Assembly: GCF_016863275.1 (NCBI RefSeq)
Contig: NZ_BOOO01000016.1
Coordinates: forward strand, 186,001-250,000
From: Planotetraspora mira
Lineage (GTDB): Bacteria; Actinomycetota; Actinomycetes; Streptosporangiales; Streptosporangiaceae
Direction: 5' to 3'
Length of the DNA: 64,000 nt
In this document: positions 1 through 64,000 of the stretch, piece after piece
How positions within the stretch are numbered: the stretch's first letter is position 1
How the letters are laid out: each line of letters begins with the position of its first letter
Made by a program: the position numbers and the translations under genes
The notes under the pieces: generated by a model
Told to the model about the DNA's origin: nothing
The model's database searches: none
What the model saw: the letters and a program-made list of their open reading frames with translations, nothing else

Positions 1-648
1 TTGTGGAAGGCCGACGGGCCCAACCTGCTGACATTCCTGCCGCCGGCGCTGCGGGCCTACCCCGCGGGTGACACCGAGGGCATGCTCACCGCGGGCTTCG
101 CGCCCGGCTCCGAGTTCCTGTGGCCCTTCCACTACCAGATCTACTGGGACCTCACCCAGCGGATCTTCCGCGAGGAGTTCGACCCGGACTTCGACGGCGC
201 CACCCAGGCGGGCACGCCGTACTGCGCCACGGGCACGCCCGCCTGCGACACCGACTACGACTACGCGTCCAGGCCCAGGAGCGTGCACAAGGCCGTGGAG
301 AGGGTCTCCCTCACCGGAAAGATCAAGCGCCCGCTGATCACCGTGCACGGCACTCTGGACACCTTGCTCCCCATCAGCCAGGATTCGGACGTCTACGCCA
401 AGATGATCGCCGACCACCACCGTGACGGTCTGTTCCGGTACTACCGGATCGAGGACGGCAACCACGTCGACGGTCTGTACCCCGCCTACCCCGACAAGCT
501 CCGCCCGCTGCTGCCGTGCTTCCGCAGCGCCTTCACCGCTCTCGAGCGGTGGATCGGCACCGGCGCGCCGCCCCCCGCCAGTCGTACCGTTCCCCGCCCG
601 ACCTCGGGCGACCTGGAAAACACCTGCTCTCTCGGAGCCACGCAATGA
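1..648 (+). CDS. C-terminal part of an alpha/beta-hydrolase-type esterase (5' end outside window)
   Basis: The frame is open from base 1, so the start lies upstream and only the last 215 residues are seen. The segment ITVHGTLDTLLPIS followed by DGNHVDGLY has the spacing of the acid and histidine of an alpha/beta-hydrolase triad. The pattern resembles tannase/feruloyl esterase or 3-hydroxybutyrate oligomer hydrolase C-termini, but the nucleophile elbow is not in view. It may be secreted, since four cysteines are visible, but the signal peptide would be off-window. Its stop overlaps the start of the next hydrolase gene by 4 bases (ATGA), so the two are translationally coupled. Confidence 0.6.
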   Translation: MWKADGPNLLTFLPPALRAYPAGDTEGMLTAGFAPGSEFLWPFHYQIYWDLTQRIFREEFDPDFDGATQAGTPYCATGTPACDTDYDYASRPRSVHKAVERVSLTGKIKRPLITVHGTLDTLLPISQDSDVYAKMIADHHRDGLFRYYRIEDGNHVDGLYPAYPDKLRPLLPCFRSAFTALERWIGTGAPPPASRTVPRPTSGDLENTCSLGATQ

Positions 649-1664
649 GTTCATCGATCTCGTCCGAGCGCGTCACCACGCCGCGCCTGACCCTCAACGT
701 CGTCTCGGTGCCGGAGGCGACGGGCGACCCCGTCGTGTTCGTCCACGGCAACGTCTCGTCGAGCACGTTCTGGCACTCCACCATGACGGCGATCGCCGGG
801 CGGTTCCGGCCGCTCGCCCTCGACCTGCGCGGGTTCGGCGAGTCCGACCCTGAGCCGGTGGACGCGTCCCGCGGCGTGCGGGACTACTCCGACGACGTGC
901 TTTCGTTCCTCGACACGATCGGGCCGGCGCATCTCGTCGGCTGGAGCCTGGGCGGGGCCGTCGTCATGCAGGCGCTCCGCGACCGGCCTGAGGCCGTCAG
1001 GAGCCTCACGCTGGTCAATCCCTGCTCACCGTACGGCTTCGGCGGGACGCAGGGTCCCGACGGGACGCTCAGCCACCCCGACGGCGCCGGAGCGGGCGGC
1101 GGGGCCGCCAACCCGGACTTCGTCGCAGCGATCAAGGCCCGTGACCTCACGGCGGACTCGCCCGTCTCCCCTCGCGCCGTGCTCCGGGCGGCCTACGTGG
1201 CCCCCGGCACGGACCTGGGCGAGGAGGAGGACGCGTTCGTGGAGTCGATGTTGTCCACCCGCATCGGCGACGACCACTATCCGGGCGACTCGGCCGCGAC
1301 CGACGCGTGGCCGGGCATCGCGCCGGGCAAGCGGGGCGTGCTCAACACCCTCGCCCCGACCAACTTCCGCATCGACGACCTGCACACGATCGATCCCAAG
1401 CCGCCGATCCTGTGGATCAGAGGCGCGCAGGACGTGATCGTCTCCGACACGTCGCTGTTCGACCTCGCGCACCTGGGCGCGATCGGCGCGGTCCCCGGCT
1501 GGGACGGCACCCCGGCCCAGCCGATGATCACCCAGACGCGGGCGGCCCTGGACCTGTACGGCGCCTACCGGGAGGTGGTCATCGAGGGCGGCGGCCACGG
1601 CCCCCAGATCGACAGTCCCACCGAGTTCCGTGAGGCCCTCCTCGCTCACCTGCTCGAACGGTAA
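645..1664 (+). CDS. alpha/beta hydrolase
   Basis: Protein of 339 residues. It shows the oxyanion-hole motif VFVHGN, the nucleophile elbow GWSLGG, an acid in RGAQDVIV and the catalytic histidine in GGGHGP, so the fold and an intact Ser-Asp-His triad are clear. The substrate cannot be told from sequence. The ATG at 645 is chosen because it overlaps the preceding stop (ATGA) and the hydrolase fold begins soon after. A longer in-frame extension upstream would run antisense-like through the previous gene. The 3' end overlaps the convergent glycosyltransferase gene by 19 bases. Confidence 0.85.
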   Translation: MSSSISSERVTTPRLTLNVVSVPEATGDPVVFVHGNVSSSTFWHSTMTAIAGRFRPLALDLRGFGESDPEPVDASRGVRDYSDDVLSFLDTIGPAHLVGWSLGGAVVMQALRDRPEAVRSLTLVNPCSPYGFGGTQGPDGTLSHPDGAGAGGGAANPDFVAAIKARDLTADSPVSPRAVLRAAYVAPGTDLGEEEDAFVESMLSTRIGDDHYPGDSAATDAWPGIAPGKRGVLNTLAPTNFRIDDLHTIDPKPPILWIRGAQDVIVSDTSLFDLAHLGAIGAVPGWDGTPAQPMITQTRAALDLYGAYREVVIEGGGHGPQIDSPTEFREALLAHLLER

Positions 1665-3571
1665 CGAAGGATCCGCCGCGCGATCCTCCTGAGAAGCGAC
1701 GGCGCGGGCCGCATTCCGGCGGGCAGGACACTCACCTGCCCGCCGCGGCCCACCGTCAGGCCGAACAGCAGGTCGACGTCCTTCTCGTCCATCCGCAGGC
1801 TCGGCCGCCAGGATCCCGGCCCGATGCTGTCGTACCCGCCGATCCGGCTCACCGGCACCTTCGCGATGAGCTGCCCGGCCAGGCGCCCGGGGATCCCCGG
1901 CTCGACGAGCGCGGGCACCGCCATGCTCCGGCCGCGCCCGTCCCGCTCGCGCAGCACCAGTTCCGCCGGCGGTCCCCCACTGGGCGGCACGTACGGCACG
2001 GGCACGACGACGAAGACGTGGCCCTCCTGGTGGGCGACCGACGCCCTCGACGACACGAGCGCGATCGATTCGGGGAACGACTTCGGCTCCACGCAGACGC
2101 TGAGCTCGGCGCGCTCGGACCAGCACGGCACGACCAGCCGGCGGGGATCCTCCGCGAGCACCCCCGCGCAGTTCATCGGCGCGTCGGGCCGGGCGACGCG
2201 GGTGCGGCCGGGGTGCACGCCGCGCATCCGCACGTGGACCTCCCACACGCCCGGGCGCAGCGGCCTGCCGAGCGCGGCCGATCCCACGTCCAGCCGGGCC
2301 TCGCCGCTCGCCCAGACGCGCACCTGGTCCCCCACGGTGGCCCTGCCGACCGTGCTGGTCACCGGGAGGAAGTACATGACGCCGGTCTCGGCGTCGCGGA
2401 TGTAGACCTCCATGCGGGCCTTGTCCGCCGCCTGGGTGACGTCGGCCGCCTCCTGGTCGAGCACCCCGTGCATCGGCACCATGGGCGTCCAGAACAGCCG
2501 CCCTCCCTCCGACCGGAACCGCAACGGGCTCCCGTCCGCGCGCACGATCTCGACGCCGAGGTCGAGGGCCAGCACGCTCTGCTCCCAGCGCACGTCGCGC
2601 AACTCGGCACGCAGCCTCGTGCCCTGGAACGCCGCGGCGAGGTCGATGAGCGTCCGCAGTCTGCCGTGGCGGAGCAGCGCCACCCGAGCCCTCAGATGGA
2701 CGGGGAGGTAGGTGTCCAGGGCCGGAGGGAAACGCTCGACGGTGAGGCGGTACAGCAGGGAGAACAGGATCGTGCGCTCGTCGTCGGGGGTCGCCAGGAA
2801 ACGGCTCCCGCCGAGGCGGCGCAGCCCCAGCACCCGGTACCAGTGGGCGTAGATGCGGTCACGCTGCCGTCCCGGCTCGGTGTGGGCGTCGACGACATCG
2901 AGGACCGCGTGCAGGCCGTCGAACAGCGCCTCAGGATCCGGCGACTCGTCTTCGATCGGCCCGAGATGGCAGCAGATCTCCTCGGACAGGATCGCGACCA
3001 CCTTCGCCGCCAGGTACGCCCTGGTCACGAATGACGGCTCGGACAGGGGGCGGTCGGGGAAGCGCAACTGGTGGGACTCGACGAACTCGCGGCTGAACAG
3101 CTTGTGCGCCGTCGGCAACGCCAGCAGGTGGTCGCGCAGGACGTCGGCACGTGGCTGGTCCCGGGTGAACGCCGACAGCGGCGGACCGCCGTCCACCACC
3201 CTGCCGACCAGCACGTCCGCGTCGGTCTCCACCGCCATGCCGTACATGTGCTCCAGCGCGGCGGGCTCCAGCCGGTCGTGCTGGTTCATCAGGTAGACGT
3301 AGTCGCCGCAGGCGACCGAAAGTCCCACGTTGCGCGCGCGGGCGACAGAGCCGTTGTGGTCCAGATGCAGCACGCGAACGTTGGGCCGGTTCGCGGCGAT
3401 CGCGTCGAGCCGCTTGCGCGCGCCGTCCGTCGACCCGTCGTCCGCGAAGATCACTTCGTACTCTTCCGGCGGGAGCGACTGCTCGAGGAGCGAACGCACG
3501 CACGCGCCGAAGGCGTCATCCGCCAGCCCGGGGTTGAACACGGGCACAACCACGCTGACCTTCACACCCAT
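1646..3571 (-). CDS. Family 2 glycosyltransferase, two-part (GT-A plus beta-rich C-terminal region)
   Basis: Protein of 641 residues. The N-terminal ~230 residues are a GT-A domain: VSVVVPVFNPG at the start, the nucleotide-binding DDGSTDG, and a metal-site equivalent NQHDRL. The remaining ~400 residues are predicted to be linker and beta-sandwich-like sequence, reminiscent of TarS/TarP-type wall teichoic acid glycosyltransferases. This makes decoration of a cell-wall glycopolymer the best guess, by inference from architecture only. No membrane segment is seen. It is a single transcription unit on the minus strand; the intergenic region 3572-3744 should hold its promoter. Confidence 0.75.
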   Translation of the reverse strand: MGVKVSVVVPVFNPGLADDAFGACVRSLLEQSLPPEEYEVIFADDGSTDGARKRLDAIAANRPNVRVLHLDHNGSVARARNVGLSVACGDYVYLMNQHDRLEPAALEHMYGMAVETDADVLVGRVVDGGPPLSAFTRDQPRADVLRDHLLALPTAHKLFSREFVESHQLRFPDRPLSEPSFVTRAYLAAKVVAILSEEICCHLGPIEDESPDPEALFDGLHAVLDVVDAHTEPGRQRDRIYAHWYRVLGLRRLGGSRFLATPDDERTILFSLLYRLTVERFPPALDTYLPVHLRARVALLRHGRLRTLIDLAAAFQGTRLRAELRDVRWEQSVLALDLGVEIVRADGSPLRFRSEGGRLFWTPMVPMHGVLDQEAADVTQAADKARMEVYIRDAETGVMYFLPVTSTVGRATVGDQVRVWASGEARLDVGSAALGRPLRPGVWEVHVRMRGVHPGRTRVARPDAPMNCAGVLAEDPRRLVVPCWSERAELSVCVEPKSFPESIALVSSRASVAHQEGHVFVVVPVPYVPPSGGPPAELVLRERDGRGRSMAVPALVEPGIPGRLAGQLIAKVPVSRIGGYDSIGPGSWRPSLRMDEKDVDLLFGLTVGRGGQVSVLPAGMRPAPSLLRRIARRILRYRSSR

Positions 3572-3744
3572 GAGGCCAAGGGTGCAGTGCAGACCGGCGG
3601 TATCCCCTCAGGCTTGCCGAAAGGTCGACCAAATCTGACCAGAGAATGGACGCCTCACCGGTGTGAACCGACCGGGCGTAATCCTGTTGGCGACGCGCAC
3701 CGATCCGGGACGCTCCCGCTAGCCGCGGGCTGGGCGGATAGGGC

Positions 3745-4458
3745 CTAGTACCAGCCGGTCGACTGGGAGTGCGCCCATGCTCCGCAGGGCGACTTGTAAC
3801 GGCCGGCGATATACCCGAGCCCCCACTTGATCTGCGTGGCGGGGTTGGTCTGCCAGTCGGATCCCGCGCTGGCCATCTTGCTGCCCGGCAGGGACTGGGG
3901 GATGCCGTACGCGCCGCTGTAGCGGTTCATCGCCCGCTGGTTCCAGTGGCTCTCGCGGTCCCACAGCTTCTCCAGGCAACCCCACTCGCTGCTCCAGCCG
4001 CGGGCGTCGGCCATCTGCTTGCCGAGCGCCTTGTTGCTGCCGGGGTCCGGTGTGGAGCCGGGCGGGAAGTTCGCCGGCGAGAAGCCGCCGCCGCCGGGGG
4101 CCTTGGGGACGATCTTCACGGGGTCGAGGTCGGCCTTGCGGTTGTCCGTGACCTCTTTCAGCTTGGCCTGCTTGAGCGCCTGGACGGCATGCGCCTTGAG
4201 CGCGTCGTTCTCCGGGTTGGGCGCGTAGGGATCGCTGTTGGCGATGTCCTGGAGGGTGAGCACGTTCCTCGGCGCCTTCGCGTTCTCCATGGCCGTGCGC
4301 ACCACGTAGGCCGTGCCGCCGGCGAGGACCGCGATCGTGACGCCGATGATGGCGACCCGCTTCGGGGTGACCCAGCCGGGCTTCGACTGGGCATCGGGGC
4401 GCTTCGAACGAGAGCGCGACGCGGGCGGACGATCCCTCAGCTGCTGACCAGAGCTCAC
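3745..4458 (-). CDS. Membrane-anchored lytic transglycosylase-like protein
   Basis: Protein of about 237 residues from a GTG at 4458. A longer reading from ATG 4560 adds a poorly conserved 34-residue leader. A basic N-terminus is followed by one membrane segment (VAIIGVTIAVLAGGTAYVV), a Pro/Lys linker and a C-terminal lysozyme-like domain. The latter has a likely catalytic Glu in LWDRESHWN, the AYGIPQSLPGSKM loop and the NPATQIKWGLGYI helix typical of actinobacterial SLT proteins. It should cleave peptidoglycan glycan strands outside the membrane. A Crp-type palindrome lies 108 bases upstream of the chosen start. The start codon is uncertain. Confidence 0.8.
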   Translation of the reverse strand: MSSGQQLRDRPPASRSRSKRPDAQSKPGWVTPKRVAIIGVTIAVLAGGTAYVVRTAMENAKAPRNVLTLQDIANSDPYAPNPENDALKAHAVQALKQAKLKEVTDNRKADLDPVKIVPKAPGGGGFSPANFPPGSTPDPGSNKALGKQMADARGWSSEWGCLEKLWDRESHWNQRAMNRYSGAYGIPQSLPGSKMASAGSDWQTNPATQIKWGLGYIAGRYKSPCGAWAHSQSTGWY

Positions 4459-4565
4459 GGCACCTGAGCTTGCCCTGTCTTGGGGGGTGTTGCGCAACCG
4501 AATCGTGAAACACAGTTGGGGTTCTCTTGACCTAACCGGCCCGCTACATGGACTTTCCATAGAAA

Positions 4566-4581
4566 TGTGATTTTGGTCACA
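4566..4581. promoter_or_regulatory. Crp/GlxR-type operator
   Basis: TGTGATTTTGGTCACA is a perfect 5+5 palindrome (TGTGA-N6-TCACA). It also fits the Streptomyces Crp motif GTG-N6-GNCAC. It sits in the divergent region between the lytic transglycosylase (minus) and the response regulator (plus), so it could control either. Confidence 0.7.
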
Positions 4582-4720
4582 TCACCCGTAAATCCCGTCA
4601 CAGCGCACCCGACAGGAAGCCCTTTCCAGCTTGCCCTCGTTTCGTCGGGATCATGTGCACCCGATGTCACAGTTTCATGTCGAAGATGGGAGAACGTCCC
4701 GACCGAACCATAATGACCGC

Positions 4721-5395
4721 GTGGCAGGCATCCTCCTCGTCGAAGACGACCCCTCCGTCCGCACCGGGCTCGAACTGGCGCTCACCCGCCAGGGCCACTC
4801 GGTGACGACGTTCGCGACGGGCGAGGAGGCGCTCGACCATGTGCGGGCGCGCAGGCCCGAGATCGTCATCCTCGACGTGATGCTCCCCGGCATAGACGGG
4901 GTGGAGGTCTGCCGGCGCATCCGCAAGCTCGACTCGCTGCCGATCATCCTGCTGACCGCGCGGGGCGACGATCTCGACGTGGTCGTGGGGCTGGAGGCGG
5001 GCGCCGATGACTACGTGGTCAAACCCGTCGAGCCGCGGGTTCTCGACGCCCGCATCCGGGCGATCCTCCGACGGCTCGAGTCCGCGTCCGCCGACCGCGT
5101 CAGCTTCGGCGACCTGATGATCGACCGGGGCGCGCTCAAGATCAGCCTGAACGGTCGCGAGATCCATCTCACCCCGACCGAGCTGCGCCTCCTGCTCGAA
5201 CTCGTCCGCCATCCGGGTCAGGTGCTCAACCGCCGCTACCTGCTGCGCGCCGTGTGGGACCACACCCACGTCGCGGACTCGCGGCTGGTCGACGCGTGCG
5301 TGCAGCGGATCCGGGCCAAGATCGAGCCGGTGCCCGCCGACCCGGTCTTCATCCACACGGTCCGCGGGTTCGGGTACCGCTTCAGCCCGCCATGA
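4721..5395 (+). CDS. OmpR-family response regulator
   Basis: Protein of 224 residues starting at GTG 4721 (VAGILLVEDDPS). The receiver domain has the acidic pair EDD, the phosphoacceptor Asp in VILDVMLPG and the conserved Lys in VVKPVEP. It is followed by a winged-helix DNA-binding domain (LTPTELRLLLELV, VRGFGYRF). The start is placed there because the receiver fold begins immediately; the upstream in-frame extension has no conserved content. It is the first gene of a three-gene operon with ATGA overlaps into the kinase and then a lipoprotein, an arrangement like MtrAB-LpqB or CseABC envelope-stress systems. Confidence 0.9.
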   Translation: MAGILLVEDDPSVRTGLELALTRQGHSVTTFATGEEALDHVRARRPEIVILDVMLPGIDGVEVCRRIRKLDSLPIILLTARGDDLDVVVGLEAGADDYVVKPVEPRVLDARIRAILRRLESASADRVSFGDLMIDRGALKISLNGREIHLTPTELRLLLELVRHPGQVLNRRYLLRAVWDHTHVADSRLVDACVQRIRAKIEPVPADPVFIHTVRGFGYRFSPP

Positions 5396-6822
5396 CCTGG
5401 GTGCCCACCGGGCTCCGGGCCCGGTTGGTGATCACCTTCCTCCTGGTGGCGGTGACGGCGTCCGCAATGGTCGCGGGTCTCGGCTACCAACTCGTCCGGA
5501 GGGAGCTGCTGGACCGTGCCGAGCGGGCCGCCGTCGCCGACGTCCGCGACACGCTCTCCACGATCACCCTGCCCGTCGGCGCCAGCGACGTCGTGTGGCC
5601 GAGTGACTCCACCGTCACCGACGACGACCTGGCCGGCCTGGTCAACGCGCTCAGCGGTCCCGGCCGCTCGGTGATCATGACCTATGGAGACCTCCAGCAC
5701 ACCAGCCCGGGCGGTCACTTCACCATGAGCGACGTCCCCGACCAGCTCCGCTGGCAGGCCGGCAGGCGGCTGGTCTACCAGCGCCTCCGTATCGGGAACC
5801 AGCCGTGGCTGCTCGTGGCCACCCAGATCCAGCGGGTCAACCAGAGCGGCGCCAAGCGTGCCACGGGGCTCACCGCGTACGTCTTCGTCTCCCTGGCCGA
5901 GGAGGAGGGCGTCCTGTTCCGCCTCCGCACCGCCCTGGCGCAGGCGGGAGGCATCACGCTGACGATCGCGCTGACCGTCGCCCTGGTGTCGGCGCGCCGG
6001 GTGCTGCTGCCCGTACGGAGACTCGGCGTGGCCGCCCGGGCGCTGGGGTCCGGCGACCTGCACGTCAGACTCCCCGTCCGGGGCAGGGACGAGCTGGCGG
6101 AGCTCACCGCCACCTTCAACGAGACGGCCGCGGCCCTGGAGCACACGGTCTCGGAACTGCGCACGCTGGAGTCGCTGTCGCGCCGCTTCGTCGCTGACGT
6201 CTCCCACGAGCTGCGCACCCCGCTGACCGCCATGACGGCGGTGACCGACATGCTGACCGAGGACGCCGCAGGACTGCCCGACGACGCGGGCGAGGCGATG
6301 CTCATCGTGGTGCGCGAGATCGACAGGCTCCGCGTGCTGGTGGAGCACCTGATCGAGGTCAGCCGTTTCGACTCCGGCGCGGCCGTGCTGCGGAGGGAGA
6401 GCGTCGACGTGGGCGACTGCCTGGCCGACTCCCTGGAGATGCGCGGATGGGCCGACCAGGTGAAACTCACCATGCCCGTCGGGTTGACGTTCTCCCTGGA
6501 CCCGCGGCGGTTCGACGTGATCGTGGCCAACCTCGTGGGCAACGCGCTCCAGCACGGCTCACCGCCCGTGCTGGTACGCGCCCGCGTGGACAGGCAAGGA
6601 CTGGAGGTGACCGTGCGCGACCACGGAACAGGCATCCCCGAACAGGCGCTGCCCCACGTCTTCGACAGGTTCTTCAAGGCCGGATCCGACCGGGCGAGAA
6701 GCGTCGGCAGCGGTCTCGGGCTCGCGATCGCCAAGGCCAACGCGGAGTTGCACAACGGCGCCATCACCGTGGAGAGGCGCGAGCCCGGCACCCTCTTCCG
6801 GCTCAGGATCCCCCGATCATGA
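5392..6822 (+). CDS. Sensor histidine kinase
   Basis: Protein of 476 residues. A membrane segment near residues 12-32 and a second near 180-200 bracket an extracytoplasmic sensor domain of about 150 residues. HAMP, the HisKA motif DVSHELRTPLT and the ATPase boxes NLVGNALQHG, DHGTGIP and GSGLGLAIAK follow in order. It is the cognate kinase of the regulator just upstream, whose stop it overlaps (ATGA at 5392). The signal is unknown; the coupled lipoprotein downstream suggests an envelope-related signal with the lipoprotein as accessory or brake. Confidence 0.9.
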   Translation: MTWVPTGLRARLVITFLLVAVTASAMVAGLGYQLVRRELLDRAERAAVADVRDTLSTITLPVGASDVVWPSDSTVTDDDLAGLVNALSGPGRSVIMTYGDLQHTSPGGHFTMSDVPDQLRWQAGRRLVYQRLRIGNQPWLLVATQIQRVNQSGAKRATGLTAYVFVSLAEEEGVLFRLRTALAQAGGITLTIALTVALVSARRVLLPVRRLGVAARALGSGDLHVRLPVRGRDELAELTATFNETAAALEHTVSELRTLESLSRRFVADVSHELRTPLTAMTAVTDMLTEDAAGLPDDAGEAMLIVVREIDRLRVLVEHLIEVSRFDSGAAVLRRESVDVGDCLADSLEMRGWADQVKLTMPVGLTFSLDPRRFDVIVANLVGNALQHGSPPVLVRARVDRQGLEVTVRDHGTGIPEQALPHVFDRFFKAGSDRARSVGSGLGLAIAKANAELHNGAITVERREPGTLFRLRIPRS

Positions 6823-7361
6823 GAGGCGCCCGGGCGTTCCTGGTCATACTGACGGCCGCCGTGGCCGCGGCGTGCGGCGTGCCGCCCACAGGCGTCGTCG
6901 ACACCGGCCCCGCCCCCATCGCGCGCGGGGCGTCGAGTCTCACCAGGATCTATCTCGTCCGCGACGGGCGGCTCCAGCTGACGAACGTCGCCGTGGGCTC
7001 CGCCCACGTCAACGACCTGATGGCCACCCTGTTCAAGGCGACCGCCAAGCCCACCGACAGGCTGACCACGGCGCTGGACGGGCTCCACCTCGCCGAGGTG
7101 CAACTGGTCCGCTACGCACCCGACCCGAGCAGCCGCAACGACCCGGACAACACGGTGACCCTGCGCATGCGCGTGTTCGTCAGCGGCCTGAAGATATCCA
7201 GGATCGCCATGGCCCAGATCACCTGTACGGCACGGCTGCGCTCGGAGGTCTGGGCCGTGGAGATCGCGCACGGCACTCCCGGCGACACGGGACCCCTGAA
7301 GGTCCACACGTGCCGGGAGTACTGGGATCTGGCCCCCAAGAACGGCCATCTCCCCCCGTGA
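6819..7361 (+). CDS. Lipoprotein coupled to two-component system
   Basis: Protein of 180 residues with a clear lipoprotein signal peptide: MRGARAFLVILTA followed by the lipobox AVAAAC. The mature part contains a region (ARGASSLTRIYLVRDGRL onward) with the look of a GerMN-type domain, as found in LpqB-like accessory lipoproteins. Its ATG overlaps the kinase stop (ATGA), so it is made with the kinase and probably tunes its signalling at the outer face of the membrane. The function is inferred from gene order only. Confidence 0.75.
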   Translation: MRGARAFLVILTAAVAAACGVPPTGVVDTGPAPIARGASSLTRIYLVRDGRLQLTNVAVGSAHVNDLMATLFKATAKPTDRLTTALDGLHLAEVQLVRYAPDPSSRNDPDNTVTLRMRVFVSGLKISRIAMAQITCTARLRSEVWAVEIAHGTPGDTGPLKVHTCREYWDLAPKNGHLPP

Positions 7362-7373
7362 CGTTCGTCCAGG

Positions 7374-8684
7374 TCAGACGGCGATGTTCTCCAGCATCTC
7401 GGTCACCAGCGCGGCGATGGGCGAACGCTCCGACCTGGTGAGCGTGATGTGCGCGAACAGCGGGTGGCCCTTGAGCTTCTCCACGACCGCCACGACGCCG
7501 TCGTGCCGGCCCACGCGCAGGTTGTCGCGCTGGGCGATGTCGTGGGTGAGCACCACACGGGAGTTGGCGCCGATCCGTGACAGCACGGTCAGCAGCACAC
7601 CCCGCTCCAGCGACTGCGCCTCGTCCACGATGACGAACGCGTCGTGGAGTGAGCGGCCGCGGATGTGGGTCAGGGGCAGCACCTCGAGCATGCCGCGGTC
7701 GAGGACCTCCTCGATCACCTCGGGCGTCGTCACCGCGCCGAGGGTGTCGAAGACGGCCTGCGCCCACGGGCCCATCTTCTCGTTCTCCGAGCCGGGCAGG
7801 TAGCCGAGCTCCTGACCGCCCACGGCGTAGAGCGGGCGGAAGACGATGACCTTGCGGTGCTGGCGGCGCTCGAGCACCGCCTCCAGGCCCGCGCACAGGG
7901 CGAGGGCCGACTTGCCGGTGCCCGCGCGGCCGCCCAGTGAGACGATACCGACCTCGGGGTCCATCAGCAGGTCGAGGGCGATCCGCTGCTCGGCGGACCG
8001 GCCGTGCAGGCCGAAGACCTCCCGGTCGCCCCTGACCAGCCGTACGGACTTGTCCGGCAGGACTCGGCCGAGCGCGGAGCCGCGGCTCGACAGTAGTCGG
8101 AGACCGGTGTGGCAGGGCATCTCGCGGGCGTCCTCCAGGTCCGCGGTGCCGTTCTCGAAGAGGCCCTCGACCTCTTCGGTCGTGACCTGGAGCTCGGACA
8201 TTCCGGTCCAGCCGGACTCGACCACCATCCCCGCGCGGTACTCCTCGGCGGCCAGGCCGATGGAGGCGGCCTTCACACGCATCGGGAGGTCCTTCGACAC
8301 CAGAACCACGTCGCGGCCCTCGGCCGCGAGGTTCTGCGCGACCGTGAGGATGCGCGTGTCGTTGTCCCCGAGGCGGAAGCCCGCGGGGAGGACGGATGGA
8401 TCACTATGGTTGAGCTCGACCCGGATGGTTCCGACGCCGATCGGCATCGGTTCATCCAGCCGCCCGTGCCGCACCCGGAGGTCGTCCAGGAACCGAAGGG
8501 CCTCACGGGCGAAGTACCCCAGCTCGGGGTGATGCCGCTTGGCCTCCAGCTCGGTGACGACAACGATCGGGAGGACGACCTCATGCTCGTCGAAGCGGCT
8601 CATCGCCGCCGGGTCAGCGAGCAGTACCGAGGTGTCCAGAACGTAGGTGCGGGATGCGGACGGGTTGTTCGAGGACACTGCCAC
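7374..8684 (-). CDS. phoH2: PhoH2: PIN-domain RNase fused to PhoH-type ATPase
   Basis: Protein of 436 residues. The N-terminal PIN nuclease domain ([11 protein letters not shown], acidic residues in VVTELEAK) is joined to a PhoH ATPase with Walker [12 protein letters not shown] and Walker [12 protein letters not shown]. This is the PhoH2 layout known from mycobacteria (Rv1095), an ATP-dependent RNA unwinding and cleaving enzyme. The start is GTG 8684, preceded by GGGGGAG at a 5-base spacing. An unusually long leader of about 260 bases separates it from uppS and contains a strong stem-loop (8821-8856). Confidence 0.9.
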
Positions 8685-8820
8685 GCGTTCTCCCCCGGGC
8701 ACCGAAGAAGGCGCCCTGCCTTGACTGGTGGTGAACGGACCGGGCCCGTGACCTGCCGAAGCGGGTCGGGACTCCAGCCCGCCTCGCAAGGTCGTGACGC
8801 AAGGACGGGCCCTCTCCCCA

Positions 8821-8856
8821 GGTAAGAGCCATCGACCAGGTCGATGGCGACTTACC
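8821..8856. other. Extended stem-loop in phoH2 leader
   Basis: Arms GCCATCGAC and GTCGATGGC (9 bp, 3-base loop) are enclosed by GGTAAG/CTTACC (6 bp), giving a two-part stem of about 36 bases. No T-run follows on either strand, so it is not a classic intrinsic terminator. It lies between uppS (ends 8948) and the phoH2 start (8684), on the likely phoH2 transcript. Confidence 0.55.
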
Positions 8857-8947
8857 TACCACGGTACGTAATGAAGCCTCTCGACCCAATAGTTGGGCAC
8901 TGTCCGAAAGAGGCAGTTCATGTACCGTTTGGAATGATCTCGGCGGC

Positions 8948-9709
8948 CTAGGAGCCGTACCGCCGGTTACGCGCGGCGTATGAGCGGAGTGCCCGCAGGA
9001 AGTCGACTCTGCGGAAGTCAGGCCAGTAGGCCTCGCAGAAGTAGAACTCGGAGTGGGCGCTCTGCCAGAGCAGGAATCCGGACAGCCGCTGCTCTCCCGA
9101 AGTCCGGATGACGAGGTCCGGATCGGGAAGACCGCGCGTGTAGAGATGCTCCGCGATGTGCTCGACATCGAGGACCTCGACGAGGTCTTCGATGCTCGCG
9201 CCCTTGCTTGCGTGCTCCTGGAGGAGGGAGCGCACCGCATCAGCGATCTCACGTCTTCCTCCATACCCAACCGCAACGTTCACAATCAGCCCGGGACGAT
9301 GCGATGTGGTTTCTTTTGCATCTTTGAGGACACGGGCTGTGTGATCGGGCAGCAGGTCGAGCGACCCCATGGGCGACACGTGCCATCCCTGGTCCACGAT
9401 GTCCTGCACCAGACCCTCGATGACCTGAAGCAACGGCCCGAGCTCAGCCTTGTCCCGGGAAAGGTTGTCGGTGGAGAGCAGCCACAGCGTCACGTATTCG
9501 ACGCCGGCCTCACGGCACCACACCAGCAATTCCGAGATCTTGTCGGCGCCCTTCTGGTGGCCGTGGCTGACGTCGCGCAGCCCCATGGCCCTCGCCCAGC
9601 GGCGGTTGCCGTCGACGATGACACCCACATGCCGGGGGATCTGGTCCGAGGAGAGTTTCCGCTCAAGCATGACCTCGTACAGCTTGTACACGAGATCGCG
9701 CACACCCAT
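8948..9709 (-). CDS. uppS: Cis-prenyl transferase (isoprenyl diphosphate synthase, UppS family)
   Basis: Protein of 253 residues. It carries the UPP synthase signatures HVGVIVDGNRRWARAMG (catalytic Asp) and RTSGEQRLSGFLLWQSAHSE. It makes Z-configured polyprenyl or short-chain prenyl diphosphates used as lipid carriers for wall synthesis. By length and neighbourhood it matches the Rv1086-type (Z-farnesyl) enzyme more than the longer decaprenyl synthase, although product length cannot be read from sequence. The start ATG at 9709 follows GAAGAGGA; an in-frame upstream ATG lacks such a site. It may be read from the MNIO operon, whose last gene ends 54 bases upstream. Confidence 0.9.
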   Translation of the reverse strand: MGVRDLVYKLYEVMLERKLSSDQIPRHVGVIVDGNRRWARAMGLRDVSHGHQKGADKISELLVWCREAGVEYVTLWLLSTDNLSRDKAELGPLLQVIEGLVQDIVDQGWHVSPMGSLDLLPDHTARVLKDAKETTSHRPGLIVNVAVGYGGRREIADAVRSLLQEHASKGASIEDLVEVLDVEHIAEHLYTRGLPDPDLVIRTSGEQRLSGFLLWQSAHSEFYFCEAYWPDFRRVDFLRALRSYAARNRRYGS

Positions 9710-9763
9710 GAAGTCCTCTTCCCTTGCGACCTGGGAGCCTCGGTCAGGCAATTATCGCGGGCC

Positions 9764-10252
9764 TCACGGAGTAGGCGCGCCATGCCCGTCCCCGGCGGCC
9801 GGAAGACGGCCCTGCGCGGTGAGCCAGTCGGCGAAGTCCCTCGCGTCGGCCTGCGAGCCTCCGCCGGGCTTGGGACGGCCCCCGGCGTAGGCGGCGAACG
9901 CCGCGGCGAAATCCGGCCCGAGCGACCTGACCAGATCGGGGCGCCGGCGGGCGACCAGGCCGCGCCGTTTGGCGACGAGGCTGTGCGCCTGGATCCTGAC
10001 GCGCTCCTCGTCGAAACCCTCGGGCACGCCGCCTCCGGCCACCAAGGCCGCCAACAGTGCCCCCTGGGCGGCCCTGAGAGACTCGCGCGCCGCCTGGACG
10101 GACGGCTCCGCATCACGCCCAGGCCTCCCCTCGGCGTCGGGCTCCACATGACGCTCAGGCTTCCGCCCGGCATACGGCCCGGACCTCTGCTCAGCCACCT
10201 GCGGCCCGGGCCCCTGCTCGGTCACGTGCGGCCTGGACCTCTGCTCAGCCAC
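9764..10252 (-). CDS. MNIO partner protein candidate (SCO6045-like C-terminal domain)
   Basis: Protein of 162 residues. The first ~30 residues are three 9-residue repeats of the type [18 protein letters not shown]. The conserved part ([18 protein letters not shown] onward to ARDFADWL) is an alpha-helical domain seen next to DUF692 genes in actinomycetes. Its helical pattern recalls the N-terminal domain of DUF2063/BufC partner proteins that deliver substrates to MNIO enzymes; that comparison is my inference. The GTG start at 10252 overlaps the MNIO stop by 8 bases, so the two are coupled. Only the second half looks conserved. Confidence 0.65.
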
Positions 10253-10258
10253 GTGCGG
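10178..10258. repeat. Three 27-bp tandem repeats at MNIO/partner junction
   Basis: Three consecutive 27-base units (10178-10204, 10205-10231, 10232-10258) of the type CCCGGACCTCTGCTCAGCCA plus 7 bases, with a few differences. They encode the 9-residue repeats at the N-terminus of the partner protein. The last unit spans the MNIO stop codon and the partner start. Confidence 0.85.
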
Positions 10259-11075
10259 CCCGGCCACGCGCCATGGCCGCCCGGATCCGGTCCAGTTCGG
10301 CCGCCATCGCCGTGTTGCTCGGGTAGTCGTCGTCCCACTCGAGCAGGACTCCCGGAGGCCGCACACGGCCGCACAGCTCCGCCAGGATGTCGAGCACCGC
10401 CTCCGGCGCGGCGGCGGTGTGGGTGTCGTGCCAGACGCCGCCGTGGAGGTGTCCTCCGGCCACGTGGACGTAGGCCAGCTCACCGAGAGGAAGCCCGTCG
10501 AGGGCGTCCCGGGCGTCCAGCCCGAGGTTCACCTGGTTGGTGTAGAGGTTCGCCACATCGACGAGCAGCTTCACCCCGGTGCGCTCGACCAATTCACCGA
10601 GGAACTCCGCTTCGGTGAGCTCGTCGTCCGGCCAGCCGAACAGCGCCGCCACGTTCTCCAGCGCGAGCGGAACGGGGAGGGCGGCCTGCGCGAGCCGTAC
10701 GTTCTCGGCGATGACGGTCAGGGCCTCACGGGTGCGGGGAACCGGCAGCAGGTGGCCCGCCTCCAGGTCGCCCTCGCGGACGAACGCCAGGTGCTCGCTC
10801 ACGAGCGGCGCCTCGAGCGCCTCCGCGCAGGCGGCCAGATGGGCGAGGCGCGCCGCGCCGGGCCTGTCCGCGCCGCCGATCCCGAGGGCCACGCCGTGCG
10901 GGATGACCGGGACGCCGCGTGCGCGCAGCAGGGCGAGCGACTTCGGGATCCGGGCCGGATCGACGTTCTCCGCGATCACTTCGACGAAGTCGACGTCCAG
11001 CCGTTCGACGGTCAGGTCGATCTCCGAGCGCCACCCGATGCCGACTCCCAGCTCGGCCCGGTCAGTTGCCGCCAC
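10245..11075 (-). CDS. DUF692 multinuclear non-heme iron oxidase (MNIO) family enzyme
   Basis: Protein of 276 residues, full family length. Metal-ligand motifs of the MbnB/TglH fold are all visible: [56 protein letters not shown] and [10 protein letters not shown]. MNIOs install oxidative modifications on Cys (or other) residues of ribosomal peptides with help from a partner protein. The start GTG 11075 lies inside the 3' end of the upstream gene (14-base overlap) behind GGAGGAGGGGGCTGCGGAG. The neighbours are two Gly/Cys-tailed membrane proteins, the likely substrates, and a partner candidate downstream. The substrate assignment is inference. Confidence 0.88.
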
Positions 11076-12084
11076 CTCCGCAGCCCCCTCCTCCGCAACT
11101 CGATCCGCCGCCGCAGCCGCCGCCATCAGAACCCGAATGACCGCCACCTGAATGACCGCCGTCCGAATGACCACCACCCCAATGACCGCCGCCCGAGTCG
11201 TAACCGGAGTACCCCCAGTCCGAGGCGCCTCCTCCGCAGGACCCGGCCGCACAGCCGCCGGAGCCGTCTCGCCCCCGCACGCCGTGGTCCTGGTCGATTT
11301 CCACCGCTACGGTCTGATCAGGCATCTCAGCCAGCCCGTAGAGGGCCACGCCGCCCGCCACACCGGTGTAGACCGCACGGTCGGCCATGAGGGATGCCGG
11401 CTCGGCCTTTGTGCGCGCGTTCCGGGTCTGCGCGGCCTGGAGGGCATCACGCCCGCTCCTGGTGAGAAGGCTCGGCAGCGACCTCGCGTAACGGCGGTGG
11501 GCGCGCAGGCCGGACGCGGCGGTGACGCCTGCCACGAGCACCGCCCCGACGGCCAGCGGACTCCACGGGAGAAGGCCCGCGATCGGCACCACGAGGGATA
11601 CGGCCGTGACCGCGAAGGCGAGGGCGACCAGGCGCCCCAACCTGGTGTTGGTCGCGTGCGGGCCGTTGAGCGCGCCGTCAGGGAGCAGGAGCCCCGTGGC
11701 GATCAGGCGCAGCTTGAGGTCGGTCATCGCCGGGGCATGGGCGACCTCGTGGCGGATCTCCGACGCCGAGCGCCCTCCCGGTACGGCTGCCAGGTCGAGG
11801 ACGGCCCGCTCGACTTCGTCCGCGGGCGGAACGGTGCCGGCGACGACGGTGACGCGGCCTCCTCGCGCGACGCGGACGAGTTCCCGATCCACGAGCAGTG
11901 CGATCGCCGTGTTGATCACACGACGCGGGCCGCCGGCGAGATAGGCGAGCTCGTAGTGGGTGAGATCGTCCCGGCTGAAGCCGGAGACCGAACGGATCCT
12001 GTGGTGCTCCCGGGTGAAAGCCGACGCCGCGTTCCTCGCGAGAACCGCGACCACGACCGCGACCAGTGGAAGTACGAACTCCAT
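11062..12084 (-). CDS. TIGR04222-type membrane protein with Gly/Cys/His-rich tail (A)
   Basis: Protein of 340 residues. An N-terminal membrane segment ([13 protein letters not shown]) is followed by the family core ([20 protein letters not shown]), two more hydrophobic segments near residues 150-195, and a low-complexity tail over the last ~65 residues. The tail carries five Cys (for example [22 protein letters not shown]) and several GGGH repeats. ATG 12084 has a good AGGAGGG site. It overlaps the MNIO start by 14 bases and is paralogous to the next gene upstream. The tail is the obvious candidate for MNIO modification or metal binding; membrane anchoring sets it apart from secreted bufferins. 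Function is unproven. Confidence 0.8.
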
Positions 12085-12137
12085 GAACGCCCTCCTGGGG
12101 GGAAGGAGGGAGCGCGTGACCACCGCCCGTGTCACCC

Positions 12138-12213
12138 GTACGGCTTGCGCCCCGTCTACCCGTTAGACGCGCGGGTTTCCTCAGAAGTTTCGCATCCGGG
12201 GCGCAGGCCGTAC
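12138..12213 (-). ncRNA. 76-nt inverted-repeat leader element, copy 1
   Basis: Long outer stem (GTACGGCTTGCGCCCC against GGGGCGCAGGCCGTAC, one mismatch) enclosing a second hairpin with arms CGTCTA/TAGACG. It lies 54 bases upstream of membrane protein A and matches copy 2 at about 63 of 76 positions by hand alignment. The strand is set to that of the downstream gene. It may act as a structured leader, an attenuator or a processing site; the class is not one I recognise. Confidence 0.6.
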
Positions 12214-12253
12214 AAGATCGGCGGCAGACGGAGACGCGCTTCCCAGCGGCGCC

Positions 12254-13183
12254 TCAGCCTCCGCATCCGCCGCACCCGCCCCCGCATCCGCCACAGCCGC
12301 CGCACCCCGCCGTGGCCTCTACCCCTCCCGCCGTGGGGCCGGTGGACGCCTGCTCCTTCTCGGGCTCGTGCCCTCGCCCGATCTCCTTCGCGATCCCCTG
12401 ATCGGGCAGTTCGCCCAGGCCGTAGAGCGCCACGCCGATCGCCACGCCGGCGTGGGCGTGCCGTCTCGCCCTCCGCGCCGACGGCTCGCGCCCCGCGGAC
12501 GAGGGCGCCGTACGTGCACGGGCGTCCTGGACGGCCCGCTGCCCTTCCGGGGTGCGCGTGTTCGCCATCAACCGCGAGTGGCGGCGGCGGACGCGGATGC
12601 AGAAAATGGCCGACAGGAGGTTCACCAGCACCGCCGCGACGGACGTCACGCTCCACGAGACGATGCCGATGGCCTGTATCAGGAGCAGAAGCGCGATGAG
12701 GGCGCTCTCGAACACGATGAACCCGCTCAGCACACCGGCGTCCAGCCGGCGCTTCTCCGCGGCCTCGTCGGAGATCAGCAGACCCTTGGCGACCAGGCGC
12801 GTCTCGAGGCCGGTCATCGCGGAGCCCCGCCAGAGTTCCCGGCGGAGCTGAGCCGACCTGACACCGCCGGGACGGGAGGCCGTCGCGAGCACGGCCTGCT
12901 CGACGGCGTCGTCCGAAGTGCGGGCCGACCCGGAGACGCGGTGGATGCGACCTCCCCGCGAGATCCGGATCAGCTCCCGGTTCATGAGCACGACGATCGC
13001 CGTGTCGACCACACGGTGGGGGCCTTCGACGAGATAGGCCAACTCGTAGGGATCGAGCTCACCCTGGCCGGAGGACCCGGCGCCGATGTCCTCGTGCCGA
13101 CCGGCGTCGGCCGATATGGCCGACGCGACGAGCGCGATGAAGCCAGCGATCGCGACGGCGACGACGAGGAGTACGTACTCCAT
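12254..13183 (-). CDS. TIGR04222-type membrane protein with CGG-repeat tail (B)
   Basis: Protein of 309 residues, paralogue of gene A. The N-terminal membrane segment (YVLLVVAVAIAGFIALVA), the core YELAYLVEGPHRVVDTAIVV, hydrophobic segments near residues 145-190 and the stretch ALYGLGELPDQG match A in order. The tail is short and very regular: AGCGGCGGCGGGCGGCGG, five Cys each followed by Gly-Gly. ATG 13183 follows CCAGGAGGTGCC, a strong ribosome site. The tail differs from A in having no His. It sits directly downstream of pckG but behind its own 76-nt leader element. It is a likely substrate of the MNIO encoded two genes on. Confidence 0.8.
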   Translation of the reverse strand: MEYVLLVVAVAIAGFIALVASAISADAGRHEDIGAGSSGQGELDPYELAYLVEGPHRVVDTAIVVLMNRELIRISRGGRIHRVSGSARTSDDAVEQAVLATASRPGGVRSAQLRRELWRGSAMTGLETRLVAKGLLISDEAAEKRRLDAGVLSGFIVFESALIALLLLIQAIGIVSWSVTSVAAVLVNLLSAIFCIRVRRRHSRLMANTRTPEGQRAVQDARARTAPSSAGREPSARRARRHAHAGVAIGVALYGLGELPDQGIAKEIGRGHEPEKEQASTGPTAGGVEATAGCGGCGGCGGGCGGCGG

Positions 13184-13230
13184 GGCACCTCCTGGGGGAG
13201 GAGGAGGCACGCGACGTCACGGCGGCTGTC

Positions 13231-13306
13231 GTACGGCTTGCGCCTCGTCTACTGATCAGACGCTCCGGGTTCCCCAGAATCGTCGCATCCGGGGCGCAAG
13301 CCGTAC
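13231..13306 (-). ncRNA. 76-nt inverted-repeat leader element, copy 2
   Basis: Outer arms GTACGGCTTGCGCC and GGCGCAAGCCGTAC are perfectly complementary (14 bp). The inner hairpin CGTCT/AGACG has a different loop from copy 1. The element lies 48 bases upstream of membrane protein B and 5 bases after the pckG stop, so it could also end or process the pckG transcript. It has the same length and layout as copy 1. Confidence 0.6.
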
Positions 13307-13310
13307 AGGA

Positions 13311-15215
13311 TCAGCCGAGTCGCTTCACCAGGGCGTCGTACTCGGCCCACAACTGCTTCGGCATGTGGTCGCCGAAGGTCTCGAAGTGCGCCGGGATGAG
13401 CGACGCCTCCTCGCGCCAGACCTCGGGGTCGACGGTGAGAAGGAGACGCAGGTTCTCCTCGGAGATGTCCAGCCCCTCGGTGTCGAGGACTGCCGGAAGA
13501 TTGCCGATCGGGGACGGCACGGCCTCCGCCTCACCGTTGAGCCGCTCGACGATCCACTTCAGCACGCGGCTGTTCTCACCGAAGCCCGGCCACACGAACC
13601 GGCCCTCGGCGTCCTTGCGGAACCAGTTGACGTAGTAGATGCGCGGCAGCTTCGCCGCGTCGGCAGCCTCGCCGACCCTGAGCCAGTGCGCGAAGTAGTC
13701 GCCCATGTTGTAGCCGCAGAACGGCAACATGGCGAAGGGGTCGCGGCGCAGTTCGCCGACCTTGCCCTCGGCGGCGGCGGTCTTCTCCGAGGCCACGTTG
13801 GCGCCGAGGAAGACCCCGTGCTGCCAGCTCAGCGACTCGGTGACGAGCGGGACGGCGGTGGCCCTGCGGCCGCCGAACAGGATCGCCGAGATCGGCACGC
13901 CGGCCGGGTCCTGCCACTCACGCGCGATCGTCGGGCACTGCCCGGCGGGAGTGGTGAAGCGCGCGTTCGGATGCGCGGCGGGCTCGCCCGAGTCCGGGGT
14001 CCATGAGCGGCCCTTCCAGTCGGTGAGGTGGGCGGGCGGCTCGTCGGTGAGGCCCTCCCACCAGACGTCGCCGTCGTCGGTGAGCGCGACGTTGGTGAAG
14101 ATGCTGTTGCCCCAGAGGGTCTCGACCGCGTTGGCGTTCGTGCTCTCGCCCGTGCCGGGGGCGACGCCGAAGAACCCCGCCTCGGGGTTGATCGCGTACA
14201 GCCGCCCGTCGGGGCCGAAGCGCATCCAGGCGATGTCGTCCCCGATCGTCTCGACCTTCCAGCCGGGGATCGTCGGCCGGAGCATGGCGAGGTTGGTCTT
14301 GCCGCACGCCGACGGGAACGCGGCGGCCACGTAGCGGGTCTCCCCCTCGGGCGGGGTGAGCTTGAGGATGAGCATGTGCTCGGCGAGCCAGCCCTCGTCC
14401 CTGGCCATCACGCTGGCGATGCGCAGCGCGTAGCACTTCTTGCCGAGCAGGGCGTTGCCGCCGTAGCCGGAGCCGTACGACCAGATCTCGCGGGTCTCGG
14501 GGAAGTGGCTGATGTACTTCGTCTGGCTGCACGGCCAGGGGACGTCCCGCTGCCCCGGCGCCAGCGGCGCGCCCACGGAGTGCACGGCCTTGACGTAGTC
14601 GCCGTGCCCGTCCCCACGCTGTCGCGCCTGTCGCGCTCCGTACTCCTGGTCGCGCTTGCTCAGACCCTCGTTGGCTCGTCCCTCGCTCTCTCGGGCCTGT
14701 CGCGCCGCTCCGCGGTCCTCGATGAGGCGCAGCGCCTCCTCACCCATCCGCGTCATGATCCGCATCGACACGACCACGTACGGCGAGTCGGTGATCTCAA
14801 CGCCCAACTGCGAGATGTTCCCGCCCAGAGGGCCCATGCAGAACGGCACGACGTACATCGTCCGGCCGCGCATGCTGCCCTTGAAGAGGCCGGCGAACGT
14901 CCGCCGCATCTCGTCGGGCGCGATCCAGTTGTTGGTCGGCCCCGCGTCCTCGGCACGCTCCGAGCAGATGAACGTGCGGTCCTCGACCCGGGCTACGTCG
15001 CTGGGGTCGGAGGCGGCGTAGAAGCTGTTGATCCGCTGGGTGAGCCGGGTGAAGGTGCCCTGCTCGACGAGCAGGTTGGTGAGGCGGGTCCATTCGGCCT
15101 CGGAACCGTCGCACCATTCGATCCGGTCGGGCTGGGTCAACTCGGCGATCTCGGCGACCCATGCGGCGAGCTCCGCATGGGTGGTCGGATTCGATACCTC
15201 TACTGAAACTGACAC
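13311..15215 (-). CDS. pckG: Phosphoenolpyruvate carboxykinase (GTP)
   Basis: Protein of 634 residues. It catalyses oxaloacetate + GTP to PEP + CO2 + GDP at the head of gluconeogenesis. The diagnostic segments are [10 protein letters not shown], the kinase loop [12 protein letters not shown] with the reactive Cys, GDDIAWM, and the nucleotide-binding [11 protein letters not shown] and [10 protein letters not shown]. Family members are usually about 610 residues. The excess is a charged insertion of about 36 residues (around 167-204) between LIEDRG and [10 protein letters not shown], rich in Arg, Gln and Glu with ARQAR twice. GTG 15215 follows GAGGAG. DasR-like sites lie in the upstream region. 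Confidence 0.95.
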
Positions 15216-15276
15216 GGGATGGCTCCTCTTGTCGCGGGGCCAAATCATCATCAACGACGAATAGCCGGCGAAGCCA

Positions 15277-15292
15277 ATTGGCGTAGACCATC
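15277..15292. promoter_or_regulatory. DasR-like (dre) operator, pckG-proximal
   Basis: ATTGGCGTAGACCATC contains TGGCGTAGACCA, which differs from the dre core TGGTCTAGACCA at two positions. It is 62 bases upstream of the pckG start. Confidence 0.4.
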
Positions 15293-15449
15293 GAGTTTCC
15301 ACGCCGTTAAATTCGCGATATTCGTCTTCTCCTCCGCCCGGCTCGCCGTTCTGCCTGGCAGAGGGGGTGATGCTGCATGGGGACACACCCATGCGGGCCA
15401 CTTCCGAAGAAACGTCCCGTTCTCCTTACCCGCCTCCCGCGACTTACAC

Positions 15450-15483
15450 ATTGGTATAGGCCAATATGAATGGTCTAGGCCTA
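15450..15483. promoter_or_regulatory. DasR-like double operator upstream of pckG
   Basis: ATTGGTATAGGCCAAT (15450-15465) is a near-perfect palindrome with the TGGT-TAG-CCA spacing of GntR/HutC-family dre sites. It is followed at 15471 by TGGTCTAGGCCTA, which keeps the left half site exactly. With the site at 15277 this makes three related sites in the 280-base pckG upstream region. Confidence 0.45.
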
Positions 15484-15496
15484 TCGGCCAATTGGT

Positions 15497-16015
15497 TCAG
15501 TCCACCAGACCGGGGCCTTCCGAACGGACGCGGTCCACGTGCTGGAGGGCATCGCGCAGGTCAGCGAGCCATGTGTCGGTGTGCTTGCCGACGAGCCTGA
15601 CGCACCAGGCCAGCGCGTCGCTTCGACTGCGCGCCACACCCGCGGCGACCAGGGTGTCGAGCACCTGCCGCTCGGCCTGCCTGAGCCGGGTCATGACCGG
15701 CACGGAGAGAGTGGTGAACATCACTGTCTCACCGTCGACCGTCACCCCCCAGGAGACCTTCCTGCGGAAGCGGTGCTCCGCCTCGCGGGCGATGTCCATC
15801 CGGCGTTCGCGGGTCTCCTCACGGAACCGCTCGACGTACCCCTCGGCCGCCGCGGCCCGTTCCACGTCGGGCAGGCCCTCCACCACGGTGAGCGGCGGGA
15901 GGGTGCCGATGACCGTGATCTCCTCGCGGTCCAGCACGATTCTGGGCCGTTCGGAGAACCATTCGTCGGGGAGGCGCCCCGCGAACCAGCCCCTCAATTG
16001 TTCTTCTGCATCCAT
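15497..16015 (-). CDS. Hypothetical protein
   Basis: Protein of 172 residues from ATG 16015. I do not recognise the family. The middle is acidic/basic helical sequence (VERFREETRERRMDIAREAE) and the C-terminal half has VPVMTRLRQAERQVLDTL and ARSRSDALAWCVRLV. The SRSDAL segment resembles ribbon-helix-helix proteins, but too weakly to call. No signal peptide or membrane segment is present. No good ribosome site precedes 16015; the GGGGGGAG 16 bases away is too distant, so a leaderless transcript or the longer start at 16051 is possible. It is divergent from the MFS gene. Confidence 0.6.
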   Translation of the reverse strand: MDAEEQLRGWFAGRLPDEWFSERPRIVLDREEITVIGTLPPLTVVEGLPDVERAAAAEGYVERFREETRERRMDIAREAEHRFRRKVSWGVTVDGETVMFTTLSVPVMTRLRQAERQVLDTLVAAGVARSRSDALAWCVRLVGKHTDTWLADLRDALQHVDRVRSEGPGLVD

Positions 16016-16070
16016 GTAATGAAGATTACAACTCCCCCCTTCAGGAACCAAGCGTTGACAGCAACTATCT

Positions 16071-16089
16071 TTTGATAGCTACTATCAAA
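16071..16089. promoter_or_regulatory. TetR-type operator of MFS gene
   Basis: Perfect 19-base palindrome: TTTGATAG, spacer CTA, CTATCAAA. It ends two bases before the MFS start codon and overlaps the promoter region (TTGACA at 16055-16060). The TetR gene directly downstream of the pump is the likely binder. Confidence 0.75.
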
Positions 16090-16091
16090 TT

Positions 16092-17591
16092 ATGGCTACT
16101 CTCACTTCTCGCTGGTGGGCGCTCGGCGCGCTCGTGCTCAGCGTGCTGGTCATCGGACTCGACGCGACCGTCCTCAATGTGGCCCTCCCCACGCTCGCCG
16201 CCGATCTCGGCGCGAGCACCGGCGACCTGCAATGGATCGTCGACGCGTACATGGTGCCGTTCGCGGCCCTGATGCTCCCCGCGGGCGCGTTCGGCGACCG
16301 GTTCGGCCGAAAGCGCCTGCTCCTGGGTGGCCTCGCCGCCTTCGGCGTCGCCTCGGTGATCGCGACGACGGCCGACGGCACGGGCGCCCTGATCGCCTCG
16401 CGTGCGCTCATGGGGGCGGGCGCCGCAGTGATCATGCCGCTGTCCACGTCGATGCTGCCGGTGCTCTTTCCCCCGGCGGAGCGCGGCCGGGCCATCGCGG
16501 CCTTCACCGCGGCGATGGCCCTCGGCCTGCCTCTCGGGCCGATCGTGGGCGGCTACCTGCTCGATCACTTCTGGTGGGGCTCGATCTTCCTGATCAACAT
16601 CCCCATCGTGATCGTCGCCTTCGTGGCGGCGGCCGTGCTGGTCCCCGAGTCGCGCGATCCCTCGGCCCCCCGGCTGGACGTCTGGGGAAGCCTGCTGTCC
16701 GTGTCCGGTCTGGGCGCGCTCGTGTACGGAATCATCCAGGCGCCCGCGGACGGCTGGGGCGACGCCGGGGTGGTGACCGCGCTCGCGGCGGGGGTCGTCC
16801 TTCTCGGGACCTTCGTCCTGGTGGAGACCCGCACGCGTCAGCCCATGATCGACCTCGGGCTGTTCCGCAACCGCGTGTTCATCTGGGGCGCGATCGGTGC
16901 GACCTTCATCAGCCTCGGCATGACGGGCGTCCTGTTCGTCGTCCCGCAGGATCTGCAGGCCGTGCTCGGGCACGACGCCTTCGGCACCGGACTCCGCGTG
17001 CTTCCCATGGTCGCCGGGCTCATGGCCGGCGGCCTGGCCGGTGAGCGGCTGATGCGGAGGTTCGGACTCCGGGCGATGATGGCCGCCGGCCTGATGGTGC
17101 TGACCGCGGGCTTCGGTCTGGGCGCGATGACCGAGGTGACGACGGGCTACGGCTACATCGCCTTCTGGCTGTCCGTCGTCGGCGTGGGCGTGGGGCTCGC
17201 CATGGTCCCCGCCATGGACGGCGTGCTGGCCACGCTGCCCGAGGAGCGCTCAGGCTCCGGATCGGCGACGTTGCAGACCATGCGCCAGGTCGGCGGCACA
17301 CTGGGCGTGGCCGTGCTCGGGAGCCTGCTGTCGGCGGCCTACGTGGGCGGCCTCCCGGCCGGAGCCCCCGAGGCGGCGAAGGACTCGATCACCGGCGCCC
17401 TGGCCGTCGGCGACGGCGTCCTCCTGCGGGCCGCCAGGGAGGCGTTCGTCGGCGGGATGGACCAGGTCCTGCTCGCCTGCGGGCTGACGGCGCTGGTGGC
17501 CGCGGTCCTCATGGCGATCTTCCTGCCGCGCCGTAATCCGAAGGCCGGTGAGACGGCAGAATCGGAGCATGAGCTCACCGTCGCGCGTTGA
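16092..17591 (+). CDS. MFS drug exporter, DHA2 (14-TM) type
   Basis: Protein of 499 residues. The start shows the DHA2 signature VIGLDATVLNVALPTLAADL, then GDRFGRKRLLL (motif A) and GLPLGPIVGG (motif C). Hydrophobic segments are spaced for about 14 helices. Such proteins are proton-driven exporters of cationic dyes, antibiotics or the host's own metabolites. The operator palindrome abuts the ATG and there is no clear ribosome site, so the mRNA is probably leaderless or nearly so. The gene overlaps the TetR gene by 23 bases, consistent with a self-regulated efflux cassette. Confidence 0.88.
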   Translation: MATLTSRWWALGALVLSVLVIGLDATVLNVALPTLAADLGASTGDLQWIVDAYMVPFAALMLPAGAFGDRFGRKRLLLGGLAAFGVASVIATTADGTGALIASRALMGAGAAVIMPLSTSMLPVLFPPAERGRAIAAFTAAMALGLPLGPIVGGYLLDHFWWGSIFLINIPIVIVAFVAAAVLVPESRDPSAPRLDVWGSLLSVSGLGALVYGIIQAPADGWGDAGVVTALAAGVVLLGTFVLVETRTRQPMIDLGLFRNRVFIWGAIGATFISLGMTGVLFVVPQDLQAVLGHDAFGTGLRVLPMVAGLMAGGLAGERLMRRFGLRAMMAAGLMVLTAGFGLGAMTEVTTGYGYIAFWLSVVGVGVGLAMVPAMDGVLATLPEERSGSGSATLQTMRQVGGTLGVAVLGSLLSAAYVGGLPAGAPEAAKDSITGALAVGDGVLLRAAREAFVGGMDQVLLACGLTALVAAVLMAIFLPRRNPKAGETAESEHELTVAR

Positions 17592-18201
17592 TCGGAACCC
17601 GGACTCTTCGGAAAGCGTGGCCACGAGCCTTCGTGAGCGGAAGAAGGCCAAGACCCGGCGGACGATCCAGGAGCAGGCTCTGCGGCTGTTCGCCGAGCGC
17701 GGTTACGAGGCCACGACGGTCGAGCAGATCGCGGAGGCGGCCGAGATCTCCCCGAGCACGTTCTTCCGTTACTTCCCCACCAAGGAGGACGTGGTCATCC
17801 AGGACGACTACGACCCCCTGCTCATCGCCGCGATCGTCCGGCAGCCGGCGGACCTGTCTCCGCTGCCGGCGGTCCGGGCCGCGTTCCGGACGGCCCTCGA
17901 CGAGCTCTCGCCGGAGGAGCTGGAGCAGACCCTCTTCCGGCTCAAGCTGTCCCTCAGCGTTCCCGCGGTGCGCGTGCGGACGGCGGAAGGCCTGTTCTCC
18001 ACCATCGACGGCCTCGCGCAGGCCGTCGCCGAGCGGTCCGGCGCCGATCAGGACAGCCCCGCCGTACGGACCTTCGTGGGGGCCGTCATGGGGGCGATGT
18101 TGCCCGCGATCTTCTCCTGGGTCGAGCAGGAGGGCGCCACATCGCTGCCAGACCTCATCGACGAGTCCCTCGGCTATCTCGAGGCGGGGCTCCCGATCTG
18201 A
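17569..18201 (+). CDS. TetR-family repressor of the adjacent MFS pump
   Basis: Protein of 210 residues. The N-terminal helix-turn-helix is typical: RTIQEQALRLFAERGYEATT, then EISPSTFFRYFPTKEDVV. The C-terminal ligand domain (ELSPEELEQTLFRLKLSLS onward) is helical. It is encoded at the end of the pump gene, and the 19-base palindrome in front of the pump is the expected operator, so ligand-released repression of both genes is likely. ATG 17569 is preferred; a start 21 bases upstream is possible. Confidence 0.85.
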   Translation: MSSPSRVDRNPDSSESVATSLRERKKAKTRRTIQEQALRLFAERGYEATTVEQIAEAAEISPSTFFRYFPTKEDVVIQDDYDPLLIAAIVRQPADLSPLPAVRAAFRTALDELSPEELEQTLFRLKLSLSVPAVRVRTAEGLFSTIDGLAQAVAERSGADQDSPAVRTFVGAVMGAMLPAIFSWVEQEGATSLPDLIDESLGYLEAGLPI

Positions 18202-18205
18202 GCCG

Positions 18206-19471
18206 TCAGCGCACGCCCCTGGCGACCGCCGGGCTCACCCGGACGACGCCCGCCAGGTTCTTCGTGTAGACCGCCTGGAACTTGACGACGTCACCCGTGT
18301 GCGGCGCCACCAGCATCTTGCCGTCGCCCCAGTAGATCGCCACGTGCGAGATGTAACCGGGGTTCGTGGGGTCGTTGCGCCAGAAGATCAGGTCGCCCGG
18401 CCGCGCCTGCGAGAGCGGGATCCGCGGCCCGGTCGCCCACTGCTGGGCCGCGACCCTCGGCATACTGACGCCCGCCTGGCCGAAGGCCCACTGCACGAGC
18501 CCCGAGCAGTCGAAGCTGTCCGGCCCCTCCGCGCCCCACACGTACGGCCGGCCCAGCTTGGCCTGCGCCGCCTGCAAAGCGACCTGGATCTGATCCGTGG
18601 ACATGAACGCCGTCGTCGGCCACGCCGTACGGCCACGCCGCTCGACGACCACCGGGTTGATGGTCGCCACCTGGCTGCCCTTGGGCAGGAGCTTCAACAG
18701 CTTGGCCCGCAGCGCCCGTGAGTCGGCCTTCGGCGCACTGACGACGAGGGCGTTCCCGGTGGGGATGCCCAGCGACCTGGCGGTCTGCCGGGACACGACG
18801 GCCGAGATCGATCCCATCCCCACGGTGGCGTAGGCCCCGACCCGTAACTGGCGGCCGCCTCCGTCTACCGTGGAGCCGAGCTTGAGGCCGCCGTCCTGAC
18901 CGAGGTCGAACGAGACGGCCATGTCACCGGCGGCGATGTTGGCCCAGAGCGCGTCCGACTCGGCGGTCGACTTCGGCGCGTACGGCCGGAACGTCGAGGG
19001 GTCGACGCCCATGGTCTGGACCCGCTTGCCGTCCATCCGCACCTCGGCGGCGTCGACGACCTCGGTGCCGGTCACGCCCTTCTGGTCACGCACCTCCGCC
19101 ACGTCCTCCGGCGGAAGGGGCTGGTCGGCCACCACGAGCAGGTGTGCTCGGATCGGCTTCTTGAGCGGAGCCACCACCGGCGCCGGGGTCGCTGTGGGCC
19201 CCGCTGAGGCGGCGACGAACCCGCCCGGATCCCGAACGGGCTGCGTCTGCTGCCGGAAGGCCGCCTTGTCGGGCTCCCTGCCGGTCAGTTCGGCCAGGAC
19301 CACGACGTCCAGGATCAGCACGGAGGCCAGCAGCGCGGCGATGAACGGCACCGTCCTGCGCAGGTTCTGGATCCGGCGACGAGGGTCCCGCCGGGGCATC
19401 CGGGGACGGAAGGCGAGGTCCTGACGGACCTCGGAAACGACCTTGGTGAGCCGCGCTCGACCATCGAGCAC
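18206..19471 (-). CDS. NlpC/P60 peptidoglycan hydrolase, membrane-anchored
   Basis: Protein of 421 residues. A basic cytoplasmic head is followed by one membrane helix (VPFIAALLASVLILDVVVLA), a long extracellular region and a C-terminal NlpC/P60 domain. The catalytic Cys is in SFDCSGLVQWAF, the His in YISHVAIYWG and the third residue in LVAPHTGD. It should cut gamma-D-Glu-meso-Dap bonds in stem peptides. GTG 19471 is preceded by AGGGGTGAG; an upstream ATG at 19507 is less likely. The gene stands alone behind the greA terminator and converges with the TetR gene. Confidence 0.88.
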   Translation of the reverse strand: MLDGRARLTKVVSEVRQDLAFRPRMPRRDPRRRIQNLRRTVPFIAALLASVLILDVVVLAELTGREPDKAAFRQQTQPVRDPGGFVAASAGPTATPAPVVAPLKKPIRAHLLVVADQPLPPEDVAEVRDQKGVTGTEVVDAAEVRMDGKRVQTMGVDPSTFRPYAPKSTAESDALWANIAAGDMAVSFDLGQDGGLKLGSTVDGGGRQLRVGAYATVGMGSISAVVSRQTARSLGIPTGNALVVSAPKADSRALRAKLLKLLPKGSQVATINPVVVERRGRTAWPTTAFMSTDQIQVALQAAQAKLGRPYVWGAEGPDSFDCSGLVQWAFGQAGVSMPRVAAQQWATGPRIPLSQARPGDLIFWRNDPTNPGYISHVAIYWGDGKMLVAPHTGDVVKFQAVYTKNLAGVVRVSPAVARGVR

Positions 19472-19525
19472 GATCTCACCCCTTTCGGCATTAAAGGCCC
19501 GGTCCATCCCCGAGCCTGCCGTACA

Positions 19526-19564
19526 GCCGGGAATCTCGCAATCCTTTACCGCGAGACTCCCGGC
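19526..19564 (-). terminator. Hairpin terminator after greA
   Basis: Arms GCCGGGAATCTCGC and GCGAGACTCCCGGC (13 of 14 bases paired, one internal mismatch) around an 11-base loop, 27 bases past the greA stop. There is no long T-run, as is common for GC-rich actinobacterial terminators. Confidence 0.65.
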
Positions 19565-19590
19565 ATGTGGGTGAGACGTTCTCTACGGCC

Positions 19591-20091
19591 CTAGTTGCCG
19601 ATGTAGGGCACGGCCTCGAGGATCTCCACAGTGTTCTGCCGGCCGTTCGGCAGGGTGTAGCTGGCCTTCTCGCCGATCTTCTTGCCGTTGATGGCGGCCC
19701 CGAGGGGGGACTTCGGCGAGTACACGTCGATGGGTGCGCCGCTCTCCTCGCGGGAGGCCAGGAGGAAGGTGACCTCCTCTTCGTCGCCGGCGAAACGCAC
19801 CGTCACGGTCATGCCGGGACCGACGACACCCTCGGCGCGGGGAGCCTCGCCGACCTTCGCGCTGTCGAGGATCTGACGGAGGTGGAAGATTCGGGCCTCC
19901 ATCTTGCCCTGCTCGTCCTTGGCGGCGTGGTAGCCGCCGTTCTCCTTGAGGTCGCCCTCTTCCCGGGCGGCTTCGATCTTCTTGGCGATGTCGGTGCGAC
20001 CCGGGCCAGAAAGGTACTCGTACTCCTCCTTGAGGCGGTCGTACGCCTCCTGCGTCAGCCAGGTGACGTTCTCGTTCTGGGAGACGGCCAC
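19591..20091 (-). CDS. greA: Transcription elongation factor GreA
   Basis: Protein of 166 residues, normal length. The N-terminal coiled coil (TDIAKKIEAAREEGDLKENG with the acidic tip DLKEN) and the C-terminal FKBP-like domain (SPKSPLGAAINGKKIGE) are complete. It enters the RNA polymerase secondary channel and stimulates cleavage of backtracked RNA. GTG 20091 follows GGAG at 6 bases. It lies next to the DUF4307 gene as in mycobacteria (Rv1080c-Rv1081c). Confidence 0.96.
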   Translation of the reverse strand: MAVSQNENVTWLTQEAYDRLKEEYEYLSGPGRTDIAKKIEAAREEGDLKENGGYHAAKDEQGKMEARIFHLRQILDSAKVGEAPRAEGVVGPGMTVTVRFAGDEEEVTFLLASREESGAPIDVYSPKSPLGAAINGKKIGEKASYTLPNGRQNTVEILEAVPYIGN

Positions 20092-20166
20092 GGGTTCTCC
20101 TTGTTCCAGTAAGTGACTCGGAAGGCTAGGAAGTTAACGCCTTCGAACGCTTCCCCAAAGAATCCA

Positions 20167-20604
20167 CTATACGAGATTGCAGTACTGGACGTGGACTGCC
20201 GTGGCCTGGGCAGTGGTCTTCAGTGTCTCGGTGAAAGCGATGTCCGATTCGCCGCGCGGGACGTCGATCTCGCGGCTGCCGACCTCGACGTGCTGGGTGT
20301 CGACCGCGCGCAACCGGCAGGTCGCCGCACGGTCCGCGGGCTTGTGCACGGAGAAGGTGATCCGCGCGGACGCCGGGGCGCTCGCGTCGAAGGTGATGAC
20401 CTCGGCGCTCACCTCCGGATTGCCCTTGAACGCCACCATGACGTATCCCCAGCCTCCGGCCATCAGGGCGACGACGGCGCCGATGACGACGTACGCCAGG
20501 AACCGCCGGGGCGTGGCCGGGCGGGGCTGGAACTCGTCCGGCGTGCCGAGGATGGGTCCGGGCACCTGACCCTCCGGGCCGCTGGCGGCCTCGTCGCTCG
20601 GCAT
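20167..20604 (-). CDS. DUF4307 membrane protein
   Basis: Protein of 145 residues. A Pro-rich cytoplasmic N-terminus is followed by a membrane helix (FLAYVVIGAVVALMAGGWGYVMV) and an extracellular beta-rich domain. Two conserved Cys lie in ATCRLRAVD and VQYCNL, which may form a disulfide. It corresponds to the Rv1081c position between greA and mca; its role is unknown. ATG 20604 is preceded by GGGGGAG; longer readings into the mca promoter have no support. It is divergent from mca. Confidence 0.85.
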   Translation of the reverse strand: MPSDEAASGPEGQVPGPILGTPDEFQPRPATPRRFLAYVVIGAVVALMAGGWGYVMVAFKGNPEVSAEVITFDASAPASARITFSVHKPADRAATCRLRAVDTQHVEVGSREIDVPRGESDIAFTETLKTTAQATAVHVQYCNLV

Positions 20605-20753
20605 GGCGGAATCTCCCCCTGGTCTTTCGGCGTTGTGCGAATCAATTGTCCCTGGAGGGTTGTTCGGGGTCGCGGCCGGGCGGCGAATCCGAAGCACCCG
20701 GCCAATTAGAAGCTAACCTCTCCTGGGAGCTACCAGGACACTTGAGGAGAGCC

Positions 20754-21635
20754 GTGAGTGCACCGCTGAGGCTGATGGCCGTTCACGCGCACCCAGACGA
20801 CGAGTCGAGCAAGGGCGCGGCCACGATGGCCCGCTACGTCGCCGAGGGCGTGGAGGTGCTTGTGATCACCTGCACGGGCGGCGAACGAGGGTCGATCCTC
20901 AATCCGAAGATGGACCGCCCGGAGATCCTTGAGAACATGGGCGAGGTGCGCCGTCTGGAGATGGCCGCCGCCCGGGAGATCCTCGGCGTCGAGCAGAGTT
21001 TCCTCGGCTTCGTCGACTCGGGCCTCCCCGAGGACGAGAACGAGCCGCTTCCTGAGGGATGCTTCGCGCTCCAGCCGCTCGACGTGGCATCGCGGCCGCT
21101 CGTGGCGGCGATCCGCGAGTTCCGTCCGCATGTGATCTTGACGTATGACGACAACGGCGGCTACCCGCACCCCGACCACATCATGACCAACCGGGTGTCG
21201 GTGGAGGCGTTCGAGGCCGCCGGCGATCCGGACCGCTACCCCGGCACCGGGGAGCCGTGGCAGCCGCTGAAGCTCTACTACCACATGGGCTTCACCAAGG
21301 AGCGGTTCGAGGCGCTGCACGCGATCATGAACGAGCGCGGGATGGGCTCGCCGTACGCCGACTGGATCTCGCGCTGGGAGGACCGCCCGCAGAAGTGGGA
21401 CATCACCACCCGGGTGCCGTGCGCCGACTACTTCGAGACGCGTGACCGCGCCCTGATGGCGCACGCGACGCAGGTCGACCCCGACGGGTTCTGGTTCGTG
21501 TGCCCGATCGACATCCAGCAGGAGGCCTGGCCGACCGAGGACTACCACCTGGCCCGCTCGCTGGTGGACACCTCGCTCCCCGAGGACGACCTGTTCACGG
21601 GGATCCACGCGGGGGTCTCCCCTGCCTGCTCGTAA
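20754..21635 (+). CDS. mca: Mycothiol S-conjugate amidase
   Basis: Protein of 293 residues of the LmbE/PIG-L fold. The zinc-site motif HAHPDDESSKGA and the second ligand region YPHPDHIMTN are intact. Mca hydrolyses mycothiol conjugates of toxins and antibiotics to mercapturic acids and glucosaminyl inositol, so this host uses mycothiol. GTG 20754 sits behind GAGGAGAGCC. It is the first gene of a small operon with a 57-residue membrane protein and a GNAT protein, the same order as Rv1082-Rv1083. Confidence 0.95.
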   Translation: MSAPLRLMAVHAHPDDESSKGAATMARYVAEGVEVLVITCTGGERGSILNPKMDRPEILENMGEVRRLEMAAAREILGVEQSFLGFVDSGLPEDENEPLPEGCFALQPLDVASRPLVAAIREFRPHVILTYDDNGGYPHPDHIMTNRVSVEAFEAAGDPDRYPGTGEPWQPLKLYYHMGFTKERFEALHAIMNERGMGSPYADWISRWEDRPQKWDITTRVPCADYFETRDRALMAHATQVDPDGFWFVCPIDIQQEAWPTEDYHLARSLVDTSLPEDDLFTGIHAGVSPACS

Positions 21636-21644
21636 GCTGGAGCC

Positions 21645-21818
21645 GTGAACGTCACACCCGACTACACCAACGTCGGCCCCGGGATCCTCGCCTTCATGGT
21701 CGTCGCCGCCATCGGCGTCGCCCTGTTCTTCCTCATCAAGTCGATGAACAGGAAGTTCGCCAAGATCAACGGCCCCGACGACCGGCTCGAGAACCGCCAG
21801 GACGGGGGAGACGAGTGA
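21645..21818 (+). CDS. Small single-pass membrane protein downstream of mca (Rv1083-like)
   Basis: Protein of 57 residues from GTG 21645. A central helix (ILAFMVVAAIGVALFFLIKS) is followed by a charged tail (MNRKFAKING). Gene order after mca and the size match the small membrane protein found there in other actinomycetes. Its stop overlaps the GTG of the next gene. The function is unknown. Confidence 0.75.
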   Translation: MNVTPDYTNVGPGILAFMVVAAIGVALFFLIKSMNRKFAKINGPDDRLENRQDGGDE

Positions 21819-22123
21819 CCGAGGTCGTGGACGACGCCGAAAAGGCGCGCTACGAGATCCTGGTCGACGGCCAGGTCGCCGGATTCGCGGAATACCGGCG
21901 CCGACCTGGCAAGATCGTCTTCACTCATACGGTGATCCGCGACGAGTTCGAGGGCAAGGGACTCGGCGGCAAGCTCGTGTCCGCCGCGCTCGACCAGGCT
22001 CGGGAGGCGGGTCTGAAGGTCGTGCCCATCTGCCCGTTCGTGGCCGGCTACATCGGGCGTCACCCCGAGTATCTCGACCTCGTCGACGACGCCTACCGCG
22101 AGACCGTCAAGTCGGCGGACTGA
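21815..22123 (+). CDS. GNAT-type N-acetyltransferase, short
   Basis: Protein of 102 residues of the compact YjdJ/GNAT subgroup: a beta-hairpin start (RYEILVDGQVAGFAEYRRR), the acetyl-CoA loop DEFEGKGLGGKLV and the C-terminal VVPICPFVAGYIGRHPEY. The substrate is unknown; this subgroup is usually too small for protein substrates to be guessed. GTG 21815 follows GGGGGAG and overlaps the stop of the upstream gene, so it is coupled to the mca operon. Confidence 0.85.
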   Translation: MTEVVDDAEKARYEILVDGQVAGFAEYRRRPGKIVFTHTVIRDEFEGKGLGGKLVSAALDQAREAGLKVVPICPFVAGYIGRHPEYLDLVDDAYRETVKSAD

Positions 22124-22134
22124 CCTGCCTCAGG

Positions 22135-23283
22135 TCACTCCGCCGACCAGGCCCGCTCCAGCGCCTTGGGCAGCCCCCACCAGCCCAGCGGCGTGAGCAC
22201 CTCCGCCTTGTCCACGATGCCGAGGTGAGCCCACAGCGGCGTCACGGCCGTGAAGAGCATCTCGGTGGCCTCGAGGTCCTCCGGGTCGTCGGGCTCGACG
22301 TCGATGTCCTCCGAGTCGGCGATGAACCGGGCGATCCGCTCCGGTGAGGCGAGCACTCCCGGGCCGTACCGGGCCAGGGTGATCACCACCGCCAGCCAGT
22401 CCGCGTGGTGGATCGCGCACAGGGAGGCCAGGATCGAGTCCTCGTGGCTCAGCTCCCCCTCCATGTCGAAGAAGCGGGCCGCGTCCTCCTCGTCGGGGAG
22501 ATCGGAGATCGGGGCGGCGATCCCGGCCGCGACGGCGAGCCACAGATCCTCGTCGCGCTCGGGCAGAAGGCCCTCCTCGAGACCCGCGCAGGCCCGCAGG
22601 ATGTTGCCGGGATAGCCCTGCTGGGTCAGCGTGACGCGCAACCGCCCGGCGGCGGACCGGAGGTCATGTGTGGGGAGCGGAGGTTCGGGCAGGTCCTCGA
22701 GCACGCGGCGCAACTCGCTGAGCGCGAACGCCTCCTCCTCGTCCCACGCGGCGAACAACTCCTGGTCCTGCTCGTCGCTGACCACGACGTTCGGAACCCG
22801 CCCGTCGGGCAGAGGCGTCGTGAGCCAGCGCTCCTGCAACTCCTCGTAGGCGTGGCGCGCGTCCTGGTCCGCGGAGGCCAGCGCGTCGGCGTCGATCTCG
22901 CCGGCGTCCACCCGCTCCTCCAGGAACGCCACCATGCGCTCGTACATCTCGGTGGCGATGGGGCCGCGCTCGCTCTCCTCCGGCCACACGAAGTAACTGC
23001 GAGTGAGCAGGATCGGCTCGGTCCCGCTGGACTCCAGCCAGCGCTGGACGTCCCCCACCGTGGCCGCTCCGGACTCGATCCTGGACAGGATCGCCCTGGC
23101 CGAGTCCCAGAAGACGACGGAGAGCGGGTTGCCCGCCGCCAGCAGCTCCTTGCGCAGGTCGGACAGGGAGACCAGGGCCTGCCCCGAGGGCACGGCCAGT
23201 AGCACGCGGGCCACGTCGCGCCGCGTCAGCGCCGCCGCCTGCCGCCCCGAATGCCTGACAGCGAAGTCCAGATCCAAGCTCAC
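22135..23283 (-). CDS. Hypothetical protein, acidic, 382 residues
   Basis: I do not recognise this family. The protein is soluble, acidic (runs such as DEQDQELFAAWDEEEAFAL and DSEDIDVEPDDPEDLE) and helical, without signal peptide or membrane segment. Conserved-looking aromatic patches are LLTRSYFVWPEESERG near the middle of the first half and ITLARYGPGVL and TPLGWWGLPKALERAW near the end. The start is taken as GTG 23283 on coding length; no good ribosome site precedes it. It converges with the GNAT gene (11-base gap) and is probably a single-gene unit. Confidence 0.65.
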   Translation of the reverse strand: MSLDLDFAVRHSGRQAAALTRRDVARVLLAVPSGQALVSLSDLRKELLAAGNPLSVVFWDSARAILSRIESGAATVGDVQRWLESSGTEPILLTRSYFVWPEESERGPIATEMYERMVAFLEERVDAGEIDADALASADQDARHAYEELQERWLTTPLPDGRVPNVVVSDEQDQELFAAWDEEEAFALSELRRVLEDLPEPPLPTHDLRSAAGRLRVTLTQQGYPGNILRACAGLEEGLLPERDEDLWLAVAAGIAAPISDLPDEEDAARFFDMEGELSHEDSILASLCAIHHADWLAVVITLARYGPGVLASPERIARFIADSEDIDVEPDDPEDLEATEMLFTAVTPLWAHLGIVDKAEVLTPLGWWGLPKALERAWSAE

Positions 23284-23475
23284 GCCCCGTGAGCCTACGC
23301 TGGACGGGGCCGGAACACATCCCCGCCGCGTTCGTGGCGGTTCCTTGCCCTAGTAACGGAATGATCTGCTCGTTGTTTTCCCTGGCCACGAGGGTGCCGC
23401 CCGCCCGGGCACGTCGCGGACGCTCACCAGCCAGAGGAGGCGGCCCGAGGACGCGACGGGTGAGACGAACACCGG

Positions 23476-25272
23476 TCAGGGGGCGTCGGCGGGCGGGCGT
23501 CGCATCGGAAGCCGCAACGTGAACGTCGACCCCTCTCCGAGGGTGCTGGTGACAGTGACCGTCCCCCCGTGCGCCTCCGCGATCTGCCGGACGATGGCGA
23601 GTCCCAGCCCGCTTCCCCCGGTCTCCCGCGACCGTGACCGGTCGGCACGCCAGAATCGGTCGAAGACGTGCGGCAGGTGCTCGGCGGCGATGCCGTTCCC
23701 GGTGTCGGCGACGCCGATCTCGACGTGTCCGTCGCTGGCACGGCCGTACACGGTGACGTGGCCGTCCTCGGGGGTGTGCCGCACAGCGTTGGAAACCAGG
23801 TTGCCGACGGCCTGCCTCAGCCGCATCGGGTCGGCGACCAGTTCGGGGTCGCCGTCGGTACGGGTGGCCAGCGTGACACCGGCCGACTCGGCGCTTCCGC
23901 CGTGCGCGGTGACGACGTGGTCGAGCAGGTCGGCGACGCGGATCCGTTCCGGGTGCAGCGTCAGCCCGTCCGCGTCGGCGACGGCGAGGTCCTGCAGGTC
24001 GTCGATGATGTCCTGCAACTGACGAGCCTCGCGCAGCAAGGTGGCGGCCAGCGCCGGGTCCGAGGCGGGCGTGGCCAGGCCGTCCTCGACAGCCTCCAGC
24101 CAGCTCCTGATGTTCGTGAGCGGCGTGCGGAGTTCGTGCGCGATGTCGCTGACCATGACCTTTCGCTGCGCATCGGCCCGCTCCCTGCGCTCGGTGAGGC
24201 CGGTGAGCGCCGCGGCCAGCACGCCGATCTCGTCCCGGCCGGTCACCGGCACCCGGCCGAACGTTCCGTCGGGATGTTGCGCCGCCGCGGTCAGCGCCCG
24301 CAGCGGGCGTACCAGACGGGCCGCGACGAGGGCGGTCACCGCGACCGTGACGGCCAGCACCAGGGCGGTGACACCGGTGATCCTGGCGACGTTGGCGGGA
24401 GAAAGGTTGAACCTGGTTTGTTCTGTGCCGCCGGGGCTGAGCACGAACAGCAGACCGGCCGGCGCCACGTAGGGATCCAGTTGCTCGCGCCGGGCGGCGT
24501 CGAGGCACGCCTGCACCTGGGGAATGTCGGAGCGGGCGTCGATGAGGCTGTGCTGCCGGGCGAACGAGCCCGTCAGCCCGACCGCGGGAAGGCCCTTCCG
24601 TCGCAGGCAGGCGTTGGCCAGGCCGTTCAGCTGGTTGAAGGCCCGCTGCTCGGTGGGGGTGAGCTCGGTGAGCTCCTGGGCTCCGCAGCCGCTCGTCATG
24701 GTCGTGTCCGGCGCTTTGCCGGCGACCTCGACGGTGAAACGTCCGCCCGGGCTCTCGGAGATCTGGGCGGGATACCCCTCGTACCGGATGCAGTCCCGGA
24801 TCTTGCCCGCGACGACCTTCTGCTGCCTGCGTTCTTCCGCGGTGAGCCGGTAGGGGCCGACCACGCGCGGGTCGACCCGGTCGGTCGTGCCGGGCTGCAG
24901 CGCGGGATCGGTCTCCAGTGGATCGATCACCACGGACGCCTTGTCCGGCAGCGTCCGCGGGGCGCCTGCGGACGCCGCGACGCGCGCCCTGTCCTGCGAG
25001 GCCAGGATGATCTGCCTGCCGGTCCGCCGCGCCAGATCCTCGACCACGCCCCCGACGCCGTCCCAGGACGGATGCGTGGCGGCGTATCCGACCAGGACGT
25101 CGTAGACGTAGGCGTCGTCGGTCAGGGCTCGGCCCTGTTCCTGCTGGAAGGCCCGGGTGGTGCTCTGCACGGCCAGCCACGCGGCCGCCGCGATGGAACA
25201 CCCGGCGATCAGGACGGACGTGACGACGAGCCGGAGCAACAGGCTCCGGCGCAACGGCACGTTACGCGCCAT
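23476..25272 (-). CDS. Sensor histidine kinase with Cys-motif sensor domain
   Basis: Protein of 598 residues. The first membrane helix is near 12-35, a long extracytoplasmic domain spans 36-295 and the second helix is near 298-318. HAMP, HisKA (SDIAHELRTPLT, His379) and ATPase boxes NLVSNAVRHTP, DTGNGIA and GSGLGLAIVR follow. The sensor domain has CIRYEGYP at 161 and CLRRKGLP at 222, plus Cys196 and Cys256. The divergently encoded lipoprotein has the same type of motif (CLRDEGIP, CMRSKGMK). ATG 25272 overlaps the regulator's end by 11 bases. It probably controls the adjacent transporter operon. Confidence 0.9.
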   Translation of the reverse strand: MARNVPLRRSLLLRLVVTSVLIAGCSIAAAAWLAVQSTTRAFQQEQGRALTDDAYVYDVLVGYAATHPSWDGVGGVVEDLARRTGRQIILASQDRARVAASAGAPRTLPDKASVVIDPLETDPALQPGTTDRVDPRVVGPYRLTAEERRQQKVVAGKIRDCIRYEGYPAQISESPGGRFTVEVAGKAPDTTMTSGCGAQELTELTPTEQRAFNQLNGLANACLRRKGLPAVGLTGSFARQHSLIDARSDIPQVQACLDAARREQLDPYVAPAGLLFVLSPGGTEQTRFNLSPANVARITGVTALVLAVTVAVTALVAARLVRPLRALTAAAQHPDGTFGRVPVTGRDEIGVLAAALTGLTERRERADAQRKVMVSDIAHELRTPLTNIRSWLEAVEDGLATPASDPALAATLLREARQLQDIIDDLQDLAVADADGLTLHPERIRVADLLDHVVTAHGGSAESAGVTLATRTDGDPELVADPMRLRQAVGNLVSNAVRHTPEDGHVTVYGRASDGHVEIGVADTGNGIAAEHLPHVFDRFWRADRSRSRETGGSGLGLAIVRQIAEAHGGTVTVTSTLGEGSTFTLRLPMRRPPADAP

Positions 25273-25972
25273 GCACCCGGCCGATCCGAGCGCCACTGAT
25301 CTTGTATCCGACACCGAACACCGTCAGCAGGCGGGCCGGCCGGCCCGGGTCGGGCTCGATCTTCTTACGGAGATTGCGGATGTGCACGTCGACGGTCCGC
25401 TCGGTGCTGTGCCGATCGACGTTGCCGGCCCGCTCCAGCAGTTGCTGACGGGTGAACACGCGACCCGGGTGGGCCGCCATCGCGGCGAGCATCTCGAACT
25501 CGCCGGGAGTGCACTCGACGAGCCGGCCGCCGGCGCGGACCTCGCGGCGCGCGGGGTCGACCGTCAACTCGCCGACCCGGAACACGCCGTCGTCGGCGAC
25601 CGGCGGCCGCCCGACCCGGCGCAGCAGGGTACGGATCCGGGCCACCAGTTCGCGCGGGCTGTAGGGCTTGGTGAGGTAGTCGTCGGCGCCGAGTTCCAGA
25701 CCGAGCAGCAGGTCGTCCTCGGTCGAGCGGGCGGTCAGCATCAGCACGAGCACGTCCGACTCGCGCCGCAGCACGCGGCACACCTCCAGGCCGTCGGTCC
25801 CGGGCATCATCACGTCCAGGACGACGAGATCGGGCCGGTTCCGGCGTACCTCGTCGATCGCGGCCTGCCCGTCGCGCACGATCGTGGTCGAGTGGCCGTC
25901 CTGCTCCAGATAGCGACGGAGCACCTCGGCATGCAACTCGTTGTCCTCTGCGATGAGGACCCGCGTGACCAC
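25262..25972 (-). CDS. OmpR-family response regulator
   Basis: Protein of 236 residues from GTG 25972. The receiver domain has EDN, the phosphoacceptor in LVVLDVMMPG and KPYSPRE. The winged helix has CTPGEFEMLAAMAAHPG and the VFGVGYKI end. No ribosome site precedes the GTG, but a good promoter (TTGTCA, 18 bases, TACTGT) ends about seven bases upstream, so a leaderless mRNA is likely. This supports 25972 over the upstream ATG 26017. It is first in an operon with the kinase and divergent from the lipoprotein/transporter operon. Confidence 0.9.
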   Translation of the reverse strand: MVTRVLIAEDNELHAEVLRRYLEQDGHSTTIVRDGQAAIDEVRRNRPDLVVLDVMMPGTDGLEVCRVLRRESDVLVLMLTARSTEDDLLLGLELGADDYLTKPYSPRELVARIRTLLRRVGRPPVADDGVFRVGELTVDPARREVRAGGRLVECTPGEFEMLAAMAAHPGRVFTRQQLLERAGNVDRHSTERTVDVHIRNLRKKIEPDPGRPARLLTVFGVGYKISGARIGRVHGA

Positions 25973-25978
25973 CGCATC

Positions 25979-26008
25979 ACAGTAGAAGCGGTTCGCGAAT
26001 CCTGACAA
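25979..26008 (-). promoter_or_regulatory. Promoter of response regulator/kinase operon
   Basis: On the minus strand, TTGTCA (26008-26003), an 18-base spacer and TACTGT (25984-25979). Transcription would begin at or next to the GTG start at 25972, implying leaderless translation. Confidence 0.5.
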
Positions 26009-26040
26009 ATTCTTCACATCTGTCCGAAATTCTCACCGGC

Positions 26041-26625
26041 ATGTCTCCTGTGATTCGCCGGCCGGGCGTCCAGAACCGCCTCGCGCTCGTCGTGGCGGCG
26101 GCCATGTGCCTGCTCGCGGCGTGCGGCGGCCACTCCGGCACCGCCGAGGACCCGGCTGTCGCCTCGATCCCCAGATCGGCCGCACCGAGCGGCGCGGCCG
26201 ACCCCGTCGCCCACGCCTCCGCCTCCGCCTCCGCCGAACGGCCGCTGATCCGGGCCGACACGTCCGATGAGGAGTTCAATCGGCTGTGGCAGCTCTACTA
26301 CGGCTGTCTGAGGGACGAGGGCATTCCGACGCTGAACCAGAACGGCCACCTGAAGCCGATGGACGACGGCGGCCCGAAGTACGCGCCGCAACGCGAAGCG
26401 TGCGCGCCCAAGCAGCCGGAGGACTACAAGGACCGGCTGGCCCGCACCGATCCGAGTGAGTACCAGGACCGGTTCAGAGCGTGGATCGAATGCATGCGGT
26501 CCAAGGGCATGAAGGTGTCGCCCGCCAAGGGGGGCGGGTTCCAGTTCGACGACGACAGTCGAATGACCGAGGAGGCCTTCAGGATCTCCGACGAGTGCGA
26601 GGCCGAGGCGTTCGGTGGGAAGTAG
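26041..26625 (+). CDS. Lipoprotein with paired CxRxxG motifs
   Basis: Protein of 194 residues. The lipoprotein signal ends in the lipobox LLAAC (Cys28) and is followed by an Ala/Ser-rich linker. The folded part carries CLRDEGIP at 89, Cys121, CMRSKGMK at 151 and Cys186. This Cys-Met/Leu-Arg-x-x-Gly pattern is common in actinobacterial exported proteins encoded beside adaptor/ABC genes. The same motif occurs twice in the sensor domain of the divergent kinase, hinting at a shared fold and ligand. First gene of a four-gene operon with an adaptor, ATPase and permease. Confidence 0.8.
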   Translation: MSPVIRRPGVQNRLALVVAAAMCLLAACGGHSGTAEDPAVASIPRSAAPSGAADPVAHASASASAERPLIRADTSDEEFNRLWQLYYGCLRDEGIPTLNQNGHLKPMDDGGPKYAPQREACAPKQPEDYKDRLARTDPSEYQDRFRAWIECMRSKGMKVSPAKGGGFQFDDDSRMTEEAFRISDECEAEAFGGK

Positions 26626-27826
26626 CAGTGCACGGCGGCTGACGGCCGTCGCCGCCGTCGTGGCCCTGGGCGCCGCCGTCGCGGGGATCCTGCTGCTCCG
26701 CAGCGCCGGTGACGAGCCGGCCGGACCGAGGACGGGCGGCGGCACGGTGCACACCGTGGCGGTCACCCGTACCGACCTGGCCGCCACGACGACGCTGCCG
26801 GGCGCGCTCGGGTATGGCGTCGAGCGGCCGGTCGCGGGTGGCGGCGGACGGGTCACGTGGTTGCCGAAGTCCGGTGCGGTCGTGTCGCGGGGCAGGCAAC
26901 TGTTCCGCGTGGACGACAGGCCCGTCGTCCTGTTCTACGGCGGAACGCCGCTGTTCCGCCGTCTCGACACCCCCGGAATCGTGGGGCGGGACGTGAAGGT
27001 GGTGGCCGACAACCTGAGGGCACTCGGGTACGACATCGGCCCACAGCCGGCGGTCGGCGCCACGGTCACACGGCCGGCAGGCGGCGGCCACTCGTCTCCC
27101 CCGGCGGCCGGCGCCACGACTGTGCAACCGGACGCCACCGGCTCGGAACCGGGGAACGCCTCGCCGCCACCGCAGACGACGCCGGTCAAGGTCAGGAAGG
27201 GCGACGCGGTGCTCACCACGTCGCTGATCGGCGCGATCCGGCGCTGGCAGGGCAAGGCGGGTCTGCCCCCGTCGGGTGTGCTCGACGCCGGGGACGTGGT
27301 CGTGCTGCCGCACAAGGTCCGGGTCGGCGCGGTCACGGCCCACCTCGGCGACGAGGCCGCCGCTCCGGTGGTGTCGGTCACGCCGACCACGAAGGTCGTG
27401 ACCGTCCAGGCGCAGCCCCTTGAAGCGGAGTCGATCCGATCGGCGGGCAAGGCGACGGTCACCCTGCCGGACGGCGCCACCACTCGCGGCACCGTGACGA
27501 GCGTCGGCAGAATCGCCGAGACCCCGCAGGGCGGCGCCGGTCCGAACGACCAGCCGGAGCTGACCGCGACCGTGAGGATCGACGATCCGGCCAAGGTGCG
27601 GCGCCTGGACGCCGCGCCCGTGCAGGTGGAGTTCACCGGCGAGGTCAGGCGCGGAGTCCTCGCGGTCCCGGTCGGCGCGCTGCTGGCCTTGAGCGAAGGC
27701 GGCTACGGCCTCCAGACCGACGGAGGCGACCTGGTCGCGGTCACCACCGGCCTGTTCGTCAAAGGCATGGTCGAGATCCGTGGGACCGGCATCGCCGAGG
27801 GCACGCGGGTGGTGACGACGTCATGA
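26615..27826 (+). CDS. Periplasmic adaptor (HlyD-like) with peptidoglycan-binding-like domain
   Basis: Protein of 403 residues. A basic start and a single membrane helix ([18 protein letters not shown]) anchor it. A lipoyl-type region ([20 protein letters not shown]) is followed by a peptidoglycan-binding-like domain ([35 protein letters not shown]), a Thr/Pro linker and a beta-barrel. It should link the MacB-like permease to the wall side. GTG 26615 has GAGG at 6 bases and overlaps the lipoprotein stop by 11 bases; the 3' end overlaps the ATPase gene (ATGA). Confidence 0.82.
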
Positions 27827-28509
27827 GCCCGGTTCTCGCCGTCCGCGACGCGGTGATGGCCTACCCCGGTGGCGTGCGGGCCCTCGACGGCGTGTCGCTG
27901 ACCATCGAGGCCGGCGAACTGGTCGGCATCGTGGGTCCGTCCGGATCCGGGAAATCCACGCTCCTCAACATCATGGGGACTCTCGACCGGCCGACCGGCG
28001 GCACCGTGGAGATCGGCGGGCAGGACATCCGCGACCTGCCGGACCGCAGGGTTTCGGCACTGCGCGGCCGTTGGCTGGGCTTCGTGTTCCAGCAGTTCCA
28101 CCTGACCGACGGGCTCAGCGCGGCGGAGAACGTGGCCACCGGGCTGCTCTACGCCGGCGTGCCCCGCCGTAAGCGCCGCCCGATGGCGCTGGAGGCGCTC
28201 GACCGGGTCGGGCTGGCCGATCGCGTCGACCACCTGCCCGGCCGGCTCTCCGGCGGCGAGCGGCAGCGGGTCGCGATCGCGCGTGCGCTGGTCAATCAGC
28301 CGGCCGTGGTCCTCGCCGACGAGCCGACCGGCGCTCTGGACACCGCGAACGGCCACGCCGTACTGGATCTGTTGACGAGGCTGAACCGCGAGGGCACCAC
28401 GATCGCGATCATCACGCATGACCGGGACATCGCCGCCCGGCTCCCCCGCCGGGTCGAAGTCCTCGACGGCCGCATCATCGCCGACACACGTCCGGGGCGA
28501 TCCGCATGA
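27823..28509 (+). CDS. ABC transporter ATP-binding protein (MacB/LolD type)
   Basis: Protein of 228 residues. Walker [11 protein letters not shown]-loop [17 protein letters not shown], signature [15 protein letters not shown], Walker [13 protein letters not shown] and the switch His ([11 protein letters not shown]) are all present. It belongs to the MacB/FtsE/LolD class, which drives transmembrane shape change rather than import. It overlaps both neighbours by ATGA, so ATPase, adaptor and permease are made together. Confidence 0.95.
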
Positions 28510-29729
28510 ACGATCACGCCTCCCTCGATGCCGGTACCCGCCCGGTCCGGCTCGCCCCGCTGGACCTGCTGGGGCTCGGACTGCTGGGAGTCCGGACCCG
28601 TCCGGCCCGCGCCGCCCTCTCGGCCCTCGGCATCGCCATCGGGATCGCCACGATGATCATCGTCACCGGCGTCCCCGCGTCCAGCGAACGTGCGCTGATG
28701 GACGAGCTGAGCAAGCTCGGGACCAACGTCCTGCAGGCCACGGCGGTCCCGGACGTCGAGCCGCCCGTACAGCTGCCGCCGGAGTCGGTGGACATGGTGG
28801 CCAGAATCGGACCGGTCACGCTTGCCAGCGCCGTCGCCAACACCCACGCGGAGGTCAGCCGCTCCGACCGGAACGGCACCGACGACTTCGCCGGTCTCGC
28901 CGTGCTGGCCAGCAAGACGAACCTGCCGCAAGCCATCAACGCCCGGGTGCGGTCCGGCCGGTTCCTCGACGCGGCGACCGAACGTTTCCCCACCGCCGTG
29001 CTGGGTTCGGTCGCCGCGACCCGGCTGGGGTTCGCCGAGATCCGGCCGGATGAGTCCCCGCCGCAGATCTACATCGGCCACCGCTGGTTCACCGTCATCG
29101 GAATCCTGGAGGTCACGCCGCTCTCACCGGACATCGACCGATCCGTGCTGGTCGGCTGGGACGCGGCCCGCACCCAACTCCGGTTCGACGGTCACCCCAC
29201 CGTCATCTATCTCCAGACGCGCGAGTCCCGCTTGGAGGCCGTCCGCGGCGTCCTCGCCGCGACCATCAATCCGCAGCTTCCCGGAATGGTCCAGGTCAGC
29301 CGGCCGTCCGACGCGCTCGCCGCGAAGCGCGCCGCCCAGAACACGTTCTCCGCGCTGTTCCTGGGACTGGCCGGGGTCGCGCTCCTCGTCGGCGGCATCG
29401 GGGTGGCCAACACCATGGTCATCTCGGTCCTCGAACGACACCGCGAGATCGGCCTCCGGCGGGCGCTCGGCGCGAACCGCGGCCAGATCCGCGGCCAGTT
29501 CCTCACCGAGTCCGTCGTCCTGTCGGGTCTCGGCGGGCTGACCGGAACGCTCCTCGGCGTCCTGGCCACCGTCGGCTACGCCGGCTATCAGCATTGGCCG
29601 GTCGTCATTCCGTACGGCGCTCTCATCAGCGGTCTGGGCGGCGCCGTCGCGATCGGCATGATCGCCGGTGTCTACCCGTCGATCCGGGCCGCCCGGCTCA
29701 CCCCGACGGAGGCCCTGTCGACGACCTGA
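28506..29729 (+). CDS. MacB-like ABC transporter permease
   Basis: Protein of 407 residues. The N-terminal helix ([20 protein letters not shown]) precedes a large extracytoplasmic MacB core. Three C-terminal helices form the FtsX domain ([20 protein letters not shown], then [14 protein letters not shown]). With the ATPase and adaptor it forms a MacAB-type mechanotransmission pump; the substrate may be an antibiotic peptide or an envelope component. Its expression is probably set by the divergent two-component system. Confidence 0.92.
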
Positions 29730-29781
29730 CCTCCTCCGGGACCAGGGGCCTTCGCTCGTCGCGGTGTGAGAAGGTGGATCT

Positions 29782-31803
29782 ATGAACCGGCTTGGCGGCG
29801 CTACCTCGCCTTACCTGCTCCAACACGCCGACAACCCGGTCGACTGGTTCCCCTGGGGCGACGAGGCGTTCAAGGAGGCCCGCACCCGCGGCGTCCCTCT
29901 GCTGATCAGCGTCGGCTACTCCGCCTGCCACTGGTGCCACGTCATGGCGCACGAGTCCTTCGAGGACCCCGCGACGGCCGGGCTCATGAACGAGCTGTTC
30001 GTCAACATCAAGGTCGACCGCGAGGAGCGGCCCGACGTCGACGCCGTCTACATGGGCGCCACGCAGGCGATGACCGGACAGGGCGGCTGGCCCATGACCG
30101 TCTTCGCCACCCCCGAGGGGGCTCCGTTCTACGCGGGCACCTACTTCCCGCGTGCCCGCTTCCAGCAGCTTCTGCGGGGCGTCTCCCAGGCCTGGAGCGA
30201 GGACAGGGAGGCCGTCGTCGCGCAGGGGGCGAACGTGGTCGCGGCGCTCAACGAGCGCGCGGGGCTCCCCTCGGGGAGGCTCCCCGCGGCTCCGGTGCTG
30301 GAGGCCGCGGTCCGCAACCTCGCCGAGAGCTTCGATCCGCGCAGGGGAGGCTTCGGCGGCGCGCCCAAGTTCCCCCCGTCCATGGTCCTGGAGTTCCTCC
30401 TCAGGCACGGCACCTCCGACGCCCTCGCCATGGCCGGCAAGACGATGGACGCCATGGCCAGGGGCGGCATCTACGACCAGCTCGCCGGAGGCTTCGCGCG
30501 CTACTCGGTGGACGCCGACTGGGTGATCCCCCACTTCGAGAAGATGCTCTACGACAACGCCCTGCTCCTGCGGGTCTACACGCACTGGTGGCGCTCCACC
30601 GGGTCGGTGCTCGCCCGGCGGATCGCTCTGGAGACCGCCGACTGGCTGCTGCGCGAGATGCGCACGCCCGAGGGAGGCTTCGCCTCGGCCCTGGACGCCG
30701 ACAGCGCGGGCTCCGACGGCTCACACGGAGAGGGCCTGTTCTACGTCTGGACCCCCGAGCAGCTCCGTGACGTGCTCGGTGACGACGACGGAGCCTGGGC
30801 CACATCGCTCTTCGAGGTGACCGGCACGTTCGAGCACGGCATGTCCGTGCTCCAGCTTCTCGCCGACCCCGATGACGACGCCCGGTTCGACCGGGTCCGT
30901 ACGGCACTGCTCGCGGCCCGTGAGCAACGGCCGCGGCCGGGGCGGGACGACAAGGTCGTCGCCTCCTGGAACGGCCTGGCCGTGTCGGCCCTCGCCGAGG
31001 CCGGCGCCCTGTTCGACCGTCCCGATCTGGTGGAGGCCGCGCGGGCGGCCGCCGTACTGCTCGACGACCTGCACGGCGCGCAGGACGCCCTCGTGGACGC
31101 GTCCGGGGGCTCCGCCGTGGAGGGACCGGTGCGGCTGCGACGGACCTCGCGTGACGGGCGGGCCGGCGCCAACGCGGGCGTGCTCGAGGACTACGCGAAC
31201 GTGGCGGAGGGGTTCCTCGTGCTCTTCGGCGTGACCGGGGAGACGCGCTGGTTCCATCGCGCGGGCGGCCTGCTGGAGACGTTGCTCGCGCGGTTCCCCG
31301 ACGGCTCGGGCGGCTTCTTCGACTCCCCCGACGACGGCGAACGGCTGTTCCAGCGACCGCAGGATCCGACCGACAACGCCACGCCGTCCGGTCAGTTCGC
31401 CGCGGCGGGAGCGCTGCTGTCCTATGCCGCGCTCACCGGATCCGCCCGGCACAGGGAGGCGGCCGAGGCGGCTCTCGGCACCGTCTCCGTGCTGGCGGCC
31501 CAGTACGCCAGGTTCGCCGGGTGGGGCCTCGCGGTGACGGAGGGCACGCTGAACGGTCCGGTCGAGGTGGCCGTCGTCGGTCCCGCCGATGATCCGCGCA
31601 CGAAGGCCCTGCATCGGGCCGCCCTGATGTCGGGCGTGCCGGGCCTCGTCGTCGCGCTCGGGCCCGGGGGGACCGCGGACGTCCCGCTGCTGGAAGGCCG
31701 CGGGTTGGTCGGCGGCGAGCCGGCGGCCTACGTGTGCCGCGGCTTCGCCTGCCGGGCTCCGGTCACCACTCCCGCGGAGTTGCGCGCCCAGTTGTCGGCG
31801 TGA
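29782..31803 (+). CDS. DUF255 thioredoxin-domain protein (YyaL/SSP411 family)
   Basis: Protein of 673 residues. The N-terminal thioredoxin-like domain has [13 protein letters not shown] and the redox-type site [17 protein letters not shown]. The rest is an alpha/alpha six-hairpin barrel like glycoside hydrolases ([30 protein letters not shown]). The biochemical role is unknown across the family. The gene sits where Rv1084 does relative to mca in mycobacteria but is here separated from it by the two-component/transporter insert. ATG 29782 begins the conserved [14 protein letters not shown] motif. Confidence 0.92.
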
Positions 31804-31810
31804 CCGGCCG

Positions 31811-35856
<4,046 letters not shown>

Positions 35857-35942
35857 AGATCATGCGGTAGCGGGCGGCGGGGGAAAAGCCGGATCGTCGG
35901 TGCCTGACCTGGGAACCCACCTCACGTAAGGTGGCTCGACAT

Positions 35943-37412
35943 ATGGCTGCTCTTCATTCGGCGACCCCGCCGCGCCGCCCCATGAGAAGACTCCTGCGAC
36001 CGCTGTCGCTGGGGGTCGCGTTGTCCCTCGCCCTGCCTCTCGCGGGCGTCTCTGCGGCGTGCTCCGCCTCCGAGGGCGCGGTGGGCGGCGCGGCGCCGGG
36101 AAGCGGCACCCAGGGAGCCTCCGGGATCGGCGACCCCGACTTCCCCGAGGACGGCAACGGCGGCTACGACGTCGAGCACTACGGGCTCAAGCTCTCCTAC
36201 GACCCCGGTTCCAGGCGCCTGTCGGGCAGCGCGACCGTGCGGGCGAGAGCCGTACAGGATCTGACGGCCTTCGACCTCGACCTGCACGGGCTCACGGTGA
36301 GCCAGGTCACCGTCGACGGCGCCGCCGCCCGGTTCGGCCGGCGCGACGACGAGCTGACGATCTCCCCGGTGGCACGGATCGCCAAGAACGCGCGTTTCGA
36401 CGTCACCGTCGACTACGCCGGGGTGCCCGATCCGATCCGCAACTACGCCAACCTGGGGACCTACGGGTTCATCGCGACGCCGGACGGCTCGTTCGTCACC
36501 TGCGAGCCCAACGGGGCCAAGACCTGGTTCCCCTCGAACGACCACCCGTCCGACAAGGCCACGTACGCCTTCGAGATCACGGTGCCCGCGGGGGTCACCG
36601 CGATCGCGAACGGCGAACTCGCCGGAACGCCCGTGACGAGCGATGGCAGAACCACGTTCGTGTGGCGGGAGAGGCACCCGATGGCCTCCTACCTCGCGAC
36701 GATGACGACCGGCAGGTTCGAGACGCGCACGGGGGAGAGCGCCGCCGGCACCCCCATCTACGCGGCCGTCGACCCCGCGTTCCACGGCTCGCTGGACACC
36801 CTCTATACGAAGACCGGGCAGATCACCGATTACTGGTCGACCGTCTTCGGCCCCTACCCGTTCTCCTCGACCGGGGCCGTGGTGGACGACTACGCCGCCG
36901 GCTACGCGCTGGAGAACCAGACCAAGCCGATCTACGGAGGGTTCGCCCCGGACTCGGGGGTCATGGCCCACGAACTGGCCCACCAGTGGTTCGGCGACAG
37001 CGTGAGCATCACCCGCTGGAAGGACCTGTGGCTGAACGAGGGCTTCGCCACCTACGCCGAGTGGCTGTGGTCGGAGCACGAGGGCGGCTCGACGGCCGAC
37101 ACGGTCTTCCGCAACTACTACGCGAAGACCGCCGACTCCATGTGGAGCTACCCGCCGGGCCGGGCCCAGCGCGCCGACCTGTTCAACGGCTCGGTGTACA
37201 CGCGGGGGGCCATGACCCTGCACGCGCTGCGCAGGGAGATCGGCGACGCGACCTTCTTCGCTCTGATCAAGAAGTGGACCGCTTCCCACCAGTACGGCAA
37301 CGCCACCACCGAGCAGTTCGTCGGCCTGGCCGAGCAGATGTCCGGAAAGGATCTGTCCGGCCTCTTCGACGCGTGGCTGTTCCAGCCCAGGCGGCCCGCC
37401 GCGGTGGCCTGA
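35943..37412 (+). CDS. M1-family zinc metallopeptidase, lipoprotein
   Basis: Protein of about 489 residues. The N-terminal signal ends in the lipobox-like GVSAAC, so the enzyme is probably tethered outside the membrane. The zinc site HELAHQWFGD with the downstream Glu in LWLNEGFATYAEWLW and the exopeptidase region YALENQTKP mark an aminopeptidase N-type fold. It is much shorter than full aminopeptidase N, lacking the C-terminal helical domain. ATG 35943 has AAGGTGG upstream; ATG 35982 would give a more typical lipoprotein signal. Confidence 0.88.
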   Translation: MAALHSATPPRRPMRRLLRPLSLGVALSLALPLAGVSAACSASEGAVGGAAPGSGTQGASGIGDPDFPEDGNGGYDVEHYGLKLSYDPGSRRLSGSATVRARAVQDLTAFDLDLHGLTVSQVTVDGAAARFGRRDDELTISPVARIAKNARFDVTVDYAGVPDPIRNYANLGTYGFIATPDGSFVTCEPNGAKTWFPSNDHPSDKATYAFEITVPAGVTAIANGELAGTPVTSDGRTTFVWRERHPMASYLATMTTGRFETRTGESAAGTPIYAAVDPAFHGSLDTLYTKTGQITDYWSTVFGPYPFSSTGAVVDDYAAGYALENQTKPIYGGFAPDSGVMAHELAHQWFGDSVSITRWKDLWLNEGFATYAEWLWSEHEGGSTADTVFRNYYAKTADSMWSYPPGRAQRADLFNGSVYTRGAMTLHALRREIGDATFFALIKKWTASHQYGNATTEQFVGLAEQMSGKDLSGLFDAWLFQPRRPAAVA

Positions 37413-37479
37413 GCGAGGCCGTGGTGACCTGAGCGATGCCGCGGTGACCACCTGAGCGAGGCCGCGCCGACCTGAGAGA

Positions 37480-38694
37480 TCAGGAGAAGATCAGCTTGTG
37501 CCCGTCGCGCCTAAGCGCGCCCAGCACCTCGTCGCAGTGCGCCGGCCCTCTGGTCTCCAACTGCAGCAGGACCTCGACCTCGTCGAGGTGGAGGCGGGCG
37601 CCCATCCGTTCGTGCACCACGTCGAGCACGTTGACGCCGAGGTCCGCCAGCCTGCCGAGGAGCGACGCGAGCGCGCCGGGACGGTCGGTCAGCCGGATGC
37701 GGAACGCGAGATAACGCCCGGCCGCCGCGAGGCCGTGCCTGAGCACGCGGGCCAGCAGCAGGGGGTCGATGTTCCCGCCGGAGAGCACCACGACGACGGG
37801 CGGCTCGAACGCGTGCGGTTGGTCGAGCAGCGCCGCCACCCCGGCGACGCCCGCGGGCTCGACGACCAGCTTCGAGCGCTCCAGGCACAGCAGGAGAGCA
37901 CGCGACAGGGACTCCTCGGAGACCGTCACCACCCTGTCGACCAGATAGTGGATCAGCTCGAACGGCAACTCGCCCGGACGCCCGACCGCGATCCCGTCCG
38001 CCATCGTGGACGCGGGCTCCACCATCACCGGATGCCCGGCCGCGAGCGACTCCGGATAGGCGGCCGCCCGTTCCGCCTGGACGCCGACCACCCGGATCCC
38101 CGGCCGTTGCGACTTCACCGCGAGCGCCACGCCGGCGGCCAGGCCGCCACCGCCGATCGGGAGCACGATCGTGGCCGCCTCCGGCAGTTGCTCCAGGATC
38201 TCCAGGCCGACCGTGCCCTGACCTGCGACGATGTCCGGGTGGTCAAACGGGTGGATGAACAGCGCGCCGGTCTTCTCCGCGTGCTCCTGCGCCGCCTGCA
38301 GCGCCACATCGACCGTGTGCCCCGCGAAGACGACGTCCGCGCCGTACGCCCGGGTGGCCTCCACCTTGGGCAGCGGCGCGCCCTCAGGCATGTAGACGGT
38401 CGACTTGGCACCGAGCAGCCCGGAGCCGAGCGCCACTCCCTGGGCGTGGTTGCCGGCGCTCGCGGCCACGACCCCGCGCGCCCGCTCCTCGTCGGTCAGC
38501 CGCGCGATGCGCACGTAGGCGCCCCGGACCTTGAACGACCCGGCCCGCTGGAGGTTCTCGCACTTGAGATAGACCGGCCCGCCGACCGTCTCGGAAAGGA
38601 CGCGCGAGTGCACCACCGGAGTGTGCGCGATCACGTCGTCGAGGACCTCGCGCGCGGCGACGACGTCGTCGAACGTCATCTGTGGGACAGCCAT
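37480..38694 (-). CDS. ilvA: Threonine ammonia-lyase with ACT domain
   Basis: Protein of 404 residues, PLP-dependent fold II. The Lys is in GSFKVRGAYVR, with ASAGNHAQGVALG and the phosphate loop LPIGGGGLAAGVAL. One C-terminal ACT domain (FRIRLTDRPGALASLLGRLA) makes it the ~400-residue actinobacterial/catabolic class rather than the long biosynthetic form with two ACT-like domains. It deaminates threonine to 2-oxobutyrate for isoleucine. ATG 38694 follows AAGGA. The LysE exporter gene precedes it on the same strand by 27 bases, so they may be co-transcribed. Confidence 0.93.
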   Translation of the reverse strand: MAVPQMTFDDVVAAREVLDDVIAHTPVVHSRVLSETVGGPVYLKCENLQRAGSFKVRGAYVRIARLTDEERARGVVAASAGNHAQGVALGSGLLGAKSTVYMPEGAPLPKVEATRAYGADVVFAGHTVDVALQAAQEHAEKTGALFIHPFDHPDIVAGQGTVGLEILEQLPEAATIVLPIGGGGLAAGVALAVKSQRPGIRVVGVQAERAAAYPESLAAGHPVMVEPASTMADGIAVGRPGELPFELIHYLVDRVVTVSEESLSRALLLCLERSKLVVEPAGVAGVAALLDQPHAFEPPVVVVLSGGNIDPLLLARVLRHGLAAAGRYLAFRIRLTDRPGALASLLGRLADLGVNVLDVVHERMGARLHLDEVEVLLQLETRGPAHCDEVLGALRRDGHKLIFS

Positions 38695-38721
38695 GCCGCC
38701 CATCCTTTCGTACGGCGCCGC

Positions 38722-39369
38722 TTACGGCGTTGCGATCACGGCCCGCGAACGGTCGGTGGCGAGCTTGAGCGCGAAGGCGCCCAGCATGGTGCCCATGACG
38801 TACCGCTGGAAGCGCAGCCAGGTCGGCCGCGTGCCGAGGAACGCCGCGAGACTTCCCGCGGTCAGCACGATGAGCGTGTTGACCGCCATGCTGATCACGA
38901 TCTGCACGGTCCCCAGCAGGAAACTCTGCGTCATCACGTCACCCGCTGAGGGGTCGATGAACTGCGGCAGCAGTGACATGTACATCACGGCCGCCTTGGG
39001 GTTGAGCAGGTTGGTGACGAGCCCCATCATGAACAGCTTCCGGGGCGGGTCCGGCTTGAGCGCCTTCGGCTGGAAGACCGACGTGCCGCCCGGCTTGAGG
39101 GTCTTCCACGCCAGGTAGAGCAGGTAGCCCGCACCGGCCAGCTTGATCGCGACGTACGCCTCGGGGACCAGGGCGAACACCGCCGTCAGCCCGAAACAGG
39201 TGGCCGCCAGATAGGCGAGGAAGCCCACGGCGACACCGGTCAGGGAGACCAGCCCCGCCCGCCGTCCCTGCGTGATCGAACGCGAGACCAGATAGACCAT
39301 GTTCGGCCCGGGCGTCAGGACCATGCCCAACGCCACGAGCGTGATTCCCGCTAATGCCCCGAGACTCAT
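38722..39369 (-). CDS. LysE/RhtB-family amino acid exporter
   Basis: Protein of 215 residues with about six hydrophobic segments. The family start motif MVLTPGPNMVYLVSRSITQG and the central LVTNLLNPKAAVMYMSLLP are clear. These proteins export amino acids such as threonine or homoserine. The position just upstream of ilvA (27-base gap, same strand) suggests relief of threonine or branched-chain overflow. Confidence 0.92.
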   Translation of the reverse strand: MSLGALAGITLVALGMVLTPGPNMVYLVSRSITQGRRAGLVSLTGVAVGFLAYLAATCFGLTAVFALVPEAYVAIKLAGAGYLLYLAWKTLKPGGTSVFQPKALKPDPPRKLFMMGLVTNLLNPKAAVMYMSLLPQFIDPSAGDVMTQSFLLGTVQIVISMAVNTLIVLTAGSLAAFLGTRPTWLRFQRYVMGTMLGAFALKLATDRSRAVIATP

Positions 39370-39409
39370 GCGAGTCGCCCTTCACCCGTCGGACCAGCCG
39401 TCACACAGG

Positions 39410-40375
39410 TTAGCGGGGCGCCCAGTAACGATCGGCGGCGAGGATCAGCCCGGCGGCGCCGATGAGTCCGGCGTCCTGGCCGAGCATGGCGGGCACCACG
39501 CGGACCCGCGAGGAGAACTCCATGCGCGCGTGCTCGCGGAGTGCCTCTTCGAGGGGGCCGAACAGGAGCGGCCCGGCCTGCGAGAGCCCGCCGCCGACGG
39601 TCACGACGTCGAGGTCGCACAGGTGGGTGGCCGAGGCGATCGCGATGCCGACGGCGCGCCCGGCCCTGACCATCGCGGCGGAGGCGATCGGGTCACCCGC
39701 GGCCGCGTCCAGGGCCAGCCGGCGGCCGTTCGCGGTGGCCGCCTCCTGGTAGAGCCCCTCGCCCTGCGGCTGGGATCCGGGCGTCCAGCCCTGCGAGACG
39801 GCCCACTCGGCGAGGCCCGGGCCGCGGGCGACGGCCTCCAGGCACCCTCTGCCGCCGCATCGGCAGGGCGGGCCGTCCGGGTCGACGACCACGTGCCCGA
39901 TGTGACCGGCGTTTCCCGTGCCTCCGTCGATCAGGCGGCCGCCGAGGATGAGCCCCCCGCCGACGCCCGTGGAGACCACCATGCCCAGCATGTTGTCGGA
40001 GCCGCGGCCCGCGCCGTGCGAGTGCTCGGCGATGGCCAGGCAGACCGCGTCGTTGTGGATGCGGACCGGCACGCCGGGAAAACGCTCGGCGAGCCGCTCC
40101 CGGAGCGGGAAGTCCCGCCAGCCGGGCATGTTCAGCGGCGAGACCTCGCCGGACGGCCAGGTCATCGGCCCGCCCGAGCCGATGCCGACGCCCGCGACGT
40201 CCTCTGGCGAGCCGAGCCCGTCGATGAGGCCGGTCAGGGCCTCCCACAGGGCCTCGGCGTCACCTCCGGGAGGAGTCGCCACACGCTCGGAGGAGATGAG
40301 CTCTCCGTCTGGCCCGACCAGTCCTGCGGCGAACTTCGTCCCGCCGATGTCGACGGCCAGTACCAGGTCGGCCAC
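39410..40375 (-). CDS. glkA: ROK-family glucokinase
   Basis: Protein of 321 residues. The ATP site LAVDIGGTKFAAGL, catalytic Asp in VRIHNDAVC and the zinc motif CRCGGRGCLEAVARG are present, with the GIGSGGPMTWPSG region expected of ROK kinases. Glucose phosphorylation is the most likely activity, but ROK proteins also act on N-acetyl sugars and the symbol is tentative. GTG 40375. The start is one base from the stop of the FIST gene upstream, so the two are probably in one operon. Confidence 0.88.
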   Translation of the reverse strand: MADLVLAVDIGGTKFAAGLVGPDGELISSERVATPPGGDAEALWEALTGLIDGLGSPEDVAGVGIGSGGPMTWPSGEVSPLNMPGWRDFPLRERLAERFPGVPVRIHNDAVCLAIAEHSHGAGRGSDNMLGMVVSTGVGGGLILGGRLIDGGTGNAGHIGHVVVDPDGPPCRCGGRGCLEAVARGPGLAEWAVSQGWTPGSQPQGEGLYQEAATANGRRLALDAAAGDPIASAAMVRAGRAVGIAIASATHLCDLDVVTVGGGLSQAGPLLFGPLEEALREHARMEFSSRVRVVPAMLGQDAGLIGAAGLILAADRYWAPR

Positions 40376-40376
40376 G

Positions 40377-41564
40377 TCACGCTCCTACGGGGGGAGAGGA
40401 GGAGAACACCAGGATCGAGGCGGTGAAGCCGTGCACGTGGTTCTGCCCGCCGACGGGGCCCACCTCCCCCGCGGCGAAGAACCCCGCGACGCCGATCGGA
40501 CCGAGCGTATCCCGCACGGCCAGAGCGTCATGATCCGGAGTCCCGAACATCGCGGAACCTCGGCCGTTGCAGGAGAACAGCAACGCGCCGTCGACCCGCC
40601 CGACCCTCTCCAGGTGGGCGTCGAGCAGCTCGTAGAGGTCCTCGTCGGCGGTCTCCGCGTCCCTCACCTGGAAGCGGACGGTCCTGCCGATCTCCAGCAC
40701 GTCCCCGACGGCGACCGCCTCACGTTCAGGGTCGATGCCGAGCACCCCGCGGATGAGGAAGTCGCCCCGCTCGTGCCGCTCCGCGTACTCGTCCATCGCG
40801 ACGCCGATCTGTAACCCCGAGGCGACGAGCTCGCGGTCCTCCTCGTCCAGATCGGTGACGATGTCCTCCAGCCGCGCGAGTGCCGGCTGACCGGCGAGCT
40901 CGAGCAGCAGGTTCTCCTCGGCGTGGGTGACGGCCATGGTCGGGCCGATCGGGCGGCATCCCTGGCTGACCACGGTTCCCACGCTCACCGGGCCGCTCAG
41001 GAGCACGCCGATCGCGCCTTCGTCGTAGACCTCCCCGTCGGCGAACAGCCGTACGGATCCTCGGCCCTGCATGCCGTTGGCGAGCCCGCCGATGATCGGC
41101 AGGGTGCCGAGCACCTCGCTCGAGTGTTCGATGAAGGCATCGGTCGGGAAGCTGTACGGATCGGCGAGCAGGATGGCGACCCGGTCGTCGAGGCCCCGCT
41201 CCGGGAGACCCACGACCACGAACCTGTCGCTGGTCCTGAGGGTCTCCAGGGCGAACGTGGTGACCTTGGCCTCCCCGAGGGAAGCGGCCCACGCGCTCAC
41301 GGCCGGTTTGAGCTCGACCCCTCTGGCATCACCGATCACTCCCGTCGCGCTGCACCCGATCACGTGGGCATCCGGCGCCATGCCCATCGCCCGCCGCCCG
41401 GCCCGGCCGACCTCCTCGGGATCGTCCCCGCAGATGAAGAAGCACACCAGGTCGGGCGGACCCGACAGGCCGGCGAGAGCCTGGCGGATCGCGGTCTCCG
41501 CGGCCTCCACCAGGTCGGTGCCCACGGCGAGACCATCGGCGAAGCGGCTTGTCAGTACCGCCAT
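40377..41564 (-). CDS. FIST-domain sensory protein
   Basis: Protein of 395 residues. A FIST N domain (DLVCFFICGDDPEEVGRAG, VIGCSATGVIGDARG) is followed by a FIST C domain (HLERVGRVDGALLFSCNGRG, VAGFFAAGEVGPVGGQNHVH). FIST domains are thought to bind small ligands such as amino acids in signalling proteins. Here no output domain is fused, so it would act in trans. No membrane segment. It lies immediately upstream of the glucokinase gene, which may link it to sugar status; that is inference. Confidence 0.9.
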   Translation of the reverse strand: MAVLTSRFADGLAVGTDLVEAAETAIRQALAGLSGPPDLVCFFICGDDPEEVGRAGRRAMGMAPDAHVIGCSATGVIGDARGVELKPAVSAWAASLGEAKVTTFALETLRTSDRFVVVGLPERGLDDRVAILLADPYSFPTDAFIEHSSEVLGTLPIIGGLANGMQGRGSVRLFADGEVYDEGAIGVLLSGPVSVGTVVSQGCRPIGPTMAVTHAEENLLLELAGQPALARLEDIVTDLDEEDRELVASGLQIGVAMDEYAERHERGDFLIRGVLGIDPEREAVAVGDVLEIGRTVRFQVRDAETADEDLYELLDAHLERVGRVDGALLFSCNGRGSAMFGTPDHDALAVRDTLGPIGVAGFFAAGEVGPVGGQNHVHGFTASILVFSSSPPVGA

Positions 41565-41721
41565 AGCCCCGCCCCCTGTTCGCTAGCGGTTCTCCTTGCC
41601 CGATTGTCCCCACTCGGAGGACGACAACGCACACAACACGTCACGCGATGGTCAAGATCCGAAATCCGGATCCGCCGAACGGGGATGCCGGATCCCATGA
41701 TGGGGACGTAGTCTCGGCAGC

Positions 41722-43131
41722 GTGCACAAATCGCCCGCGCCTGCCAGCAGCACTCTGCGTGAACTGCGCGAGAGTGGACACGTCCACCGGACGGTCAAGG
41801 CCGAGATCCGCGAGAACCTCCTGGCCCGGCTCCGGGCCGGGGAGCCCCGGTTCCCCGGGATCATCGGCTTCGACGAGACCGTCCTCCCGCATCTGGAAAG
41901 GGCCCTGATCGCCGGGCACGACCTGGTGCTCCTCGGCGAGCGCGGCCAGGGCAAGACCCGCCTCATCCGCACCATCACCGAGCTTCTCGACGAGTGGTCG
42001 CCGGTCATCGCGGGATGCGAGATCAACGATCATCCGTACGAGCCGGCCTGTGTCCGCTGCCTGCGGCTCGCCGGGGAACTGGACGACGACCTCCCGGTCG
42101 CCTGGAGGCACCGCGACGACCGCTACGGCGAGAAGCTGGCCACTCCGGACACCTCGGTCGGCGACCTCATCGGCGACGTCGACCCGATCAAGATCGCCGA
42201 GGGACGCACGCTGGGCGACCCCGAGACCGTCCACTATGGCCTGGTCCCCCGGACCAACCGCGGCGTCTTCTCCGTCAACGAGCTTCCCGACCTGGCCGAG
42301 CGCATCCAGGTCTCGCTGCTGAACGTCCTGGAGGAGCGCGACGTCCAGGTCCGCGGCTACAACCTGCGCCTCCCCCTGGACATCCTGCTCATCGCCAGCG
42401 CCAACCCCGAGGATTACACGAACCGGGGCCGGATCATCACCCCGCTCAAGGACCGGTTCGGCGCGGAGATCCGCACGCACTACCCCCAGTCCGTCGAGGA
42501 CGAACTGGTCCTGATCCGCCAGGAGGCCGCTCTCGAGGAGCTCGGCGCCGACCTTCCCGCCCATCTGGTGGAGGTCATCGCCCGGTTCACCCGGCTGGTC
42601 AGGGAGTCCACCGCCGTCGACGCCCGCTCGGGCGTCTCCGCGCGCTTCTCCATCGCCGCCGCCGAGACCGCCGCCGCGTCCGCCCTACGGCGGGCCGCCC
42701 TGACGGGCGAGGAGCGGCCGGTGACGCGGATCTGCGACCTGCCCGGCGTGGTCCCCACTCTGCGCGGCAAGGTCGAGTTCGAGGTCAGCGAGGAGGGCCG
42801 CGAGGTCGAGGTGCTCGCCCACCTGCTCCGCCGGGCGACGGCCGAGACGTTCCGCGGCACCCTGGGCGGGACGGACCTCGCTCCCCTGCTCGAGAAGTTC
42901 TCCGAGGGCGTCCAGATCGAGTCGGGCGAGCTGGTCCCGGCCAACGAGTTGCTGCGGCGCATCGGCCGGGTGGACGGCCTGGCGAAGATCATGACGCGGC
43001 TGGGCCTGGGCGAGGGCGACGAGTCCCCCGGTCACGCGGCCGCCGCGCTGGAGTTCGCCCTTGAAGGGCTCTACCTGATGCGGCGCCTGTCCAAGGACGA
43101 CATCGCGGGCGGATCGGTGTACCGCACATGA
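41722..43131 (+). CDS. MoxR/magnesium-chelatase-like AAA+ ATPase
   Basis: Protein of 469 residues. Walker A GERGQGKTR, Walker B region GVFSVNELPDLAERIQ and sensor ILLIASANPEDYTNRGRII match the ChlI/MoxR clade. It is 51 bases upstream of a von Willebrand factor A protein, a pairing used by AAA+ remodelling machines that activate or load metal into a partner. No cobalamin or chlorophyll genes are near, so the substrate is unknown. The start is taken as GTG 41722. Confidence 0.88.
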   Translation: MHKSPAPASSTLRELRESGHVHRTVKAEIRENLLARLRAGEPRFPGIIGFDETVLPHLERALIAGHDLVLLGERGQGKTRLIRTITELLDEWSPVIAGCEINDHPYEPACVRCLRLAGELDDDLPVAWRHRDDRYGEKLATPDTSVGDLIGDVDPIKIAEGRTLGDPETVHYGLVPRTNRGVFSVNELPDLAERIQVSLLNVLEERDVQVRGYNLRLPLDILLIASANPEDYTNRGRIITPLKDRFGAEIRTHYPQSVEDELVLIRQEAALEELGADLPAHLVEVIARFTRLVRESTAVDARSGVSARFSIAAAETAAASALRRAALTGEERPVTRICDLPGVVPTLRGKVEFEVSEEGREVEVLAHLLRRATAETFRGTLGGTDLAPLLEKFSEGVQIESGELVPANELLRRIGRVDGLAKIMTRLGLGEGDESPGHAAAALEFALEGLYLMRRLSKDDIAGGSVYRT

Positions 43132-43182
43132 CGGACGGCCTTCGCACGCGCGCACAGGCTCCGGCCGGGTTAGCGTAATCCC

Positions 43183-45132
43183 GTGGCATACCGGTACGGG
43201 GAGTATCACGACGGGCCTGATCCACTGGCTCCGCCGTACGACGTCCGCGGGGCGCTCGACGAGATGGGCGACGCGATCCTTTCGGGTTCGACGCCTCTCG
43301 ACGCCCTGCGCGACCTGCTCAAGCGCGGCCTTCCCGGCCCCTCCGACCGGCGGGGGCTCGACGACCTGCTCCGCCAGGTACGGCAGCGCCGCCGCGAGCT
43401 GAGGGAGAACACACGGCTCGACGGCACGCTCGAGCGCGCCCGCGCCCTGCTCGACAAGGCCATCGGCCAGGAGCGGGCCGAGCTGTTCCCCGACCCGTCG
43501 GACGACGCGCGGTTCCGGGAGGCGGCCCTCGACGCGCTGCCCTCCGACACCTCGCGGGCGATCCAGGAGCTCGGTTCGTACGACTGGCGGTCGCAGGCCG
43601 CCCGCCAGACGTTCGAGGAGTTGCGCGACCTGCTGCGCCGGGAGGTGCTCGACAGCCAGTTCCGCGGCATGCGGGACGCTCTGGCCAACCCCGACCCCGC
43701 CGCGATGGAGCGGGTCCGGCAGATGATGTCGGATCTCAACGACATGCTGGACCGCGACGCGCGCGGCGAGCACACCCAAGAAGATTTCGACCAGTTCATG
43801 CAGAAATATCGGGATATGTTTCCCGAGAATCCGCGGAATCTGGAAGAGCTCATCGACATCCTGGCCCGCCGGGCGGCGGCCACGCAGCGGCTGCTGGCCT
43901 CGCTGACGCCTCAGCAGCGTGAGGAACTCGCCGGGCTGATCGACCAGACGCTGGAACAGGCGGGGTTGTCGGAGCAGATGCGCCGGCTGGGCAACGCCCT
44001 GTACTCCCGCCGCCCCGACCTCGCATGGAACACCCCTGAGCGGGTCTCAGGGGACGAGCCCACGGGGATGGGCGACGCCGTGACCGCTCTGCAGGATCTG
44101 GCCGACCTGAGCGACCTCGAGACCGCTCTGCGGCAGGACTATCCGGGCGCGCGGCTCGACGACATCGACGAGGACGCGATCAGGCGGGCCCTCGGCCGCT
44201 CCGCCGTCGACGACCTCGACGCCCTCCGCCAGGTGGAACGCGAACTGGAGGAGCAGGGCTACCTGCGACGCCATCGCGGCAAGCTGGAGCTCACTCCCAA
44301 GGCCGTCCGCCGCCTCGGCGAGACGGCCCTGCGGCGGGTCTTCTCGTCCCTCGACTCGGGCCGCCGGGGCGACCACGACCAGCGGGACGCCGGCAAGGCG
44401 GGCGAGCTCACCGGATCCAGCCGTCCCTGGCGGTTCGGGGACGAGCAGCCCATCGACGTCGTGCGCACCGTGGTCAACGGCGTGCGCCGCACCACCTCAC
44501 ACTCCCGCCGGGTCTCGCTCACCGTCGACGACTTCGAGGTGGCGGAGACCGAACGGCGGTCCGCCGCCGCCGTGTGCCTGCTGGTCGACCTGTCGTACTC
44601 CATGGCCCTGCGGGGCACGTGGGCGGCGGCCAAGCAGACGGCGCTGGCCCTGCAGGCCCTGGTGGCCTCGAAGTTCCCGCAGGACGCCGTCCAGATCATC
44701 GGGTTCTCGAACTACGCGCGGGTGCTCCAGGCCGACGAACTGGCCGGGCTGGAGTGGGACATGGTGCAGGGCACCAACCTGCACCACGCACTGCTGATCG
44801 CCGGTCGCCACCTCGACCGCCACCCGGACTTCGAACCCGTGGTCCTGGTGGTCACCGACGGTGAGCCGACCGCCCATCTGATGCGCAGCGGCGTCCCGCG
44901 TTTCGAGTGGCCGCCCTCGGCGGAGACGCTGGAGCTGACCCTGGCCGAGGTCGACAAGATGACCAGGCGGCGGGCGACCCTCAACGTGTTCATGCTCGCC
45001 GCCGACGAGCGGCTGAAGGACTTCGTCAACGAGGTCGCCCGGCGCAACGGGGGGCGTGTGTTCTCTGCCAGCGCCGACCGGCTCGGCGAATACGTGGTCA
45101 GCGACTTCCTCAAGGTGAGGCGGTCACGCTGA
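43183..45132 (+). CDS. VWA-domain protein, partner of MoxR-like ATPase
   Basis: Protein of 649 residues. The N-terminal two thirds is helical and highly charged (LRDLLKRGLPGPSDRRGLDD, Glu/Arg-rich coiled-coil-like runs). The C-terminal ~200 residues are a VWA domain with the metal site DLSYSM, the conserved Thr in VQGTNLHHAL and Asp in VVTDGEPT. Together with the ATPase upstream it forms a MoxR-VWA chaperone pair. No signal peptide. The frame is uninterrupted and a small hairpin (45147-45167) follows the stop. Confidence 0.9.
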   Translation: MAYRYGEYHDGPDPLAPPYDVRGALDEMGDAILSGSTPLDALRDLLKRGLPGPSDRRGLDDLLRQVRQRRRELRENTRLDGTLERARALLDKAIGQERAELFPDPSDDARFREAALDALPSDTSRAIQELGSYDWRSQAARQTFEELRDLLRREVLDSQFRGMRDALANPDPAAMERVRQMMSDLNDMLDRDARGEHTQEDFDQFMQKYRDMFPENPRNLEELIDILARRAAATQRLLASLTPQQREELAGLIDQTLEQAGLSEQMRRLGNALYSRRPDLAWNTPERVSGDEPTGMGDAVTALQDLADLSDLETALRQDYPGARLDDIDEDAIRRALGRSAVDDLDALRQVERELEEQGYLRRHRGKLELTPKAVRRLGETALRRVFSSLDSGRRGDHDQRDAGKAGELTGSSRPWRFGDEQPIDVVRTVVNGVRRTTSHSRRVSLTVDDFEVAETERRSAAAVCLLVDLSYSMALRGTWAAAKQTALALQALVASKFPQDAVQIIGFSNYARVLQADELAGLEWDMVQGTNLHHALLIAGRHLDRHPDFEPVVLVVTDGEPTAHLMRSGVPRFEWPPSAETLELTLAEVDKMTRRRATLNVFMLAADERLKDFVNEVARRNGGRVFSASADRLGEYVVSDFLKVRRSR

Positions 45133-45146
45133 CGCGATAATCGATT

Positions 45147-45167
45147 GCCGATCGGGCTGCGATCGGC
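45147..45167 (+). terminator. Stem-loop after MoxR-VWA operon
   Basis: Arms GCCGATC and GATCGGC (7 bp) with a 7-base loop, 14 bases past the VWA stop. It is short and without a T-run, so termination is only likely. Confidence 0.4.
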
Positions 45168-45233
45168 GGACGATATTCAGGACTTCCCACTTTCGGTGCT
45201 GACCGTTCCACGCCTCGTGGAGGGAGAGCCCAG

Positions 45234-45326
45234 ATGTTCGCCGCCGTCGGCCTGGTCGTCCTGATGGTCGTCACGGGTGTGATGTACGAGATGTGCGTCC
45301 ACGGTCGTCCCCGTGGCCGCAAGTGA
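45234..45326 (+). CDS. Putative 30-residue membrane peptide
   Basis: A strong ribosome site (GGAGGGAGAGCCCAG before ATG 45234) opens a short frame: a hydrophobic stretch AAVGLVVLMVVTGVMYEM, then CVHGRPRGRK. The composition fits a single-pass small membrane protein with a cytoplasmic basic tail. The evidence is the ribosome site plus topology; there is no homology that I recognise. Confidence 0.45.
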   Translation: MFAAVGLVVLMVVTGVMYEMCVHGRPRGRK

Positions 45327-45381
45327 CGTCGTCGCGTCATCGTCCTCCCACTTCGATCAACCAGACGATAGCCTCAGCGAC

Positions 45382-45813
45382 ATGTCGTTTCTCGACAAGC
45401 TGCTCCTGTGGCTGCACATAGGCTTCGCCATCTTCGCTATCGGACCGCTGACGGCGGTGACGAGCGTGACGCCCCGCTACATCCGGGCTCGCGACGTCAA
45501 CGTCCTGAAGTACCTCAACCGGTCCACCCGGCTCTTCGGCCTCCTGACGCTCGGCGTGTTCTTCTTCGGACTGGCCCTGGGGCGGAGCGCTCTGGCCAAG
45601 CCGTACCTGTCGGTCGCCATGACGTTGTTCATCGTGGCGGCGGTCCTGTTGGTGATCATCGATCGCGACCAGCGGTCGGCCATGCAGGCGCTGCTCACGG
45701 AGAGCCCGGTCGACGACGCCAAGGTGCAGACCGGGCGGATCGCCGCCCTCTCCGGCCTCACCGCCCTGATCTGGCTGGTGATCCTCTTCCTGATGGTGTT
45801 CTTCAACCCCTGA
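45382..45813 (+). CDS. Four-helix membrane protein (DUF2269-like)
   Basis: Protein of 143 residues with four hydrophobic segments: DKLLLWLHIGFAIFAIG, FGLLTLGVFFFGLALG, YLSVAMTLFIVAAVLLVII and ALIWLVILFLMVFF. The first helix with LWLHI resembles DUF2269-type integral membrane proteins. Function unknown. ATG 45382 is chosen at the start of the conserved region; an in-frame GTG at 45313 would overlap the small peptide gene and has no better ribosome site. Confidence 0.7.
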   Translation: MSFLDKLLLWLHIGFAIFAIGPLTAVTSVTPRYIRARDVNVLKYLNRSTRLFGLLTLGVFFFGLALGRSALAKPYLSVAMTLFIVAAVLLVIIDRDQRSAMQALLTESPVDDAKVQTGRIAALSGLTALIWLVILFLMVFFNP

Positions 45814-45861
45814 CGGGCGGCCCCGGCGAATCCGCGGCCGCTGAACAGAAAGGTGGCGACC

Positions 45862-47067
45862 GTGGCCTCGGACCACGCGCCGACGACCGGGAACCGGGCG
45901 ACCTGGGCGCTGGTGGCCCTGGGCATGGCCACTTTCATCTACATCACCGTCGAGCTTCTCCCGATCGGCCTGCTCACGGTGATGGCGGCCGACCTCCACC
46001 GGACCCCGTCGGAGATGGGCCTGATCGTCACGGGCTACGCCGCCGTCGTCGTGCTGGCCTCGATCCCGCTCACCCGGCTCGCGTTGCGGGTTCCGCGGCG
46101 GACGCTCCTCGCCGTGACCCTCGGCGCGCTCATCATCGGCACGCTGCTCACCGCCGTCGCGCCGAGCTATCCGGTCCTGCTGACCGCCCGGCTGCTGACC
46201 GCGCTGACCCAGGCGCTCTTCTGGTCGGTCGTCGCCACGACGGCGATCGGGCTGTTCCCTCCGAAGGAGCAGGGACGCGTGGTCGCCCGCCTCGCGATCG
46301 GCAACTCGATCGCCCCCGTCTTCGGCGTGCCCGCCGGGACCTGGCTCGGCCAGCAGGCGGGGTGGCGGGTCTCGTTCGTCGTGATGGCCGTCCTGGCCCT
46401 CGTCACCTGCGTCGCGCTGATCGCGCTGCTGCCCGCCGTCAGCGCCGCAGGCGTCGAGCCGACGCGTGGCTCGGCGCCCGACGCCCGGAGGTACGCGCTC
46501 CTCGTCGCCGCCACGGTGATCGGCGTCACCGGATTCCTGACGGCCTACACCTACATCACGCCCTACCTGGAGGAGGTCAGCGGATTCGCCCCGCAGGCAC
46601 TGGGCTCGCTGCTGTTCGCCTCCGGCGTCGCCGGGGTCGTGGGCACGATCGTGGTCGGGGCACATCTCGATCGGCGCCCGCGGGCCGCGCTGATCGTGCC
46701 GCTCATAGTGATCACCGGCGCCCTGCTCGGCCTGTACGCCCTGGGCACGGCCCGGCCGCCTGCCGCCGTGGCGCTGTGCCTGACCGGCCTGTCGTTCAGC
46801 GCACTGGCGACGGCCATTCAGAACCGCACTCTCCAGGTGGCCCCGGGCAGCACCGACATCGCCTCCGCGGGCATCAGCTCCGCCTTCAACGTCGGCATCG
46901 CCTCCGGCTCGCTGCTCGGAGGAGTGCTGATCGACGGGCCGGGAACGCGCAGCGTGGCGCTCACCGGCGCCCTCCTGACCTCCGTGGCCCTCGTGGCCCT
47001 GCTCAGCGAGAGGTGGCTGGCCCGGCCCGCGAAGCCCGCCGACGCCGAGACGGCGGTGGCGTGCTGA
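45862..47067 (+). CDS. MFS transporter, DHA1 (12-TM) Cmx/Ara efflux type
   Basis: Protein of 401 residues with about 12 helices. The first helix region (YITVELLPIGLLTVMAADL) is characteristic of the AraJ/Cmx chloramphenicol-efflux subgroup. The loops LTRLALRVPRRTLL and the C-half repeat are in place. GTG 45862 is preceded by AAAGGTGG; a GTG nine bases upstream is an alternative. The substrate is unknown. It converges with metB. Confidence 0.87.
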   Translation: MASDHAPTTGNRATWALVALGMATFIYITVELLPIGLLTVMAADLHRTPSEMGLIVTGYAAVVVLASIPLTRLALRVPRRTLLAVTLGALIIGTLLTAVAPSYPVLLTARLLTALTQALFWSVVATTAIGLFPPKEQGRVVARLAIGNSIAPVFGVPAGTWLGQQAGWRVSFVVMAVLALVTCVALIALLPAVSAAGVEPTRGSAPDARRYALLVAATVIGVTGFLTAYTYITPYLEEVSGFAPQALGSLLFASGVAGVVGTIVVGAHLDRRPRAALIVPLIVITGALLGLYALGTARPPAAVALCLTGLSFSALATAIQNRTLQVAPGSTDIASAGISSAFNVGIASGSLLGGVLIDGPGTRSVALTGALLTSVALVALLSERWLARPAKPADAETAVAC

Positions 47068-47091
47068 TCGCGGGCCGGATCGCCGGACTCG

Positions 47092-48231
47092 TCAGGAAAG
47101 CGCCTCCGTCAGGTCGGCGAGGAGGTCGTCGACCGTCTCGATGCCGACCGACAGACGGACCAGATCACTGGGCACCTCGAGCGGAGACCCGGCCGCCGAG
47201 GCGTGCGTCATCCTGCCCGGGTGCTCGATCAGCGACTCGACCCCGCCGAGCGACTCGCCGAGGGTGAACAGGCGGGTGCGGCCGCAGATCGCGACGGCGT
47301 CCTCCTCGCCGCCCGCGACCCGGAAGGAGACCATCCCGCCGAAGCGCCGCATCTGCTTGGCCGCGATCTCGTGTCCCGGGTGCCCGGGCAGTCCGGGGTA
47401 GAGCACCTCGGTCACCTTGCGGTGTGACAGCAGCAGGTCGACCACGCGCTCGGCGTTGTCGCAGTGCCGGTCCATCCGGACGCCGAGCGTCTTGAGCCCC
47501 CGGAGGGTCAGCCACGCGTCGAAGGGCCCGGCCACCCCTCCGATCGCGTTCTGGTGGTAGGCGAGCCGCTCCCCCACCTCCGCCGAACGGGCGACCAGAG
47601 CCCCGCCGACGACGTCCGAGTGGCCTCCGACGTACTTGGTGGTCGAATGGACCACCACGTCCGCGCCGAGCGCTAGCGGCTGCTGCAGGTACGGCGAGGC
47701 GAAGGTGTTGTCCACCAGCAGCACCGCGCCCGACTCGTGGGCGATCTGCGCGAGCGCCGCGATGTCGGCGATGCCGAGCAGCGGGTTGGTGGGCGTCTCC
47801 ACCCAGATCGCCTTGGTCTCCGGCCGTACGGCGGCGCGGACGGCGTCCAGATCCCCCAGCGGCACCGGGTCGAAGCTCAGCCCCCACCTCGAAAGGACCT
47901 TGGAGAAGAGCCGATAGGTGCCGCCGTAGGCGTCGTCGGGGATCAGGACGTGATCACCGGGCTCGCAGACCGTCCGGATCAGCGTGTCCTCGGCGGCCAG
48001 GCCCGACGCGAACGCCAGACCGCGCGCGCCCCCCTCGACGGCGGCGATCGCCTCCTCGAGGGCGGTCCTGGTCGGGTTCGCGGACCGGCTGTACTCGTAG
48101 CCGGCCCGCAGCCCGCCGACGCCGTCCTGCTTGTAGGTCGACACGGCATAGATCGGTGGCACGACCGCACCCGTATATGGGTCAGCCTCCTGGCCCGCGT
48201 GGACGGCCAGAGTCTCGAAGCCTTCGTTCAT
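47092..48231 (-). CDS. metB: Cystathionine gamma-synthase / gamma-lyase family enzyme
   Basis: Protein of 379 residues, PLP fold I. The PLP Lys is in VVHSTTKYVGGHSD; YSRSANPTR, LAFASGLAAEDTL and the C-terminal LVRLSVGIETVDDLLADL are as expected. The family contains both gamma-synthase and gamma-lyase; adjacency to cbs (25-base gap) suggests transsulfuration between homocysteine and cysteine, matching the Rv1077-Rv1079 layout. ATG 48231 starts the conserved part. Confidence 0.9.
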   Translation of the reverse strand: MNEGFETLAVHAGQEADPYTGAVVPPIYAVSTYKQDGVGGLRAGYEYSRSANPTRTALEEAIAAVEGGARGLAFASGLAAEDTLIRTVCEPGDHVLIPDDAYGGTYRLFSKVLSRWGLSFDPVPLGDLDAVRAAVRPETKAIWVETPTNPLLGIADIAALAQIAHESGAVLLVDNTFASPYLQQPLALGADVVVHSTTKYVGGHSDVVGGALVARSAEVGERLAYHQNAIGGVAGPFDAWLTLRGLKTLGVRMDRHCDNAERVVDLLLSHRKVTEVLYPGLPGHPGHEIAAKQMRRFGGMVSFRVAGGEEDAVAICGRTRLFTLGESLGGVESLIEHPGRMTHASAAGSPLEVPSDLVRLSVGIETVDDLLADLTEALS

Positions 48232-48256
48232 GCCGTCGAGCGTAGCCGCTGCCCGG

Positions 48257-49627
48257 CTACCGCCCGGCCAGGAAGGCCAGCAGGTCCTGCCGGGTGAGCA
48301 GGCCGACGGGCTTGCCGTCGCCGAGGACCACCGCGGCGTCGGCCTTCTCCAGGGCCTCCACCGCGCGGGCCACCGGCTCACCCGAGCCGATCATGGGCAG
48401 GGCCGCCGACATGTGGCCCTCGATCGGGTCGTCGGAGCGCATCTTGCCCCGGTACAGGCCCTCCAGGAGGTCGCGCTCGACGATCGAGCCCACCACTTCG
48501 GCCGCCATGACCGGCGGCTCCTCCTTCATGACCGGGAGCTGCGACACGCTGTACTCACGCATGATGGAGATCGCCGTGCCGACCGTCTCGTGCGGGTGGA
48601 CGTGCACGAACTCCGGGAGGCCCGGCGTCTTGCGGCTCAGGACGTCGGCGACCAGGCCCTCGTCGCTCGACGTCGTGAGGAACCCGTAGTCGGCCATCCA
48701 CTCGTCATTGAAGATCTTCGAAAGGTAGCCGCGGCCGCCGTCGGGCAGCAGCACGACGACCACGTCGTCCGGTCCCGCCGCCTGGGCCACCTGGACGGCC
48801 GCCACGACGGCCATGCCGCACGATCCGCCGACGAGCAGCGCCTCCTCGCGGGCCAGGCGCCGGGTCATGTTGAACGAGTCCTTGTCGGAGATCGCGATGA
48901 CCTCGTCGCAGATCGTGGTGTCGTAGGTGATCGGCCAGATGTCCTCGCCGACGCCCTCGACCAGGTACGGACGACCGCTGCCGCCGGAGTACACCGAGCC
49001 CTCGGGATCGGCTCCGATGATCTTCACCCGGCCGCCGGAGACCTCCTTGAGGTACTTCCCGGTCCCGCTGATCGTCCCGCCGGTGCCCACTCCCGCGACG
49101 AAGTGGGTGATCCTTCCCTCGGTCTGCTCCCAGATCTCCGGGCCGGTCGAGTGATAGTGACTCGCCGGGTTCTCCGGGTTGGAGTACTGGTCGGGCTTCC
49201 ACGCGTTCGGCGTCTCACGAGCCAGCCGGTCGGACACCGAGTAGTAGGAGTCCGGGTGGTCCGGAGAGACGGCGGTCGGGCACACCACGACCTCCGCGCC
49301 GTACGCCCGCAGGACGGCGATCTTGTCCTGCGCCACCTTGTCCGGGCAGACGAACAGGCAGCGGTATCCCTTCTCCTGGGCCACGATGGCCAGCCCGACG
49401 CCGGTGTTGCCCGAGGTGGGCTCCACGATCGTCCCGCCGGGCTTGAGGGCGCCGCTCCGCTCTGCGGCCTCGATCATCCGTACGGCGATCCGGTCCTTCA
49501 CCGAGCCGCCCGGGTTGAAATACTCCACCTTGGCCAGCACCTGTGCAGGCGCTCCAGCCGTGACCTTGCGCAACCGGACGAGAGGGGTGTTCCCCATAAG
49601 CTCGACCAGCGAGTCGTGTACCCGCAC
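48257..49627 (-). CDS. cbs: Cystathionine beta-synthase
   Basis: Protein of 456 residues. The PLP domain (PLP Lys in NPGGSVKDRIAVRM, phosphate loop TSGNTGVGL and GTGGTISGTG) is followed by two CBS regulatory motifs in the last ~120 residues (TAISIMREYSVSQLPVMK, VARAVEALEKADAAVVLGDG). It condenses serine or an activated serine with homocysteine. GTG 49627 follows AAGGCGG. First gene of the cbs-metB operon; divergent from the SGNH hydrolase gene. Confidence 0.93.
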   Translation of the reverse strand: MRVHDSLVELMGNTPLVRLRKVTAGAPAQVLAKVEYFNPGGSVKDRIAVRMIEAAERSGALKPGGTIVEPTSGNTGVGLAIVAQEKGYRCLFVCPDKVAQDKIAVLRAYGAEVVVCPTAVSPDHPDSYYSVSDRLARETPNAWKPDQYSNPENPASHYHSTGPEIWEQTEGRITHFVAGVGTGGTISGTGKYLKEVSGGRVKIIGADPEGSVYSGGSGRPYLVEGVGEDIWPITYDTTICDEVIAISDKDSFNMTRRLAREEALLVGGSCGMAVVAAVQVAQAAGPDDVVVVLLPDGGRGYLSKIFNDEWMADYGFLTTSSDEGLVADVLSRKTPGLPEFVHVHPHETVGTAISIMREYSVSQLPVMKEEPPVMAAEVVGSIVERDLLEGLYRGKMRSDDPIEGHMSAALPMIGSGEPVARAVEALEKADAAVVLGDGKPVGLLTRQDLLAFLAGR

Positions 49628-49747
49628 CGCGAAGACCGCCTTGGTTTACCGAAGCTTTGTCAGCTTGCCAGGAGCCGGGGTCCCGAGGGGGTGGCCGGGA
49701 TTCGGCTAGTTTCAATTTCAAACCGTACCGTGACGTGGGGAGAGCGG

Positions 49748-50725
49748 GTGATCTGGACGACCGGCGCGGCGCGAACCGCGCGACGAATCGCCACGGCCGC
49801 CGCACTCGGCGGCGGCGGCCTGACCGCACTGGGAGCGGTCACCTACGGTCTGCTCATCGCCGAGGCCGCGGTGGCCCGCCGGATCGTCGGCCAGCCGCAC
49901 GGTCTCAACGGACCCGACTCCGACGGGGTCTACGGCGACACCTATCCCGGTGAGCCGATCCGCATGGCCGTCCTCGGGGACTCGACGTCGGTCGGCCTCG
50001 GCCTGACCGACCCCGCCGACACCCCGGCCGTCATCATCGCGCGCGGCGTGGCCGCCGTCGCCGAGCGGCCGGTACGGCTGAGCGTCCTCGGCCTGTCGGG
50101 AGCGGCATCGGCCGACCTGGACGTCCAGGTGGACCGGGCGCTTGAAGACCGGCCCGAGATCGCCGTCGTCTTCGTCGGGGCCAACGACGTCACGACCGCC
50201 ACCCTTCCCGCCCGTGCCGTACGGCACCTGCAGAAGGCCGTGCGCCGGCTCACGGACGCGGGCGCGGAGGTCGTCGTGGGCACCTGCCCCGACCTGGGAA
50301 CCGTCCGGCCGATCGCGCAGCCCCTCCGGTGGGTCACCCGCCGATGGTCGCGGCAGCTCGCCGCCGCCCAGACGGTCGCCGTCGTCGAGGCCGGTGGAAG
50401 GACCGTGGCCTTCGCGGACCTCCTCGGGCCCGAATTCGAGACCAACCCGGCAGAGATGTTCGGACCAGATCGTTTTCATCCATCTGCCCGAGGTTACTCA
50501 CAAGCCGCGTACGCAGTGCTACCGTCTGTATGCGCCGCGTTGGGGTTGTGGCCCGGGCCAGAACCCGTGCGCGTCGAAGGATCGCAATACCTTCTGGCGG
50601 CAATGGCCGTGGAGGAACCCGGCACCGAGGTCACCGCGACCCATGTGGCCGGCCGGGCGGTCGGCCCCCACGGACGATGGGCGGCGCTGCTTCGCCGGAA
50701 ACCTGGGCCGATGACGAGCGGCTAG
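49748..50725 (+). CDS. SGNH/GDSL-type hydrolase
   Basis: Protein of 325 residues. The N-terminus has a hydrophobic segment (ALGGGGLTALGAVTYGLLI), so it is exported or anchored. SGNH blocks are seen in order: GDSTSVGLG (Ser), the Gly block LGLSGAAS, GANDVT (Asn) and DRFHPSARGY (Asp-His). An esterase acting on lipids or acyl-glycans is likely. It corresponds to Rv1075c, which lies next to cbs in mycobacteria. GTG 49748 is behind GGGGAG. Confidence 0.88.
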   Translation: MIWTTGAARTARRIATAAALGGGGLTALGAVTYGLLIAEAAVARRIVGQPHGLNGPDSDGVYGDTYPGEPIRMAVLGDSTSVGLGLTDPADTPAVIIARGVAAVAERPVRLSVLGLSGAASADLDVQVDRALEDRPEIAVVFVGANDVTTATLPARAVRHLQKAVRRLTDAGAEVVVGTCPDLGTVRPIAQPLRWVTRRWSRQLAAAQTVAVVEAGGRTVAFADLLGPEFETNPAEMFGPDRFHPSARGYSQAAYAVLPSVCAALGLWPGPEPVRVEGSQYLLAAMAVEEPGTEVTATHVAGRAVGPHGRWAALLRRKPGPMTSG

Positions 50726-50772
50726 AGCCGGTTACCCCGCGCGGTCAGGCCATCACCCCCTGTAGGAGTGAC

Positions 50773-52143
50773 ATGACCCGGCCTCACGTGAAACCTCCTC
50801 TCGCTCTCGCCGCAGCCACCCTCCTGGCCGGCGGGGCTCTGACCTCCTGTTCCAGCAGCGACACCGCCGACAGCCCGTCGAAGGCCTGGTCGAACGTCCA
50901 GGTGAACGCCGTCAGCCGCGTCACCACGGGGGCGGGCGTGGCGGCGACCACCTCGATGCGGACCAACGGCGCCCTCGAGACCGTCGCCCTCGACCTGACC
51001 ACGGGCAAGAAGCTCTGGGCCACCCCCGCGACGATGGCCGGCCGGCTGCCCGGCATGGGCGTGCAGGCCCCGGCCACAGTGGAGACCGGCAAGGGCCAGG
51101 CCGTCGTCGTGGCCGTCGATCCCGCGGGCACCGCCCCCAAGACCACCCGGATCAAGGCGACCGTGGTGGCCAGGGACGCCAAGACCGGCAAGCAGAAGTG
51201 GGCCCGTCCCATCGAGTCGACCTTCGGCCCGCAGCGCTGCGGGCCCTACATCTGCCTGTCGGAGAACACCTCGCTGAAAACGGCCCGGGTCGTGGTCCTG
51301 GATCCGCAGACCGGCAGGACCCAGTGGCAACTCCCCGGCATCGCCGAGGTCGAATGGTCGGACACGACCAACGTCGTGATGTTGCGGCTCGCCTCACACC
51401 CCGTCCTGGAGGCGCACTCGCTGAAGACGGGCAAGGTCGTCTGGCAACTCCCGATCGAGCAGGCCCTCGGCCAGGGCGTCGACCTGTCCGGTGGCTGGTC
51501 GTTCGGCGCGACCGGCGACAAGCTCGTGGGCTACGTCGCGCCCTACACCAGCCCCGACACCAAGCAGACCTCGGCGTTCGGCCTGTTCTCCGTGCGTCTG
51601 GACGACGGCGTCGTCGACTGGATGCGCCCCTCGGTGGTCCGGGTCTACCCCAGCGGCAACCCGGCGTTCGCACCCGTGGTCAGGCCGGTGGACGAGCAGG
51701 GACAGTACGGCGGCTTCGCCCGGCTCGACGGGGAGACGGGACGCGTGCTCGGGCAGATCACGCCGACCCAGGTGCCCGGCTCCGGCTGGTGGCTCGCGTT
51801 CCCTCCGGCCATGGACAAGCTCGGGTTCCTCAAGCACGACGCCCCCGGCTCGGCCTTCGACCTGAAGACGGGTGAGTCGAGCCCGGTGAAGGACACGACC
51901 GGCTGGTCGTTCTGTGCCACGGACCCACGTCCGCTGCCCCTTCCCGGCGTGACCCCCGGGTTCTACGCGATCGCCGCCCTCTGCGAGTTCGACCTGGCCA
52001 CCGGCAAGCGGACCTCGTCGTCGGCGGCGCCGCCCGCGTGGTTCACCGGCGGCCAGAACGGCTGGCGCCTGTGGCGAGACGAGAAGGGCGCCCTGCACGC
52101 CGTCAACGACGGCACCGCCACCACTCCCGGCATGTACGGATGA
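50773..52143 (+). CDS. Beta-propeller (PQQ-like) lipoprotein
   Basis: Protein of 456 residues. Signal peptide and lipobox-like ALTSC at Cys26. The rest is repeated blades of the type ALDLTTGKKLWATP, ARDAKTGKQKWARP, VLDPQTGRTQWQLP and AHSLKTGKVVWQLP, the W-motif repeats of PQQ-like propellers without PQQ-binding residues. It is probably an extracellular scaffold or binding protein; no enzymatic role is implied. ATG 50773 is preceded by TAGGAGTGAC. It is co-directional with the SGNH gene, 47 bases after it. Confidence 0.82.
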   Translation: MTRPHVKPPLALAAATLLAGGALTSCSSSDTADSPSKAWSNVQVNAVSRVTTGAGVAATTSMRTNGALETVALDLTTGKKLWATPATMAGRLPGMGVQAPATVETGKGQAVVVAVDPAGTAPKTTRIKATVVARDAKTGKQKWARPIESTFGPQRCGPYICLSENTSLKTARVVVLDPQTGRTQWQLPGIAEVEWSDTTNVVMLRLASHPVLEAHSLKTGKVVWQLPIEQALGQGVDLSGGWSFGATGDKLVGYVAPYTSPDTKQTSAFGLFSVRLDDGVVDWMRPSVVRVYPSGNPAFAPVVRPVDEQGQYGGFARLDGETGRVLGQITPTQVPGSGWWLAFPPAMDKLGFLKHDAPGSAFDLKTGESSPVKDTTGWSFCATDPRPLPLPGVTPGFYAIAALCEFDLATGKRTSSSAAPPAWFTGGQNGWRLWRDEKGALHAVNDGTATTPGMYG

Positions 52144-52293
52144 CCAGTGTCCACGGCACACCTCGCTCCTCCGGTACAAAGTTCTGTTCGCGTGGCCCCA
52201 GGGCGTGGCGGAAGCCGTACCGGGGGGTAACCTCCTGCGGAGGAGGGCCGCCCGAACCCTGAGTGCGGTGGCCGGAGAAACAGGGAGAGTCAC

Positions 52294-53514
52294 ATGCCTG
52301 AGGCAGTCATCGTGGCAACTGCGCGGTCACCGATCGGCCGCGCCTTCAAGGGATCTTTGAAGGACATCCGGCCCGACGACCTTGCGGTCCAGATCGTCCA
52401 GGCCGCGCTGGCCAAGGTGCCGCAGCTCGACCCGAACGACGTGGACGACCTCATGCTGGGCTGCGGCCTGCCCGGCGGCGAGCAGGGCTTCAACATGGGC
52501 CGGGTCGTCTCGGTGCTCCTCGGCCTCGACGGCGTGCCGGGCACCACGGTCACCCGCTACTGCTCGTCGTCGCTGCAGACGACCCGGATGGCCTTCCACG
52601 CGATCAAGGCCGGCGAGGGCGACGTCTTCATCTCCGCGGGCGTCGAGACCGTCTCCCGGTTCGCCAAGGGCAGCTCGGACTCCCTCCCCGGCACCACCAA
52701 CCCTCTCTTCCTGGACGGCAAGTCCCGGACCGACAAGCTCGCCGAGGGCGGCGCCCCGGTCTGGCACGACCCTCGCGAGGACGACGCCATCCCGGACGTC
52801 TACATCGCCATGGGCCAGACCGCGGAGAACGTCGCGGGGCTGCGGGGCGTCTCCCGGCACGAGCAGGACGAGTTCGGCGTGCGGTCGCAGAACCTGGCGG
52901 AGAAGGCCCTGGCCAACGGGTTCTGGGAGAGCGACATCACCCCGGTCACGCTGCCCGACGGCACCGTGGTGAGCAAGGACGACGGCCCGCGGGCGGGCAC
53001 GACCTACGAGGCTGTCTCGCAGCTCAAGCCGGTCTTCCGGCCCGACGGCACGGTGACGGCCGGCAACTGCTGCCCCCTCAACGACGGCGCGGCCGCGGTG
53101 ATCGTCATGAGCGACACCAAGGCGGCCGAGCTGGGGATCACGCCGCTGGCGCGGATCGTCTCGACCGGTGTGACCGGGCTGTCTCCGGAGATCATGGGGC
53201 TCGGGCCGGTCGAGGCGTCCAGGCAGGCCCTCGGCCGCGCGGGCATGGCCATCGGCGACGTCGACCTCGTGGAGATCAACGAAGCCTTCGCCGCCCAGGT
53301 GATCCCGTCCTACCAGGAGCTCGGCATCGACCTCGACCGCCTCAACGTGAACGGCGGCGCGATCGCCGTCGGTCACCCCTTCGGGATGACCGGCGCGCGC
53401 ATCACCTCGACGCTCATCAACAGCCTCCGGTTCCACGACAAGTCGCTCGGCCTCGAGACGATGTGCGTCGGCGGCGGCCAGGGCATGGCTATGGTCCTGG
53501 AGCGTCTGGCCTAG
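52294..53514 (+). CDS. fadA: Acetyl-CoA acyltransferase (thiolase)
   Basis: Protein of 406 residues. The active Cys is in VTRYCSSSLQT, the His in AVGHPFGMTGAR and the second Cys in CVGGGQGMAMV. It catalyses the thiolytic step of fatty acid beta-oxidation or the reverse condensation. It corresponds to the fadA3 position (Rv1074c) near cbs and the SGNH gene. ATG 52294 follows GGGAG. A strong hairpin follows the stop. Confidence 0.93.
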   Translation: MPEAVIVATARSPIGRAFKGSLKDIRPDDLAVQIVQAALAKVPQLDPNDVDDLMLGCGLPGGEQGFNMGRVVSVLLGLDGVPGTTVTRYCSSSLQTTRMAFHAIKAGEGDVFISAGVETVSRFAKGSSDSLPGTTNPLFLDGKSRTDKLAEGGAPVWHDPREDDAIPDVYIAMGQTAENVAGLRGVSRHEQDEFGVRSQNLAEKALANGFWESDITPVTLPDGTVVSKDDGPRAGTTYEAVSQLKPVFRPDGTVTAGNCCPLNDGAAAVIVMSDTKAAELGITPLARIVSTGVTGLSPEIMGLGPVEASRQALGRAGMAIGDVDLVEINEAFAAQVIPSYQELGIDLDRLNVNGGAIAVGHPFGMTGARITSTLINSLRFHDKSLGLETMCVGGGQGMAMVLERLA

Positions 53515-53523
53515 ACGGCCGCG

Positions 53524-53551
53524 GGGGATCCCGGAGTCGTCCGGGATCCCC
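53524..53551 (+). terminator. Terminator of thiolase gene
   Basis: A perfect 12-bp stem (GGGGATCCCGGA / TCCGGGATCCCC) with a GTCG tetraloop, starting 10 bases after the stop codon. Confidence 0.75.
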
Positions 53552-53595
53552 TCCGCGGGGGCCGTGCCTCGGCGGGGCCGCAGCAACTGTCCTGG

Positions 53596-53665
53596 CCGGC
53601 CGTGGCGGGGCCTCAGCCATGCTGGGCGGGCCGGCCGTGGCGGGGCGTCAGCCGTGGTGGTCGGG
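53596..53665. repeat. 35-bp tandem duplication at 3' end of F420-type gene
   Basis: Two adjacent 35-base units beginning CCGGCCGTGGCGGGGC (53596-53630 and 53631-53665). The second contains the stop codon of the PPOX gene, so the first is a duplicated copy of that gene's end. Confidence 0.6.
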
Positions 53666-54058
53666 CCCGGCCTTGGTGGGCTCGACCCGGATGAGGACCC
53701 GCTTGTCCCGCACCATCGCCTCGCGGTAGTCGTCCCAGTCCGGGTGCTCACCGCTGATGCCCCGGTAATACGCGACCAGGCCGTCCATGGCCTCCGGCAG
53801 CGACACGACCTGCGCGGTTCCTTCGATCTGGACCCAGGGGCCGTAGAAGGCGTCGCTCATCACCGTGAGGAGGACCTGGGGGTTCTTGCGGGCGTTGCGG
53901 GTCTTCGCCGCGGTCTCGCGGCTGCTGACGATGAGATATCCGTCCTCGTCGAGCCCCACGGTGACCGGTGACGTCTGGGGGCGGCCGTCTGCGTGCCAGG
54001 TGAACATGACCGCGCGATGGTTGTTCTTCACGAACTCACGCGCCTCATCGAGATCCAT
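53648..54058 (-). CDS. PPOX-class F420-dependent oxidoreductase-like protein
   Basis: Protein of 136 residues of the split-barrel flavin/F420-binding family. The start LDEAREFVKNNHRAVMFTWH, the strand DGRPQTSPVTVGLDEDG and the TRNARKNPQVLLTV helix fit the F420H2-dependent class common in actinomycetes. The C-terminus ISGEHPDWDDYREAMVRDKR is typical. The substrate is unknown. ATG 54058 is favoured; an ATG six bases upstream is possible. Confidence 0.8.
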   Translation of the reverse strand: MDLDEAREFVKNNHRAVMFTWHADGRPQTSPVTVGLDEDGYLIVSSRETAAKTRNARKNPQVLLTVMSDAFYGPWVQIEGTAQVVSLPEAMDGLVAYYRGISGEHPDWDDYREAMVRDKRVLIRVEPTKAGPDHHG

Positions 54059-54120
54059 GAACACAATGATGCGCCCACACCGAGGCGGTGCGGGCGCAGG
54101 GATTCGGGACCGGTCACTCC

Positions 54121-54339
54121 CTAGAAGCGACGACGCCGCTCGTGCTCCAGGACGATCGCTGCGGCGTAGCCGTGGCTCAGCCCGTGTTCATCGGCGAGCC
54201 AGGCGGCCCGCTCATCACATCTGAGGAACGACGGACCGTTGTCGATGGCTTGGAACCACTCGGGGAGTTCGCGCCCGGTGATGGACGGGACGCGTGCGAT
54301 CAGCTTTGTCTGTGTCTCCGGTGAGTGGTTCAACGACAT
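54121..54339 (-). CDS. DUF4287-type small protein
   Basis: Protein of 72 residues. The pattern TGRELPEWFQAIDNGP, then AAWLADEHGLSHGYAAAIV, matches the short DUF4287 domain (a helix with the HGLGHG-type motif). No function is established. ATG 54339 has GGAGGTGCCC directly upstream. It is possibly co-transcribed with the PPOX gene 63 bases downstream. Confidence 0.75.
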   Translation of the reverse strand: MSLNHSPETQTKLIARVPSITGRELPEWFQAIDNGPSFLRCDERAAWLADEHGLSHGYAAAIVLEHERRRRF

Positions 54340-54475
54340 GGGCACCTCCACGGATCGGGCTGCTTTGTGTCACAGTGCATCACCAGCCCGTGCTTGACAA
54401 GACCCCCGCAGACATCAACTTGTTACAGATTGTTGATCGAAAGTTTTGCACCGTGACGGCACATCCTGTTAAAGG

Positions 54476-54514
54476 ACAAAAAAAGGGCACCCTTCGGAAA
54501 AGAAGAGTGCCCTT
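54476..54514 (-). terminator. Intrinsic terminator of BI-1 gene
   Basis: Read on the minus strand: AAGGGCACTCTTC, loop TTTTCC, GAAGGGTGCCCTT (one G-T type mismatch), then a run of T. It lies 14 bases past the stop and is a textbook rho-independent terminator, unusual in this GC-rich window. Confidence 0.85.
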
Positions 54515-54527
54515 GTCTCTCGTCAGG

Positions 54528-55313
54528 CTAGTCGTTGTTTGTGAAATAGCTGATGAAACGGAGAATCTCCAGGTAGAGCCACACGAGGCTCAGCGTGAGG
54601 CCGAAGGCCATCAGCCAGGAGTACCGCTCGGGGACGCCCGCCCGGACGCCGCTCTCGATCTGGTCGAAGTCGAGGAGCAGGAAGAAGCAGCCGAGCAGGA
54701 TCGCGACGACGCTGAAGAGCCAGCCGAGCGGGCTGTCGGTGCGGAGACCGAGGCCCCCGTCCACGAAGAAGCCCGCGACCAGGTTGAGCAGGGCGAGGCC
54801 GACGAACGCGAAACCGGCCGCGATGACGAACTTGGTGACCTTCGGCGTCGGCCGGAAGATCTTGAGTGCGTAGACGGCCAGTGTGCCGCCGAAGGCCACC
54901 ATCGTGCCGAGCACGGCCTGCAGGACGATGCCGTTGAAGCGCAACTCGTACGCGTGGCTGATGTAGCCGATCGCGATGCCGTAACAGAGCGCGTAGCCGA
55001 GGATGAGCGCGGGGTTCGTGCTCTGCTTGAACGAGACGATCAGGCCGAGGACCAGCCCCACCAGCATCGCCGGGATGGCGATCCCGGGACCGAAGTCCAT
55101 GTACCACGACACGGCCGCCGCGACGACCAGTGCGCCAAGCGTCATGAAGCCGCGCACCACGACGTCGTCGATGGTCATCGGGCGCGAGGTCGGCGGAGCG
55201 TACGACGGCGCGCCGTACATGGCGTCGAGCTGCTGCACACTCGGGGTCGCCGAGGTCCATTGCTGCTGACCGGTGGACCCACGCCGGCTGAATATCGGGT
55301 TTCTGCTCTCCAT
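54528..55313 (-). CDS. Bax inhibitor-1/YccA-family membrane protein
   Basis: Protein of 261 residues. A Gln/Pro-rich cytoplasmic N-terminus of about 50 residues is followed by seven hydrophobic segments. The family region VLGTMVAFGGTLAVYALKIF and the C-terminal LDFDQIESGVRAGVPERYSW are seen; the latter contains the paired acidic residues of the BI-1 proton/calcium sensor. It is likely a calcium leak or membrane-stress protein. ATG 55313 follows GGAGGCAGCG. Confidence 0.9.
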   Translation of the reverse strand: MESRNPIFSRRGSTGQQQWTSATPSVQQLDAMYGAPSYAPPTSRPMTIDDVVVRGFMTLGALVVAAAVSWYMDFGPGIAIPAMLVGLVLGLIVSFKQSTNPALILGYALCYGIAIGYISHAYELRFNGIVLQAVLGTMVAFGGTLAVYALKIFRPTPKVTKFVIAAGFAFVGLALLNLVAGFFVDGGLGLRTDSPLGWLFSVVAILLGCFFLLLDFDQIESGVRAGVPERYSWLMAFGLTLSLVWLYLEILRFISYFTNND

Positions 55314-55716
55314 CGCTGCCTCCGGGACGCGACTCGCTGCTCAGCCTCTTGCGCGGCTTATTCGGGATGGTGCCCACGAAGCGCCGTGCCCACAAGGGAC
55401 TCGGCGCTCCGCCAACGTCTGCAACGATCAGGCCCCGGCGCGAGTTCCCCGCCACACCGCACGGAATCGGCGCGGTTCCCGGACCTCCCCCAGGCATGGC
55501 CGTGCCAATAAACTGGGATGGTTCTTTTACTTGAATAATTCAAGTCAAGTGTTAGCGTATTCAGCAGCGGGTTCGTCTCGGAGACGGATCCACGGCCACC
55601 GGTTCGCTCCAATCGCCACGCACGATCGGCCGGGTCGGGCCCATGGCGGCCGACAACCCTCACCACCTCAGCGCCCCGAGGATCTCGGGGTAGCGATCAC
55701 GTGTGAGGAGGATGCG
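55314..55716. other. Intergenic region without convincing gene
   Basis: About 400 bases between the divergent BI-1 and orphan kinase genes. Open frames here lack ribosome sites and conserved content. The only clear structure is the palindrome at 55529-55545. Confidence 0.6.
55529..55545. promoter_or_regulatory. Perfect 17-bp palindrome (MarR-like operator)
   Basis: ACTTGAATAATTCAAGT is fully symmetric about the central A and is followed by a further CAAGT half site. The TTGAAT/ATTCAA arms resemble MarR-family operators. It is 172 bases upstream of the orphan kinase start; no MarR gene is adjacent. Confidence 0.5.
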
Positions 55717-57339
55717 GTGCACAGCCTTGTTTCACTCCTCGAACCTGAGCGGTCACCTCTGGCGCGGCTGCGGCCGCGGTCGATCCGCGGCCGGATAACC
55801 GTTCTGGTCAGTCTTCTGGCGGTGCTGTTGATCGGGCCCACAGGACTGTTGATCGGCTCACTGACCCGTCAGGCGTTCAGTGACACCGTCTGGCTCGACG
55901 CACGCCATCAGTCCTCCACGACCGCCCAGGCCGTCCGCACCGGGCGCCTGGGGAACCCGATCGTGCCCGAGGTCCGCGGCGTCACGCTGATCCAGGTCGT
56001 GGCGCCCGACCGGCATGTCATCGCGGCGTCGCCGGCAGCCGCCGGGCTGCCCCCGATGAGCACGGTGCTTCCACGCCCTGAGCGCCCGCAGATGGACGTG
56101 CGGGCCTGCCCGGACCACGGCGACGGGAGTTGCGTCCGGATCTCCGCGTACCGCGTGTCGCAGGCGGGGGACTCACCCGTGGTCTACGCGGGCAGGCCCA
56201 TGGCCGGCGTGACGGCCGCCGGGCCGTTCGACTGGATCTTCGCGGCGGAGGTCGTCGTCCTCGTCCTGCTCACCGGCTGGGGCACCTGGAAGATCGCAGG
56301 CCGCACCCTCCGGCCGGTCGAGGACATCCGCACCGAACTCGCCTCCATCAATGTCAGGCATGTCGGCAGCAGGGTCGAGGAGCCCGTGGGCCACGACGAG
56401 ATCGGCCGCCTGGCCAGGACGGTGAACAGCACGCTGGCACGAATCGAGGAGGCCAAGCGCGCGACCGAGAGCGCGCTGCTGCGGCAGCGTCAGTTCGCGG
56501 CGGACGCCGCGCACGAGTTGCGCACGCCCCTCGCCGGACTGCGGGCAGAACTCGAGGAGGCTCAACTGCATCCGGACCAGACCGAGATGGCCGACATGCT
56601 CCGGCGGACCCTGACCGACGTCGACCGGCTCCAGATGATCATCGCCGACCTGCTTCTGCTCGCGAAGCTCGGGGCCAACGCGCCGCAGGAGCAGCGGCCT
56701 GTCGATCTGGGCGCCCTCGTCGAGGAGGAGATCTCTCATCGGCCCCGGCGCGTAGACGTGCGGTTACGGCTCGAACCGGGAGTCGTGGTCGACGGCGTAC
56801 GGAGTCAGCTCGGCCGGCTGTTCGGCAACCTGCTCGACAACGCCCAGCGCCATGCCGCCCATGCCGTCCTGATCGAGGTGTGCCGGGGCTCCGCCGACGC
56901 CGAACTGTCGGTCAGCGACGACGGCACCGGCATCCCGCCCTCGGAACGGGAACGGATCTTCGAACGCTTCACCCGGTTGGACAGTGCCCGCAGCCGCGGT
57001 CACGGAGGCACCGGACTGGGCCTCGCCATCGCCCATGAGATCGCGATCGCGCACGGTGGCACGATGCAGGTGACGGACTCGCCGGAGGGCGGTGCGCGAT
57101 TCGTCCTGCGGCTGCCGCCGGCGGGGTCTCTCGCGAGGGCCCGTGAGCCGAGCCCCGCGACGATCACCGGGCGCGGCGGGTCACAACCCGCCGAACCAGT
57201 CACGCACGGCGTCCCTGCCACCCGAGCCCAGAGCGACCATCACGGCGGCACGCGCCTTGACGGGAGCGAGTCCGCGGGCGCCGATCGCGCCCGCTTTCGC
57301 GGCGAGCCCCAGTCCGAACGGCAGGGCGTCGAGCGGTAG
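55717..57339 (+). CDS. Orphan sensor histidine kinase
   Basis: Protein of 540 residues from GTG 55717 (GAGGAGGATGCG upstream). Membrane helices near 30-50 and 172-195 bracket a ~120-residue sensor domain. Then come HAMP, HisKA FAADAAHELRTPLAG and ATPase boxes NLLDNAQRHA, DDGTGIP and GTGLGLAIAH. The kinase core ends at RFVLRLPP; the last ~70 residues are low-complexity and lie antisense to the end of the asparaginase-like gene (159-base convergent overlap). No response regulator is adjacent, so the partner is elsewhere or lost. Confidence 0.87.
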   Translation: MHSLVSLLEPERSPLARLRPRSIRGRITVLVSLLAVLLIGPTGLLIGSLTRQAFSDTVWLDARHQSSTTAQAVRTGRLGNPIVPEVRGVTLIQVVAPDRHVIAASPAAAGLPPMSTVLPRPERPQMDVRACPDHGDGSCVRISAYRVSQAGDSPVVYAGRPMAGVTAAGPFDWIFAAEVVVLVLLTGWGTWKIAGRTLRPVEDIRTELASINVRHVGSRVEEPVGHDEIGRLARTVNSTLARIEEAKRATESALLRQRQFAADAAHELRTPLAGLRAELEEAQLHPDQTEMADMLRRTLTDVDRLQMIIADLLLLAKLGANAPQEQRPVDLGALVEEEISHRPRRVDVRLRLEPGVVVDGVRSQLGRLFGNLLDNAQRHAAHAVLIEVCRGSADAELSVSDDGTGIPPSERERIFERFTRLDSARSRGHGGTGLGLAIAHEIAIAHGGTMQVTDSPEGGARFVLRLPPAGSLARAREPSPATITGRGGSQPAEPVTHGVPATRAQSDHHGGTRLDGSESAGADRARFRGEPQSERQGVER

Positions 57340-58152
57340 GCCGGACGTATGACACCGTGACGCGACGACCACCGGGATGTCCCACTCCGACAGCTCGGTG
57401 ATCGCCGTGAACAGCGTGACCGGGACGTTCGCCTCGCCGGTGCCCTCCAGCACGATTCCGCGCGCGCCCGCGTCGACCACGGCCGTCAGCAGCGCCGGCT
57501 CGATGTCCGGATAAGTCTTGATCAAGGCAACGTGCGACTCGGGCTCTCCTTGAGGATCCGGCGGCCTCGGCGGAGGCGCGGCGAGCATCTCGACTCTGCC
57601 CTCCACCACGCGGCCCACAGGAGAGAACGGCGCGGAGGAGAACGCCGGAACGCCGGCGGCGTCGGCCAGGGTGACCCATCGGGCCGCGTGCAACTCGCCG
57701 CCGAGGCAGACGACCGCTCCCGCCCCGCGGAGGGCCGGATCGGCGGCGGCCGCAAGCGAGGCCGCCAGGTTGCCCGGCCCGTCGGCGGACGGGTCGTCCA
57801 GGGGACGCACGGCTCCGGTCAGCACGATCGCCCCCCGGCGGGCCGCGGGCCCCGCGAGCAGGTCGGTGAGGTAGGCGGTGTCCTCCATGGTGTCGATGCC
57901 GTGCGTGACCACGACCCCGTCGAAGTCCTCGTCCAAAATGGCCGACCGGACGCGCCGTGCCAGGGCGAGCATGGCGGAGGGCGACATGTCCCAGCTGGGC
58001 TCGGCCATGACGTCCTCGGCCACGACCTCCATCGTCCGCATATGGGCGGGCACGGTCCGCAGGAGGTCCGCTCCGGACGCCAGCCCCGGACGCGCAGGGC
58101 CGGACGAGTAAGCGATCATGTCGCCCGTCGCGAGCAGCAACACCCGCGCCAT
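57181..58152 (-). CDS. Asparaginase-fold protein with altered catalytic residues
   Basis: Protein of 323 residues with the whole asparaginase/glutaminase fold: the start LLLATGDMIA, VVTHGIDTMEDTAYL, GAVRPLDDPSADGPGNL, and a C-terminal domain (GARGIVLEGTGEANVP). Compared with E. coli AnsB, the nucleophile Thr12 is Met12, Thr89 of the second triad is Ile86, and Lys162 is Leu162; Asp90 is kept as Asp87. Asparagine hydrolysis is therefore doubtful. ATG 58152 is one base after the stop of the RHH-ClpN gene, so the two are coupled. It may be a ligand-binding pseudoenzyme or have another activity. Confidence 0.82.
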   Translation of the reverse strand: MARVLLLATGDMIAYSSGPARPGLASGADLLRTVPAHMRTMEVVAEDVMAEPSWDMSPSAMLALARRVRSAILDEDFDGVVVTHGIDTMEDTAYLTDLLAGPAARRGAIVLTGAVRPLDDPSADGPGNLAASLAAAADPALRGAGAVVCLGGELHAARWVTLADAAGVPAFSSAPFSPVGRVVEGRVEMLAAPPPRPPDPQGEPESHVALIKTYPDIEPALLTAVVDAGARGIVLEGTGEANVPVTLFTAITELSEWDIPVVVASRCHTSGLPLDALPFGLGLAAKAGAIGARGLAPVKARAAVMVALGSGGRDAVRDWFGGL

Positions 58153-58153
58153 G

Positions 58154-58948
58154 TCAGGCCTCCGGGCCCGGGATGCCCGCGTGCTGTTCGAGCCGTTCGA
58201 TGCGCTCGGCCAGCGGCCTCAGCTCCTGGCGGACGAGCTCGCCGATCCGCGCGAGCACGCCCTCCTGAGCCGTGGCGTCCATGCCCGGCGCCTGCGCTCC
58301 CTGTGTCTGCGGGCTCTGCGTCTGCGCCCGGAGATGGACGTAACCGGCGAGGGCCGCGACGACGGCACGGCGGGTGAGGCGGGCCTCGGCGCCTCTCGTA
58401 CGGAGGACCTGCCCGGCCGTTCCGTCGGGCTCTGCGACCAACCCCAGCAGCAGGTGTTCACAGCCGATGTAGTTGTGACCGAGCGTCTGCGCCTCCGTGA
58501 CGGCGAACTCGAGGGCGTTGGCTGCGGGGCCGCTGAACCGCCGGACGGCCTCGTCTCCGGAGGCCTCGGGCGTGTCCGGAAGCTGCCGGGCGAGGTCACG
58601 CCCGACCACCTCCGGATCGATCTCCATGGCGCGCAGGACGTGGAGAGCCAGGTTGTTCCCCTCGGCCAGCATGGCGGCGAGCAGGTCCTCCGTCCCGATG
58701 GCGGCGGCTCCCCGCTCCCGCGCCCGTTCCAGAGCGAGCTTGAAGACGGCCCTGGCACGCGCGGTGAAGTGCCCCATCCGTCCTGCGGGATCGTCGAGCT
58801 CCAGCTCGCCCACGACGGCCTCCCGGATGGCGGTCACCCTGCGTACGGCCTGCTCCAGGGCTCGCTGGCAGACGGCGGAGACCGGCAGGCCCGCCTCCTT
58901 GACCGCCTCGGCCAGCTCGTCGGGCAGGTACACGTTGATTTTCGGCAT
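58154..58948 (-). CDS. Ribbon-helix-helix/Clp N-domain fusion protein
   Basis: Protein of 264 residues. The first ~45 residues are a ribbon-helix-helix DNA-binding motif (PKINVYLPDELAEAVKEAGL, VSAVCQRALEQAV). Two Clp N-terminal repeats follow (FTARARAVFKLALERARERG, GTEDLLAAMLAEGNNLA; then ALEFAVTEAQTLGHNYIGCE, HLLLGLVAE) and a Gln/Ala linker with a coiled-coil end. There is no ATPase domain. It looks like a transcription factor that senses via a ClpN peptide-binding domain. The palindrome just upstream (58957-58977) may be its own operator. Confidence 0.85.
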   Translation of the reverse strand: MPKINVYLPDELAEAVKEAGLPVSAVCQRALEQAVRRVTAIREAVVGELELDDPAGRMGHFTARARAVFKLALERARERGAAAIGTEDLLAAMLAEGNNLALHVLRAMEIDPEVVGRDLARQLPDTPEASGDEAVRRFSGPAANALEFAVTEAQTLGHNYIGCEHLLLGLVAEPDGTAGQVLRTRGAEARLTRRAVVAALAGYVHLRAQTQSPQTQGAQAPGMDATAQEGVLARIGELVRQELRPLAERIERLEQHAGIPGPEA

Positions 58949-58956
58949 ACCCCTTG

Positions 58957-58977
58957 TATAACCCCTAGGGGGTCATA
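58957..58977. promoter_or_regulatory. CCCCTAGGGGG palindrome at RHH-ClpN promoter
   Basis: TATAACCCCTAGGGGGTCATA is an imperfect palindrome 9 bases upstream of the start codon, with a further ATACCCC half site overlapping the leader. It is compatible with ribbon-helix-helix autoregulation and also resembles CsoR-type copper operators. Confidence 0.5.
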
Positions 58978-59106
58978 CATCAACCCGAGGGTCGAGCGGA
59001 CCGGTCGCACGACTGGGCCGCGGCCCTCACCCCGCCACCACCACCGCACCGAAAATGAAATTCGAATACCTGGAAATAGCGCGTTTCCGCAGGTCAGACA
59101 TGAAAT

Positions 59107-59123
59107 GTGAATGGTACGTTCAC
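59107..59123. promoter_or_regulatory. Inverted repeat upstream of NmrA-like gene
   Basis: GTGAA, seven bases, TTCAC, 39 bases before the start codon. Possible operator; short arms make this tentative. Confidence 0.3.
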
Positions 59124-59161
59124 GTTTGCCTGGGCGAGCTTTCGCCGTCGAAGATGGAGAA

Positions 59162-60037
59162 ATGCGAATTCTCGTTACCGGCGCAACCGGAAACGTAGGC
59201 CGGATCGTCACCGAGCAACTCCTCCAGGCGGGCGTCGCCGTAAGGGCGCTGAGCAGGAATCCCGATCAGGCCGCCCTGCCCCAGGGGGCCGAGGTGGTTC
59301 AGGGCGACTTGGCGCGGCCGGAGAGTCTGCGTCAGGCGCTGGACGGCGTGACCAGGATGTATCTGTTTCCGTTCGCGGCGACCGCGCCCGAGGTGGTCGA
59401 TCTGGCCGAGGAGGCCGGAGTCCGCCGCGTGGTCGTCCTGTCGTCGGGCGCGGTGACCGCCGGCTACGACACCGATTTCCATCTGCCCGTGGAGCAGGCC
59501 GTAGAGGCCTCCGGCATGGAGTGGACCCATGTGCGGCCCGGCGAGTTCATGCTGAACAAGCTGTGGCTGTGGGGGCCCTCGATCCGGGCCGAGCGGGTCG
59601 TCCGCGATCCGTTCCCCGACCTGGCCTGGCACCCGGTGCACGAGCGGGACATCGCCGACGTCGCCACGGCCGCCCTCCTGGAGGACGGGCATCAGCGCGC
59701 CGCCTACACCCTGAACGGCCCCGAATTCATCAGCCGCCGTGACCAGGTCCGCGCCATCGCCGAGGCCATCGGCCAGGACATCCGCCTGGAGGTCGTGACC
59801 CCCGCCCAGGCTCGCGAGATGTATCTGGCCCAAGGCGGCTTCGCCGCGGCGAACGCCCGCTTCCTCACCGGGTTCGAGGATTACGCGGGCAACGAAGCCG
59901 GCCGATCGGAGACCGAGGACTCCGGCCCCACCGGCCTCACCGCGTCCGACTCGTTGCCCACCGCGGAGCAGGTCACAGGCAAGCCCGCCCGCACGTTCGG
60001 CGAATGGGTCCGCGACCACGCCCGGGACTTCGCCTGA
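59162..60037 (+). CDS. NmrA-like NAD(P)-binding oxidoreductase
   Basis: Protein of 291 residues. The Rossmann start RILVTGATGNVGRIVTEQLL is the NAD(P) loop, followed by VRALSRNPDQ and VVVLSSGAVTAGYD. The catalytic Tyr/Lys pair of classical SDRs is not evident, as in NmrA/HSCARG redox sensors and quinone reductase (QorB-type) relatives. ATG 59162 follows GGAG at a tight 3-base spacing. Likely a single-gene unit in a low-GC promoter region. Confidence 0.85.
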   Translation: MRILVTGATGNVGRIVTEQLLQAGVAVRALSRNPDQAALPQGAEVVQGDLARPESLRQALDGVTRMYLFPFAATAPEVVDLAEEAGVRRVVVLSSGAVTAGYDTDFHLPVEQAVEASGMEWTHVRPGEFMLNKLWLWGPSIRAERVVRDPFPDLAWHPVHERDIADVATAALLEDGHQRAAYTLNGPEFISRRDQVRAIAEAIGQDIRLEVVTPAQAREMYLAQGGFAAANARFLTGFEDYAGNEAGRSETEDSGPTGLTASDSLPTAEQVTGKPARTFGEWVRDHARDFA

Positions 60038-60084
60038 CCTGGTGTCTTCCGCTCCTGGTACGGCTCGCGCCCGGGTCCCGGGCC

Positions 60085-61104
60085 TCATGGGCGTTGACCC
60101 GGGCCGTCGACCACGGCGGCGTCCATTTTCGCGGTCAACTCGACGACGGTGCCCTTCGCGAAGTGCAGCGGATTGTCGGGGTCGTAGTCGCTGTCCACGC
60201 CGGGCGGAGGTGGCGATTCCGTGTAGTCCTCGGTGAACACGGAGCGAGACCCCAGATAACGGTAGGTGCGCCGGTCAAAGACGATCTCCGACCGCACCGA
60301 CTGCGCGTCGATGATGCCGAACGCCTGGCCGTGCCGCCCGGCCGCGTCCTCGACATCCTCGATCACCGTCACGCCGGGGATGTAGGCCAGCGCGCCGTAC
60401 AGGGCCGCCTGCTGGCGCGGCGTGACGTAATACCTCTTCAACGCCTCTTTCACCAGTGCGAACGCGGCGACGTCCCGCCCGCGCGAGGTGTCGACAGTCG
60501 ATGAGCGGATGCCTCCCGCGCGCTCCGCCGCGATGATCCTGTCGACTTCCGCGTAGACGTGCCGTGCCATGCCTTCCGGCTCGGTCGGCGCGCCCAGGAG
60601 GAAGGCAGCGGACGGAACGTCACGCTCAGGATCGATTTCCGACACCGTGACACGGCCGTCGTCGTCGACGCCGGCGTTCCAACGGCCATCCGCGGTGTAC
60701 CAATCCCGCAGGTCCGACAAGTCGTGCGACTCGGTTTCCCGCTGCAGCGTCCGCACGTACGTCCAGGAGTCCGCGGGCACCTTCTCCGTCGACTGCTTCT
60801 CCGCCGCGGTACGCGCCCGCTTTGCCACAGCCGCCACGGCGGGTTGCGCCCCGGCCAGCACGGCGACCACGCCCGGCCTTGCGGGGTCTCCGCCGGTGTC
60901 CCGCGGCACGGCGATCGCGGTGATGATCGCCGATGCCAGCGCCGCGACCACGCCCGCTCGCACGATGATCGGCCTCAACCGGACGCGGCTTCGGCTGGGA
61001 GCCGTCATCTCCTCGAGCAGCCGTGCGCGGGCCGCACCCGAGGCGCCCGCGCGGATCGGCGGCGTGTCCCTGCGCAGCTCGGCGAGCATGTGCAGCTCAT
61101 CCAT
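60085..61104 (-). CDS. CU044_5270-type membrane protein, sigma-factor partner
   Basis: Protein of 339 residues. A cytoplasmic head (MDELHMLAELRRDTPPI, then SGAARARLLEEM), one membrane helix (AGVVAALASAIITAIAVP) and a long exported domain fit the protein family habitually encoded after ECF sigma factors in actinomycetes. It may act as the anti-sigma factor, though no zinc anti-sigma motif is present. Its ATG overlaps the sigma gene by 8 bases, showing coupling. Confidence 0.8.
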   Translation of the reverse strand: MDELHMLAELRRDTPPIRAGASGAARARLLEEMTAPSRSRVRLRPIIVRAGVVAALASAIITAIAVPRDTGGDPARPGVVAVLAGAQPAVAAVAKRARTAAEKQSTEKVPADSWTYVRTLQRETESHDLSDLRDWYTADGRWNAGVDDDGRVTVSEIDPERDVPSAAFLLGAPTEPEGMARHVYAEVDRIIAAERAGGIRSSTVDTSRGRDVAAFALVKEALKRYYVTPRQQAALYGALAYIPGVTVIEDVEDAAGRHGQAFGIIDAQSVRSEIVFDRRTYRYLGSRSVFTEDYTESPPPPGVDSDYDPDNPLHFAKGTVVELTAKMDAAVVDGPGQRP

Positions 61105-61705
61105 CGTGGGTCTCCTTCGTCAGGTCGTTTCGACCGAGCCGGGCGCGTAATTTGTGGCGCGCCCGGTTCAGACGCGAGCGCACGGTTCCCAAGGGGATGT
61201 CGAGGGCCCTAGCGGTCTCCTCGTAGGTCAGCTCGCCCCACACCACGAGCAGCAAGGCATCGCGGTCACCCTGTCCCAGCGTCGCCAGCGCCCCCGCCAG
61301 CCGCCGCTTCTGGTCATGAGTGACGAGCCGGTTGACGACGCCGTCGGCCAGCGACTCCGGCAGCGGGTCCGCCCCCGTGCGACTCAGAGCCCGCAGGTAC
61401 CGCACTTCGGAACGCCGGTGACGCGCGACGAGCGTGGTGGCGATGCCGTACAGCCACGGGCGCGCGTCGGAGCGGGACACGTCGTAGACGGACCGTCGCC
61501 GGAAGGCCGCCAGAAAGGTCTCCGCGACGATGTCGTCGGCCGCGTCTGTACCGACCCTGCGGGCGATGTAGTGATGGATCTCTTCGACATGCCGATCGAA
61601 GATGGTCGCGAAGCGCTCGGAGTCGCTCAAGGAGGCCGCGATCACCTCGGCGTCGTCCGGGGCCGGGGAGGAAACCGCGGGTGGGCTGGTCATCTCAGGC
61701 AGCAC
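61097..61705 (-). CDS. ECF-type RNA polymerase sigma factor
   Basis: Protein of 202 residues. Region 2 (FATIFDRHVEEIHHYIARRV, DDIVAETFLAAFRRR) and region 4 (LATLGQGDRDALLLVVWGEL, TYEETARALDIPLGTVRSRL) are complete. GTG 61705 is chosen because AGGAG precedes it by 8 bases; an ATG 12 bases downstream is an alternative. Co-expressed with the membrane protein downstream. A 33-base palindrome lies about 100 bases upstream. Confidence 0.92.
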   Translation of the reverse strand: MLPEMTSPPAVSSPAPDDAEVIAASLSDSERFATIFDRHVEEIHHYIARRVGTDAADDIVAETFLAAFRRRSVYDVSRSDARPWLYGIATTLVARHRRSEVRYLRALSRTGADPLPESLADGVVNRLVTHDQKRRLAGALATLGQGDRDALLLVVWGELTYEETARALDIPLGTVRSRLNRARHKLRARLGRNDLTKETHDG

Positions 61706-61796
61706 CGCTTGGGCTCCTTCATCATGAGCGGCCTCTTCTCAGTCGGGGGATGGTTCAGCCCTTCTCTCCCGCAGAGCTTCCAAAAGTTCGCACCAC

Positions 61797-61829
61797 GGCC
61801 AAACCAGCAGAATTTCTGCTGGGTTGGCC
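61797..61829. promoter_or_regulatory. 33-bp near-perfect palindrome upstream of ECF sigma gene
   Basis: GGCCAA-A-CCAGCAGAA / T / TTCTGCTGG-G-TTGGCC: 15 of 16 arm positions pair around a single central base. It lies 92-124 bases before the sigma start. It could be an operator for a dimeric repressor, or a terminator/attenuator. Confidence 0.55.
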
Positions 61830-62031
61830 ATCGCGGCCGTCTATGGGCCGGGCCTGCCTGATCTCTCGTCTGCTGTCGACCCACCGCGAAGCGGCAGCGG
61901 GCCACCAGGAAGAGCCGGCCAGGAAACGTGTCGATGCCGCCCTGAAAGCGACGTGACCTCACGGGCACACCAGGGGCACGGCCGCCCGTGGTCGGTCGAT
62001 GTCAGCCATGGACCGCCGGAAAACACAGATC

Positions 62032-62062
62032 AGCCCGCGACCTGATGTCCATGTCGCGGGCT
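62032..62062 (-). terminator. Hairpin downstream of tRNA 3' fragment
   Basis: Arms AGCCCGCGAC and GTCGCGGGCT (10 bp) with an 11-base loop, 22 bases past the 3' end of the tRNA fragment on the minus strand. It probably terminated the original tRNA transcript. Confidence 0.5.
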
Positions 62063-62084
62063 TGCTCATGCTTGGCGGAAACTG

Positions 62085-62127
62085 TGCCCCCGGTGGGACT
62101 CGAACCCACAACGCAGCCCTTTTAAGG
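62085..62127 (-). other. tRNA 3' fragment (probable attachment-site copy)
   Basis: Minus strand: the T-arm GTGGGTTCGAGTCCCAC and acceptor end CGGGGGCA are perfect, preceded by GGGCTGCGTT as an anticodon-stem/variable region. There is no D-arm or proper 5' half adjacent, so this is not a complete tRNA. Such fragments are left at one end of elements that integrate into tRNA 3' ends. Confidence 0.6.
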
Positions 62128-62130
62128 GGC

Positions 62131-62154
62131 GCCGGGATCGAACCCGAACGACGC
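62131..62154 (-). other. Second, damaged tRNA T-arm fragment
   Basis: Minus strand: CGTTCGGGTTCGATCCCGGC reads as a T-arm with TTCGAT in its loop but one base short for a normal seven-base loop, followed by GCCCC like an acceptor end. It lies directly beside the first fragment. Confidence 0.4.
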
Positions 62155-62259
62155 TGGGACCTGGACATACATGCCGAGGGCACGCCTCATCTCCACATCG
62201 GGGGCACGCGGGGGGCACAGGGGGCACAGCCGCTCTACCCCGTGCCCCCCGTGTCCGGG

Positions 62260-62517
62260 CTAGCGTCGTCGACGGAAGAAGCGGAGCAGTCGGTCGACCA
62301 TCTCCGCGGCAGCCTTCCTGCGGAACGGCTTCGTCGACCACACGGCCGGCAGCACCACGCCCGCGAAGATGGAGGCGCTGGCCGCGTACACCCAGGCGTT
62401 GGCCCCCATCCACACGTTGGTCACCAGGTCTACCAGGGAGAACGGCTCCGGGGATCCCCCGGCTTCGGACTGGATAACTTCACCAATCCACGTACTAGCG
62501 GGTACGATGAGGCTCAA
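62260..62517 (-). CDS. Small membrane protein, possibly phage/element-derived
   Basis: Protein of 85 residues from TTG 62517 (AAAGGAG six bases upstream); ATG 62538 is an alternative. It has one or two hydrophobic stretches (LVTNVWMGANAWVYAASASIFAGVV) and a basic C-terminus (AAEMVDRLLRFFRRRR). The size and layout recall holin-like or element-encoded membrane peptides, but I do not recognise a family. It lies just inside the putative integrated element, behind a pair of overlapping hairpins. Confidence 0.5.
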   Translation of the reverse strand: MSLIVPASTWIGEVIQSEAGGSPEPFSLVDLVTNVWMGANAWVYAASASIFAGVVLPAVWSTKPFRRKAAAEMVDRLLRFFRRRR

Positions 62518-62553
62518 GTCTGACTCCTTTCGAGTCATGCTTCGTGAAGATGG

Positions 62554-62601
62554 CAGCCGCCCGCTTGCACCGGGCGGCTGTCGCTTTTTATGGCGACAGC
62601 C
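62554..62601 (+). promoter_or_regulatory. Two mutually exclusive hairpins (terminator/antiterminator-like)
   Basis: Stem 1: CAGCCGCCCG (62554-62563) with CGGGCGGCTG (62571-62580), followed by TCGC and TTTTT. Stem 2: GGCTGTCGC (62576-62584) with GCGACAGCC (62593-62601). They share GGCTG, so only one can form. Stem 1 plus the T-run is terminator-like on the plus strand. Confidence 0.5.
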
Positions 62602-63292
62602 GATGGCCGTAACAGCGTGTCCACGGTGGCTCACGCTGCACTTCGTAGATTAGCGCCCCCAGAAGCCCCGTGCGACACGCAATACGCGCGCCAATGTTTT
62701 GCCTGGATCAGATCCCGCACGCGCGCCAGAAGGCTTTACAGAGCCGTATGGAGGGTGCTAGAACGCGCCCGCGCCGCGCGGCGCGCGAGAATATCACTTC
62801 GCCGGCCCAGGGCCACCCCCAGCCACATTCGCGATTCCGGACGCCTGAGTGCATATGACGCATACATCGTTGTTCGTGACTACAAGGAATCATGCTCTCA
62901 TGTCCGACATGCGACGCGATGCGACATTAAATTGAATTGCCCACTTGGTCCGTTTTGCAACTTTCGTGCCACAAGGATTAATTCAATAAATTGGAATCCA
63001 ACGCTTTGAATCACGCGCAAAACGCAAAACAAATATGCATCTAGCCGAACTTTTGCAAGTCGGAAATCCTTAAACTAGCCGCGTCGCAAGCCTAGTGAAT
63101 ACCTATAGCACGGATGATTCTTCAATCAGATACGGACGCCAATAGTATGAGGCAATCATAGTCCGCAGAACCAGCATCCGGCACAAAATAAGCGCATATA
63201 CATCGAGGCAAATAAGCTAAAGAATAAAGGTTGGCAAGGCTGACGACAGTCGAGACCTTCCTACACCAGGTTGCAGAGAACCCGACAAGTAT

Positions 63293-63328
63293 GCTATACG
63301 CGCGCGTGCGCGCGTTAGGTATAGCGGT
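63293..63328. repeat. GC-alternating repeat, copy 1
   Basis: A hairpin with arms GCTATAC (63293-63299) and GTATAGC (63319-63325) around a CG-alternating core. The 28-base segment from 63301 (CGCGCGTGCGCGCG then TTAGGTATAGCGGT) recurs at 63561 with one extra CG. Flanks on the left are weakly similar for about 150 bases. Confidence 0.6.
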
Positions 63329-63555
63329 ATGGAGGCCACGCCGCCCCTGAGGCGATGTCTGGTCGCAGATAGACCGAACAGGCCCGCAAACGCTCAAAGC
63401 TCCAGCTCTCCTCCCCTAGCCCTGACCAAATTCAAGGCCGACATATGGACAGCCCTATGCATCTGAGCAGGTACTTAGCGAATGCGTTGGGGCCAGGAGA
63501 GCTGCCGTCGCCTGAGACTTCAACCTGTAAGGTTGCTGGAAGACCTCCAGGCGTG

Positions 63556-63590
63556 CTAACCGCGCGTGCGCGCGCGTTAGGTATAGCGGT
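63556..63590. repeat. GC-alternating repeat, copy 2
   Basis: CTAAC (63556-63560) pairs with GTTAG (63576-63580) around the same CG-alternating core, followed by GTATAGCGGT as in copy 1. The left arm is changed compared with copy 1 so that a stem is still formed. Confidence 0.6.
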
Positions 63591-64000
63591 GCGGTTACCA
63601 CGCCATCCCATGCAAGCAGGACCCGCAGGAGGCGAAACTACCGCGCCAACATCCCCCGAAGGTGGCAACCTCACTGCACAGGGACCCGCCCTTTCAATCA
63701 TCCTGGAGAGATCGCACTCCCCGAAGACGCCCGTATGGTCGAGGTTGGTTTGGCCGGCACCGCGGCAGCACTGAGCCGTCACACAGCTCTCGTGTATCCC
63801 TCCTGCACGTCGCCGCCCAATCGGATCGCCAATGCAACACCAGCGTCAGTCAGCTACGACCTCCGCAGGCGCCCAGCCCACGCTTGTGAGAAGAAGCAAC
63901 AACGCTGCAATTACGAGCCCGTAACGGTTATGACCTACTGGACATTCGGACAACGCGCCGTATCTCGGGATGTACCGATCCTCACCTTATAGATCGATGA

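Follow-up and report, generated by a model that had tools for sequence, protein, structure and literature searches.

The operon analysed here is a further member of the described but uncharacterised class of gene clusters that pair an MNIO (DUF692) enzyme with TIGR04222 membrane proteins, and comparison with related loci makes it very likely that the C-terminal Gly/Cys tail of the TIGR04222 protein is the MNIO substrate. The operon lies in a 64,000-nucleotide stretch of Planotetraspora mira DNA, hereafter called the window. A preliminary description of this DNA had offered it as a candidate new modification system; the pairing is not new, as Antoine et al. 2025 (PMC12452194) have already described MNIO-TIGR04222 clusters and proposed modification of the tail. 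In the parts of that article that deal with these clusters, TIGR04222 proteins make up 40% of more than 1,000 Cys proteins that lack a signal peptide and are encoded before MNIO genes, subsets of them are proposed as MNIO substrates via the C-terminal tail, and the tail is put in the periplasm from predicted topology. More than a quarter of TIGR04222 proteins are reported there to be without C-proximal Cys, and one third of TIGR04222 genomes to be without MNIO. A TIGR04222 protein in a Pseudonocardia cluster has also been termed a ribosomal peptide (PMC5183585).

Operon organization and the MNIO enzyme

The operon comprises four genes, all on the minus strand, transcribed in the order distal TIGR04222, proximal TIGR04222, MNIO and small partner, with start codons chosen by us from the sequence:

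12254-13183, minus strand: distal TIGR04222 membrane protein (P0003; 309 aa; TIGR04222 E 1.7e-33) with a C-terminal CGG-repeat tail
12257-12391, minus strand: Gly/Cys tail of the distal protein, about residues 265-309, translated as CGGCGGCGGGCGGCGG
11062-12084, minus strand: proximal TIGR04222 membrane protein (P0002; 340 aa; TIGR04222 E 9e-32), the presumed MNIO substrate, whose translated tail is of Gly/His/Cys composition
10245-11075, minus strand: MNIO (DUF692; PF05114 E 4.7e-77), GTG start
9764-10252, minus strand: putatively DUF2063/MbnC-like partner without an RRE domain, GTG start

Judging from a 14-base overlap between the MNIO and proximal TIGR04222 genes and an 8-base overlap between the partner and MNIO genes, these three genes are translationally coupled. 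The genome itself contains one MNIO gene and three TIGR04222 genes, and the third TIGR04222 copy has 0 cysteines among its last 60 residues. A PHROGs search gave no match for three window proteins. The operon is flanked by 8948-9751 and 13311-15401, which from their sequences we take to be an isoprenyl-transferase (uppS-like) gene and a GTP-type PEP carboxykinase gene, respectively; the corresponding locus of genome G238 (L207) is flanked alike.

The MNIO matches PF05114 over its full length (259 bits against a cut-off of 25, profile positions 1-262 of 263) and has PDB matches to 3bww (E 1.2e-35) and 8hci/8hi7 (E 1.4e-32). The candidate ligands include H60, E94/H95, E140, D173 and N176, along with H204, D217, H219 and E246; all are invariant in a five-row alignment (A1) and, with the MNIO aligned to 3BWW and 8hci, are matched in 3BWW. 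From work on MbnB and TglH, we take these conserved residues to be metal ligands. A full-length enzyme with its ligand motifs and both gene overlaps had been claimed for this locus beforehand, and the profile match, the alignment and the coordinates bear this out. The window MNIO scores 183.5 bits against the BufB equivalog model, the cut-off of which is 310.

Co-occurrence of MNIO genes, TIGR04222 genes and tail cysteines

Genomes, one per species, were scanned for relatives of the window MNIO; of the 296 relatives, the 80 best were retained with flanks of up to 10 kb, and the window brings the set to 81 loci. A TIGR04222 gene lies upstream of the MNIO gene in 72 of the 81 loci and, excluding the window, in 71 of the other 80, and the gene arrangement is therefore not due to chance. 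Among the nine loci without an upstream TIGR04222 gene, L065 and L119 are truncated at contig ends, L053 and L101 have a downstream copy, L095 and L106 have a different type of Cys-tailed protein instead, and in L076, L099 and L117 no TIGR04222 gene could be found in the flanks of up to 10 kb.

The earlier text had held that the proposal would fail if DUF692 and TIGR04222 genes did not co-occur. They do: across 297 genomes of the window's order, MNIO is present in 149, TIGR04222 in 214 and both in 139 (odds ratio 13.5, p 2e-17), with TIGR04222 in 139/149 MNIO-positive versus 75/148 MNIO-negative genomes. At least 106 of the 150 TIGR04222 matches listed sit within 5 kb of a listed MNIO.

Tails were scored in all sets by one rule, which required three or more Cys and a Gly+Ser total of 24 or more in the last 60 residues. 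The Gly/Cys tail is present in 69 of 72 MNIO-proximal TIGR04222 proteins and in 1 of 30 from MNIO-free genomes of the order, a comparison that is uncorrected for ancestry and in which the MNIO-free set consists of the best-scoring loci of 30 among 75 such genomes, 25 of the 30 belonging to genera with no MNIO-positive genome in the sample. Eleven of these 30 MNIO-free proteins have at least 20 Gly but fewer than 3 Cys in the last 60 residues. By such comparison, Gly/Cys tails go with MNIO, and the tail cysteines appear to depend on the enzyme. The single tailed exception, in G238, is encoded by a TIGR04222 gene flanked by what we take to be pckG and uppS; the places of MNIO and partner are occupied by other genes.

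The rule is also passed by 12 of 18 non-proximal TIGR04222 proteins within 10 kb of a related MNIO. The second Gly/Cys-tailed paralogue that had been noticed upstream is indeed present as the distal protein of the operon, which narrowly misses the rule (5 Cys and 21 Gly in the last 60). Among orphan TIGR04222 proteins of MNIO-positive genomes (22 of the 42 listed matches that lie away from any listed MNIO, with the third copy of the window's own genome added), 11 of 23 pass, some of the set being cut by contig ends. Orphan TIGR04222 genes away from MNIO in L156, L158-L161, L163-L166, L168 and L170 encode a common motif immediately ahead of the tail, mostly CCAPGHCGSY, with the variants CCAPGRCGSY in L159 and CCAPGHGGS in L161 and L170, followed by another type of Gly-rich tail.

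The partner protein

The helical partner proposed previously is supported as real. Its domain is present in all 81 related MNIO loci and is fused to MNIO in 5, L091, L095 and L106 among them, the fusions requiring at least 3 changes on the tree. MbnC is the best match of the partner model, and the partner may be structurally related to DUF2063/NGO1945 or MbnC. The window partner is probably of PME-type 2: its gene directly follows MNIO, and it matches 0 Pfam families, the DUF2063 signature included. The scan of the window protein likewise gave no NCBIfam match, and a PDB sequence search with the partner profile gave 0 matches. Three direct repeats with 27-base spacing at 10175-10263 give the partner a low-complexity N-terminal extension.

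Architecture of the TIGR04222 proteins

The two window proteins score 110.5 and 116.2 bits against NCBIfam TIGR04222 (curated cut-off 43). The AF2 model of the proximal protein (pLDDT 79.6) divides it as follows:

11668-11973, minus strand: GPP34/GOLPH3-like domain, N-terminal half, residues 38-139
11479-11667, minus strand: transmembrane hairpin, residues 140-202 (model helices 140-168 and 176-202; hydropathy)
11284-11478, minus strand: GPP34-like domain, C-terminal part, residues 203-267 (structure match only, outside the profile comparison)
11065-11265, minus strand: disordered Gly/Ser/His/Cys tail, residues 274-340 (pLDDT mostly <50)

A weakly hydrophobic segment, residues 235-250, lies inside the GPP34-like C-terminal part. 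The TIGR04222 domain of the model resembles GPP34/GOLPH3, with a structural match of 151-162 residues and a profile match of 78 columns. The Pfam GPP34 model has no match on the window protein and weak matches in 2 of 68 TIGR04222 relatives (best E 0.0013), and a PDB sequence search with the proximal protein gave 0 matches. These 68 proteins form an alignment (A3) that includes the window rows 11065-12084 and 12257-13183. Weak HTH_Crp_2 matches in 10 of the 68 had prompted the idea that the winged-helix part of TIGR04222 acts like an RRE; this idea was dropped because the GPP34 match accounts better for the fold. Weak DUF2207_C matches in 11 of the 68 (best E 5e-4) may point to a related bacterial membrane family.

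Promoter and intergenic elements

Two elements were recognized upstream of the TIGR04222 genes:

12164-12191, minus strand: predicted ECF (sigma-E-like) promoter of the proximal gene, GAAACTTC-N14-CGTCTA, that is, AAC-N17-CGTC
13230-13315, minus strand: duplicated promoter region before the distal gene, 83% identical to 12137-12222, with a degenerate -35 block

The motif AAC-N17-CGTC occurs upstream of the proximal TIGR04222 gene in 43 of the 72 loci, window included, these loci being related and not independent events. A spacer of 18 is found in 7 loci, other spacers in 0-3 and the motif on the reverse strand in 4, and shuffled sequences contain it in a mean of 0.4 and a maximum of 3 cases (200 rounds). 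An AAC block separated by 16-17 bp from CGTC is the promoter layout of sigma-E, the envelope-stress regulator of Streptomyces coelicolor (PMC6767563). Comparison of these sequences suggests envelope-stress control of the operon by an ECF sigma factor. A broad sigma regulon in the window's own genome was considered and set aside: when up to one mismatch was allowed, the motif occurred once and the backward control twice, which is uninformative on other targets.

The distal promoter copy has lost its -35 block. Both intergenic copies, 86 nt long, have stable predicted folds (z -3.7 and -6.1). Of 47 sites checked, 43 of them proximal and 4 distal, nine have a stem of 17-20 bp around the promoter that lies above all 50 shuffles: the two in the window, five others in Planotetraspora and two in Microbispora (L080, L085), with paired changes in the stem arms between the two genera; no clear stem is seen at the other 38. 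The stem may be a functional structure, and reads as a lineage-specific element round an older promoter, perhaps a terminator of the preceding gene. The lack of a clear stem at 38 of 47 sites, together with an Rfam search that gave no match for the intergenic copies (four hits far below gathering scores), led us to reject a structured RNA or riboswitch as regulator of the whole class. Inside the arms, the sequence CGTCTA...TAGACG shares bases with the -10 block and may serve as an operator.

Topology of the tail and exchange of its carrier

The preliminary description had placed the modified tails in a surface structure, which is probably wrong. Charge bias, the weak hydrophobicity of the fourth segment and the Frankiaceae carriers described below all favour a tail that faces the cytoplasm and not the outside. 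The alternative, following Antoine et al., is that cytoplasmic modification is followed by transfer of the tail across the membrane, which would give an extracytoplasmic, bufferin-like metal binder. The topology as published reads the tail as outside, segment 4 is weakly hydrophobic (reaching 1.6 in 11/64), and the tails are almost free of K/R (mean 0.5), as is often so in exported tails. However, several Cys-tailed members (e.g., L055, L063, L073) have a short or charged segment 4, and this segment falls within the GPP34-like match. In the single-helix Frankiaceae version, arginines separate the helix from the tail, and the soluble carriers have no helix at transmembrane hydropathy. We regard this export scenario as unlikely.

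In Parafrankia (L095) and Frankia (L106), the gene directly upstream of a fused MNIO-partner gene codes for 452 or 476 residues, counted stop to stop. These carriers match neither TIGR04222 (own profile E 2 and 0.54) nor any NCBIfam or Pfam family, and contain no segment at transmembrane hydropathy (maxima 1.39 and 1.26). They are soluble, and they end in the same Gly/Cys tail as the TIGR04222 proteins. Homologues of the carrier occur in 3 of 35 genomes of the Frankia family; the one in G589 ends without cysteine and is on a contig other than that of the MNIO. Between MNIO and partner, G589 has a frame of about 90 residues (L242:2631-2900) in which a single hydrophobic helix is followed by an arginine-rich stretch and then a Gly/His/Cys tail; from position and likeness only, this frame is a candidate minimal substrate gene. 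Since soluble and single-helix carriers share the same tail next to related MNIOs, the tail is the constant element. Locus L240 contains a tandem second copy of the soluble Cys-tailed Frankia-family protein with a TGA inside the frame. No literature on MNIO in Frankia was found.

Proposed mechanism and remaining alternatives

We propose, on the strength of the promoter motif, that an ECF sigma factor of the envelope-stress type would turn on the membrane protein, the GPP34/GOLPH3-like domain of which would anchor on the inner membrane face and bear the disordered Gly/Ser/His/Cys tail. The MNIO and its MbnC/DUF2063-like helical partner without RRE would oxidatively modify the tail cysteines in the cytoplasm. 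The modified tail would remain attached, most likely on the cytoplasmic side, where its role would be to bind a soft metal such as copper or to buffer membrane stress in some other way. That an attached tail and not a released peptide is the likely MNIO target, as had been suggested earlier, agrees with the tail counts (69/72 versus 1/30) and with the exchange of carriers with the tail kept. Taken jointly, the tail as substrate and its cytoplasmic tethering are on balance probable.

On another reading of these comparisons, the tails would bind metal unmodified, and the MNIO would act elsewhere or use the tail only to dock or to obtain iron. In favour of it, some Cys-tailed TIGR04222 genes are orphans remote from any MNIO, and G238 retains its tail without the enzyme. 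Against this, the Cys-Gly tail is missing from 29 of 30 MNIO-free genomes, and the operon gaps of 12, 127 and 169 bases leave little room for another precursor, the 169-base gap containing a single minus-strand ORF of at least 20 aa, without cysteine, and ORFs in the 127-base gap having been listed down to 50 aa only. We consider this explanation quite improbable. Positional inheritance, in which genes fixed adjacent in one ancestor have no joint function, could draw on the pckG/uppS neighbourhood (so named from sequence) common to the relatives examined, but is highly improbable in view of the translational coupling, the repeated MNIO-partner fusions and the replacement of the tail carrier with the tail kept.

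Returning to the tethered substrate, a bolder and tentative extension, which we hold to be somewhat doubtful, is that the MNIOs of this clade modify a portable, low-complexity 'CGG tag' for metal binding and never exported peptides. Permanently tethered to a soluble protein, to one membrane helix or to a GOLPH3-like domain anchored in the membrane, the tag would belong to an intracellular, cytoplasm-facing system that is switched on by envelope stress and is not a RiPP. MNIO chemistry is known on peptides; the substrate proposed here is the tail of an intact membrane protein that would never be released. Carrier exchange and the single-helix Frankiaceae version offer a small, ready substrate for studying enzyme action, and the promoter hints at conditions in which to look for operon function.

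Comparison with known systems

The MNIO-TIGR04222 clusters of Antoine et al. are alike in families, gene order, Cys-rich tail as proposed substrate and PME-type 2 partner. The partner is present in 81/81 loci of the clade studied here, whereas PME-type 2 partners are given for at least 10% of all TIGR04222 clusters in PMC12452194; the tail is read here as cytoplasmic and there as periplasmic, and if it is cytoplasmic, the published bufferin-like reading must change. The putative GPP34-like fold, the predicted ECF promoter and carrier exchange are added here. The text of that article, supplementary files aside, makes no mention of GPP34, GOLPH3, DUF2207 or the promoter, and as far as the literature was searched the added points were not found in print.

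The TIGR04222 domain, a candidate lipid binder, differs from GPP34/GOLPH3/Vps74 by an N-terminal helix, an inserted transmembrane hairpin and the C-terminal tail. Bufferins (Buf1/Buf2, with BufB-BufC) are alike in combining an MNIO and a DUF2063-type partner, here putative, with a Cys substrate, and sigma-factor genes are reported in Buf1 clusters (PMC12452194). Pfam and NCBIfam scans of the four window proteins gave no DUF2282 or Buf match, and unlike in bufferins, whose precursors bear a Sec signal peptide and the Buf signature, the substrate candidate is a multi-helix membrane protein and the partner is without RRE. The methanobactin pair MbnB-MbnC likewise joins an MNIO to a small helical partner, and the partner model is closest to MbnC; the methanobactin substrate is a small peptide, whereas the candidate substrate here is a large tethered protein.
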